This document shows positions 1 to 64,000 of a DNA stretch of 64,000 bases, one piece after another; within the stretch, counting starts at the first letter, position 1; every line of letters begins with the position of its first letter. The notes under the pieces were generated by a model. The model made no database searches. It saw nothing but the letters and a program-made list of their open reading frames with translations, and was not told the origin of the DNA. The translations under genes were made by a program, and so were the position numbers. This DNA is from Protonemura montana. Its lineage: Eukaryota; Arthropoda; Insecta; Plecoptera; Nemouridae. The stretch is from NCBI GenBank assembly GCA_947568835.1, contig OX387602.1, positions 25,719,021 through 25,783,020 of the forward strand, in the 5' to 3' direction.

Positions 1-2095
1 TGCTTGCATGTGGAATCACGTGGGCGTAGGATATCAGCTACGTGTCTACAGCACACGAGTAGGTTGCACGTGAGCCGTGCCCCACGCACTGCACACGCAC
101 AATGCACGTAACTGAATCGATAAGTAGACGAAGTGCGGGCGAAGGGAGGGAGACGAATTTATGGAAAACTGCAGTGCATGTACTCGTCACGAATTCTTTC
201 GATCCCATTAAAACTGGATTCTCAGAAAATTAAAACATGTTCGCCGGGTACGAGATCGAAAAGTCGTATCATCACAAATGTGCGTGCGTTCTACGCGTTT
301 TCCACTGACACATTAATGTTTCTCAAAATTCTGTCGCACTTTTCCGTTCTAAAAATTGGGTTTCATTTGGGGATAACGCGCTAACTCATTAATGCAATAA
401 TACCTACATTAAAACAATGATAACGGATTAAATTAATTTAATTTTCGGACCTTTTAAACATGAAACGTTGTCAGAAATCAAAATGAAAGTCATGTACAGC
501 GTCCATAAATCACAAGTGAATGCAAAATAATTAAATATGTTCTCGAATTTCGCAATTTATGAAAGCAATTTGAAATTGGAGTTGATTACTCGTGGAGTTT
601 GGTTTGCATCAGTCGTTGGACACATTGATGTCCCTCGGCCCCGCGTTTCACGGCTTGTTTAACAGCGACTGACAGTTTATTTAAATTTAAAGCTTAGGAG
701 TTATACGTATAGCATACTGCCTTCCACGACCCCACCCCTAACGCTCACCCTACCATTCTACTCTCACTTTTATCAACTTATAGGCAAACTCAATTTGGAG
801 TCAGCTAAAATACCCCCGAATGAATATCATAATTTGCCGCATGAACAAAAGGAATGTAAAAATCCGACTGGGATTCGATACCCTACTGTCTAGCTTATGA
901 GAAAAAATACCATCACAAAGTGCCCCTGCCAGCTCAACTCGTAAGTGAAATTTCGCAAATTATTTCAGTGACGGGATTTCCAAATAGTACTTATTAAAAC
1001 AGAAAACTAATTCCCAAGATTGTTATTATTGGTAGCAAGATTCTCATAAAAACTCTAAAAGCAAAACATCTTGGCAATTAGAGTAAAAGATAATTTGCAA
1101 TGTTTTTCAAAAATGACAGTTGGCCCGCATAAACCCTCAAAACGACCGATGACGCCTCTGCCGGCCAAGTATGTACTCTCGCTGAACGGAGTATTGTCTC
1201 GTTGAAATCTGTCCCGTCTCTGGATTATTAGGGTAACTAAAGCTATTCCTGCGCCACTTTACCCAAAATACGCTGTAGTCATTTAAGATGCTCTGCCAAT
1301 ACAACATTTCCATTACAACATATACCCAGTGACCTCGAACCAGGTTAAACTGTTGTTTGCATCTAAATAAAACCGTCGATTCACCTCTTCAATAAGTTAA
1401 TTTACACGATAAAAGCAAACAGGGAGAAATACACGAATAATCCGATCCCACTGCTCAAGCGCTACGGTTCTAACTAGCTTTATTTCATGCTGCGGTTGAT
1501 GTAGGTGCTTCTCTTTATTTATGATAGCCGGTAAATTTATAAGCAGTTTTATCAGACAATCTCCAGGGAGCGAGTGCTTTGCATTCGTTAGCGAACTTGG
1601 CTGCTGCTATCGCCCGTGCACAAGGAGCGGGCCGTTTGGCGTCGACGACGTCGGGGTAAGTGTACTCCTTGTATAACGTGCAGGCCCGCATCAAAGTTGT
1701 GACGACCCGCGCCTCAGCTTGCGACGCCGGCATGCGTCACGGCGCCCTCGACGCTTCCAAATCACACACACTCTAATTGTCCACGAAAGACATACCTATT
1801 TACTTAGGAGCAGCAATTATAGAAGGGAATGTCGTCGAATTTTCCACTTCCAGAAACGCATTTAGCATACGCAGTGGATCCTGTTTACAATTGCGGACTG
1901 GGGAGGTAAAACTTTCCACAAAACTTCCAAAATGAAGTCAACAGAATTGTTCTTTAGAAATAACACAATAATCCGGCGACCAAAGAACCGTTGCACAACA
2001 AGAGCAAGGTATCATCACAGACAAAAAAAGGCCATTACTCGTCGGTTAACTACTTTGTATAAAATAATAACGGTTATGTGACACTTGTTGCGTGG

Positions 2096-2350
2096 AAATG
2101 TCCATGCACGACGGGGGGCATCGGACGCCCCTCATTGCTTTCCGCCCCCCGCGTGACCTCGACGGCGAACCCGGCCGCCCCGACGATGGCCGGGGACGCG
2201 AGATCATTAGTAAACATACGCGTCCCGGCACTGCTGCCGACGCCGCCGATATGACCATTACGGCTTAGGAGCAGGGCGGGGCGCTGGAATGCGACCGCGA
2301 CGCCGTGTGGATTAGGGGGCGCCTGGCGTCGGCGTCGAAGGTGCAACAAG
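2096..2350. other. CpG-rich island with GGCGTC repeats
   Basis: A block much richer in G, C and CpG than its AT-rich surroundings. It contains GCCGACGCCGCC near 2,235 and GGCGTCGGCGTCGAAGG near 2,328. Overlapping frames are open on both strands, which is expected from low stop-codon frequency in such sequence, so I do not call a gene. It could be a regulatory element or CpG island. Function is not known. Confidence 0.5.
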
Positions 2351-2873
2351 ACGGCCGACACTCGTTTGCATGCAAATCAGCCCCTGCTAAATGGACGTCA
2401 TCTGGCCGCGGCGCAGGGAAAAAGATCTTACGAATATTAAGAGCAACGAGTTTGTGTTGTTACGAGATTACGTGGTTGGCTCGCAGGGACGAATCGTGGT
2501 CTGGTCTACGAGTCAGACGCTCAACTTTTCCTAGTGAAAATGTTTTGCACGCTGGAGGGCGAGCCCCGACAATCGGTTCTGTCATCGCGGTCGAAGGTCG
2601 GCGTGCAATCAGCTTGTTGGCAAGATGTCGAGGACCGATTGACCTGTGTGAAGTCGGCTCGAAATTTCGATGGATTCATCCGAAAATTCCTTTCATGCTC
2701 AAAAATTCATTACTTCTCAATGGAAATCGCAAATAATCGAGCGTTTAGCCGTGGCCAGCGCGAAGCAGGGTGCTCGACTCGAGAGGCAACGCGGTGCGGC
2801 GTGGCGCGGTGGGAAATTGGGCCTGGCATGGGTTTGATAACATCGAATCAAGTGACGAGGGCCAGGGTGGCAA

Positions 2874-2889
2874 CCCCCCCCCCCCCCCC
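2874..2889 (+). repeat. Poly-C run (16 C)
   Basis: An uninterrupted run of 16 cytosines followed by a pyrimidine-rich stretch. It is one of five C or G homopolymers of 14-18 bases in the window. Confidence 0.95.
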
Positions 2890-4342
2890 TTCTTCCTCCC
2901 TTATCCCATCCCTTGCCACTACACTGATGGCCGCCATTAATTACACCAGTGACAAATTAACGTGGTGGCGGGATGGTCATCGTCCAGGGGTGGGGAAGGG
3001 GACGAGTAAAGGGTCAACGAGATGACAAACTCGCAGCCCATCCATTTTGTCACTCAGCTCGAGAACTTTTAGAAGCACACAATCAAAACATCACAAGTGG
3101 ATGAGTTGGTTGTTGGGGGAGGGCACGAAGGCTGATAAAGTTGGTATTTCGCACTTTATTTAACATGTTTCGCTGCGGTGTTTCAATAACTTGTGTTTTC
3201 TACACGTGAGAGAAACCTCGGATTTTGCGGTGGCAGTGCGGTTTGTGACCCGACAGTGTTTTCTTTGTCGGGGGTTGGTTTGAGTGCGATGGTGGAGGCG
3301 CCACGCTTGGCAGCCTGCTCGTGAATAGGCGTGGAGAGGAGACGTGGCTTTTCGAGTTTTGATTGATGAGTGTTCTGCAATTCAGGCGCAAGTTGTGACG
3401 TATAGCCCAAAGCGTTCAAAGCAGTGGGATGGCGGTCATTTCATTACAGTGGAGGTGCCGAGTTTTAATTGCTCTGCGGGCTGCATTTAGGGGCAACTGA
3501 TTTTGGAATGACCTGAACGCATTTTTCTCTAAATTAAATGAACGCTTCTTACGTGATCGGCCGTTATTTTGCCATTCAAATAACGGACGCACAATCTAGC
3601 TCGATCGATAGAATAATCAATCTTCTAGATGTGTGATTGATCTGCTAGTCAGAACCGAGCAAGTGTTGAATGTGTTACGTTTAACATGCGGATCAGCAAT
3701 GCAAATGGTTGTCCTCCAAAGAAATGAATGCGCTTGCTTGACCTTTTCAAAGACAGCAGCACACACGCTCGGATTATTCGTAGAATTTACGCAGGAAAAG
3801 AAGCGTTCCTGTTGTAAGCCGATTTCGTGAGATGCCCATTCGAAATGCGGTGGGAAAATAGAATAAAATAAAATACACCTTCAACTTTGCGACTAAATCT
3901 TGCAAACTACTTTCTTTGCCAACAAACTTGCTGAGATAATGAAATCTCTTCCAGGTACGTAACGAATTGCTTGCCCAACTTAATTGCATCGCAAAGTAAA
4001 CTTGCATTTATAGTTTTATGAATCTCTCAGCACAAAGAATAAAAAAGAACGACACGGACCGAAAAAAACCCATTGGCAATTATTTTAATTTTAATGAAAC
4101 ACAGTCCTTGAACCGTCGGCACCCCCGTGGTACATTCAGCGTTGCCCTAGCATCTTTCACGGCCTTACCTAATAGCGCATACAAACGTAAACGGAAAATT
4201 GGAGATTTTTGTCAGCAGTAAACTGCTTTATTGAAATGCAAATGCGGTGTACGCCTCGCTTTCTTCGGCATAAATTGTCTCTGCCATTCTTCTCGCCGAG
4301 TTCAAATTAATTCTGAATTACCATCAATGTGCGAACGCTCTT

Positions 4343-4376
4343 GCTGGCTGGCTGACTGGCTGGCTGGCTGGCTGGC
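4343..4376 (+). repeat. (CTGG)n microsatellite
   Basis: About eight tandem CTGG units, one of them altered to CTGA. A simple-sequence repeat with no coding context. Confidence 0.9.
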
Positions 4377-7300
4377 GGTTCGTACAAACTCTTTACAAGC
4401 GAGTGTTTAAAAGACTTTGGCAAGTTACAAGGCTACATGGATAATAACGACTAATGTGTGCGAGCAATTTTTCAATGTGCCGCGCCGGTGCTATTCAGCA
4501 ACGTGTAAACGTGACGTGCATGGTAACCGGCCGCATGTAATACACGTGTGGTACAGCTGTGCAGCGACATTGTCCCAGCTTCCTTCACAAGTAGACGGGG
4601 GACTCTAGTGGCTTGCCTTGCGTCACACCGATGTCGTTACGATCGATTATATCGCAAGCAAAAGTTTAAAGTAAAGATGTCGGTGAAAGATGTGGAAAAG
4701 GGATATGAAGCTAGATTTAATATGCAATTCAATGGGAAATAATAAAACGCAGTGTGTGATCAAGAACAACTATGGCTGCGCTTGTAACTGGGAATAAACA
4801 ATACACCCCATAGGTCGTTGCTCAATTCCATCCCCACAGGGCAATAGTAAATTATTAATGCCAAACTATACGTGGTTGTGAACCGCTTTTTGGTTACCCT
4901 CCTCTATCGGGCATATATGGACACTTGCAACGGTTCACTACTGCTGTCCGTATATACATACAGTGACATAGTAATAATATAATATGATAATTACAATTAC
5001 CGATATCAAATGAACAAAGCTTTGAACAGATATATCGTGTTCAGCGCTGTAAATTGTAACACGAGGAACAACGTATTGCATGTCTGCCTGTCAGAGTCAT
5101 AGCGCACAACTGTGCGGTCAATTTATACACAGCGACCAGAAAACCAAGCTAGCAAAATGTATTATGCAACCAAGACCACTCAAATAAAATAAACAGTGTC
5201 TCTATTGTTGTTTAAAAATAGTACACATAACTAAGCGCCGTGCATCGACTATCCTTGGCCCCAAATTTGTAAGAGTGTGCAATGCTCAAGATGAAATAAC
5301 GAGCTGGTTATGAGCTACCATCTTTCCCGGTGCAACGAGTGCCGTTTCGAAATCATATTTTCCGCCTCTCCTTTCTCGGACTTGTGCCCAAACGCCAAGA
5401 AAACTGCGAGTACATCACTGTGCAGGCAAGAACTTACTTGGCCCGGCCAAGGCGACGCTTTAACGTCTCACGGCCTGTCGCATAATTAACACGAAACCAC
5501 ACTGTAACTAGTATTTACATTGGCTGCTTGAAATATCTAACTCGCTTAGCGGTTTATTTCTGGGATGCAACGACGAGTAATTCTGATGAAAACAAGTTCT
5601 GATGCGTGTGTTTGTGTACATACGCCGCATTGTCGCGACATTGTAAGTACATAACGTAAGGTTGGTCGAGGGTTGGGCATGAGTTATATTAATTATTGAA
5701 GACAAGAAACGAGGCAGAATGTGTATGGAACCATTAATAATGTTGTTTGTTGCTCGACTCTGTGTACAGACGAAATGTTATCGCGTGGCGTTTTGGTGGC
5801 GGAATTCATTAGTAATAACGTAGGTACTGAATTAGGCAGCTCCCTGCAATCCTGTTCTAGCCGCGGGTTGAACGGTGGCAGAATTTTGTGTCGAGCACGT
5901 GCACTCGGTATGTGTCATAAATCAAGCCGCGTCGTCAAAGGCGCTCACAGCTTGATCACTTCGCTTTTTTTGAGTACCTCGGTCGCGTTGAAATATCGAA
6001 AAAAGAATGCTTCTTATTTTCTTGTCGGTCTAGCCAGCCGTATAAGGTTGCCAGAAAATTGGGATGGTTCATCGGCCTTGCATCCCGTTTCTTTAAACGT
6101 ATCCCAATTAAAAATAAACCCACGCCGTGTCACCAATGAAACGTAACAAAAAAATCCAGTTGCATTAGTCAATTGAACGAATTCTTACAATTGAAACAAA
6201 AAAAGCCCCTGTTGCTTTACCTCCCACGAGTACTAAATAAGATTGTTCGTCAAAAAAAAAACTGTAAACTTGTGATACACTTAAAAATTGTTTAATATCA
6301 TTAAGGGTGTAGGTGGAGGCGCCGAGTTTGCAAACTGTAGAAAAAGGGTTCGTATTTCCTCATCTTGCAAACAAAGCCCAGACGGTCTGCTCAAGTCAAA
6401 ATGATATTTACGCGAGGAGGCAGGCAGAAGTTGTTTAATCTTGGATGTTAGAATTACAGCAAACTTTTGTCACGCGGCGCGACCCGTACGATTTATGCGC
6501 TGCTCTCCGTCGCTCGTTGCGCGCGCAGCGTACACGGCAGCAGCAGCAGCAGCCAGCGACTAGAGCCTAATGTTATTTAGTGCTGTAAAAGCAGGTGCTT
6601 ATGAGTTATGAAAACTGAAACACAATCCTGTCACAGTTTCACATAATATACGACATTCTTGTTGCAATTTGGGAAACGCCATAAATTCCTCCGTTAAAGT
6701 CGTCGACAAAATATCCATAAAAAACGGCGCACGGCAAAACCGGAGAGCCACCCGTGCCAGCTCACTGAGCACTTGCTTGTTTGTTTTGTTAGTTTTGTTT
6801 GTTTGCATCAATGCATCACGAACTGAAACTATTCAAACTTTCTGCTCGCGCACAGGCGACTAAAAACGTCAACGATGCAATGTTGCATTCGGATAAATAT
6901 CGGAGGATATCTTTTCAAAGGTTTCTAGTGCGGGGGTTGCGCCATGGAGGGTGGAGGGTGGAAGGGGGGCTGGAGCGATTGCCCTCCGGCGGACGGAGGA
7001 CGGTCGCCAACGAACCGTGCACGTGCATTAGCCGGGGCATGGAAATGGGGCCTTCGTGAGCCCGGCAGGCCCGTCGTGGACACGAGACCCAATTGCAGCC
7101 CCTTGCCTCGACAATCAGGGGACAGCTCGCTCCTTACAGCGACCGGGAAAATACTGGAACAACCGATGTGCCCGTTAGGAGCAATCAGTAGCGCTACGGA
7201 AACTGAGCTCTGCAGCTAAAACTTTTTACCATGCTGAAGTTCATCACACGAAGCTATGTGAAGCTATACTAGGTATGCTAGGTTATACACAGGTACGTGC

Positions 7301-8819
7301 TCGCGTTTAAGCATAAATAAGCTTTTATTGCTTGCTATTCCCAGTAAACAAGCTGCGCAAAATGAAGCTTAATGACATTTCTTGCATTTGCGAAATTCTT
7401 CGACAAGAATTTCCCGGCTTCCGATGCCATCTCGATTTGCTCGGCGAGTCCCGAGACTGATATCAACTCGTGCTGCAGCATTCAAGGGCGGCACGACTTT
7501 CCACTTTCCAGCCACAGCGCTCGATGCCAAAACGTTAAAACGCCGTTATATCACCGACCATAATACTCTTGTCATATAATAATAATATTAAATAAAATTC
7601 CGCCTTCGCGACCCCGAGGAGAAACTTTTCAAAGCAAAATGCTTTTCTTTGAGATTTCCATGACAAAGTTTAATAACATTCCTCTACTCACCGCCCAGCT
7701 TTTCCGTGCCGAGCAAACACCGGATCGTCGTCATGACAATGAAAAGAAGGGGCGAGATAGAAGATGGGTACTAACCTGTGGAAAGAAGAGAAAACAATAT
7801 TTAAATTGCAATCCTGGCAACACAAGCATCTGCACGATTTTCGAGGTAGCTTTCCTAATTCACAGTCCTGAGGGAGAGAATAGGACGTATATATAGGTCC
7901 GTCGACTTCCTCGAGCTCTAGAACCAATTGCTCAATTCCCTCCCGTCCTGACTAAATTTCATTACCGCAATCATCTGATATCCAGACATGGTCCCTTATC
8001 AAAAATCATCGTTCAGAAAATTTCGTTCTATCTGCTTTCTCGTAGTTTACCTAAACGAGCAAGCTAACAAAAAGATTCTTCTAGATTTTTGTGTAAGCGT
8101 AGCACGGAGAAGTGTTTCTTCAATTTCATCTACTCGGCCAGCTAGTTAGTCATCTAAAACTCGAAAACAATGTCGTTGCTCGACATGCGCCTCCCGAGAC
8201 ACCTCCTCTCGGTTTTGGTCCGTCGCCAGAATACGGGTCGCTCGTGCGGGATCGCTGGTGCAGCGGTCCCAGGTCCCGCAGATGCGAGTCAAATGAATGA
8301 GGAATGTCGCCGGCTGGCGAGCTGGACGCTTCGACAGGTCAAAGAGTTAAGTGAAACCGCAATCAGGGTGGTCCATTAATCAAGCTTCTGACCTAACATC
8401 AACAACGTTACACACACACACACCTATACCATCCCACCCTATGCATCCATCCGAGTACTTGGCAAACGCGTGCATTGTTTGCATTCCTGATGTGGCGTTG
8501 ATCCTGCAGCTAATGCATCGGGAGGACCCGTGTCTGGTCGGCCCATTACGCCTTCCATTGTCGGGTGACAGATGGTCGTGAGGCTTTCCAATCCACCAAC
8601 TTGCGTTAATTGCTTTCTCGATTCACAACCCTATTGTGAAAAAATAATCGGAGTGACATTTTCAAGCCCGGCACGCAATCCGGACATTTCGTGAGATGGT
8701 CTCGAGCGTCTTGACAATGAACGCCATAGCGAAATGCCAAGTGTCGCAGAAATGCAGCCGCTCCTATTGTAATTGAACGCGGGGCTAAAGGTCATGCGTG
8801 GCCAGGTCAGATGCGTGAC

Positions 8820-9010
8820 ATCGCGTCGTGAATTAGTTCGTCCCGTCGCCGCCGAGATTCGCCGGAGTGAGTGATGACACGCGGCGGCGCGTCAGGCGTG
8901 GCCCGAATGCGTCGGATTCGAAGCGTGTATCGGATCGTACCGATCATATCGCCGGTCCGTTCACGCGAGACCGCGAGACCGCGACGCCGACGAGTGGGGT
9001 CGCACTAACG
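8820..9010. other. CpG-rich island
   Basis: GC-rich, CpG-rich segment containing CGTCGCCGCCGAG and a run of GAGACCGCGAGACCGCGACG (direct repeat of GAGACCGCGA) near 8,967-8,990. No plausible gene is seen. It belongs to the same scattered class of islands as 2.1 kb and 15.5 kb. Confidence 0.45.
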
Positions 9011-10327
9011 GCGAACGGTTTTTAGGTCGGCGTTTAAAAACTTTGAAGAAGGTTTGCTCGTGGAATTTGGAAAATTCAACTCGCGCGTCACCCAATAGCG
9101 ATCTCTATACGTGGGCGAAAAGTTTTTGTAAAACAAAAACTCTGCTTGCAAAAATAGAGCGTCACGTCATGAAGAGATAACAAATGTGTAGTCCTTACAA
9201 TAAACGTTACAAACATGTCATCAATTAGGAAACAAAAATAGATAGGTTGATTGTAATGCACCACTAAATCACAGCTCAAGAGCCGTTTGATCAAACAACG
9301 AAGACAGAATAGGTAGGAATGCATAAAATTAACGTTCAACGCACCAACAACGTCCCAATAAATTACCTCCTTTCTACAATCGGTTATTTATTTGATGTGA
9401 CACCACGACTCAGCTGTCTCATCCTATTTATACTTGCAATTAAATAATTACGGTGACTTCCACAAAATGGTTGCATAAAGGATTTTTAGGAAGGCGTTTG
9501 ACCGCCTGCTTTGTTTGTCACCAGCCGCGGACGGCCCGTGCGGTGCTCGGCCCGCGAGGTGCGCCAAATTGGCACGGACGCCCAAATGACTCACGCCGAC
9601 GCCCACGACAAGCTGGATGACGCATGTTTGACGACGCACTATCAGCCGCTCCCTCCATTAACGAGGCGGATAAAGGTGGGGATTTACATTTGAGGGTGAA
9701 ATCTGGAAGCCCTAACATCGTTTCCTGGCGTCTCTTTTCAGGTTTGTTTAACAAGTTCGATCGTCATAAGTTTTCCCGGATCCTATGGCCACACGTTCCG
9801 TCCAAATATTCAGTAAAAAAAGTTTTCCCGCACAGAAGCAATAAGTTTTGCTTCCGTATACCTATATAGAAATCGCTAAATGAAAATCCCATTTTCTTCG
9901 CAACTTCCATGCTAAAATTTCCATGCTCCTTCGATGGCATAATGTATGTAAAGTGGTTCCTAAATCGATATCAATTTGTATTTCAAACTATCAAAAGTTT
10001 TTTTTTACACAGGGAAAAGCTACTTTTGGTCTGTCATAACTGCACCATAAGAATCTATGAGATTGGGTGCGCTATGTAAGTTGGAGCTAAGCATGCCGTG
10101 CACCCCGATTCCCGAACCGTGTCGAAGTCGCAAAGTTTGTGCCGCTGTGCACTGGCATGCATGAGCCACCATTTTTACATATTTCACGTAATAATACACT
10201 AACGAACTCACAAACTATTTTCTCGTACCAAATTCTGACAATTGCAGTTCGTACACGCTGAACGGTGTTTTGTCACGACACATAAATATAATACAAACAC
10301 AATGCCAAAGTTCTTTGGCAAAAAACA

Positions 10328-10341
10328 GGGGGGGGGGGGGG
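10328..10341 (+). repeat. Poly-G run (14 G)
   Basis: Fourteen consecutive guanines in an otherwise AT-rich stretch. Confidence 0.95.
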
Positions 10342-13300
10342 AGTTAATGCTTGAATCCGTACTTACTTATCATTATCTATAGTTTTGCATCGCGTGTAGA
10401 ATTGTGCAGGTGCCATAATAAATAAATTTCTCACGAGCAATTAACGAAACACAGTGTACTTTACTACAAGCGCGATTACATCTTGACGACTATTTCAGTT
10501 TTTAAGTGCATTTAATGGAATTCCTTCGAGAGATTCCACGAGAAAATTATTTTACAATTTCAAAGCTATACCGGTAATAAATGTAAGCAGATGCCCACTT
10601 CCATAAAGTTGCAATAAAAACGCTCAGGAAATTAAGTGTGTTACGTAATATATTGATTAACAAATTAACAAGATTGCATTTATAAAATTAATGCATATAT
10701 TTTCAGGCATTGAAAATATATTTACCTGTAGTGATTGCAGTCTTGAAAAGTAAAGAAATAGAACTGCACTTAAAGCGTTGCCTAAGTGAACATTATTAAC
10801 CGGGCCAATGACACGATAGAAAACTAAGAAGCTACACCAGCGAAGAACCCTATAAGTAAATTTGCTCCCAAACCACCCCGCTAAGCCGATCCATCCCTTT
10901 CTGGTCCCCGAACATGGTCTAACTAATGATGGTCAGCGTCCCTCTGATTTATCTGCCTTATCCCATGACATTCATGTGCTGTTAATGCCGGTCGAGCTAG
11001 CCAGGGATGGGGAGGGTGCGTGCCGGGTTGCTTTGACCGCGACCCCCTCGACCCAGCCGTGGTGAGTACACGCACAATCCAGCTCGTGACTGGACTGGCA
11101 ATCGCCGACCTGGCGCCGCGCCGGCCACACGGTACGACCGTGGTTTGACGACGCACTTGCAACGCACTTCAATTGGCCGGGGAGAAAAGGTTGGGCGAAC
11201 TAATAAAAGGTCGCTGTTGGGAATGGGGTTGGAGCGAACTTATTGGCGTGTTAATGGTGGCAGAAGAAACGCAAAAGAACGAGCTGATTTTTTTCGCCTC
11301 TACAAATAAAATAGTCTCGAGTCCGTTCATAATTACTGGCGAAGCCGAAGCAAAAAAAGTTTGCTGTACGCAGAGAACTAATTTCAACTTTACTCGACGC
11401 CATTTATATACGCTTGATACTTTATCAGCAAGTGCATAAGCGTGCTCCATATATCTACATGTAGATAATTACAGACTGTGATCTCCACTAAAATGCTATC
11501 TAGAAAATGAGAGCTTGTGCAGTTGCACAAGAAGAATAGATCAGCACAATGGCATCCATAGCGACAAGAAAGGAAGAAAGGAGGACGACAAAGGGTATGG
11601 GGGATACGGATGGCTTGGCAAGAAAACCAGGGATGAATGAAATTGAAAGAAATTATTAGTGCCAAGTGGAAAACGCGGGTGAAAACTATAATACAGAAGC
11701 AGCGATGTCACGATATTAAATTAATTATCAGAGAAGGAAGGGGAGAAATGGGACTATGGGCAGAGTGAGCGCGACGCAGAATGAGTCCAATGCGATTCAG
11801 GCAAATTGATGTAGGAACACTAAAGGAATTACGTTGTCATCTGTAATGTCGACTGACGTCACATCCACCCTCCCTTACGCATCACATAAATGATGCATAA
11901 CGCGTATGATCGCCGACTCATTAGTCATAATTAAAATAAGCCACCGTTGCTTTCCGAGACACCGAAAAGTCTAGTGAATCCAATTGATCGTGTGCATCAG
12001 CGAGCCCAAAACAGTGGCGGCATGCATAGCATAGCACACATTAGCGACAATGAGTTGCATACTAATCAGAGTCCCTGGTGCAACGTTGGGTACTGCATGG
12101 GCACGCTCTCCTCAGCGGCAGCATCAGCAGCATCACCGGCAGTGAAAACCATGCTACAAGCTAGCCAACTTCAAAGACTCGGCTAGCCGCGCGAACGATC
12201 TTTTCTTCTTCCGCTACAGCTTTTCCAGTCATTCCATATACGCAGAAGAAATGAGCTGGGAGGTTGAATGGTATCGTTACACTTTCAGAGAGAAAACTAC
12301 TTTACAAATAGCACACAGAAAAAGCGTGATTTTCAAGTACTTTTGAAAATAAATATTTATTTGTATCAGACTTTCAAAATTACTTACAACGAACATTAAA
12401 ACCAATTTAAAGCACAAGCAAATTCGCTTGATTAATAAACTTGTGATTACAGATTTGACGCATTACTATGGTGTTTCGAAGACAAAAATTCAACCGTAAA
12501 ACCACGGCTGAAAGTTAGTGAATTTAATCCGCTTTTAGGGATGTATATGTTATAAACTACCCGCCTCTCCCTAAATGTCACACTCATTGGGTGTCGTCAT
12601 TATACCATCCGAGCCACGAAAGATGAGCTGCCACAGCGAAGACAGTCTCGTCGGAAAGCTGCCCTTCCACACCCTCTACATTAGTAAGCGAAGGGTGCGC
12701 CTGCAATAGATGCAACCCACCCCGACCGACAAATATACCCCGTTGTCTACACACCAGCACATATCTCTGATTTACCATGGCTGTACATGTTAAAATAACA
12801 CCTACATACGTAGAGCACACCGAATATATATTCAAATTATATCCAAGAGTGCGGTAGTGGTAAAGCAACGCTCTCTGGTTTTGGAAGCACTCGCAAATAA
12901 CCGACCACATTTATTACACACCCGGGTGTACTAAGTCTTCTTCTTGTATCGTCTTTCCTGGATAGGGCTTCGCATTCCATGGACGTTGCCGCACTCGCGG
13001 CATTAGCGGTCACCCTGGATCGCGTCCCGTGCATAAACAACACAATGAATAATGAGAAATACGCTATAGGTAGCTGGTATAGCGCAACTTGCGGTCTGTA
13101 CCGCATCTACGAGATCCCAGTGTAATCTATAAAACCGTGGCGTTTACCTTGCGCCTGGGAGGTACACCTTTCTCCTTGTTCTCCGCCGACCGTTCCTAAT
13201 GAGAAATCGCCAGTTTGGGTAGCTGTGTATATACCATGTTCTCCTGACTTTCTACAATAGGATGATATTCCACCCACAACTTAGCCATGTTTACAGCCCC

Positions 13301-14431
13301 CCACATTCATCTGCGGCCTCTATAATTAAGCCTGTTTAAATCAAACGGGAACTTGGCTTTCTCATTTCGGGATAGTTTTTGCCTTTAATTACAGTCGATT
13401 GCAGTTTCACTTGCAACGGCTTGCATTTCCATTGTTACATTCATATACGTGACGCGCGCAACGTGACTGAGTGTCTAAGGCCCTTCAAAAATTAATGTTT
13501 AGCTCAAATCATTTACAGCACACGATGTATAGGATATCTACCAAGACGTTTAATTTCCATTGAATTTTTCCAGTTCGTGCCAGGCTTCACGGTCATAAAC
13601 CGTCGGCGCGGTGGTAGGTACCGAACACAAAAGCACAATTAAAACTTTTAGACTTTTCAGTCGGCATTAAAAATTATCTCCCGGCAATAGTGGAGGCGAC
13701 GGGGCAGGAGCAAGGCGTCGCGGGGGGTGGGGCACATTTTCTAGTCGCTAGTGATAAAAGTAGGAAACTGAAATCAGTTTCGGCTAGTTTTGCACGCTCA
13801 GACAAATTTGGCGTGCACCAACTTTTTACATTGCCTTTCTCCTCTAGTGCGCTGCGAACGGCGAGTGCAGCGCGACGATCGCCGCCCGATCGAAGGGGCA
13901 AACAAAGGGGAAAAAAACACACGAGCAAGAGTAATTTGTCGCGGCTGCACCGTTTTTGGACACGATTCAAGAAAACAAAGGGCAGATACGGCATGCCATG
14001 AAGCTAGGCTAACAAAATACGCCCCCGGCAACACGGACTGGATTTTCTGTTATTTGGACAAAGTTCGATGGTAGACGGCGACTGATAAAAGAAAAACATG
14101 CCAGAGAATCGCTAAATACTTGACAATTTCAATACTGGGAAAAGACTTTAAGGGATGTTTACGCATCATCAGAGAGAATAATACAAACATTGTACGTGAA
14201 ATACGACACCTATTAGAATATCCAATTTTATCACAATGGTCTACACTAAATTACAGCGATGCAAAAAAAGCGCCCTCGGTCGTTTGGCTTCCAATTCCAA
14301 CACATGACAAGACCGTTAGCATCGTCTCGATTCCGCCTTTGAAAAGAGCACAGAATACACTCAACTATATAGCAAAGTCATGTGCATAAAAAGATCGGCC
14401 GCGTTTGTCAGCGCCGTGCGAAGGGGAGCTG

Positions 14432-14446
14432 CCCCCCCCCCCCCCC
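14432..14446 (+). repeat. Poly-C run (15 C)
   Basis: Fifteen consecutive cytosines preceded by purine-rich AAGGGGAGCTG. Same class as the runs at 2.9, 20.9 and 56.2 kb. Confidence 0.95.
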
Positions 14447-15121
14447 TGCCATCACTGTCTCTGTCACCCCGACCTATTTGCATTCATCTCCAGCACTCAT
14501 CACCGCTGCAATCGCGCAAACGTGCTCAATGAACACCGCCGGCCACGAACAATGCCGCTCAATCTAGGCGCGCATTTTTATAAATCAAAATCGCATTATG
14601 CATATCATTTTCAAGCAGGTCTTTGGGGAATTGATCATCCGTGACTGTAATACATGAATCGTTATTTTAAAAGTCAATTATTTGTGTGTTGTCGCCAGTG
14701 AAACGACAGTGTTATTATTTACAAAGTATAATCATGAATCGATTTACATTTATTTGATGTAGACCTTATAACTCGAGCAAAGGTTGCAAACTCTTCAAAA
14801 GAAGTCACCACTAAAATATTTTGTAAATATCGAAGCTCGAAACGAATCTGCATGGCGAGCGCACGGGAAATTAATGGTTGTACAAGTCGGGCACCCGTAA
14901 TAAATTAAAACTTCATTATGATCGTTCGTAACACTGACAATAAAAGTTTGTCGTTGGCCTAGACGTATCATTAGGGCCCATTAAAATCGTCAATACACAT
15001 TTGAGAAGCGAATTTACACGCAAAGCGCCCTCCGAATCGTGGTTGGCCTGCTTATTGGGTCGGTCATCAGCCTGCAAAGCATGGCAGGGCTCGTAATTCA
15101 CCCACGAACTATCCCAGCGCT

Positions 15122-15138
15122 TGCATGCAATGCATGCA
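15122..15138. repeat. TGCATGCA palindrome pair
   Basis: Two copies of the self-complementary octamer TGCATGCA separated by one A, giving a 17-bp sequence symmetric about its centre. It could be a dimeric transcription-factor site or chance. No gene is attached to it. Confidence 0.6.
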
Positions 15139-15469
15139 GAGCCAAGCGGACGGCGGAGCGGCAAAGGAGTTTGCCGAGTCGTGGCCCACCTTTATGATCA
15201 CATTCATGTGGGCGACATAAATTGAAGCCGTCCAAAAAGAGCCACTCGGCCCCCGTTCACAGCGACCCGCAATCCTTTTCCCGCTTGGTGCTCGCACCAG
15301 CTTCTCCGCAACACGATCCCGAAGCGAAATGCGTATTTTCCACATACCAAACGAATTAATCGGATGTTATGTCAAGTACAGCAGTGACCGGAAGCGACGG
15401 AAAGAAAACGCGCAGCATAAAGCGAACGTTAACTATCCATGCACAGACGGAGAAAAAACGCTAACATCT

Positions 15470-16070
15470 AAAACCAAGGCTCGACTCGTAGAACTCCGAG
15501 TGGGCACCGCCGTCGCCAGGGACGCCGTTACATTGAAAATGAGCCGACGCCGCCGACGCAGCACTAGGCCGACCCAACCATTGGTTCGCGGCCACGGCGG
15601 TGCCGAGCGATCGCGTGCGGTGCTCGCCGGTGCCTATGTCTGGTGCCGTCGCATGCAAGTCGACCTGCCGGCCGCAGTCCACGCGCCCACCGCCGACGCC
15701 GAGCGAGCCGGCAAGCGCCGCGACGCCACGCGGATGGGACGATACGGAACAATCGATCGACGGCGACGACGTCGTCGGCGGCGTCGTGGGGAGGCGAAGC
15801 GCATAATGTCTAGACCCACGGGCGCTTGGGCGGGGCTTTGAACCCAATATTACGAGCCACTCTAGGCCACTAGGTCAGCAACCCTCTGCGCTGTAATAAA
15901 CTACATGGCCAGCGACGGGGGTGTTATGTGGCGTCGCGACGCGTGCACGATGCTAATGGGAGGCGGACGTCGGGCGTCGTTGGACGCCGCGGTCCACGTC
16001 CAGCGTCCGCGCGGGTTATCGCGCTTCCGCGACGTTGCCGCGCCGTTGCCGCGACGTTGGGCAAACGGTC
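15470..16070. other. Large CpG-rich island, GACGCC-rich
   Basis: The longest GC-rich island in the window, broken near 15,840-15,905 by AT-rich sequence. It carries many GACGCC/GGCGTC hexamers and a palindromic CGACGACGTCGTCG near 15,765. Frames are open for over 100 codons on both strands and encode poly-Arg or Arg/Pro-rich strings. This marks composition rather than selection for protein, so I reject them as genes. Candidate CpG island or intronic regulatory block. Confidence 0.5.
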
Positions 16071-17332
16071 ACGTGGAAGAGGATTTCTGGTCGATCGATC
16101 AAAGCCTGGTGTAACCTTTTACGGAGAAAACGTTTATCTCGATATTTTTATAGTCCCTTTGAAGCGACGAATAAACGATTGTGTTTTACAGCGCGGGGTG
16201 AGAAAAAATTCAAAGAGTTAAGTGCCAGGTTTTAAATGCAGTGTTATCGCTTTCGATGAGTGCTTTTCCATTGAATCTGCGACTGCGAAATGATAGTTAC
16301 TGTGTTCCCGTCCTCCTTTCAGAGTCTAGAGAGGCGTGCTAAAATCGGGAACGAAAGTTTATCAAAGGGTGGCAGACGAACCGGGCGAAGATTGCGAAAC
16401 TGAGAGTGGTAACTCGGTAATCTGTGTAGTGCACGCCATGCGAGACGGCGCTGTGAGATGTGCATGCTGGCTGGTCCCCGATCACTGTTGGAAACTGTGC
16501 ACCGCCGCGGCTTCCCAGTGTTTCACATCATTTGCGGGGCTAGATAGCACCACCATCGCGTGGTGCAAACTTGGAATGCAAAAGTTTGGATTTATGTTAT
16601 TGACTTGCACAGTCTAGAGAATTCCTTCGTTCGAACAATTAAGTAATGTAAGGAAGGGAGTTGGGCATATATAAATTATGAACGTAATGCGGGCAAGAAA
16701 CTTGTAAGACAAATTAATGTCAGCTATATATAATATGAGAGAATATTAGATCCTCAGATCCGCCTTGTCGTTCATGAGAACCGGCAAGAAGACGACTGAG
16801 GCCATAAATGGAGTGCATTAGAATTTGTATAAAATAATACGTGCTCCATTGAGTTTCATCAATTTAAATTGTTTATATTGAGTTACAATGTCGAACAGTA
16901 AGGCGCAGATTTCGCAAACCTTGGCCTGCAATTTCACGATCTTCTCTACGATCGTCGAGCTCTGCGTCAAGGAGCTCGATAAATTAGGACTTTTATTTAT
17001 CAGAAAGCAAAATCCAATAAAGCAGAGAAGGAACCACACAATCACACGAGTTGCCCGTTTATTGTTACATAGCATGGAAACTGTTAGTTTCCCAACAAAC
17101 ACAGTTTAAATCTTGCCCGTCTCGCGCCCGTAATTTAGTTGGCGGCGTTGCTTTCGTGTGTACCTACACCAATATACGACGCCTTCCCACCGGTAATTTG
17201 AGTTTATTACGGTCGTTTCGGACTTTCATTCTGGTTCACCTGAGCGCCCTCGCCCATGAACTCTCCATCCACTCTCCAGCTCTACGCTGCGGCCTTTTGA
17301 CTAGAATTCAACTTGCACATATTCTCGCACAA

Positions 17333-17352
17333 ACACACACTCACACACACAC
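17333..17352 (+). repeat. (CA)n microsatellite
   Basis: A short CA-dinucleotide stretch with one CT interruption. Confidence 0.85.
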
Positions 17353-17439
17353 AGAGCTAGCGAATTGAGCAATCCCAGTTCGGACCATTTTACCATCAGA
17401 TATGGTCGTTCTCGTGGGCGGCAGTTGCCCTGTTATTAG

Positions 17440-17640
17440 GCAGCTTGCTTGCCTCAGAGCTTGCTTCGGTCCCTTGGGATTGCACCTCGGGCAGACCCTC
17501 CACCCTTGCGCCACCCCGCACGAGCCGACGTCGTCGACTTCGACGTCGAATTGAGACGGCGTCGCGGGCAAAGGAATCACTCGATTGACACCGCAGAGAT
17601 AGCGGAGAGGCGCCGCGAGGTGTGCACGAGCAAGACACCT
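17440..17640. other. CpG-rich island with GACGTCG palindromes
   Basis: GC-rich block containing CGACGTCGTCGACTTCGACG, a string of overlapping GACGTC and GTCGAC palindromes around 17,526-17,545. No coding evidence. Same class as the 15.5 kb island. Confidence 0.45.
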
Positions 17641-19591
17641 CGGGTCAAGCCTGGGTCAGGTCAACAATGGCGGGACTTGAGATGTGTCATTGTTTATGTA
17701 CGGATGAACACTGTTCCCCGTTAATAGAGATTTATAGTCGGGCTCGCGATGGATAAGACAAAGTTCGTGCCGTGATCAAGGCAATAGAGGGTGCGCTGCA
17801 CAAGAGAGAGGTAGAGAGCGAGTGCGCACGAGAGAGATGGCTGCCAGCATGGGTGTAAAGAAGAAAGGGCGAGAGATGTACAAGTAGTAAAGTAGACTTA
17901 GGGAAGTTGAGAGTTTCCTGTGTCAGTGCTCACGCTGCTGGTTAAAGCACACACATCCGCCAGTGTGGCAATAAATTTCGTATAAAAGTCTATTACGCGG
18001 CGAACCGATATTCAGCTATATATTATGTAGGGCCATGCAGGGCCATCATTCGAGCGAACTCCGTGGAACATCGCGACGTCAGGTAGGGCCAATCCAATTT
18101 CAATTATTGAAACACGCACAGCTCGCATGTGCACGTATGTCATGTGGTGCACACATCGGAAAAATTTAGCTCGTGTACACAGGAAACAGAGTGAAAAACT
18201 CTAATAAAACAAAGGGGGATAAACAATACAATTCACGGTGGGCTAGTAAATAGTTTGACAATCCCACCACTACCATCACACCTCCTTGGGAGTTTGTTCG
18301 CGTTGGTCTTACACAAAAATCAATTTATAAACTTTTTAACTTTCCAACTTTTCCCACCCTAATTGAAAGGGGATACGACGTCGAGCCATTTATCATTTGT
18401 TTGCTCGCAGTTTGTTTCGTGATCGTCGCAGCACAAACTCGTTCCCAGCTGCGGCGTCTACCAGGATTGGTGCATGGCGGATGGTGTTTCTGGGAAACAC
18501 GCGTCCCCTCAGGAGCGTTCTTGTGCGGGTCAAGTGAGCTAGACAAGCAGTGCCCGGCTGGCAAACCGCGAGGCCTGTTCAAGCAATACCAAGGCGAACT
18601 CAAGGGGTTGGGGGAACAGATCCACACCTACACATCAGGAACTGCTGATTAAACACGCTAACACGTCTACCGAAATAATTCATGTGTCATCCACAAGAGA
18701 GATAATATAACAATGACACGGGTGAACACATTTGTCAGCCATGTCGTGTCCTATTGTCATTGGCGGACGCATTATATCTCACGGGAGCGGTCTCACCGCC
18801 CGGCGCTAGCCCCGAACATGCACACACACATGCCCCCGTCCCCCTTAGCACGTAACAAGACTTATGGGGGGGTTTACGGCGAAGAAGCTCGCTTGTCACC
18901 TAGATAAAGCTACCGTGTGACGCGAGCAATGGCCGCTCACGAGACATTCGACCGCCAGACGACGCGGTTGAACATTCTGGGAGAAAAATATCGCCGTGTT
19001 CGTCGGTCAAGACGGAGTAACTAATGTGCACTGTCTTCCACTTCTTCACTCGCTGCTTTTTGTTTTCCAAACATCTGAACACCCGCGTTTCTGTGACAGC
19101 TGTCTCTGATCGACGATATGCAATGCTGAAGACATAAATGTGGGTGTAACCGACAAAGATTGAAATCTTCTGCATGAAAATCGCGATCCAAAGATTTGTC
19201 GAGAGACAGCCGCAGAGGGAACGGCGAATAGATCTTGGGCGAGCGAACCTGCCGCGAAACTTTCTTATAAATAAGTTTCCATTGAGTCACCTCATGAACT
19301 CAATTCGCCGGGCAGAGGGGCCTATTCGATCACTTGAGTGATAAATGGGATGAAACCATACAAGTCTCGAGGGAGACGAGACAGACCCCCGCGCAAATAT
19401 GTCAAAACACGGACGATATTTTGGTAGCGATTTTCTTTTTCTATGGTTATGTATTTATATAAGAAAAAAAAAACAAGACATATCGCCTAGTTTTACTATG
19501 ACAGACTGTACATAGTCTTAAGCAATCACCTTGGCCCCGCAAGCCATCAATCATTACGGGTGGCATTGCATGGTGGGAGGGGCGGGGAGGG

Positions 19592-19614
19592 GTGGATGGA
19601 TGGATGGACGGACG
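19592..19614 (+). repeat. (GGAT)n/(GGAC)n microsatellite
   Basis: About five to six tandem tetranucleotides drifting from GGAT to GGAC, directly after a G-rich stretch. Confidence 0.9.
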
Positions 19615-20858
19615 GGATATTATTTATAGGAGGCGAGAAGTCCTACAAATTCAACGGGACGAGGGTGCGTTGCAAAGACTTTACATGCACCCTCGTAACC
19701 AAGTCAAGACGAGCCAACAAAATATAATATTAGATAACAGCGCGGCTAAACTTTATCGGACGTGTAGCAAATATCAATCTTAAAAAAAAAGTTTGTAGCA
19801 GGCATCCCAAAATATTCAAAATGCACCTTGACGTCAACATAATCGTGGCTCTAGACGCTTGCAGATTTCGCGACCCCATCCATGGATTTCAGGCAACTAA
19901 GCGCCGTGTGTTTGGGATTGGGAAGTGAGAGGTCGCGGCGACTAGGGGGAGATGTCCCCTGCACCTCTGCGCCCAAAGACATGGCACCGGCACCGACCTG
20001 AACCACGTATGCCTGATTGCTCCCGCCGCCGATGACCATGTTCTGTAAAACTGGGTCCATGTCCGTCGGTTTCAATTAGCCGATGATATATCATGTCAGC
20101 CCGGACTGCCGTGTAATGCGAGACATGATTGATTACACAGATAGACCTGCGGCAGGTCTGCGCCCCCCGCCCCTGCCCCTGTCATGGGCGCCCCACTCGA
20201 GGTCAGATGGGTGCGGGGTGATAACTGAAAATAATATAGTGAGAGTGGAGTTGATACCTTATAGATATACTATATGCATGCAAGCATGATAGTCAAAGCG
20301 TATAACCGAGTTAGTAAGTTGAAGGCACGGGCCAGGCTATTTATCATCTTCTCACAATATATCATGCTGCTCAGTGTTTCGGTTATGGACTACTTTGAAT
20401 AATTGTGCGTATTTGTACAAAAAATGATAATTAATTTTGAAATGAACAACATTTTGAAGCAACGCGTGTTTTTGATGTGGCCATCTGTAACGAAAGTCGC
20501 CCGGAATGCGTGCCTTCCCCGCAAAATAGCTCGCGAGCGCTTATGAAAAATAGAACTGAATACTTGCGGTGAGGCAGGGAAACGAATTTCATTGCTCGTG
20601 CAGCCATGAGAGTGTAAGAGGGACGTGCATGTAAAACAAGAAGAGGAGGAGGTTAGCAATGGATTTCAGGTTTTTAGGCGGTACCCATGTCAGGGGTAGT
20701 TAACTTCATGCCCCACACGCTTCCGGTGTGAATTTATTTGAAAGAGAATTAAGTTTCCTTCATGGGAGCGGAGGAGAGCTCGAGCAAATATGAACAGATG
20801 GTAACTCTAATGATTTAACCCGTGCTTTTCTCTTTGTCTTTAATGAAATGGCCCGAGT

Positions 20859-20875
20859 CCCCCCCCCCCCCCCCC
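20859..20875 (+). repeat. Poly-C run (17 C)
   Basis: Seventeen consecutive cytosines, the second longest C run in the window. Confidence 0.95.
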
Positions 20876-21099
20876 TCGCCTCTCACTGCACCACAGCACA
20901 AACGACGTCCGTGGATTCCGTAACACGCAGGTGCGTCTTTCCGTCGACGCCGATTCTCGGGCTCGATTCACGTCGAACTTTCAGAAAGTCAAAACTGAAA
21001 CGCGGCGTCACGGCGCCCCCACCTAACGTAAACAGCCACTACATAAATTTCTACTTCACGGGGTATAACACCCAGAAAATTGCTGACAAAGATTTTCCC

Positions 21100-21350
21100 C
21101 GGCAACGTTTTCTCCCGCGAACGCGTCGCCGTCGTCTCTCCGCGGCAAGCAGTGAGCGGGGAGAGAAATTGTATAGGAAAAGCCGGTCGGTTTGGCTCGA
21201 TGCTGGATTCTCGGTGAAGGCGCGAGCGGGCGAGAGGCGTTGGGTGTGAGAAAATTCGCATTCATGTCCACGCCAAACGAGAAGTAAAGACCGTCTCGCG
21301 GGAGCGCCGCCGACGCCGCGCCGCTCCACGCCGCGGCGCCAGCCTTGAAA
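21100..21350. other. CpG-rich island
   Basis: GC-rich segment with GCCGCCGACGCCGCGCCGC near 21,305 and many CpGs. Several overlapping frames are open on both strands, so none is called. Possible regulatory island. Confidence 0.45.
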
Positions 21351-21883
21351 AATCTATACGCCGGAGCGTCGCAGGCCGTGCCATCGATATGCGGTACCAC
21401 GGCTGTCGGTGCACCCGTTGGGAATGCCATGTCGGGGACGCCGCGTAAAGCCAGAGCAATTAGTTCGCCGCTGTCCCTCTGGCGACCGGCTGCCCACAAC
21501 ACACGTGCACTTCATTGCTGGGCGACGCCACTTGCAAAAAGTTTAGAGACCGTGTCCGACGCCACTGCATGCATGTGGTGACGTCACACGGTTTAAGGAC
21601 GCCCTCCATTAGGCGGAGGAATTGCGTCTGACAGCTGATGCAGAAGCCAAAAGACAATTAGAAAGAAAAATGAGATCATTTCGTGCATCCCACCATGACT
21701 TGTAGATCTTTTGTTTATTTTTTATTGCGTCTTCTTCATCTCGTTCGAAAAGGCATTTGGAATCGACTATTATTATGTGCAGTATTATAGAAAGAAAAGA
21801 ACATTTCGCGAGGAGAATCTGAAACGGCGAACGATGAGCGGCAGGGGGACGGGGGTTCATGTGATGGAACGATGCTCATCTTC

Positions 21884-22109
21884 AAGATTCGGTATTTCCT
21901 AGAAACGATACGACCGAGAGGAGTGGTTTTCTGAGGCTGTAAGATTTTGTATTTTCTCAAAACTATGCGATCGAGAGGAGTGGTTTTTTGAGACCAAGAT
22001 TCGCTATTTCATCGAGACGATACAACCGAGAGGAGTGGTTTTCTGAGGCTATAATATTCGGTATTTCATAGAAACAAAACGGCCGCGCTGAGTGGTTTTT
22101 TGAGGCCGT
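21884..22109 (+). repeat. Minisatellite, 4 units of about 57 bp
   Basis: Four tandem units begin at about 21,884, 21,941, 21,996 and 22,053 (lengths about 57, 55, 57 and 57). Each has a start related to AAGATTCGGTATTTC, a middle related to CGACCGAGAGGAGTGG and an end related to TTTTCTGAGGC. The core GAGTGGTTTTYTGAGRC is the best conserved part and the rest has diverged. The array is not open in one frame as a convincing repeat protein. It may be a neutral minisatellite or a cluster of binding sites. Confidence 0.85.
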
Positions 22110-22229
22110 GCAAAGGGAGCTTCGATCTTCCTAGCACGGCACATGGAACATCATCACTCGACGCATGGCCAATTAAAAACTAGTTGGCGGATCTCTCCAT
22201 AAAAGGAGTGCGTCGCTGCAATGCTGAAC

Positions 22230-22560
22230 ACTTAATAATGAACGCGAAGTGCATGCATGAGCCATCGTCGACCACGCGTTGCTAATCGCCCGATCGCGTC
22301 GCAAGATGGAGGTGGCGTAGCGGGTTCATCCGTGGCGCCAGCGATCCTGGCGCGCGCTCTGCAGGCTCGTCCTTGCTGCAGTGCCGAGATCCTGGGTAGC
22401 GAATCAAGCGCAGGCACCGCAGGTATACGGCCCGCCGCCGTGGAGGCGACGGATGCCCGCCTTGGGTCGACCCTGGGTCTCGGCCCACCAAACTGGCGGA
22501 GCAACTACCCCCAACGCCCATGGGACATGCCCCGGACGGGGCAAGAAGGGCAAGAACCAG
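22230..22560. other. GC-rich island
   Basis: GC-rich block with frames open on both strands (about 110-146 codons). The encoded strings are low in hydrophobic residues and show no known domain. I treat it as a non-coding GC island, though a lineage-specific exon cannot be excluded by eye. Confidence 0.4.
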
Positions 22561-24723
22561 ACCCGCAGCAATCCAATAAGAATACGACCTCGAGACCACA
22601 AATACCCGAATCATTGGAACGTGGCAAAACCCCTAGATGGTATAACCACCCATTTATGGATCCGGGGAGGGGGGGCTATGGTCCCGTTCCTATCTAAACA
22701 ATGCATTACCCAAGGGAAATTTCAACTATGAGAAAAGTTAAAGGAGCAAAGAATATATGTACCTGCAAAGTGACATACGAAAATAAAGAATTCGACTTGC
22801 GCGCAGTGAGCCTAGGGCATATCGCATAGCTAATGCTTCAAGCCTGAATGGAATTACATGGCTTTTATATTAAAACATGTAGCTCGATAGCTTGATAAAC
22901 GCATAACGTAGATAAGCTGTGCATATACACCTATGAGATATTTCAGAATTTTATGTGGCATTTCAGATAGCGCATTACGGTGCAACGAGCGCTGCGCATT
23001 GCGTGTGCAAGTTTCAACAAAAACCCAAGCGCCGACATTATGGACACCGCGGTAAAACGGCTGAAATCGCGCGGCCGAATGCATCGTGCAATAAATTGCA
23101 CGCATAATAAAAGTGCTGTTCGAACAGATAGCCGATACACAAAACAGCAGCGAATTCGATTAATTTTGCTGCGCCGTAATTATATCCCACGGCCCATGTT
23201 AACATTGATGACGATAGTCGGCCATACCGAACGCGATGGTTAATAAAGTACTCGACATAGTAAATAATATCACATCGTCCTTAATTTACCCCGCACACAT
23301 AAACAATGTCAAACATGGTGCGGCTGCAGCACACAATGCGCCGTCGTGCAGCAATGTTTAACGAGAAAAATGGCTGCATTATAAATGAAGCATTTGTGAG
23401 GCACTTATTTCATATAATTACACGGGTGCAATAAAGTTTAAGGCGTTCCAGAGCTAAGTTTCACGTTGCTTTATTGACGGGAATGGGTCGTTTGCCGTAC
23501 GCTTGGGTGAGCAAACAATATTGGGATTAGCTAATTGAAAGTTCAGGGGTTGCACGCACGGAGGTTGGCGAGCGCCTCAAGACGTGCACTGCTCACATGT
23601 GTCACGCATTGCGCGTGCTAGGGTTTGTTCGAAGCAATCGTTTCATCTGAGACATACTTGTAATTGCACACGGAAACTATAAACGCCAATCATAGAACAG
23701 CCCATAGAATAGTTAATTTTATAAACCTTTGTCATTGTCACCCGAGTTTCGTTTCGTGCGGAAATTTTGTGCAATTTATCTCATTAATGTGGCGAAAACG
23801 AAATGAACAAATCTGTTGGTGAACAACAGCGCCATTGGATAATTTAAAATCACCAATTCCCCATTATCATTCCAAACAAAAACAACAAACTAGATGCCTT
23901 GCAATCAGAGTACATAGGTGCAGCAACGGCTGTCGGTGCCGCGGTCAATGTAAGCCAAATGTGTTTTGAAATGATTACAGAAAATATGAGTCAATTTATA
24001 ATCCGAGTGGGCACCGGTTTAACGCCGCAAAATGCATATCATTTGCACGAGACGGCGTCGTCGGCGTCGTTGGCGTCGCCAACGGAGCGTCTGTATTGAT
24101 GGGATATGCAAATCGGCAGGTTTGCAACACGAAACGCAGACGTGTTAACATAATCAATAACCAATCGCATGGAAGCATACGCGGCCTAGTGCACGCAGTA
24201 TTGCGCGAATAATCGCGACGGCATACGACAATCAAGTGCACGCACCATCATGCTAGAACTATAAATTCCCAGTTCTGACATTCGATTAAAGAAAATTGAA
24301 TCATGAATGTTGGTGTACTAGTGGCGAGATATCTCAGCCATACAACTATTAGCGTGTTCCACGATAAAAAAAAATATAATTAGATTTACCGCCAACTATG
24401 ATCGCGATTTCGAAATGTACAAACGCACAAACGGCTGTCGCGGTTTTTTATCTGATATAAAAGCCGCCAAACGCGGACGTCGCTTTAAGAAACTGGCCAA
24501 CGCTGCAAAACGTCTGGAAACTCTCCGAGTGCAATCGTGCATATGCATTCGGGTGCATTGTCGAACCGTGAAGTCTCAACGATGCAACGCGGCGTGCACA
24601 AATTGCACGCTGCAGCAGCCAAGGTAAACAGATGCAAGGGAATCACGTTGCACAAGCTGTGCAGTCTGGCACGGAGGTGCTACCGATGTCGACCATATCC
24701 GTGTTGCTGTTATCCTAAACAGA

Positions 24724-24782
24724 GACCCGACCGAACGACCGAACGACCGACCGACCGACCGACCGACCGAACGACCGACCGA
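24724..24782 (+). repeat. (ACCG)n microsatellite
   Basis: About 14 tandem ACCG/GACC units over 59 bp with two interruptions (GAACG). The longest tetranucleotide repeat in the window. Confidence 0.95.
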
Positions 24783-25263
24783 TGTGGACTCGGCGGAACA
24801 GAGCTATTAATGAGGCGTACACACAGCACCCATTTGTCAGCGAAGATGCCCATTAGTTATACTCGCGAACAATGTGTTTAAGCGTATGTATAGCGCTGAA
24901 TAGAATTAATCCCGGTAGTTCAGAGGGCGAATTGTTCCCGTCGCGAGTCAACTGTTACAAAAAGAATGGATTCAGATGATCGTTTTAGAGCTAATTTTCT
25001 CTAGTTCACCGAAACAAAAGGATAGAGGCTTACCTAAAGGATTAACGTCAGGACACCGAATGTTAAAGCTTACCTGCAAAACAAGAAAAAACATATTTTA
25101 TTAATTAATGTGCACTTTCAGTAACAAAAAAGTGTAATTATCGGCATATCTATTTAGAAAATGATTGCATGGGAAGATAAATAATAATGAGTTGGTATAA
25201 TAAAGTTGCAAGCTCACAAAGCAAGCAATGTCGGAGCTGAGCTGGTGCCAGTGTTGGTTACAG

Positions 25264-25267
25264 TATA
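25264..25267 (+). repeat. Left TATA, possible target-site duplication
   Basis: TATA directly abuts the left terminal repeat. The same TATA abuts the right end at 29,048-29,051. Because TATA is its own reverse complement, it could equally be the outer four bases of the inverted repeat. Confidence 0.6.
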
Positions 25268-25770
25268 GGGTCATTCCATATCAAGTGCCCACACTCAAAA
25301 CCTTCACTATCTCAGAACTTGACGAAATTTTCAGGAGGGTTAGAACACCGGAAATAAAAAATCTCTTTTAAAGTTTTTTTCCATACGCCTAGCGGTTTGC
25401 CCGTGGCAGGGGATGGAAAAATAAAATATTTTACTTTTTGCCCCGCACGGCCATTCACTATATTCACTCTAGCGTTTGAACAAATAAACTTAAAACGATG
25501 GGATTAGTTCTAAAATGATAATCGTGCTTTCATTAACAAGAAAAAATGCATAAATTGCTTACTTATCAAGTTTAGGGGTAGAAAAAATCCACCCTTAAAT
25601 TTCAACCCTTAATAACTCGAGAAGTAATTTTTTTTTTTTTTTTTGTTTTGTTGTGAAGCATCTCCTGTCTATTATCTTTCCATGAAAAAAAAATTAATCA
25701 TTAACAGCCGTATGATCAGAAGTTATGAGATTTTTATTGTATAGATGTGTATGAATTTAGAAGTGCTTTT
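25268..25770 (+). repeat. Left terminal inverted repeat
   Basis: Reads GGGTCATTCCATATCAAGTG at the outer end. The first 476 bp (to 25,743) match the reverse complement of the right end with no difference that I can see, including a 17-T homopolymer at 25,628-25,644. From 25,744 mismatches appear and similarity fades by about 25,770. Confidence 0.93.
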
Positions 25771-26367
25771 GCTAAATAGTTTGTTGAGCATGAACCAAAT
25801 TGAATTCAGAAGCATTCGATTATGCTAAGTTTGTCATAGCATAAATAAAGCTTGAAAAGATTTGAATTTGGGATGGAGTCGAGCAATTAAAATTTTATTA
25901 TAAGGATGTGATATTTTTGGGCTTTGTGCTATAAACATGATAATATGTGGCTCTGGTCACGATACTAGGTCTGTGTTTCTGCCGTGCATTATGACCACGG
26001 ATCTGACGAAATTCATATTTTACCTACTTCTATTTAAAGAATCCCACCACGAACACGTGCAGCCCTTGCTACCTGTTTCTCTTTTCAACCCTTATGGCCG
26101 GAAGTTTAGCCGTGAGACAGCGAATTCAGTTGTTTCTGCATTGGTTTCTTGGTCAGTCGCAAAACACTTAGCTCAGTGCAAGTAGACGAGTGATTCGAAG
26201 TTTTCTTTGCATTATTTTTGTGCGTCGTGAATTGAGGGGTGTTAATAATACCGTTGGAAGTGTCTTGTGAACATATTTTTAATTAATAGCAATAGTATAG
26301 TAATAGCTAGTTTATTTAATAGTTATAATCACAGCGTTTAGTTTTGTATATTTTATGTAATTTAATC

Positions 26368-28437
26368 ATGGACTCGTTTACTCGAGCGAAGTGCTGCAAT
26401 CCTTTTAAACACGTTTCCCACACACAGCTGAAGTCTCTCCTCAACGTCCAGCCGTGGATGATTGAAAAGATTTCCTCGATTCCAGTAGGAAGCAAAATCT
26501 GTGCCAAATGTAGGAAAGATTTAAATAACTACGTAAAACCAATCAGCAGCGACTCTCCAGTGACGACGACGACCTCCAGCGATGGCGACAACTCGCAGCC
26601 CGGCTGCAGTGGTGCAAACGCCGAGAGTCAAGCATATTTTTTCCGACAAGACGCTGCTTTGTCTAACATCAACGTGGGCTTGGCGGAGCTAGGGCAATCG
26701 CCCATTGTTAAGAAAAAGTTGGCGCAATCCAGTTATCCCAGGAAGAAATTGAAGAAACTCGAAGGTGCGCTTAAAAGAACCACTACCTCCGACGCTGAAA
26801 GCGACAGTGGCCAAGATTCAGCTGATGGTCGCGAAATGATTAATCAGCTGAAAGAGAAGTTTCACTCGTCCACATCCAACAGCGAGAAAGTGCATGTTCT
26901 AACTGTCCTCCCGAAGAGCTGCTCTGTCCGGCGAACAGTGGCAGAGTTTCAAGCGTCAGAGCGCATGGTCCGCAAGGCAAAGAAGCTCGTCCTGGAAAAG
27001 GGAATTTTGTCAACCCCGAATCCAAAGCCAGGAAAAACAATTGACCGAGCCACAGTTGACCGAGTAAAATCTTTTTACAATTCAGACGATGTGAGCCGAG
27101 CCATGCCGGGCAAGAAAGACTATGTTTCCGTCAAGGAGGCGAGCGGCACTCGAGTGCACATCCAGAAAAGGCTCGTACTCTCAAACCTTAAGGACCTCCA
27201 TACCCAATTCAAGGACAAATTTCCTAATAAAAAAATAGGATTTTCAAAATTTGCAGAGCTGCGGCCGAAGAACTGTGTGTTGCCTGGTGCCAGTGGGACT
27301 CATTCGGTGTGCGTGTGCACTATCCACCAAAACGTCAAGCTAATGATCATCGGTGCCGACTTGACGAAGTTGACAGTGGACCAATCTTATCCGATAACAT
27401 CTTACCACGACTGCCTTGAGCAGTTGGTCTGCGACAGTCCCCTCCCCGAATGCCATCTAGGCGAGTGTGAGGAGTGCCCGGGCATCGAGCCGTTAAAGGA
27501 GCGCCTCACGCAACTGCTGGACGACGAAATGGTGGACAATGTTATCTACAAGCAGTGGGAGAGCACCGACCGATGCACCCTGCAAACGCACATCGATTCA
27601 TCCGAGGAATTCGTGGACAGTTTTTGTGCAAAATTAGTTGCTCTGTGCCGCCACTCTTTTATTGCTAAAAAACAATCTTCGCACCAATCGGACATCAAGT
27701 GCGGTCTCCTGCCCGGCGAGTTTTTGGTGATCTGTGATTTTGCCGAAAACTATGCGTTCGTGCTACAAGACGAGGCCCAGGGGTTCCACTGGAACAATGC
27801 GTCCGCCACCATCCACCCCTTCGTGGCATATTACAAAGAGGGCGGGGAAGAGCGCCACATCAGCTTTGTTGTAATTTCCGAGAGTTTGATCCACAACACT
27901 GTCGCAGTGCATCTATTCATAAAAAAACTCGTGAGCTTTTTGCACAATAAATTTCAGACCATAAAGAAGATGTTCTTTTTTTCTGATGGGGCAGCCTCGC
28001 AATATAAAAATAGGAAAAATTTTGCCAACTTGTGCCACTATCAAAGAGACTTTGGGGCCGACGTGGAGTGGCATTTCACGGCGACGTCACATGGGAAGAG
28101 CGCCTGCGACGGCGTCGGAGGGACGGTCAAGCGGCTGGCAGCGCGGGCGAGTCTTCAGCGCCCCTACGAGTCGCAAATAATAACACCCCGGCAACTCTTC
28201 GATTGGGCGGTCGAAGCCATCCCGACCATCAACTTCACATTCGGAACTATTGAGGAGCACCAAGACACAGAACAGCTGCTAGCCACACGATTTGCGTCAT
28301 CCCGGCCAATTCCCGGCACGCAAAAACTGCATTGCTTCGTACCCGTGTCTGAGCACTCAGTAGCCACGCGGGTGTTCTCCTCCTCGCCGTTGTTCGAAGA
28401 AGCCAGAGTGATAGGTCAGAGTGAAACGAAGAAATGA
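26368..28437 (+). CDS. Transposase, Sola-like DDE/D family
   Basis: Single uninterrupted frame of 689 codons, expected to cut and reinsert the flanking element using its inverted repeats. I start at the ATG at 26,368. The frame is open eight codons further upstream, but those begin at a TTG and not an ATG. Residues 9-52 hold a putative zinc-binding module (C9, C10, H15/H18, C45-x2-C48). A Ser/Thr- and Lys-rich linker follows to about residue 160. C315, C317 and H320 precede a Cys cluster (C349, C355, C362, C367, C370). The catalytic core shows D457 in CDFAENY and D540 in FFSDGAASQYKN. The third acid is probably D581 in HGKSACDGVGG or E629/E630. The order acid, SDG...Q, HGK..DG is typical of a large arthropod transposase family. 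An AATAAA at 28,577-28,582 inside the right repeat may end the transcript. Transposase identity is strong; the superfamily name is less sure. Confidence 0.93.
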   Translation: MDSFTRAKCCNPFKHVSHTQLKSLLNVQPWMIEKISSIPVGSKICAKCRKDLNNYVKPISSDSPVTTTTSSDGDNSQPGCSGANAESQAYFFRQDAALSNINVGLAELGQSPIVKKKLAQSSYPRKKLKKLEGALKRTTTSDAESDSGQDSADGREMINQLKEKFHSSTSNSEKVHVLTVLPKSCSVRRTVAEFQASERMVRKAKKLVLEKGILSTPNPKPGKTIDRATVDRVKSFYNSDDVSRAMPGKKDYVSVKEASGTRVHIQKRLVLSNLKDLHTQFKDKFPNKKIGFSKFAELRPKNCVLPGASGTHSVCVCTIHQNVKLMIIGADLTKLTVDQSYPITSYHDCLEQLVCDSPLPECHLGECEECPGIEPLKERLTQLLDDEMVDNVIYKQWESTDRCTLQTHIDSSEEFVDSFCAKLVALCRHSFIAKKQSSHQSDIKCGLLPGEFLVICDFAENYAFVLQDEAQGFHWNNASATIHPFVAYYKEGGEERHISFVVISESLIHNTVAVHLFIKKLVSFLHNKFQTIKKMFFFSDGAASQYKNRKNFANLCHYQRDFGADVEWHFTATSHGKSACDGVGGTVKRLAARASLQRPYESQIITPRQLFDWAVEAIPTINFTFGTIEEHQDTEQLLATRFASSRPIPGTQKLHCFVPVSEHSVATRVFSSSPLFEEARVIGQSETKK

Positions 28438-28544
28438 GTGAGTAAAAAGAATCTTTGTAGTACTTACACACAATTTTTAAACTGAAAAATTATATAATCT
28501 ATCAATTTACGGGTGAATTGCATGGACCATGCTAACAGACTTGC

Positions 28545-29047
28545 AGAAACACAACTAAATGCACACACATTTATACAATAAAAATCTCATAACTTCTGAT
28601 CATACGGCTGTTAATGATTAATTTTTTTTTCATGGAAAGATAATAGACAGGAGATGCTTCACAACAAAACAAAAAAAAAAAAAAAAATTACTTCTCGAGT
28701 TATTAAGGGTTGAAATTTAAGGGTGGATTTTTTCTACCCCTAAACTTGATAAGTAAGCAATTTATGCATTTTTTCTTGTTAATGAAAGCACGATTATCAT
28801 TTTAGAACTAATCCCATCGTTTTAAGTTTATTTGTTCAAACGCTAGAGTGAATATAGTGAATGGCCGTGCGGGGCAAAAAGTAAAATATTTTATTTTTCC
28901 ATCCCCTGCCACGGGCAAACCGCTAGGCGTATGGAAAAAAACTTTAAAAGAGATTTTTTATTTCCGGTGTTCTAACCCTCCTGAAAATTTCGTCAAGTTC
29001 TGAGATAGTGAAGGTTTTGAGTGTGGGCACTTGATATGGAATGACCC
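28545..29047 (-). repeat. Right terminal inverted repeat
   Basis: Reverse complement of the left repeat. The 476 bp from 28,572 to 29,047 look identical to the left copy, including a 17-A run at 28,671-28,687. The inner edge is blurred to about 28,545. The right repeat also supplies the AATAAA 140 bp downstream of the transposase stop. Confidence 0.93.
28577..28582 (+). terminator. Candidate polyadenylation signal of transposase
   Basis: Canonical AATAAA 140 bp after the transposase stop codon, within the right inverted repeat. The left repeat carries the same hexamer in reverse orientation, so position and not uniqueness supports the call. Confidence 0.5.
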
Positions 29048-29051
29048 TATA
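29048..29051 (+). repeat. Right TATA, possible target-site duplication
   Basis: TATA directly following the right terminal repeat, matching the TATA at 25,264-25,267. If it is a duplication, the empty site would read GTTACAG-TATA-GCGGCC. Confidence 0.6.
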
Positions 29052-32000
29052 GCGGCCGCATCATTAGCGTTAGGAAATATCTTTGCAGAGTAATTTCTAA
29101 ATAAAGTTAGATTCGCGCAGCAACGCAGCTAATTAATTGTAAGCTGGGATACAAATAATTTTATTTCTTGTGGCTGTCCGTGCTATATATTCTCGAAATA
29201 ACCAGGGCACATCGATCTGATCACGACTTGCGAGGAAAAATTGTCGGCAGCCGGCAGAAATATTTCAACAAAATATGACAAGAACACGTCCTTTGTTCCG
29301 CAGAAAATATCGTATTTCAGAAAACCATGCTGATAAGAAACCTTCAAACTGTAAGAAAACACTGCCAAAATATACCCGGGGAAAATGTGGTAATTTCGAC
29401 TATCGGCCATGATATACCCGCGGTAACATAAGAAAGCAGAATTGAAAGCTCTGTCAGGCGAACTCAGCATCTCCATGGCTACAAAAGAGTTGAATCTACC
29501 GCTGACTCTCCTGTGCATTTTTTATTTTCAAATTTGGCAACGAAAAATACTATTTTCGAAAACTTCAATTTAACAGCTAAGTCATATTTTGTCGACTCCT
29601 TGCGAGGCTAAAATCTACTCCGTTTAGCTCTCGGAATCAAAGCAGGTTTCTGTGACTGCGACTAAAATTCATATGGTGGAGGGGATATAGTTGATCTGCA
29701 TGGAATGAAACCGAGAACCACCACTCGACACTGGCGCGCCAGTTTGCAGCATCAGAAGCAGCTCAGCTTGTTCGGCTGCATGAAAGCGAGCAGTGCTTGA
29801 TTAATGGGTCGACATCATCTCTTGTAGTTCATCATGGAGAAGGCTGGCACAATCTATCAGCTGAGATGTGTTCGCAGCCCAAGCCCCAGCCAGCCAGCCC
29901 TCTATCTCGGCTCTCCCCATTGATTGCTAAAACACCGTTCACAACCGCTTCATGCTATAGACCCACGAATATTTGTCTCCTCTTTTCCATGCCGTACTTT
30001 GTGCTATTCTTCGATGCTCAATGTCACGATTTGATGATGAATTGCATCTTGGGATGGAAGGAAACAAAAAGAGCGTTTATTTGTGTGCTGTTCGGCTGAG
30101 CCTATCGGAAAGTAGTGAAAGCAAAATTAACCACAAGCACTCGGCGAGTTCGGACCGAAGCCGGACGAAAGTAACGACTACCGGGTTAGTCAATTAGAAA
30201 GAACATATTTTATATTAAAGCGTAGTACGCGCGCTTCCCTAATCTTTTGGGATTCGCTTCGATGTTGGAGCGAAGATTGAAAGTCGTCGTTCAGTGCAAG
30301 ACGTGGCTTTTCACGTCGCGCGTCGCGCCTTTCGCCTTTCCCACCCCAATCCATTAATTCCTTATCGATTCCCGCGCGCGGATAAGCACTTATTTCGTTT
30401 CTGTATAAGTCGAGATGAGAATGCCACCATGTTTTGCTTTATCGCTCGTGCGATAATGTTGCAATTATTTTCCTAAATCACTCGAGAGTCGAGAGATTCT
30501 CCCCTCAACATGTTACAAGATATTGGCTTTAGCTTTTTTCCCTTGCATGAAACAAGACTCTTCAAGACATCTCGCTTCACTCAATTTAGCAAAAAAAAAG
30601 CACTTAGGCACTACGAGATATTCTCTTCGCAATGTTTTACAATACAGCGATACATGGTAAATGTTGGCTAATGGAATAACCACTTGACATTGATTTTGAA
30701 ATTGTTCTTAACTTGAGAGCAGGGGTTGATGTAAAATGAAGGTCTCGAAGGACTGGGGCGCTGCAGCCAACTCGCTTTGGCTCAGGGGGTCTCCAGCCTG
30801 TGATTGCATTGGGAGGAGGAAAGGTGCCACGCCAATCATGCCAATCTGCACCGAATACAGATCAACCTAACATCACTTGCCGGGATCAAATGCAGCATTG
30901 CTTCGAAGGCTTTATGCCAAAGAATGGCCGCGATCTCAGCATCGCTTACAAGGTTGATCACCGACTGAAAATGACGTGTAATAAATTGAAAACGAAAAAG
31001 ATTGTGAAATGAAATGGCACGAAAGTCAATCTATTTATTGTTAAATTACGTCTTCGTCTATAAAAATTGATCGCCTTTCTTGCCTCACAAAGGCCATGTG
31101 AATAATGAAAGGCACTTAATACCAAAAAAAAAGACGTTTTCAATATAATTCACAAATCTCATTTTCCATCATTAAAAGAATCACCGTAACAAAAGTCGAG
31201 AGGTCTCGAGTCTCGCGAGTCGCAAGGCAAGGCACGAAGGAATTCGAGCGGAGAATCTGGGCTGGAGCCGAGCTCGAATTGAAAATGAACAATCGACTGT
31301 TTAGATAGCTAGAGCTGCCTTTGGGTCGGGTGACAAGTCAATCGAGATGGGCCTTCAATGTAGAATCTCTCATGGAACGAAGAGTCATGCGAGTTTAATT
31401 CCTACAATTCACAGCTCGACACCAAGGCAATGTCTATGTGCTGGTGCCGGTGCAGGAAAAGGGGACCGAGCACTGGCATGTGCACCCATCGAAGGGTTGC
31501 CACCCACCTCCTTTGTGCACTACAGACGCTTGCCCCAAGGCTCATGACAGGGTAATATTTGATTGAATTTCAGCGTTCTCATACCAGATTGTTTCCAAGG
31601 CGTTTTCCTCTCGCGCGTTGTTTGCTAGTTAGTTATCGCCTCCCATGTCGTAACTAGCTAATCAATCCCAGCAAATTACATGTTGATCCCTAGGGTCATG
31701 CAGTAAAACAAGACAAAAAAAAATTAAGACACCAAATTAAAGGTTTCAAGATAAAATATCGATACTCATTTAAGAAATGTAATAAATATGCGACTATCAA
31801 TCAAGATGATGACTTTCGTGCCTGTCTGGCTGACTGTCGACCATCTTGTATGCAAATTGCATCTTTCCAGTGGGTGCCCCTCTTTGAAGCTGCACCCCAC
31901 ACTAAACAGGTCACAGTATAAATTGCAGCAGGGATATCGGCCAAACATCTAAGACATGAGATCGCTGACAGTTAATGCCAGATACCATTACATCGCATCG

Positions 32001-34787
32001 TATTCCTAGAATCTCCTCCTGATTGATTGCGAAAAATAACAAATCCCCTTTGGAGCTGATCTTGAAAATCGAAAGTTACGCCGAAAGAAATAAGAAGGAA
32101 TCATTTCGACACGCCATCGAGCGCATGTCTAGAGTAGTAATTGAAGAATTGATTTCAATTCTCGAAGACGTCGACATATTGTAGCTCTTTGCCGGAGGTA
32201 GTTTGGCAGCGCGAAATTTCACATCATTTATCAACCAACGGCTTGTGCATTCGCGCAGTCCGTAAAGGGAAGAAAGAGCCCTAGCTCAAAGCGATGCAGA
32301 ATTTCACATTATAGTTGGAGCGAATTATACGAATCGCTGCACGAGTACTTATTCAACGTCATCGGAATGGCGACTGCTTTAGCTGCTCACCACCACCCCA
32401 TTCCGCGGGGTGGACAGGGGATGGTCTCGAAGTAGCCTGGTGAATTCGGGAACACATGAACAGCACACCACTCATCTCGTGAGAAGAACCTTGAATTGCG
32501 TGTTGGATCCACTGCCGAGGGCACATACACGTACATAGGACTAGAAAACCGGTTGAGGAAGGTCAAGCTTGCAACTATGTACAGGCCGAGAAATATGCAA
32601 ATGTCTGTAATTGTGCACATAAGCAACATCGCGGCACGGCATCCATCTAGGTTCGCGAAAGATTGCAATAGTGGTCATATACCTTGGTACCTATACCGGG
32701 CGGGCTTCTGTCAAAACTGTCATCAACTCCTATGCAGTGTCATATTTCTTCAAATGACTATATGTGCAATGAGAAATCACGTGGCTTTCATGACCTCATA
32801 TTTTATCTGACAGGGGTGACTTGTTTGCTTTATTACAAATTCAGATTTGCCAACCAGCATTTCAATATCAGCTGCTACGTATATGTGAGTGTGTTGTAAG
32901 TGTGTACATACGTCAAGAAAACGATCTTACAACTGAGACAATTAAACGTAGAAACATTACTTTTTCCTCTTCGCAAAAATGTTTTAATTTTAGCGACATA
33001 TTTTATTTCTTTCCTAAACTAAGAAAATACCATTAATCTCTTCGCATACGAGTATTACTTGACACGCCTTGCCATGTGTGCCATTGATATTTGATATCCC
33101 CGTTTCTCCCAGCTATTAGTGAGATTAAAGAGCCCTGTACAAAGATGCAATTGCGTTTGATGAAACTAAATAACGCACGGCGCTGCGACGCCATTTCCCA
33201 GTCAACGGACCGACCCGTCAATGTGTCTTACATCAGATCCACGACGTCTTCCTTGCAGCTGTTGACATTCACCATGAGATACAAGTTACAAGTACATAAT
33301 GGCAAATAGGTACTGGTTCTTTAAACTCACGTGCAGCGGACGGAAGCCAACATTTAAAACGCCCCATACAAACGCGAGCATTAAAAGATGTGGTGCAAGA
33401 TGTGATGTAAGAAGCGTCATAGAGGTAACACGATCACTAGTTGCGGGCCGTACCGTGCCTACCCGAGGTTGAATCCATGCTGCCCCCGCACAATTTTTAC
33501 ATCCTCCGCGCACCGTTTGCCCCAAATACAATATAATCATAGTAATTACTTTCCTGCAAAACTCATGGCAAGACTTTCCATCGGGCCTAAAAGCAAGTCT
33601 TATTGTCTCTAGTGGTCAATTAACTATCCGATACCGCTACAGGTGATCAATCAGCATAATTAAAATGTTAAATATATCAGAGCTGATATTTCGTTGAATG
33701 CTTTAGAAAGTAAATTAGGAAGGAATAAATATTTCGACTCCCACACTTTTGCATCTCCCATTTCATTCGAGTCCCGAATTCCATGGCGTAGAGCTCAATT
33801 TCACGTCCCTTGGTGGCCGAGGAATCGTTCGTCAAATGGCAGCACGGCTGCAATACCAGATAACTGGATATAATGCCGAAATACCAAAGCATTACCAAAC
33901 CTACCTAGGTATATAAAGTCCGCCCCTACCACAATTTGACGGCATTTCAAAATGACATAATGAAAGATAAACGTCGAGCGACAGAGACTTGGATTATAAT
34001 TAATATTGTAAGCCCGTGTGCGTCTCTTGATACGATTTATCTACTTCTATTGACGCAGGCAATTGATTTCTGTGCAACACTCGGTAGCAGCTGAATTGTC
34101 GGGTGTTATTCCAACCAGTAGCGATGAGCTCGCCGTCGCACTAAGTGGAATGGGTGTGTAATTGCACAGACCGGTGACCGGGAGTACCGCAATTTTATTG
34201 AGTTTTACTTTTACTAGAAAGGAGTACAGAGAGTATAAAGCCGCAAAATTTAATAAACTTTACCGACGCGCGTTAGCAGGTCGTGCAGTAGGTACATCTT
34301 TCGAGGAATTACCTGAATAAAGCGCATCACGTGCTACTTTCTTGCAGTTTATAGCCAAACAGCGTGACGGTCACAATTTTGAAAGGCTATACTTGTCTAG
34401 TCTAGTACACGGTATATATGCAAATTTGTTCTGGTATTACAATCTAGAGAGTCTGTATACATGTGGCGGGTTCGAAGTAAGCGCTGCACTTTCAAGTTTC
34501 AATGGCTGTCGGACTTGTGTGTGCTCTAGATCGAGCGCATGAGCACTGAATCGAAACTCGACCTATCTATAAAATCTATGTATCGCGCAGGGATACAAGA
34601 AGAAAAGAACATGACCTTTACAGAATTGCACTGGGTGTTTCCTCGAGTCACTTTGGCATACAAGTACAAAGTGACGTGGCCTAGATGCAAAAAAACCGCA
34701 TCGAACTTATCCTTCTCAGAAACTATCCGTTAATTAACCACTGGTCAGACCGCAATCCAAGTCCACACCTCTAAGATTACCAGACGA

Positions 34788-34813
34788 GAGTCGAACTCGA
34801 GACCACTCAGCTA
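34788..34813 (-). other. tRNA-like A and B boxes nearly fused
   Basis: On the minus strand TAGCTGAGTGGT (34,813-34,802), a good match to a pol III A box, is followed only 3 nt later by GAGTTCGACTC (34,798-34,788), close to a B box. In a functional tRNA the two are about 30 or more nt apart, so this is not a tRNA gene. It may be a remnant of a tRNA-derived SINE that lost the anticodon arm, or chance. Confidence 0.25.
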
Positions 34814-35559
34814 TCATCCCTCGGTTGGCACATACACGCAACAACGCGATACCACGATCTCCCCCTGTCTCGACAAGATCAATCTCCATCAGTGCACACT
34901 CTCGGCGGGATTCAATTACTCTGTTTTGCGGTCGTGTCGTGCATCGCAACGCAGAATTCTTTTTCCACACCTCGTGGCCGCTCTGTCCGCTGCACCCGAG
35001 TGCATCATGCAAAAAGCAGACGGTGTCAGGTTCGTATCTCGACGAGGTTTCGCAAACGTCTGTCTGGAGCGTCGCACGCTCGCGGTCGTGCTATTACGAG
35101 CAGCACACCTGGAGGAAGAGGAGTTGGGAGTTGACCACGCAGAGTGCGAGGGACGAAAATCGATAAGGTTTACGTTTGTCTGCAAAGGCGAAGACGATAA
35201 CAGAGCAGCATAAGAAAGAGTATTCCAAAGAACAGTCACCAAGAGAATCTAGCTTCATGGCTGAATGAGAAACGCTGGTCTTTAAGAAAACTTGGGAAAA
35301 TGATTTCATACATTTGGATTAAGTTTGGAGGATGGTTATTTATTTTCATAAAAATGCGGCGTTGCACCCAACTTGTAAGTTATTGGTTGATAACTCTGAC
35401 GAAAAAAACACTCCAAATGTATTGCTATAACTTTCCACTTATCACGTGGCAGCTAAACGCGGTAGCAAAAAATAAACTCCCCGTCTATCTCGGCGTATTC
35501 CTAAGCAATTTCCCTTGTTGGCCGCTAGCTATATCCGAGACAAAGGAATTTGTTGATGC

Positions 35560-35800
35560 GCCAACAGCTCCACGTGCTCGGCAACGTTCCTATCCCGCTC
35601 CACACTCACTCCGACGCCGACGCCCCATCTGTCAAGTGTCAGCGCCACGCGTAGAGCGCCCCCACCCCCTAGTCTACGGCCCCCGCGCCGCCCCCGCCAA
35701 GCCGCCACTCTGGCACCGGACGCCCCCGGCGCCCCAACCCCCCGGGCACGGCACCGACGGCGACAACGCCACTAGCAACTGGTGGTCGCAGCGTCGCGAC
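35560..35800. other. GC-rich island
   Basis: C-rich on the plus strand, with CCGACGCCGACGCCCC near 35,610 and many CCCCC stretches. The open plus frame (to 35,830) encodes a Pro/Arg-rich string with no known domain, so I do not call it a gene. Confidence 0.45.
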
Positions 35801-35883
35801 ATCTCGGCTTGTATCAAGACAGTTTTATGAAAATGATTCGATCATTTCATTGGAAAGAATAGCCAAGGTAATGCTTCAAGAAA

Positions 35884-35906
35884 CGACGCTGGTGACGCCA
35901 GCGTCG
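35884..35906. repeat. Short GACGCTGG hairpin
   Basis: CGACGCTGG and its reverse complement CCAGCGTCG are separated by TGACG, a 9-bp perfect stem with a 5-nt loop. No associated gene. It lies about 490 nt into the intron downstream of the mbl exon. Confidence 0.6.
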
Positions 35907-36318
35907 CTTCAGGGGCCACCACTCGGGAGAATCGCTAGGCTAGGCTTTGTTAGGGATCGTTTCCACGGCAACGGTGGCCTGCAAGTGTCGCCGGGGAGTT
36001 GTGGGCGCGCCCGGTATTTGTGGCTGGACCTAGATGTGTGGTGGAATCTGGATGAAAACACACCCGATAGTCGATACTCAACTTATCTATATTGACAGCC
36101 CGAAATTTTTGTTACAAATAAAAAAAATTAGGTAGGAAATTAAAGCCTTTGTAACAATTGGGCGGTTGAGGATGTGATGTAAGATACTGCATATGATCAG
36201 AAAAGCTGTTCTAATAGCGGAGAGTGACTTTTTCCACAGACAGTTCCCTCACAAGGACATGAAGGGCAAATACAGGAAGGAACTCTTTACTACGAAGAAA
36301 CACAACCCTCGGCGGTCG

Positions 36319-36384
36319 GTGGGCAGTTGACAGGTGGGCAGTTAACAAGCGGGCAGTTGACAAGCGGACAGTTCATAAGCGGAC
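36319..36384 (-). promoter_or_regulatory. 15-bp tandem repeat of YGCY motifs next to mbl donor
   Basis: Four 15-bp units start at 36,319, 36,334, 36,349 and 36,364, with a partial fifth at 36,379. On the transcribed (minus) strand the consensus is about CGCTTGTCAACTGCC. The array occupies intron bases +11 to +76 after the donor and contains three TGCC and three CGCT tetramers. All six fit YGCY, the established core recognised by Muscleblind/MBNL zinc fingers. In Drosophila, Mbl binds the introns flanking this exon and promotes its circularisation. A matching autoregulatory role here is inference. The alternative is a neutral short tandem repeat. Confidence 0.5.
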
Positions 36385-36388
36385 GTCA

Positions 36389-36397
36389 TCTTACCTT
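36389..36397 (-). other. mbl: 5' splice site of the mbl exon
   Basis: On the minus strand AAG|GTAAGA, an almost ideal donor, with the cut between 36,395 and 36,394. It falls after the codon for Lys62, exactly where the Muscleblind alignment to Drosophila continues in another exon (next residues GRC). Confidence 0.93.
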
Positions 36398-36580
36398 GAT
36401 GCTGTCGTAGCACGCAGTGACGCGGCCGTTCTGTACCTCCACGTTGGCTGGCGGGTGTGCGAACTTGCACTCGGTGTCGGGCCGCGTACATTTGTTTCTC
36501 TGGAACTCCCTGCACACCTCAAGCTGCAGCCAGCGTGAGTCCTTCCCGTTCAGCAGGTTGTTCATGTTCACCATTGCCAT
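36395..36580 (-). CDS. mbl: Muscleblind, first coding exon (partial gene)
   Basis: Encodes residues 1-62 of Muscleblind, a nuclear/cytoplasmic CCCH zinc-finger RNA-binding protein that controls alternative splicing and RNA localisation. The protein opens [20 protein letters not shown], nearly the same as known insect Muscleblind. Zinc finger 1 is complete: C23-x7-C31-x6-C38-x3-H42. Cys57 is the first ligand of zinc finger 2, whose other three ligands must come from the next exon, not found in this window. Start: ATG at 36,580, the first in-frame ATG after an in-frame TGA near 36,671. The frame open further upstream begins only at a GTG. The exon ends in phase 0 at a GTAAGA donor. This is the counterpart of Drosophila exon 2, source of circMbl. 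Gene identity is very secure. Confidence 0.96.
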
Positions 36581-36692
36581 GCTCGACGACGGCGAGGGGG
36601 ATCGAGGGGGGGCGGGCGCAGGAGGGGGTGTGCTGTTCACGACGCCTTCAAACAGTTTGAACGGAGCTGTTCAACACGGCCAGGTATTAACA
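36581..36692 (-). other. mbl: mbl 5' UTR part of the exon and 3' splice site
   Basis: C-rich leader (CCCCCTCCTGCGCCC) before the start codon. The best acceptor I see is AACGAACAG|TGTTAA, cutting at 36,693/36,692. It is preceded by a CT-repeat polypyrimidine tract, read as (GA)n at 36,707-36,719 on the plus strand. A second candidate is TTGAACAG|CTCCG, giving an exon start at 36,666. The exon would be 298 or 272 nt. A transcription start within this region is also possible. Confidence 0.6.
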
Positions 36693-37159
36693 CTGTTCGT
36701 TAGGTAAAGAGAGAGAGAGTATTTTTGTCCGTTAATATTTTGTCTGTTTTGTTTCAATATCGATTGGAGGGATGTATTGTCTTCTAATTGAACTCGCAGG
36801 ACACCCGTTCGTTGGCGGAGACACTTAACTTATTATCGATCAATTTCGTTGTACCCGAAAAATAGATTTTATTATTGATTACGTAACGTTGTCAGTGCAT
36901 CTGGTTGATAAAAAGTTTGATACCCTTCGTCGAGAATACTACACACTTAAAATTGTCGATGCGTATTTGCCAGCGTTCTGTGTGATGCACGAGAATGCAC
37001 TCACTGTGTTCGGTTTATGGCAAAACGAAGACTAGTCACGGTAAAAATATTAAGACTATACTTTTAATATCACTGGACCGTTAAAAATATCACCGACGGA
37101 CTTGGTAGAAGTTTGTTTTTTGGTCACTACGTAGAAGTCGGCCAACCGTTCGCTCCAGA

Positions 37160-37610
37160 ACTAAAGTAAGTGCACGCACTTTTCTTCTGCCTTGTGATTG
37201 CCGCGGCGCGTGAATCTGTCAGAAGGTCGCAGGTAGTCGGCAGGCGAGGGTGGCGGTCGGGTGGCGGTTAGTGGGTGCGAGCCAAGCAACACCGGCGGCG
37301 GCGGTGGCGAAGGCGGCTCGAGTCTCAACAAGCGTTTGGCGGGGGTTAGACAGACGCAGCGGCGTCGACGTCGAAGCGGCGTCGTGCAGGGCGTCTTGGG
37401 TGGCGGCGGCGGCGGCGGAGGCGGCGGTGAAAGCGATGCACTTGTTCCGAGAGGGGGTGGGGGCGGGGGGATATGCAGATGCAAGCTAGCGCATGGTAGA
37501 CTGGTCGAGTTGGTACAAGCAAGCTGGATGGCAGCCGTGGTTCGTTTGCAGCACTCTTCAAGGATTAGACAAGTCTGGAAAAGACAACGGGAAAACAAAC
37601 ACCTATAAGC
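37160..37610 (-). promoter_or_regulatory. GC-rich block: candidate mbl promoter or 5' UTR exon
   Basis: A strongly GC-rich segment 0.5-0.9 kb upstream of the mbl coding exon. The minus strand is a run of CCGCCGCC-type triplets followed by pyrimidine-rich sequence. It also shows YGCY-rich stretches such as CAGCTTGCTTGT and CTAGCTTGCATCTGC. Frames are open on both strands (poly-Pro or poly-Gly), which I attribute to composition. A weak possible donor AAAA|GTGCGT lies at 37,179-37,178. Together this fits a CpG-island promoter or non-coding first exon. No TATA box or proof of transcription is visible. Confidence 0.35.
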
Positions 37611-40600
37611 GACAATCGTTTAAGTTTTCCACACACCGAAATTGCCGTTGCATAAGATACGGTTTCAGATGGCGTTGGATAACGTCCTGCTCCGTTCGAT
37701 CCGCGTTTCCCTGCACCGCAACCAATCACTGAGATGTCTCCATTGAGTGATTGGTTGGATTACGAGACAGACAGAAACTGCAGGAGGTTAACATCGCATC
37801 AAAACCAACGACATGAAAGAGTTTCAGAAAGCAATCTAGCTATAGAGCAGTCTTTGGGCATGCAAAATCCCTAACCACTGGCACCATAGTATGCACAGGC
37901 AGAAGAGCAATGGGAGATTTCTGGCTAAGCCACGGCTGAACAACCGCATTTTTTCAAACCTGATTAAGCAAGCAACGATTGCTAAGTGCCCCTGCTAATT
38001 GCGTACTAACTCTGAAAGTAATACATGGCATGGGATCTTATACATGTGTGAAAAGCGAGTTACCTAGAATAAGGATGGGAAGCTGCTTTATGCGAGGGGA
38101 AACGCACAATTCCGAGCCTGCTTCCAAACTGGCTGCTGGGAAACTAAGCCATATCTCACCGCAAGCACACAAGATATGACATCACCGCAGTTGAGCAAAT
38201 AGTTGTCGCGGGTAAACAACGGGCACCTCCCCCCCATATACAATTTCGTGTAGGAGTTGTAATAGTTTGTTGCAAGCTAGCCTAGACGCACTAAAACACT
38301 ACATACAGTACGACCCCAAGTACCTATCTCAAGAAAATTACCATCGATTACCTACGGAGACTTATCTCCGACTAATAAACGTTCCGAACACGGAAGTGAC
38401 TGAGTTGCTAATTACCATGCGCTTGAACCGTAATTAAAAATTATGACATATCGCAATCTAAAAAGAGCGCGCCAGCTAATGACCTACGTCGGCTACGTCA
38501 TGTTGCAATAACTAGAGTGACAATTCGCCTCTTCGCGTACTTGTTCTAGTTGCTTGTGGTGGTGGCACCAGCGTTAATTATCTTCACTTAGCACTCGACA
38601 ATGCCTGGATATAATTTAATTAAGCAGTGGGTTAGCGGCGTACTGACAAGCTACTGCAACAGAATTCGTTTCGTGGATGAAGCGTCGTTGGTACTCAGCT
38701 ATATGATCATGGCCGCACGTGTGTACCTGTCTGGCAGGTAACTCGAAGGAATATAATATGCAAGGTACACACACTGCATTGTGATCTAATGAACGCATAT
38801 ACACTAATTGCACGAGATGGCTTTACTGTCTTTGTTACCGATAAAAGTGAACAGAAAACTATGTTTTCGTTCGTAAAGCAAAAGATCCCAAAAGTCGAAG
38901 AAATATTCCTATAACATAAGCTATTTTTATTGTCGTCACCACGAGACACGAATGGCACTGAATAGTGATGTCAATTTAGTACGAAGAAGAATTACCAATT
39001 CTGATAACAGAATTCGAAATTCTAAGTCTCCACCTTTTGTTATAAAATGGGAGTATCTTGTTATATAGTTGATTGGTCCAGGTCTATTGCCGGCCTAACA
39101 ATCAAGTTTCTTTTTTTTCAACAAGTTTTTCAGGTATTCTCAGTGGAGCCGATTTTTTTTGTCCAGTATACATCTTGGCCTATTTATAGCCTCCACCCAT
39201 TGTGATTGTAACGCTGGCATTAATTAGCTTTACACGTTTCATTGGTGGAAGCTGATTGAAAGATTGTGCCTTTCAGAGATGTGACGGAACGCCACACCAC
39301 ACATACCTCGTCCAGGTGGCCGGCAATAGACTGTAAAACGAAGCAATCTAATTGTAAAGATGTGATAGCGTATATGATAGATGCACTTCTGGTCCGATTC
39401 TTGGGCATGCGCTTCCGCATAGCGGTTCGTGATCAATCAGATATGACGCCCACTCTGAGAGTCAGTGAAAGCTCAACGACGATTCTTTCTTGAACTTTTA
39501 GCCTCAGTCTATAATTAACTATATCCGACTTCTTTTTGGCTTCGTATGGATTGAAAGTCATGTAGTTATTGACGATGTTTTGATTGTTGTTTAAAATTAG
39601 TAGATAGCATACCATATTTGTACTAACGCATGCGAGCCAATTAGGTTGTAGGGAGGATGTAATTAAAAGGCACGATTTTCTGTCTCGTGCGTTGAAGTCT
39701 CCGGTAGTAAATGTAGCCTGTTTAACTGTGGTCAAGTGCATAAGCGGCGTTCGGACGTGAATATAGCAAGCCACGGAGTCTGCTGCAGAAACCGTAAAAA
39801 ACCGCGGTTGCTTCAACCTTCGTTGACTAAACTCGAGACTTTCTCCGCGTCTTTTTTCCATCTCGGCGAAATAATTTCAACGTTAAAACTTATGCAATGT
39901 CATCTACGCTATTTTCGTCTCCATTGTGTTCCGATAACGACGTTGTTCGCCACTTTCTTAGACCGAAGTTACGTTTTAAGAAAAATGCAAAATGTGTTTG
40001 AAATACGAAACATGTTCAAAGAAATTTATTTCGAGTTAATTTGATAAATAAAATAAAAATCTGATGCATTTTATTGTTGCGTTGTCGGCTTGTATAAATG
40101 CAATTTTGTTCATACACAAGAAATCACATCAAAAGAGAGTAATTTACTTGGATAAAGTAGCATTGCGGTTTTAGAACTTATGTATAATCACAATCGCGTT
40201 CCCACCACTGTAGGTAAAATCATTTCTGTCGCACCGAAATTCCGCCCTTGTTCTAAATGGAATCAGGAGGCATCTGTAATTTGCTATACATTATAACCAC
40301 AAATATTTCGTCCTTTAAACCCAAATAATTTGCGTTTATTGTTTGTGTGACAACAACGTTTAATTACTGCCGCCTATTAAATTAGCAGATTACATTAATG
40401 AAGCACATTACATCGAGCGCATTGTCGAAATTTGTGGCTGAAATTATTTACACACGACAAAGACAGGGACACGAAATCGCATTTGAATTGTGAATGCGTG
40501 CACGACCAAACTTTGCTGCAGTATTATTTCAGCCAAGGCTTTCATAAACCATGTATATCTACGCCCGGCTGTTTTGAATTCACTAAACAAGGTTTAAACG

Positions 40601-41360
40601 CGTCCAGCATTGATATGCAAATGCACCGCTAAGAAGAGTGACTCTCTGTGTATTCGCGCGTCGACAGAAGTGCGATTTGCTGCGTGAATCCCGACCCCCA
40701 GGCGAATCAAACGAATCTTCTCATCTGGCCGACTGATTGCAAAACAGCGCGGCAATTGGTACCGAACTGTTTCATGTTTGATCAAGTTAAATAAAGACCA
40801 CAATGAAAATATCACATTTGAATCTCAATAATGTAGGGAAGTAGCAATTATTGCCAAGGGTAGAAAAGAAATGAGATATTGCAGGGTTTTTTGGTCTAGT
40901 TCGGACTAGTCCAGCTCCCTTCTCGAAAGGAGATATTCTTTGCAAAAAAATCACAGCTATTCGCGCGATGCAAATGCTTTTAAGAGGTGCTAAGAGGCCT
41001 GAATAAATGGTGCGTATTTATTAAAATAAATACGGACACATTTTGAGTTATCGTTTGCCTTTCCGACGATTTTGTTTTCTCTACATCGAGCTCGGCCAGC
41101 AGGAAACTTTAACAAGATCGATTAAAAGCTGACCACTAAAAAAATGCTAACAGATGACAATGCGTCGTTAAACCAAGTAAAAACAGTGGCCAGTTGGGTT
41201 CGCTTTTAGAGACGCTGCCAAAAGCTGAGTTTATTTTATTACCACCATGTTTTGCATGAAGGAAATCTGTCGTGCCCCTAACACAAAAGGAGAATCGCAT
41301 AAAAAGTCGTATGGCACAGCATGTTTTCGAGTGGCTTGTTTCGAGGGCCTTGTTTTCAGC

Positions 41361-41393
41361 TGTCTGCAGATCTTGCAGCAAGATTTGCAGACA
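41361..41393. repeat. 15-bp-stem hairpin with 3-nt loop
   Basis: TGTCTGCAGATCTTG, loop CAG, then CAAGATTTGCAGACA. The arms pair at 14 of 15 positions by Watson-Crick, and the remaining one is G-T (G-U in RNA). Such a short loop favours a DNA cruciform or a recombination-generated palindrome over a microRNA precursor. No gene is associated. Confidence 0.75.
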
Positions 41394-42200
41394 TCCACCA
41401 CCGCCAGCAGCCGAGTCAGTCCTCGCCAGCCGGCACAGGTCCAGTCTCCAGTCTATAGTGACTGCAGTGCATGCCATGTGTGCATGATTCGAAATAGCAA
41501 TGGCCGGTCGAATCGAGAGTGGGGTACGTGCCTTGAAATAATAAATAGCACTTCCTTGCATCAAAGTCACTCAGGACATAGATTAATCATGGCCAAGCGG
41601 GACGAGATGTACAACGTGTTGTGTCCCCTGCTACGTTTGAGGAAAAGTCGCGTAACACTCTAAACTTATTTCGGCCATGATTCAACGTTTGCTGAAAGGT
41701 TTGCTGCTAACATGTAGCACTGCAATGCAGCTTTGTCAGTGACGCATCTGACAAAAACTGAGGGCATGTGGAGCAGCTGAAAAAAGTATTGTAGGTACAG
41801 GCAACTACTCTGAATTTTGCACCTTGCCCCATAACACGTCAGATGCAAATTATACGTGCAGCAGCACCATCGACGTGCCGCTGCCAAGTCGTCTAGTCGA
41901 CGTCGCATTGCAACCATCACAAATCCGTCGCCGTCTGATCCAGATCGCAACAACGCACAAACCCAGCTTATTTCGCCAGTTTATTTTCTCATAGATTCAA
42001 AAAGTTTCGACATTTCATTCAACGAAAGACTATACGTGACTTTTCCATCAGATCACGTATTACAATGTTCAATACAGAATAGTAATATTGCAGCGTTGAG
42101 TTTGTGTAATCCCATCGCGCGATTCACCGTGATCAAACACGCATCGCGCCCGTCTTATCCCAGGCATGGGTGCTTTTCTTCGAGTTCTATGTGAGAGTTA

Positions 42201-42218
42201 AAGAGAGAGAGAGAGAGG
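42201..42218 (+). repeat. (GA)n microsatellite
   Basis: Nine AG/GA dinucleotides in tandem. Confidence 0.9.
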
Positions 42219-42573
42219 TCTCTGCCAAAGGAGCGACGTGATGTGTACGCTGTCGCCCCGATGATAGCTCCATCTATCCTCCACGTCTAAGCCGCTTTAC
42301 TTAGCATTCTGTTTTATATATGGAAGAATGCACGCACACACAGATGCAAGCCACCGAAAACTATCGACCGCCTTCAATTGACAGTTTTTCACGTGCTCGT
42401 AACCATTGAACAAAATGGGTGGTGCGAGACTAATCCAGATTAATTCCGCTCCAAAATCAAGGCACCGACAAATCTCGGTGAATCTGACGAGTACACAGAT
42501 TATATTCAATGCTGTCTTGAGACAACTTCCGAGATTAAGCAGTTCCGATCCTTCGACGTAATTGTCCTGTTAA

Positions 42574-42595
42574 TTATATATATATATATATATAA
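42574..42595 (+). repeat. (TA)n microsatellite
   Basis: About eleven TA dinucleotides in tandem, flanked by AATT on both sides. Confidence 0.95.
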
Positions 42596-45500
42596 TTCGT
42601 TTTTCACAGCCTGTCATAAATGGTAAGCGCACAGCATTCATCAGCCAATCTCTTTTGTTGCATTGTTCGAAAAGATTCCATGAAAGGAAAACGCGCGACA
42701 ATGATGCAAGAATTTCTGAGAAATACGTGCATAAATAAACGCGGTGATGTCATTTTCGGATACAAAGTGTTGTTAATTGCAGCGACCGGGAACGATAAAT
42801 AGCCATTACCAATAATACACAATTATCGCGCCTTGGTGTTGGTGGATGGTGACATCAGTACAGGATTGAATTCGCGAATCGCGAGGACACGACGCCGAGA
42901 ACCGGAGTTTCATGCACAATTCATCACATCTCTCTCGCTTCTTCCATTCTCATATTAATTATAATAAAGAGGATATATTCCGCAATGCACAACAACCCTA
43001 TTTAAATGAGTATTTGTTATTATTTGTGTTTGCTTGTACTTCAATCATGTTTAAATTAAACAACACCAATGTACGAAGCAAAAAACTGCACCGTGCCAAA
43101 GCATGTATGTCACTGCACAACAGTGGATACGAAATGGCAAAAAGACCCCTTTTAGCATAGCATCCCCACGACACGCAATAGGTATGTCAGTACCTGCATA
43201 ATACACCGCACATATAAATATAGGAATAATGGATCCCTGTTATTTGCATGGTCTTGTTTCGGAACTGCAAGGGGCATAGGTACAACAAGGTAAATACAGC
43301 CGCGTATGAGTTCATATAACACCCCGAACGTGGTCTGGTAGCGAAGCTAAAGGCGGTAAACGCGATCCCCAGAGATTAGCCAGCGTGTAGGCTCTGGCTT
43401 GGCATGGCATGGCGGGGCGGCCTGCTACTTTGCATGCGACATATCGCTGTGTGATATCAACCCTCCACCCTGCTTGTCTACCAAAGCGTACCCTACCATC
43501 ACTCATGTCAATCCATGCGTCACTCAGGAATATCAATCCGTTTAGCCCATGTCACTAGCTTAGAGCTGAGGATGTCACAACGCTGAGTCACGACACACGT
43601 GTGCGCGCCCTCAAATTTGCGGGACAATCTTGACGAGCTGTGACTCGGATGCTAGTATTGTCGACAGCGCGTTCTGGAAACAGGTCTGTGAGTTAAGTGA
43701 GTGGGTGTGTGTCAATTCGGGAGTTTTCTGTGGCCGAGTCTACAGATTTAGCCGAGAAGTTCACGATTTCAATTTCAAAACGTGTCATGGCCGGGACAAC
43801 TAGGGTGAGTTCCACGTGACCGCACTCTCTGCAGATGTTCGCCAGGTTCCGCCAGTATGAATTTGTGGTTGTATGTAAGATGTGGGTGGTTACAAAAATG
43901 ACACGATTGTGGCACAAACATTCGTGACCATGTCTTAATCAAGGCGCATTTGTATACAAGATGGCATCTACCGATGCATACAGGACTCGGGATAACGAGA
44001 AGTTTCTCATGTTTCTACTACATCCACGCAACATTGCGATTAACATTCATCCGAAAGGTCAGTCATGTTTTGTGTGCAGATGAGGTTATGAACCTGGATG
44101 TGTGCTGCGCATCTCAATGCAAAGATATTCTAATCATTTTTTTCTGCCAGTAGATTACAGAATGCACCCTCTCACGAATCATTCGGAGCACAGCTCTCGT
44201 GAAAATCGAATCCGCAAACAAACCAACCCAAATAACAAAATTTGAAGCGATATAACTAATTTTTTCCATAAAGAGGCGCAGCGGTAACTTCACTGAATTA
44301 TGTTTCTTTTAAATTTAAAATCCATCGATTTTTTTTTAAATACTGGCACACTTTTTATCTTTCAAAAAACCCAAGGGAAACAGAAATGCAATTTAAAGTT
44401 TAATCCTATTAATGCGATAACTAAGTAGATGGCTTAGAGAAATTAATCCCATTCCCGAATGAAACGTGATACTGATATTGAAACTTTTTCAAATAACGAG
44501 AGTATTACAGGAATGCGTATGAGCATGAAAATTCGAAAGGTCCGGTTGCAGTACGCGAAGCGTGGCAACTGTAGGTAGGTACAGAATGTTGTTACATGCA
44601 CAAGCACTGGACGCGCCAGCTTTTCGCCACTTCTTTTTGACAATCCACTCAGCAAACTATTTGTTTAATTAAATTCGAATTCGAGTGACTTGGGTGTACG
44701 CATGGGCCAGCCAGTGAAGCGGCTATTCTGCAGCTCGGACTACACTCGAGGGCGCATGCACTGCACATAATGGCTACACTAGATAAACTTATCTCCAGCA
44801 GGAATATCCGGCCGAGGAAAACCACAAAACTGTGGTAAAACAACAAGTATGACAATGCCATTCTCCACGCTATGCCAGGCACTGGTGTATTGCGTTCAAT
44901 ACTAATGGTAGCAGAGTTTCCTAAATAGAATACGAGAAAAACAACCAGCGAAAATGCCATTCAGCCACTTGAATGCATAAAAATGTGATAAAAAAAAGAG
45001 TGCCTTGCATCGTTGTGTCCTGATACGCTGATGCATGCGAGCATTCGGGCGAATTCTCTAATGATGCTCGTCTGGCATCGGCCGGCGGGCGGCAAGCCAT
45101 GGAATCTGAGAGAATCTCACACACCTCCACAACGTAACTAACTATAGGCTCGACACACATGATACTATACGGTGTGATGCACGGGGGCCAGCATTGCCGT
45201 TCACACAAGTCTAAATATATGCTTGGTGAACGTGTTGAAAAAAACTTGGCTGCTTTTCACGACCGCACTGGCCGTGGAGCTATTGGACAAAGTAGCCATA
45301 GCGGCTTCCGCCTTTCCGAAAAAAAAAAAAAAAAAATGCACACACAACAAAATATTGTATGTAGAGGGAATTTTCAATGCGTTTCAAACACAAACACAAA
45401 AAGAAGTAGGTAATGTATTCATTCAGATCAGGAGTAAAGTAGCGAAGGGTACAGCGACGAGAGCGAAATAGAGGTGAGCACATTGAGAACCAAAAAGGTT

Positions 45501-48304
45501 CGATTCTTACATCACTCAAAATTGTATGTAAAAAAATTTGCACTCAAAATCGAGCCAGATCATTCTCAAGCTGCAATGAAGCCAAGTTTCTCGCGCCAGC
45601 TGCTGTAGTTTTCCACGGAATTCGATCAACAGCGCACGATTCGACCGACTGCATGGTCCAAATATACCAAATTCTTCCAATCAGCACCCACCCACGAAAT
45701 AAAATAGAATGAACTTCTGACGAGCATTTGGTTGAAGTCCAAATGTGAAAATGTATTATTTATAAGAACGTAAACAGAATCGGGTCAGTGTTTATAGTGC
45801 ATATTGGCCATCTGCTCTCCTGCACACAGGCGATAGGGAAACGCCATGTACCATAGACCACTCGAAGACCCGGGCCAGCAGCAAGGGCCGACAGTCTTGC
45901 GATGCAGACAATATACCACCTGCTAATCAAATGACAGCTAACGCCATTTCGTCAGGATCCATCATTCGGCAGAATTATTCATAAGGAAATAGCATATTAT
46001 TATCGTGCAGCAACTAATCTTTATCAAATACCTTCTAGACTCTGGATGAAATTAGGAGCATATGCGGGGCTGGCCTGCCATGACATAATTTGCAGGTAAG
46101 TTCTTTAGACAGTTTGTCAAGACGCCAGTTGCTTCCGAGCAGCAGGTTCGAAAATAAACTCTAAAAAAAGTGCCGCTAGCTATGTTTTAAAAAGCAAATG
46201 CACGTAAAAGGATAGCCAAATATTCGAATAGTTAGCTTGTCATAATTATTAATTGCAGCAAATTAAAAAAAAAACTGCACAGATATAAATGATGACGAAC
46301 CAAGACACGTAATAAATAGCCGCACAGATCTCCGGAACCGATGCCGCTTATTTGCTCACGCAAGCTCGGTACGAAATGATGCAAATATCCTCCTGGTCTT
46401 TCACCACAGCTTTTAATGAATTGCAATAAGTCGCTGCTGATATAATTGATGACAACAGTTAGAGTCAATGGGACGCCAGTCATCGACTGCGTATGAAAGA
46501 AACAAGATGAAGAGTTTTAATGATGTTTGAGACGTCGTTCCAGATACAAGAGGGGTGCCACAGAATGCTAATTCCTGCTGCAGCCATCTCCGAAAAAGAT
46601 TAGTAGATTCCAATATTGGGTCGCGGCGAATTGCTAGCAGTGAGGGGGCGAGCCGTTCAGCGCGACATTACACCAGCTCAATTGCTAAATTACAAAACGC
46701 AATTAGCCCCCTATATAGCAATTTTAATGCAATTTGCCACGACGATGAGAAAATAAGAATAAGAAAAAGAGGCCATGCTATGCCAGCCACACTGGCATTA
46801 TGTGAACCGAAAGATATTTTAACAACGTTAGTAAGCGCGACCATCGGAAATCGTTGCAAGCGAAACGAAGGCGCTTGTAAAGGTTGTTTCCATGCAAATT
46901 AAGTTCACCATTTATTAGACTTAGTGCCACCATCGGGCAATGGTTTTCACAAGACATTTGCGAATTAGAAGTAATTTCTTCTTTCCATCGTATCTATTGC
47001 TTTACATGTTCACGTCCTATCGACTAACTCGAGCAGTGCACACACGGCAGGCGGCCTGCAGAAGCAACACGAGCTAGACTAGTCATTTTAATCTCACTCC
47101 CAGCACCGTACCAATTGCTAAAGAAAGGTAATCACGATTAATGTTTCTCTTCTTTTATTTCGGGGCTTTTTATTGAGATAAAAGACGCATTGTGAGGCAA
47201 TGTGAAGGTCTGCCGTCTCTAACAATGATCGAACACTACACGATATACCGTGAAGCCAGACAGTATGGCCTCGACGCTGGCCAGAAATTCGCCAACGCGA
47301 GGTCCTCCAACCAATTTCGATCATCGCAATGACGGTGGCTGTATGATAATCGAGGATCCGCGGGATCTCGACAGGATGGGCGATCGCTGCGCCGAGCAGC
47401 GGCTAGGAACCACGGTCTACTGACTTACTGTGTCATCGGGAGCTACAGGCGGGAGCACCACGAGTGTGTGGCCATTTAATACGATAGAAGTTCTGCTTGG
47501 AGCTTCCTATCACTTGCACTCACAAGCGCGCGTGGAGCGATGCGTGGAGCGGTCCGTTCTGTTCCACAGCCGCGAGTGGTACGGTACATCTACGTCCGTC
47601 ATCGGCACAAGGGCATACGAGACGGGCATTCGTAACCACTCTAAAGACATTGGCATGCTTCTATCGAGTCAGATGTAAACTAAAAACCTTGTATTCACCA
47701 TTTTAAGTTCGAAGAGATTTGGTCTAAGTGAAGAGTTTAAAAAGTTACAACCTAAGCATAGGAAAGGGCGACTTAGAAAAGCAGGGTGCCATTTTAATGC
47801 TTGCAAAACCCATAGCCTTCTTCAGGTGATATGAGGTTAGGCAAGTGGTCCGATCAGGCTACCCAGTCCAACACGGTGGCAGAGTGACGCGAGAACGTTT
47901 CGCGGGCTGCATCGCTGCAAGGGCATGCAGTGTGCACTCTCCGGCGGGGCAGGAGCGTCGCTGCTAGCCCATATTACGCGCAGAAGGTGCACGATGCTCC
48001 GACGCGTGGCAAGGGGGCACTTTCAGTCGCGGCCATGGGCGTGTCGTCGTGTGGATACGTGATGGGCAACGAACCCACGTTATTCAAGGCTAACCACAAA
48101 ACCTGGCCGCCGAAGAGCTTAGAGAGCAGGCCGCGGCTGTGCAGTGATGCTGTTGTGCTCCGATCTGGCTGGATCGTGGTATCGTATAGGAGTAGACTAC
48201 ATAGCTGACTAGGCTAGTCGTGGTTGTTGAAAATTAATTGTTAGTGCCGTGCAGTCCGGTACAATGATCCTGTCTGGTGTTGGGCGTCCCAGAGTCTGCC
48301 AGCG

Positions 48305-48331
48305 TTGCTGACCCCGAATCGGGGTCAGCAA
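48305..48331. repeat. 27-bp perfect palindrome followed by A run
   Basis: TTGCTGACCCCGA and its exact reverse complement TCGGGGTCAGCAA are separated by a single A, and a run of A follows. It would look like an intrinsic terminator in bacteria (on the minus strand, T run first), but the surroundings are animal DNA. Possible dimeric protein site or palindrome of unknown origin. Confidence 0.8.
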
Positions 48332-51123
48332 AAAAACGCAACTCATCTCGGTCGCTTGGGGGCTGACGACGCTCTGCTGCAGGCACGTTTATCAGTAAGA
48401 TTAACTTTTAGTGCTGAATAATTTTGGGGTCTGTAGGGACGCCCATTGGTTGTGATTATAGCTGGGATTCCATTGTGCGATTTTCGTTCGATTTTCTGAA
48501 TAAAACAGACTTTCTCGGCGAACCAAACTTGACGATTTTGAATTCGGGAAAGTTAACAATAACACAATTCCGTACTTACTCGAGGAGCGGAAAATTTCGA
48601 CGTTGCATTAATTTAGAAACTGTGCTAAGAGTTTCACATTTTAGCGTCCCTTTATACCCATACTACGTCTTATCCTAGCACTTCCCACTTCCCACCCTCC
48701 TACCTACTACATGCATCAGTATTTTCCTTAAAGTTATAACAACACGCAAAGTATAAGCGAGCACAGAGTTCCCCAATCCGAGTGCACTTAAATCTTCAGC
48801 CCCTTCCTGATATAAACTTAAGACTGTGACATGTCACCCGACATCAAACAAGCAACCCTTCCCAAGAGGTCCATTAGTTCTATCTATATGGGCCAGCAGC
48901 ATCCCACAGCAGCCTTCCCCTCCCCACCCTCTGCGCCTTAACTAAGCTAGCAGGAAAAATGCAACATGTGGTTCGTTAGTCTTCTTACTAGGGATAATGC
49001 ACATACAATGACAATGACTCTGCGGAATGACGCGGATCCAGTTGGGGCGTGGATGAAGCACCTTTCGAGAATAATTGCGAAGCATTTGTGATAACGTAAG
49101 TGTTCGGTGTTACGGATTAAACGATTGGATGAGAAGAAACAGAAGAAATGGTATGTGGCTTGCAATGCAAGATGCATCGTATCAGCACCAGCAGCAATGA
49201 ATAACTCGAGCAGTAAAATAAACACATTTTCAGAGCTCTTGACGAAATAATGAGACACTAGATGTTCTTGGAGCGACAGTTCTGGGTGCTCTTCAAAGTT
49301 TGGAAAGCACCACACTTGATTCTGTCAGATAAATCCTAGATGCCATCGAAATAATTTCTCTGTTACTAGCTCGTCTGATAATCAAGAAACTCTTTAAAAG
49401 TGGATACTGTGTTTGAGGCATCCCAGCAATTATTTTTATTTTCCAAAATACTTAATATAACCTCTTGGTGGCATATTGTTTAAAAAGGCCATAGGCGTGT
49501 TTGAGAAACCAGGCGTCGTGACGCCGGGGGGACACCGGCAGCGTCGATACACAAAAAGACCGACGCACGATTCGACAAGCTTTCGCGAATCTAGGCCAGC
49601 CTATAAGAGCACTTCATGCACCGATTTGACGCGGACGACAGAAACGAAACAGGAAATGATAATACAAAAAATCCGCTAAAAATCTATCCTTATTTTAAAG
49701 TCCACGGCGTACACTTCACAGGATACACGTCAACCAGCTGTATAATTTAAATTATTGCGAAAACTATTATTAATTGTAGCTAGACATGTTCTAACCTAAA
49801 AATAAGTAAGTACGACTGTAAAGTGTAGAAGTGTAAGAGCTATAATTTGAAACGTTTTAGTGTCAGTAATGAGTGACTTGATGCCAGAAATATGGCGACG
49901 AACGGTGCTCCCCTCGGTGTCTGCAATCATGTCCGCTACATATAGCGTTTCCACGCGCAGCTCAGGCATTCACGATCCGGCTGAATGTATAGGAAAATAT
50001 TGATCCAATTACAACGTCTCCAACGCGATGAAAGGAGAGGCGGCTACGAAAATAATCCGTGTCACTCAAGAAATAATATCGCTGCGTCGAGATGGTGTTG
50101 TCTGCGAAGGGAGCGCCGATAAAACTGTGTGTTTTGGGGTCAAAACGATGGGTGGCTCATCGCGTTTTGGGTGGCGTTGCGCGCCCGTGGAAGTGTGAGC
50201 CCAACTTGTGCTCGCAGTTCGCCGTGAATCATATAAAAATAGCTTTGTGAAGGAGGTTGAGGACTATTTTAGTTCGGGCATGACGACAGGCGAACGAGAT
50301 AAGCGCACTTCTTCTGCACATCCATATAGAATCTAGTTCTTAAAAATTATCATCTGGCTTCGAAGAAGAAATTGAATTTCCATGAGTTAAAATACAGTGA
50401 TTATTTATTCAATTAGTTTAAAATCAAGAAATGTTCTTATTCCGCAGTCTGACAAAAACGGTCTAAAATCAACAAGAAAAGTAGACCTGCCGCTGCGTTT
50501 AACGAAACACAAAAATTGAATGCAGCTATAAAAAATCACTATTCCTTCCTTCGTCCTCTTGAGAAAGATTTTCTTAGACTAGCGTTCGGTGTATGTATAT
50601 TTCGCTGTATAGGGGGAATTAAGATGTTTCGGCATCGAATATGTAGATATGTATGCTTGTAGGGGGATGCCCTGAACGAGCCGGGGAAGGCACGGGGGGA
50701 TGAAAGACTAGGAAGGGGTGCAGGGATTATCTGGCTGCAAGTCACTTGTGAATGGGAACGAGCTGCGAAAGATTGATGCAAAGACGCGACGCGCTCTTTT
50801 CAACGCGTTTTTATGCTGGGATAATTGGTTTCTTTATGTGTCACAATTTTCACGCGATACTCAAACTGGACATCGGAATAAATGAGACTGCCACCGGACG
50901 CTAGTCGTGATTGTCAAGATACTTAGCTTTATGCGAGACTGGTTTTCACTTCGGGAAGTTGGTAGTGGGGAAAAATAAATAATTACATAAATGGACTTTT
51001 TTTTAGATGCTAGCACAACTAGGGCTAGCCGATTTTGAATATCAATATATGCAAGTGACTGGTGCTCCCTTCACTGTAATGCTAGCTCGACAAACAAGGT
51101 AAAGGTACGCCATGTCACAGAGA

Positions 51124-51219
51124 AGGGATACGAACGTGGGATCTGCCAACACGAACAGGAGCTCATCGAGGATGGTAAACAAGCAAGTAGAATCCCAATG
51201 AACGGCTAACCAGTTACCA
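51124..51219 (-). other. Candidate tRNA-derived SINE head
   Basis: On the minus strand TGGTAACTGGTTAGCCG (51,219-51,203) resembles a pol III A box region. About 60 nt later GATCCCACGTTCGTATCCC (51,142-51,124) resembles a B box (GTTCGTATCC). The spacing is longer than in an intronless tRNA and the arms do not fold convincingly, so a functional tRNA is unlikely. A tRNA-derived SINE head is the better guess. Confidence 0.3.
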
Positions 51220-51684
51220 TCCCACCCACGTGGGACTAGATATACAGCTACTTGGGATTAGCGAATTGGATGTGCATCTGTAGACCCCCGAAGCCTGCAT
51301 CCAGAGGATAGCATTGACATCTACCTGCACTGTGCACGACAAGATTAATTCGATCTGACTGCACGACCCTATAACGCCGATCTCACTACCCATAACGCTA
51401 CACAACTACTAGCAAAGTTCCAATTTTAGTCCCAGAGCGCGCCCGCGCGCGCGACGTTGAGGGCCTGTACATGGTTTTGAATATAATTATTCTAATTTTA
51501 GTATCATATCCGAGCGTCGCGTACGGCGTCGGCGAGTTTGGCCGGTGAGTCTGCAGCGAGGTTGCTTCAAAGTGACGGCAACCACGATATTAAATCCGTG
51601 TGCACTCAATACTCATAAATGTTGGCCACAGGTCCGTTGTTGATCCCACCGCGATTACTTTATGCCATCACGACGACCAGGAAG

Positions 51685-51716
51685 ACGCTCGAGTCGACGC
51701 TCGAGTCGACGCCGAC
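51685..51716 (+). repeat. GACGCTCGAGTC tandem duplication
   Basis: Two adjacent copies of the 12-bp GACGCTCGAGTC followed by GACGCCGAC. Each copy contains the palindrome CTCGAG, and GTCGAC forms at the joints. Part of the recurring GACGCC-type islands. Confidence 0.7.
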
Positions 51717-52189
51717 ATCAATGAAACTCACCCGTAACAAATTAGTGTAACTTACTAGGTCATTCGGAGAAGTTAACGATATTAATTTGGCACCGGGAAT
51801 ATCAAACATTTATTGTGGCAACCATACCTGTGATATTTTAATTTTAGCCCGTCGCGAGAAGGTTCTTCAACTTTTTTTAAATTAATCCCATGTGTCTAAG
51901 TATAAATCAAGTTGAAAAGCTTCAAAAGTAATTTCCGGATTTGATCTTCTGCGTGCTACAAAATCGTTATCATCTGACTGGGATAGTGCCACACACCGCT
52001 ATTATTTAGGCCTACCTAGCCCAAAACACCTATGTTATTACACTGCCATTATACAACCACGCAGTTTACCTATCCCAGTGCAGGGTTCCATTTCGCAACG
52101 AGAACTAATAGCGAAATTGAACCATTAACAAAATAATCCTATAATGTTAGCACCCGATAAGGTAAACAAAACACACCGTCTTGCCACCG

Positions 52190-52400
52190 GTCTCGACGCC
52201 CGACGCCGACGCCCAACGCCGACTCCCGTATCAAGCAGCCGCCGCGACGCTCTAACAAACTGTGCAATTATCCGGCAGAGTACTGTAATTGCGTTACATA
52301 ATCGTTATACGATGTTACTTGATAGTAATTAATGAAACTTGCTTTTCTCGCCGCCTCCCCACGAAACTTTGGCGTCGTCGTCGGCGCCGCGGCGCGCGTA
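52190..52400. other. GACGCC/GGCGTC islands
   Basis: Two small GC-rich clusters about 150 bp apart and in opposite orientation: CGACGCCCGACGCCGACGCC near 52,194 and GGCGTCGTCGTCGGCGCCGC near 52,371. Non-coding by my reading. A third related cluster, CCGACGCCGACGCCGCG, lies near 53,190. Confidence 0.5.
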
Positions 52401-55400
52401 ATCCCAAACAAGTATAAACATCGCCATGAATGAAGCTTAGGCGTCGTGTACAGCTCCTGGCAAAAGGTGTGGACGTCGGACCCTCGCCGCCCCCTTTGCC
52501 GCGCTAACTTATTTTTCTATGCCTGTCCGTCGTGAAGACTGGACCCCAGCCAGCAATCCCCGTGCGGTGTCACAAATATCTTCAGGCTCTATCCTCTTTT
52601 CATCCAGCAGCCTTGCGCTTCTGTTAATCTTTCGTGATTTATCGAACTTCTCGGGTTATTTTCATTCACGACCAGCAATCAAAGTAACTAGTGGTGTTGC
52701 ACTTTGTAACTTGGCAACAGTGACCGACGTCTTTCAATGAAATTATATACCGAAATAGGTTGCAAATGGGTCTCCAAATGGCAATCTGCGAAAAGTGTGC
52801 GAGCTACACGAGAATCTTCCATCCCCTGAGCAGGTTTAAAAAAATCTCCTCAGATCGTTTCGCCCAAAACATTCCTAGGCATATTAAAACCACAAAGTCA
52901 TAACTAACTCAAGTAGACATGCAATCCGAATGTTGTATAGGTATACCAGGCAACAAGAACCCGCGGCTAACGAAGAAGGAAGTCAGTGCCATGCCATTGT
53001 TATTTGCGCTGTAATTTCCCCGAGCGCATATATCGCATCCGGTTAAGCACACAGAATCATCACACAAGGACCAATTATCAACCCTTTGATCGGGGGGGTA
53101 CATCGCTGCGACATCCACAACACTGTACACACACACTCACACGGGCGTACAGACAAAGTTTGCTCGGGCCGACCGCCCTGATTACCCCGCCGACGCCGAC
53201 GCCGCGTCGCCGACACCGTCACTGCTACAACGTCAACAGCGTCGACCATCACCCGGCTATTATCAGGTTCACACAAACCACATCGCCAAACCTCCCCTAT
53301 CTCAAAGATCAAGGGTACATGTAGAACGGAAACTCCCTTCCCAGCTGCATGTTTATCCCAGTTATTCTACGCGTTGCTAGAGACCACCCCGTGATAAAAA
53401 CAAGAGTATGCAGCGGTACGGGCACTGTAGGGCACGGTGCAGTGTGCAGCGACTGGCCGGAAACAACGGACAGTCGGGACTCGCTGCAGCTCAACGCCGC
53501 GTTTAAGCGTTGAAGGTCTGTGCAGATCCCATGACGGCAAAAATCATCGCTGGAAATTACTCCTCCGGGCATCCGCGGCGTGGTGAGAATTCGAATTAGG
53601 CTGCCATGATTTTCAGTCGTTTGCTTGGAACGCCGGTCGGCCTGCATCCCGCAAGACCAATTTGTGGAAATAATTAATCATCGCGTACAGAGTATAAACC
53701 AGCCTGCAGTCTATCCATTATGCATACTTACATACCGAAACATAATTCGTGCATATGATTAAAAACAAATTTTGGAAAGGGGGTTGGGTCACAATTGTGT
53801 AATATCCTGTTGATTTTCATAATGAATAATAAACGACGTCTGCAAACAAGGTCCGTGTACTTGGGAGGATTGGAACTAGGAACGTGGAACGACGTTTGAA
53901 CGACATCTGAGTAACGCTCAACAAAATGTGTTTCAAATCTGATAAAAGTGCGCTCGATCCTCGCCATGTAATTTCAAAGCTAAAGCGTCTCGATTTTGTG
54001 GCGCGCGGCAACAACAGGTCTCTAGGTCCGTTCGGGGCGACGAGCAAGCGAGCGAACGAAAGCCAAGTGCCATCTGGATGGATGCTGCAGAGATGGGAAC
54101 TTTTGTTAACCACAACAACGCACACAAACAATGCCGTCGTCAGGCTTATTTCACAAATCCAATTAAAGTTATCAAACATTTACCAAGTGTGATGGGCGGC
54201 TGGCGGCAGGGATGGTTGGGGCGGGGGCGGGAGTGGGGGCGACTGCCAGGGATGGGGTTGCTTTCACAAGCCTACACACACACACACCAAGTGCGACTTT
54301 GTTGACGAAGAAATCACTCTAATCAATACAACGAGAGTTGGCCGCGGAACCTGACAAATCCATTATCACAGCAAGGGCGCTATGCGTGACGCCAGGGTGG
54401 CCCAGGTCATTCGCATCTTTCGTCGATGTGCCCCTGCATCGTGCCAGGTCGCGCACAATGGCGCCGTCGCATCGTCATCAGACTCTCAAAGGCATGAGAA
54501 AACCACACAGACTTTGCGTATCGCATTAACCACGAAGGGACTCGAGGGTTAGCAAGAGAAACGACAAAATCTAATTTGTCTTTTGTGTGGAAACACATGC
54601 AGAAACATTTGACGACGTCTATCGACAACCGAAATCTCATCTTACATTCGTGGTCATGACATCTAGTTTCGAATTTCAATAACATTGGCTCTGTGGCAAC
54701 GCCGATAGAAATCAATATTTGATATAAAAATAAAATCAAGAGAGCGAAACTCGAAGCATCATTTCTAATTGTGTAAGACGATAGGTGAACACAAGCTGCA
54801 AGATGTTTTTGAGATTAACCAACGACGGAATCTCGATCAATTAAGGGTCCTTCGATGTGCAGTGTTCGCACACGATCAGGTTTTGTATTGGTGTTTTACT
54901 TGGAACTATAAGTTAAAAATGCCAGCGAGGTGGTGGGCGCAGAGAGGCTTCGAAGGAGGTACAGGTTTACCTTGAATAGAAGATGGCTAGCTGGTAACCG
55001 AACACGCTTTTTGCACACTCGGTCTCGATGCCTGCCTAATAATAGCGTCATCAGAATGCTTTGTTTGCCTCACCGGTCGCGAGGCTCTCCTTGTTGCATC
55101 CATGCAGTTACAATATGAAGGGGTTTCGACCCGATCACTAAATCGACATAATGGGGCACAATTTATGTCATACTTATCGCTTGTGTTAATGGCGCGATGG
55201 CAGAAAATCCTTATTAGTCCTTTGAAAAGAATACAAGATGCGTGATGGGAAATCGATAAAAATGACGTACTAAGCCCAAGTCAACATGTTTTTTTGATGA
55301 TAAATTAGCGGCTTATATTTCAGAGTTCATATATTTTGAGCACGCAGGGTGGGGCTTACAGAAAATTAACTGTGCCTGCGGAGAGCGAATAATATGTGAG

Positions 55401-56241
55401 CTATATGACCGCCAAGCGCTCCGTTTTCCGCGGGAAATACATGTGGTCTGCTCCACCGTGGAGCGCAGTTACTATGAATGGCGTGCATTTATAATATTCG
55501 ATCTGAATGTTTGTTTTGTTTGCCGCTAACGATGTCCTGTTCAGCGTTAAAAATAAATATATATGAGTTCCGGTTATTTTTTTTTTTGTTCGATGCGGAC
55601 GGGTCTCTTGAAAACTAGAGCGACATTGTGGATGACAGATTCTAGATACCGTCAATCCAATAAATAAGCCATGCTGCACCAAGAATGCGCTCAGAAAAAA
55701 TAAAAAAAGTGTCTCGAAATTATGTGAATCTTTTTTTGCGTCACATACAGCGAGATGAGAACACGCACAGCGCTTCTCTGCGGCGTTTTTTGCCCGAACA
55801 TATTTTCCTGGCATCGTCTATGACAAGTTTAAAAGTAGTATTAGTAGAGAAATGAATTATGAGCTAGCATCAGTGGGGTGGAGGCCCAGATATTAAACAT
55901 TTCCTCAGCGCTGTTTTCCCGGAGACGCTCGCGACTAACGAAGATGGGAAACAGGTGTGATACATGATGACCACGGCAATCGGAGGAGTGATGGAAAAGC
56001 GCCAGCCGGCCAGCAAAGTCCAACCGCTGCACGCGTGACATTCGGAAGATTAACGAGAGGATGAGCCAAGATGATATAATTGCAAGATATTCAAATGACC
56101 GGCCGGCGGTTAGGTTTGCTGCATAGTGCGTGCGTGGGTGCTTGTTGGGCGAGTGCCCCCCTCCCCCCTCCACCGGCAAGAGATGGCAAGAAGACGTCGC
56201 CCACCACCCACCCCGTTGTTTGCCGCACATTATGTAGCCTA

Positions 56242-56259
56242 CCCCCCCCCCCCCCCCCC
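56242..56259 (+). repeat. Poly-C run (18 C)
   Basis: Eighteen consecutive cytosines, the longest single-base run in the window. Confidence 0.95.
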
Positions 56260-58519
56260 GTTACCACCATACACCATCACACGCAATCTCTGCAGATTTT
56301 TATTTATATCCGTCGAGGTAAATGGATATAAAATAATAATTGGAATCATGTCGATGCACTTAGCTGTACGTTATAAATCGCAAACCTAATCAACGTAAAA
56401 CATTTATGCCATCCATATTCGAGCTCCATGCATGCTCTGGTATAACATGGAGGTATACTAACATGTTAATGAAACTAAGTGCATTTTATTTCAAGTCGCT
56501 TCCAAACAATTTTCTTAATTAAGTCTAAAAACACAGAAAGGGAGCTCCGAGAAGTTACAAAACTCACCAGCTAATAAATCGGAGAGAAGATATCGGACGA
56601 GCTGTTTAGCAAAAGCACTGGTGGAAAATCGAGCAAAACAGCAGCGTCGCCCGGAGTCCCGACGCGGAATTGTGCTCATTCGAGTACGAGTAACGACTGG
56701 GAGCCGCAAACGGCAAGAAAAAATCTCAAAGTCAGTGAGTTTCCCGGATGATTTATACGGCGTTGAAGTTGCACCATTGCTATACGACCATGCGATCCCA
56801 CAGAAGTTTGGGTGGGTGGGTGGCTAGTCGTGCGGGGAGTTACTCGAAACGGGGGTGGAGGCTGCGGAGGCGCTGAGACGTGTGGGGGGATGAGGTAATC
56901 TCAGGAAACCATGAGACAAGACATCATCCGTCTTGTCGTGTTTAACCGCACACATTTGTTCTTGTCTCCTCACAACACGGCACTACCTACTATACCAATC
57001 GAGTTAATAACTGCATGCAACTTATGACGGCAGAATCAGCCGACAACTGCGACTATTGTTCGAGAAAGGAACGACAAATCAAGAGAGAAAAAAATCGCAC
57101 GGAGAAACTCGGCGCGTCTACCGATTCAACAATTCCAGTTGCCTGCGTTCTTTGTGCTATATTCACATTCACATTTTATCCAGTCATTTCGCCTCTCTCG
57201 CCATTCTCTCCGCAAGCAGATTGCAGAGACCCGGGGAGCTGACTCTGACATGGCGAGAGCCTGCAGCGAGACTTTGGCTGCCCTTTAGCTGCCCTCTGGC
57301 CACTCGAGCACGACTGCTGCAATTCGCGTCAGCGTCTCCAATCCGTGGCTGCTTTGCGCCGACGGATAACGAAGCAAAGAGAGCCGGAATCCGACCAACA
57401 CCCGATCTCAATCGTGCCAATCAATACCAGCTGATGGCAATCATTACACACATTGCGTTGTTAACCCCCATTAAACGCGCGCTTCTACCGAAGACTGGCA
57501 GAAAGAACCGAGCAAACTGCGGATGCATGTTTTATTGGACACTGGAGAGCAATTTCCAGCGTGAGATTAGAGCGTTTGTGCGCTCTGGGCCCCTCTAGCC
57601 CTCGAAAGCTCGGGACGCCGCCAAACACAGCGCCTATATCTACTGTGAAGCATTGCGGGCTGCCTTCCACTGTGTACCCAAGAGAGATAACGACATGCGA
57701 TGCAACAGAAAATGCATGAGCTGTTTTCAGGCGGCATGCACAGACGGGTTTTTTTAGTGTGTGGATACCGTATGAGGCCTACTCTAATCTTATCTCGAGC
57801 GACTATGAGCTTATGTCTTATTTGCCAACGATAGGGAAAACGTTGAAAACACGAAAATTAATCACACCTGAGCGTAGAAAACCTAAAGGAAGTTCGGTAA
57901 AAGCTTCCGCCATGACACTGTAGTTGCTCGATGAAATCGACTATAGAATACTTTAGTGAAAACGATCATGTGAATACAGGGATAACATCGTTTAATTTTG
58001 TCCCAATATCTACGGCCCCCTGAAATACCCACAGGATAATACCCCATGTGTGCTCGGCAGGGCACCCGGAGCCGTGTGCATGTACCACATAATAATACCA
58101 TTAAAGTCGAGCCCCATCGTGGCAGAGTGCTGTCTTCGCAATAGACGGTGGTTATATACAGGTCAAAAGACATAACATAACCGTTGGGATCCACACCATG
58201 ACACCCGCATGGTGATCATCTTCTTCTCGTGTTCCGCTTTATCCCGAGGGAAACGTCGTCCCGTCGTTATCCATGGCGTAGCTCAAATAATGGCCCCTGC
58301 CCAGGACACCCTGGCCACCCTGGCGTGTCCCTGGACCGTCCATGGACGCGACGAGTCGCCAGCAACTGCGATACAGCCGGCGGCGACATCGAAGCGATAG
58401 CATAATAACAGTTTTGTAAAGCTGCAGCCCAGGCAAGGGAGCCGACGCTCTTCTAGCCTCGCCTATGTGCAGCGCGATAATCGTGTATTGCACGACGGCC
58501 CGGGGTTCTAGCGTTGTGT

Positions 58520-58760
58520 GGCTAACGGGGCGAGCGATTGCCGACGGCGGAGCGGCGGCGGCGGCTGGTTATCGCACCCTTACAGAAACCTTGTGTCCCG
58601 CCTAGGCCGGACATCCGTAATCGGGCTTCCTTCTCGCCGGAAGTTAGACCACATTTCCAAACAGCGACGACGCGAGTGCGCGATGATGATGACGACGGCG
58701 ACGAACGGGATCGACCCGTGCGACGTCCGTCGTGCTCGTACACCATTCACTCGCACTAGG
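58520..58760. other. CpG-rich island
   Basis: GC-rich block with GGCGGAGCGGCGGCGGCGGC near 58,545 and a GATGATGATGACGACGGCGA stretch near 58,682. Frames are open on both strands. No domain is seen, so I call no gene. Could be a promoter-type CpG island or the same hexamer-island class as elsewhere. Confidence 0.45.
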
Positions 58761-61675
58761 GGGACCCCGATAAGAAGGTGACGATGGCTCGTCTGCTATG
58801 GGGCATTGCGAGGCGTTTCGCGAGAACAACGCATTCGATGTTACGACGTGTCACAGAACGGATCAACGGTACATGTAATGGCACTTCCGACGAGTTGGCG
58901 AAACGTATAAACGGCAATGTGCTGCCGACACGAGGCGAGGGTGCCGGCACTGCCTGGCAATGGCAATTGTATGGAGATACAGCTGATATTAGGTGGTGGT
59001 GCGCTCGTTAATGGCTGCCGGTGCTAATGGGTATCATGTGATGGTGTGTGAAAATTGCCGGCTTGTGTCGAAGAGATTTCTGCAGAAAGGTTGGCCGGGA
59101 ACAGGAATCAGATCATTTGAATAGCGAAACGAATATCTAGTCACCGTTATGGGGTCCATCAGGCTAGCTTGTAGGGTGTTCTGATTGAAGGTTTTGTTGG
59201 GCCTACATTTCTTTTATTTGTTCATAGATGGAGATGCCAGCGCAAAGAATTTTGAAAACCTACGGTGCCCAGGATGTCCGAGTCAAGGTGCACCGACAAG
59301 CGTGTTAATTTTATTTCAAAAAGACCACAACGTCAGACAACGAAACTTTGAGCTTGCAATTTGTGAGAGCGCGGAATTTTAATAAAACGAAATAAACCAC
59401 TGGGACGTTCGCCGTGCGGTATATACATATACATATATATTGTACGCACACTCCTATTTTCTACTCGTCTAAAATGTTTTTACTTAATTTATAGCCTTGC
59501 CTATATCACCCTTTCTTGCTCGCTGCTCGGTGTTTTCGTTTTATCTCGCCATATCATGCACACAAGACTACATTCTATACGGCCCGGGTCCGGGCACAGG
59601 CAGGTCGGATGACTTATGCATATAAGCCTGCATTTCACTTCGGTTTCGGTTTCGGCTGAAGAAGTGGAAGTCTTAGATGCGACGAGATAGTTTTTTTTTT
59701 CTTAGCAAAATGCGTGCAAAGGCCCCTGAATTTGATAGAGTAATATTCGAGAGATGTAGATTGTAGAATATGGGACGCAAGTGTTTGTTTTCGGTGTACA
59801 AAAATAGTCCTAGTCTGCGGCGCGGCGCTGCTCTGGCATGGGTTTGATATCAAACGCGTGACGTCAACGAATCGTTTAAACATTGGCTGCGTGCGAGCAC
59901 CAGCCTTCCAGTAGGGTACGAAAAACGCGTTGGTCAATGCGTGTGTCAATACCTATCATAGGAGGATCTATCGGTACGAATCGGGCCGAATAAGTTATTT
60001 TGTCACGTTTCCAAGTAGCCGGGATCGTTCTGGACTTTTTGCTTCCAGAAATATGTAGATTTTTGGGAATTTTTGATATGTGAAGCACACGACGAATGTT
60101 CTGCAATGCAGTTTTTCCATTGGTTCTCCATTTGTTCTGAGATTGCTAATTACCGTTATAGTTGATCGAATTCGGTTTAATATCAAAGGTTGCAACATAG
60201 TATCCACCATGATCGCAAATTACTCCTAGCGCGCAATAATATCTTTCCGAACAGAGTGCGAAGGTCTCCTAAATTAAATCTTTCAAATCTCCATTAATAT
60301 GTTTATTTATGAATATGAATCGCTTAGCGCGCACGTAAAAAGATCTCTCTGCGACGCATGCAAACGTCATGGACCACTGTCAAAACAGTCCAACCTACCC
60401 TCTGTCAATGTTATTCGCCGCATGATAATGATTAGGCAGAACAGGCTGCCGGCAGACACATTGGGAGACAGTGACATGCAGATCACATACACAAGCAACT
60501 CTACTGGGATGGGAGGGAGGTAGCCAGAAGCCACTATCGCATGATGTGCATCTCGCCATCCGTGCCGACACGTAGGTACGGTGGACAGCCGTGCCCGTGG
60601 CTCTACTGGCTGGAATTAGCTAAAATACGAGCCCCTCGAGTGCAATACGCACTGATGAAGCTTATTATGCACCGATTTGGTATTGCCCAGGTGGGTGTAC
60701 ATTTGCAAGCACAAGCAGACACGTGTCCGGCGCTGCGGCCAGCTGATTGGGATCGTAATCGCACGGCAATTCGATCGTGTTGACACCGGGTATATCGGTC
60801 TCTGGCATGTGATCGCTAATTACCGAGAAGCGTACTTTTCAATTCGCGTACACGCCGTCTGTTCTCCGGGTATCGCATTACCACCGCATGTGTGCGGACT
60901 CGACCGACTAATTAGCGGGTACCGATAAGCACTCGTTCTAATTACATTTTGACGCCTAATTTATGAAAGCGTTCGGGGATGATCACGTTTTGAGTGCGAT
61001 GGCCGCAGAGATTGCATTTAGTTCCAATAACTTTGTCGTTTGCAATCGACAGAGAAGGAAAGACGCATTGCAATCGTGATTCATGATTGCAGTGTGGTCA
61101 GGCGAGACGAAACAACAAAAAAAAAAACTTGCAAATAAGAAAGTGTCCACAGCTAAAGTTCAATCAAAATAATGTTTCATAATGGGATACACAAAACAGG
61201 TTTCGCGTTTTGGTCCCCGCGCTCAAATCGTTAGGTCGTAATGAATTTGCTTTATTTTTGAGTCGAAAAATCGGAGATGAAAAAAACAGCCCGTTCTATT
61301 AGCAAGACAAAGCAAAGGTCCTTGCTGCACAAAAGCTTGTCAGGTGATATTTGAAATAAGCTGGCGACCTCGTTATGTGAGAGTCAGTCCAACGCTCGCT
61401 GCGCTCCTGCCGGCGTCAGCTTGGTCACGTGTGCCGCGAAAGACTAATCTCGACCGTGGACAGTGACTTTACTGCACTCTAATACCGATTATGATTACAG
61501 TTAAATTTGCCCGTGCCGTTACTAAGGGGGTGTTCCTTGTAGCCTGCATGAACGTCACCATGAGTGGCGCTGCCGACAGAAGATAATTGCAATTTTTTTA
61601 AAGATGGGAAACATGCGAAACTGATAAGAAACTCCGCTGAACGCGGTCTGTCTTCCACTGAACATTCAGCACCGC

Positions 61676-61771
61676 ATTTTATTATTATCAACACTATAAC
61701 CGTCTCAAAAATTAATGCCCAAACGGGGACATTCATTTTTGAGACGGTTATAGTGTTGATAATAATAAAAT
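61676..61771. repeat. 96-bp near-perfect hairpin (MITE or hpRNA candidate)
   Basis: Arms 61,676-61,717 and 61,730-61,771 are reverse complements at 41 of 42 positions (one mismatch, 61,713 against 61,734), with a 12-nt loop CCCAAACGGGGA. Both strands therefore encode the same peptide fragment FIIINTITVSK, a by-product of the symmetry. The outer ends read ATTTTATTATTATC. No convincing target-site duplication flanks it. It may be a tiny foldback element, a recent inverted duplication or a hairpin RNA source. The perfection of the stem argues against an ordinary conserved microRNA. Confidence 0.9.
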
Positions 61772-62190
61772 ACCCCGCGCATTGCAAGCGTTTGCAATTT
61801 CAATAAGATTTCATCCTAAAACAGCATCGCACTTTGAGCGAAAGTTGCTACAGTTTATTTAAGAGGACCATGATCACTGTATGTTCGCAACATCCTCTAA
61901 ACATAAGAGATCGCTCGACGCCTCTACACGGGATAATCATTCATAACCGTGACACAAGAAGTCTGCACGAAACTCATCAAAAGTTTGCAATTACAATTCG
62001 GCGTCTATTTTCAGCGCTCGGCTTCGGACTCGGTCAATAAAACTTCTTGTTTTTTTCCATCTAATTATCGCGTGTTATAATTAATTTTAATTATATACGT
62101 CTGGTGCCGTGTGAGGGGATATAGCTGTACGGACGCAGCTGTACTGTTTTCGAGTCTAACTAAAGATTGGTCGCTATGGGCTGGCAGCGA

Positions 62191-62218
62191 ACTTTAGGTA
62201 AGACCTTAGGTAAGACCT
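62191..62218 (+). repeat. TTAGGTAAGACC direct repeat
   Basis: Two adjacent copies of about 13 bp containing TAGGTAAGACCTT. Each holds a GTAAG donor-like sequence, but no exon is supported here. Confidence 0.7.
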
Positions 62219-64000
62219 TCTTCGAGGGGGGTGGTTTCAGCCGCTAGGTGAGCTAGAAGTGGTGAGTCTGGTGGGGTGGGGTGGAAGGTAGAGCAACTAG
62301 ATGGAAAAATTAGGGTCGCCGCCATGTTTCGTAGCCATGGATATAATGAGTGTCCGATTATCCCATTCACGCTATTAAATGAAAATAAAGGTTTGCACAG
62401 CAACTTACTTGCTTGCAGAATTAGTGGCTCGTTCCTCACACTCGAGTCAAGGTAAGCAGCAAATACGACGCTGCAAGTTGGCCCAAGCATCTCCCAAAAT
62501 CAGACTCTCTCCGTCTCTCTTACTCTGAATGGAACTCACCTGAAACGGAAAAAAAAATACCACGGTAAAAGAACAAACATTAGAAAGAAAATTAGCTAAA
62601 AAAGAAAATTCACTGTTTGTATTCGAGAAACGCTTTATTTTCTGGGTATAATTTGAAGCATTGCACATTGAGGTACGGTCCTGAAAATGTCTTGCCATGC
62701 CACGCAACTCGAGTTTTATGTCCGAAGCAGCGGTTTGTTTGCATCAGGTTAAATGTCACATGAATAAATCTTTTATATCACCAATAACCTTGAGCTGGTG
62801 ATGTTGAAAAAAAAACATTATAATGAATTGATTTACAAGTGAATATATCCATCACGCACTGTCCCATCTTGAGCGGTCCAAGCTCGTCCCATGTGATACC
62901 TAATCCTTCAAGAAGCAGCGAGTGTCCCGCTGGCAACGCCGCTCATCCCAACCAACTTGCATAAGGCGAGATCAGCAACAGCAGCGTAATATAAAAAAAG
63001 CACTCTCGCTGCTCACAACGGAGCCCACGCAATGTCGTCATCCAAAACATAACAAGGTGACCTCATCGGAGAGGAAAAGGTTACGCCTGCCTTAGTGTGT
63101 GCTATTTCACATATTATAATAATGGCCGCTATGCCACAGTGCCCAGTGCCCATGCTGGATTACAACAATTAACAATGCCTGCCATATACGGCATTGTTTT
63201 GGAAGCTTTGCTTGGTAAATCATTCGCTTGTCTGCACTCAAAAACCACCGAGAGCCGATGGTTTCCTCGAGGGATTCCTCCTGCGAATGGTGAGATTCCA
63301 TTTGAAGTGGTGAAAAGACAACGAGTATTTCACGCCTGGATTAAACAAATTCAACGCCGGCTAGAACGTTGTCAGGAGTTCGTATCACTTCACTGTTTAC
63401 ATCATTAAACTAGATAATAAACAAACAAAAACAAATAAGTGGATTACTCCAGTGCGCTTCATGGAAGGAGCATGGAGGCGGTGTAATCAAATATTTATGG
63501 CGGAAAATTACATTATTCGCAGTCTTTTCGAGCCTGACTAAAATAAAAGCAATTACTCCATGTGCACTACGCTACGACCAGTGAGACAAGGAATAGGCAA
63601 CTGCAAGATAGTGCATGGTCAGCTAGCTCAGCTGGCAGCAGTAGGTACTGCCATTTGTGCTGAGTCGATTTCGTCCACGAGTTTAGAAATAGTAGATTCG
63701 CTGTGGATATTCACTTGAAATGAAATGAATATTTGGGTAAAGCAAGAAATGTGTACCGATGTCGCCCGCGTTGTAGATGCATTTGGCGATGGTTTATTCA
63801 AATGGAGTTCTCTCTCTACGAAATATACATACAATGAGTGCATTGAAGTTTGCTAGTTCCGAGCTGCTCGTTGGCAACAGATGCAAGGTTGCAAGCTCTG
63901 ACACCCAAAGCACCACAAGCAAATACTGCCGCTCCGCTTCTTATCTTATCGAACTTCCACCGCATAGGCGCAGCCATTGAATGTGCTTCTCAGATAAAAA

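Follow-up and report, generated by a model that had tools for sequence, protein, structure and literature searches.

The element at positions 25268-29047 of the window (the whole analysed stretch of 64,000 nucleotides) raises the question of whether it is an intact DNA transposon that has moved recently, and whether the identity of its two ends is a proper measure of its age. A first-pass annotation had described it as a young and possibly autonomous cut-and-paste element. Our analysis indicates that it is very probably an intact cut-and-paste DNA transposon which has spread recently and is accompanied by defective partners of palindromic, right-right structure.

Results

Structure of the element

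The element is 3780 bp long and consists of two terminal inverted repeats (TIRs) of 476 bp and an open frame of 689 amino acids, enclosed by a 4-bp target site duplication (TSD). Its ends had been described as matching without gaps or mismatches, and the end-to-end comparison bears this out, with position 477 as the first mismatch. Inverted-repeat detection reported arms of 509 nt at 99% identity, a span that adds the TATA, itself palindromic, and the inner edge where the match decays. The TATA adjoining both outer edges and the unbroken frame (ATG, 689 codons and a stop) were likewise found as annotated. The terminal sequence of the element's group is GGGTCATTCCAT. In detail, the following features are present:

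25264..25267, no strand: left copy of the TSD, TATA; 4-bp duplication exact in 50 of 53 family elements
25268..25743, +: left TIR, 476 bp; no mismatches to the right TIR
25744..26367, +: left-specific untranslated region between TIR and frame; 40-mer from it in 55 genome places
26368..28437, +: transposase frame, 689 amino acids, one exon; 42 of 66 match rows with the top score of 1583.7
26392..26511, +: N-terminal Cys/His cluster (C9, C10, H15, C45, C48); conserved with family B
27566..29047, +: right half, doubled and inverted in 3304-bp palindromes (27703-29047 in the 2723-bp class)
27736..27738, +: D457, candidate catalytic residue 1; ends predicted strand 451-457 (low-confidence models)
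27985..27987, +: D540, candidate catalytic residue 2, in SDGAA.QYKN (low-confidence models and family B alignment)
28108..28110, +: D581, candidate catalytic residue 3, in HGK..CDGVGGTVKR (low-confidence models and family B alignment)
28572..29047, -: right TIR, 476 bp; pairs perfectly with the left TIR
28577..28582, +: AATAAA at the right TIR's inner edge, putative polyadenylation-type signal (element position 3310)
29048..29051, no strand: right copy of the TSD, same letters as the left copy

The left-specific region probably contains or adjoins the promoter.

Transposase protein

Within the same genome a sister family, B, shows 47% protein identity to the window family, occurs at approximately 164 places and has its first 12 bases in common with it. 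D457, D540 and D581 are all conserved between the window protein and family B. Confidence was low in the two structure models (mean pLDDT 42.8 and 35.2, with extra strands in the first); in both, D457 and D540 sit where predicted strands end, and D581 lies in, or two residues ahead of, the helix after the next strand. The transposase core is a putative DDD-type RNase H-like fold with these three residues, and the Cys/His cluster is a possible zinc-binding DNA-binding domain. Sola transposases are of the DDD type. A Foldseek search with the first model gave nothing at E <= 0.001, and the weaker matches, which mix retroviral integrases with unrelated folds, are given no weight here. The Pfam search yielded chance-level matches only, and the PDB sequence search gave no meaningful match. 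Relatives of the transposase were found neither in the viral contigs nor in the bacterial and archaeal genomes searched, and a plasmid search returned one match at E=1. A literature search with the end sequence gave two matches, both apparently unrelated medical or veterinary papers.

Target site duplications

The TSD is exactly 4 bp long in 50 of the 53 family elements with two readable ends, a count in which L053, without duplication, is taken as a failure, and which leaves aside L058 (old fragments with no matching end pair), L060 (left end lost) and the family-B loci L064 and L065, one of which has a duplication. For full-length copies the figure is 28 of 30, the window copy (L032) included. 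The target consensus is C|NWWN|G, with C at -1 in 30/50 sites (p 4.6e-10), G at +1 in 31/50 (p 1.1e-10) and a central WW in 34/50. TATA is duplicated in the window as annotated, but it is no family motif, being found at 3 of 50 sites, and a TATA-specific insertion is therefore rejected. Since TATA is its own reverse complement, the window itself is ambiguous between TA and TATA; a TA duplication, which this site would permit, is excluded by the other copies.

A TSD of fixed length at independent insertions and identical TIR boundaries in all 30 of the fetched, best-scored full-length loci, whose flanks differ, support the annotated cut-and-paste movement with 4-bp duplications. The boundaries are not due to chance, because 29 other full-length copies in different flanks stop at the same base.

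Copies in the genome and age of the burst

The full frame is present at 51 places in the 258-Mb genome, including the window, and is uninterrupted in 49 of these; 42 of the 51 have one protein score in common. Of the 51 places, 43 were observed at both ends. The nucleotide comparison covered 34 of the 51, all young full-length copies with the window copy among them, 30 of which were chosen by best protein score and not drawn at random. Among these best-scored copies, 19 of the 29 others are letter-for-letter identical to the window copy, and the remaining 10 carry 8 substitutions and 5 indel columns. L014, L015 and L026 had appeared as copies with diverged TIRs, a reading that was rejected as one-base indels had shifted the ungapped comparison. 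Sister copies (L055, L059 and L060) show approximately 98.7-99.3% identity and no homogenisation. The near-identical full-frame copies at 51 places imply that one founder spread recently, and the uninterrupted frames support autonomy as a potential readable from the sequence.

A 20-mer derived from the end has 1298 genome matches at <=1 mismatch (reversed control: 0), a number to which short relatives that have diverged and tandemly repeated ends also contribute. Non-autonomous relatives sharing the ends of the element, for which the first-pass annotation had proposed a search, do exist. The same annotation had held that differing boundaries, or many diverged copies pointing to an old element, would speak against its reading. 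The boundaries are constant; diverged relatives are present at 93% and 89%, so that the family has a long history in this genome, although the present burst is young. The empty site of the window insertion was searched for elsewhere in this one genome, with 0 matches at <=3 mismatches.

Homogenisation of the TIRs

Lineage-variable bases were found at both ends of one and the same element, at positions 118, 119, 220, 361 and 362; in L063 such a base lies at 362/3419. Positions 361/362 lie beside a run of T, at which slippage could have happened in parallel; this does not apply to 118, 119 and 220. Homogenisation thus acts between the TIRs within an element and makes their identity unsafe as an argument for youth. 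The recent insertion proposed from the matching ends stands, but it rests on the identity between copies and not between TIRs.

Palindromic derivatives of the right half

Among the defective relatives, palindromes built from the right half are the principal kind. The genome contains 138 right arms; 60 of the 100 listed are arranged as 30 inverted pairs, which fall into discrete size classes. The left arm, traced by the 40-mer of the left-specific region, occurs at 55 places with 0 inverted pairs; it is never found in such a pair, because its nearest two places are 28 kb apart. Representative palindromes have arms of 1483, 1467 and 1346 bp with 100% complementarity and loops of 338, 156 and 31 bp, respectively, and the arms contain 735-873 bp of the transposase frame. 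Size classes with simple junctions measure 3304, 3205, 3090 and 2723 bp. The main classes occur at several places each with flanks of their own, and all 15 fetched palindromes have a 4-bp TSD. Plain internal deletion was rejected as the origin of the 3304-, 3090- and 2723-bp classes, in which the left side is the inverted right side; L055, conversely, is a plain deletion derivative and no palindrome. In L052 the ends show tandem-repeat expansion.

In the 8 palindromes examined, the shared founder alleles 121T and 230A are found on 16/16 arms and 772C on 15/16, compared with 0/5 non-palindromic elements. The arm without 772C belongs to L054, whose arms are mosaic. Since A at 230 also occurs in L058, an old relative, this allele is not exclusive to palindromes.

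Discussion

Affiliation of the element

The element is set beside Sola by description, as TSD length and WW core fit, and membership is possible. In the accessible parts of PMC3627910, Sola2 resembles it in AT-rich 4-bp duplications and a large transposase and differs in its TIRs of 12-21 bp versus 476 bp. Kolobok/KolobokP, as far as described in the available sections of PMC9587614, shares 4-bp duplications, a DDD/E transposase and ends starting with a purine. It does not fit in that Kolobok duplicates TTAA, which is found at 0/50 sites here, and in that no C/DxxH motif lies between residues 540 and 581, a reading that presumes D540 and D581 to be the right residues. The absence of TTAA also speaks against piggyBac. 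Pfam includes P-type transposase models, and none of them is among the transposase matches up to E = 10. The P superfamily, including Galileo, also disagrees in its longer duplications (7 bp in Galileo, 8 bp in P, according to the accessible part of PMC4168063).

The closest known cases, as judged from partial texts, are Galileo and Mu killer. Galileo copies with "2 recombinant TIR" are described from Drosophila mojavensis, with related copies in D. willistoni (accessible parts of PMC3573991, PMC4168063). The likeness comprises long TIRs (98-100% alike within a Galileo copy), extended TIRs that have taken up internal and transposase sequence (TIR1-F1-F1-TIR2), a proposed mechanism of repair from the opposite TIR, tandem-repeat expansion at the ends and a palindromic target motif. 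In contrast, Galileo belongs to the P superfamily with 7-bp instead of 4-bp duplications, and a functional transposase was, in those text parts, not found in the two genomes, whereas the window family has 49 uninterrupted frames, arms of up to 1483 bp with full complementarity and palindromes amplified in discrete classes. Mu killer of maize, in the accessible portion of PMC3440606, resembles the palindromes in that a partial transposase gene of MuDR lies in an inverted duplication with two like TIRs. It differs in being a single locus by which MuDR is silenced, against no fewer than 30 dispersed copies here.

Alternative explanations

Gene conversion among old copies, without recent transposition, might have produced the identity of copies and ends, and both the homogenised TIRs and the mosaic arms of L054 fit such a process. 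We consider it very unlikely, as the full 3780 bp are identical between copies that differ in their flanks and 4-bp duplications, 50/53 TSDs are still exact, and the sister copies have kept their differences. Assembly is known to go wrong at inverted repeats. Nevertheless, that polishing made the copies alike and false inverted joins made the palindromes is hardly credible, given the recurrence of the main classes in flanks of their own, the TSDs of all fetched palindromes, and 0 inverted pairs among 100 listed places of family B, which went through the same assembly process.

For the palindromes, differing class junctions and the 0 left-left pairs among 55 left arms could point to repeated, independent duplications of the right end, only right-right products being mobilised or tolerated. 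This is rather improbable: the examined palindromes share three mutations (apart from the one L054 arm) that the five non-palindromic elements lack, and the simple junctions of the four classes named above would be derivable from one ancestor by central deletions. We favour a single origin, in which repair after a break may have placed a copy of approximately 1.5-1.8 kb of the right end at the left, a step favoured by the 476 bp of identity between the TIRs; later central deletions and amplification would have given rise to the classes. Short-tract copying from TIR to TIR by the same process would keep both TIRs identical. In this scheme, the transposase would bind the 476-bp TIRs, cut the element out and reinsert it at C|NWWN|G targets, generating the 4-bp duplication. 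Since several size classes have TSDs of their own, the palindromes were presumably moved by transposase made elsewhere.

If transcribed, the palindromes would form long RNA hairpins against the transposase gene. By analogy, transcription from a neighbouring or TIR promoter might yield hairpin RNA that covers the transposase message towards its 3' end and silences the element in the manner of Mu killer. The extent of transposase frame in the arms and the matching anatomy, with an inverted partial transposase between two copies of the same TIR (as far as the accessible part of PMC3440606 describes it), are consistent with this, and so are the 51 full-frame places here versus approximately 164 in family B, with no palindrome among the 100 places listed. 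On the other hand, this is a comparison of two families whose copy numbers may differ for other causes, and 49 copies are intact in spite of the palindromes; we regard silencing as unlikely on balance. More speculative still is the view that the palindromes are mobile, self-multiplying silencers, made by the element itself, spread by TIR-to-TIR copying and checking their family, as the roughly threefold copy number of the sister family, in which no palindrome was seen, might suggest.

Significance

With its many identical, intact copies, this family could plausibly supply an active transposition system. A further lesson is that TIR identity within an element is no clean clock. Inverted-duplicate derivatives can arise when long TIRs undergo repair from each other. 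Two young, related families in one genome, with palindromes seen in only one of them, make directly testable the long-standing question of whether such derivatives restrain their parents through RNA interference.

The window element and its genome

The first-pass annotation had described a DNA transposon whose span, matching ends, TATA edges and 689-codon frame all proved exact on recheck. The relevant features of the window are as follows.

25268-29047: transposon of 3780 bp, with TATA on each side
26368-28437: its single frame of 689 aa
21883-22106: tandem repeat with a 57-bp unit, about 4 copies, 75% matches

The terminal inverted repeats (TIRs) pair perfectly over 476 bp, and similarity is lost further inward. 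The host genome (G000) comprises 258,480,905 bases on 34 contigs. It harbors long (TTAGG)n arrays, which are typical of arthropods (11123 overlapping genome-wide matches to a 35-mer); some are internal and distant from chromosome ends, e.g. C1:16525145-16526433 and other places.

Copy number and age

The suggested search for further copies in the host genome was carried out with the protein, scoring the best 65 of 468 candidates, and a hand count over the resulting 66 match rows revealed 51 young full-frame places. The identical top score was obtained for 42 of these, window included; seven more have uninterrupted frames without it (one matching 686 of 689 residues), and two are broken, by one TAA (C3:6404537) and by a frameshift (C1:9791290). 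A separate uninterrupted sister frame (L060) has lost the element's left end. Both ends were observed for 43 of the 51 places (34 fetched, plus 9 end pairs spaced 3779-3780). When the left 505 bp were searched as DNA and the best 40 of 420 candidates scored, all 40 showed 100% identity and 39 reached the top score. A left-specific 40-mer was found at 55 places, 52 of them exact, which we assign to the 51 full-frame places and to C15:4548759, where the N-terminal part is intact and a full match is absent.

Besides the window copy (L032), the 30 best-scored loci fetched include 29 full-length copies, 19 of which are identical to it letter for letter; across the other ten, the differences sum to 8 substitutions and 5 indel columns. 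Four further copies, L056, L061, L062 and L063, show 1, 1, 1 and 6 substitutions, respectively, with insertions in L056 (1 base) and L062 (4 bases). Pooled divergence from the window copy is 17 substitutions over 33 x 3780 bp, or ~1.4e-4 per site, in a nonrandom sample made up of the 30 best protein scores and four copies with a known difference in score or length. Assuming that insects mutate at about 3e-9 per site per generation, the burst would be on the order of 10^4 generations old.

The annotation had regarded the insertion as recent. Youth is upheld by the identity between copies, which is the valid argument for it, but the identity of the two ends is no clock, since the ends are homogenised. 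Changes pass between the two TIRs within an element, because bases that differ between lineages sit on both ends: the sister copy L055, which retains both true ends, carries a T at 118 in each TIR; in another sister copy, L059, positions 119, 220 and 361/362 depart from the window copy in both TIRs, alongside private differences between the two; and L063, which otherwise closely resembles the window copy, carries the alternative base in both TIRs, at positions 362 and 3419. L063 and L059 have 1009G and 3250T in common. The 476-bp identity dates the founder's last homogenisation, not the insertion.

Palindromic derivatives

Non-autonomous relatives sharing the element ends, which the annotation had also proposed to look for, were found, mainly as palindromes in which the right half is present twice, inverted. 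They were transposed, because each of the 15 fetched is flanked by a 4-bp duplication.

Palindrome size classes (one representative each)
3304 bp: arm 1483 bp, loop 338 bp, arms 100% complementary
3090 bp: arm 1467 bp, loop 156 bp, arms 100% complementary
2723 bp: arm 1346 bp, loop 31 bp, arms 100% complementary

These repeated shorter classes were also considered as internal deletions, which was rejected because the inverted right half makes up their left side. The arms contain 735-873 bp from the 3' portion of the transposase frame. Matches to a right-specific 40-mer number 138 (<=2 mismatches). Of these, 100 were listed: 60 pair up in inverted orientation, giving 30 pairs spaced by 2023 (8), 2120 (7), 1908 (6), 1539/1535 (6), 1604/1603 (2) and 2230 (1); 35 are accompanied by a same-strand left arm no more than 4 kb away, and the last 5 by neither. 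No left-left palindrome was seen among the 55 left arms, the closest two lying 28 kb apart. In a sister element at C13:3530730-3540634, the left and right 40-mers are separated by 9.9 kb on one strand, probably because something inserted between them later.

Over their first 1300 bases, the arms of the fetched 3304-, 3090- and 2723-bp classes differ by 0 or 1 base, except for L050 (2718 bp), with small indels between its arms; 2 differences separate the arms of L057, and many those of L054. The genome contains the 2723-bp junction 9 times. In 8 aligned palindromes, 121T and 230A are present on all 16 arms and 772C on 15, and none of them occurs on the 5 non-palindromic elements aligned; 230A is found in the old relative L058, too. 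The arms of L054 are mosaic, one being without 772C and having different bases elsewhere, as if converted by another copy. The palindromes are best explained by one founding right-right event, followed by central deletions and amplification.

Sister family and older relatives

Residues 1-283 of the window protein, used to search the genome, detected relatives at 82-92% and also a second family, at 41% in this region. This family B is a second young transposon family, with two copies (L064, C1:32533784-32537894; L065, C2:16165603-16169713) identical across 4111 bp. Its TIRs are near 480 bp (96%), its 860-aa product and the window protein are 47% identical, and GGGTCATTCCAT is common to the ends of both families. 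The 4-bp duplication is present in one of the two copies, L064 being without it. N-terminal and 3' 40-mers of family B occur 165 and 164 times (~164 places), and among 100 places listed of each they lie on the same strand, spaced 2295 (99) or 2294 (1). No inverted pair occurs among these 100 listed places; therefore, palindromes are no automatic product of such architecture or of assembly.

The family has a long history in the host genome. Older relatives include L053 (93% similarity), L058 (about 89%) and L052, the latter with an exact 4-bp duplication. At either end, L052 (401-1325, 925 bp) carries its 45-bp terminal unit in tandem, in about 4-5 copies on the left and 10 on the right. Many of the 1298 genomic matches to the element end probably belong to such short relatives.

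Target sites

The 4-bp duplication is exact at 28 of the 30 best-scored loci, L013 and L021 being off by one base, and at 50 of 53 elements with two readable ends, where L053 fails as well. In the full-length L013 (C4:4164398-4168177), a surplus T separates the duplication from the element on one flank (CTTT T| vs |CTTT), possibly an imprecise junction. Outside the duplication, C (30/50) and G (31/50) exceed a background frequency of about 0.20 (p = 4.6e-10 and 1.1e-10), and G is nearly missing from the second base of the duplication (3/100, symmetrised table); because of this excess and near-absence, the target motif is C|NWWN|G, as a preference and not a rule. TATA is the duplication at 3 of the 50 sites and adjoins 11 exact ends genome-wide.

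Mechanism and known systems

The transposase is putatively of the DDE/D type. The candidate catalytic residues D457, D540 and D581 are conserved between the window protein and family B. In two low-confidence models, D457 and D540 lie at strand ends, and the helix that follows the next strand either contains D581 or starts two residues after it. Secondary structure in the second model runs beta-beta-beta-alpha-beta-alpha-beta-alpha, as in a DDE/D core; the first shows additional strands. Sola2 is described with AT-rich 4-bp duplications (PMC3627910), and Kolobok with TTAA duplications and with C/DxxH, a motif it shares with other superfamilies (PMC9587614). Our literature search noticed no paper on the window element; since Repbase and most subscription journals were outside its scope, the family may well be catalogued already.

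Galileo is described with ends expanded by tandem repeats and with internal sequence recruited into TIRs, and repair that copies one TIR from the opposite one has been proposed for it (PMC3573991). The palindromes probably arose by such repair, with the copied tract extending beyond the TIR. Speculatively, hairpin RNA from the palindromes might silence the transposase, by analogy with the mechanism proposed for Mu killer (PMC3440606).
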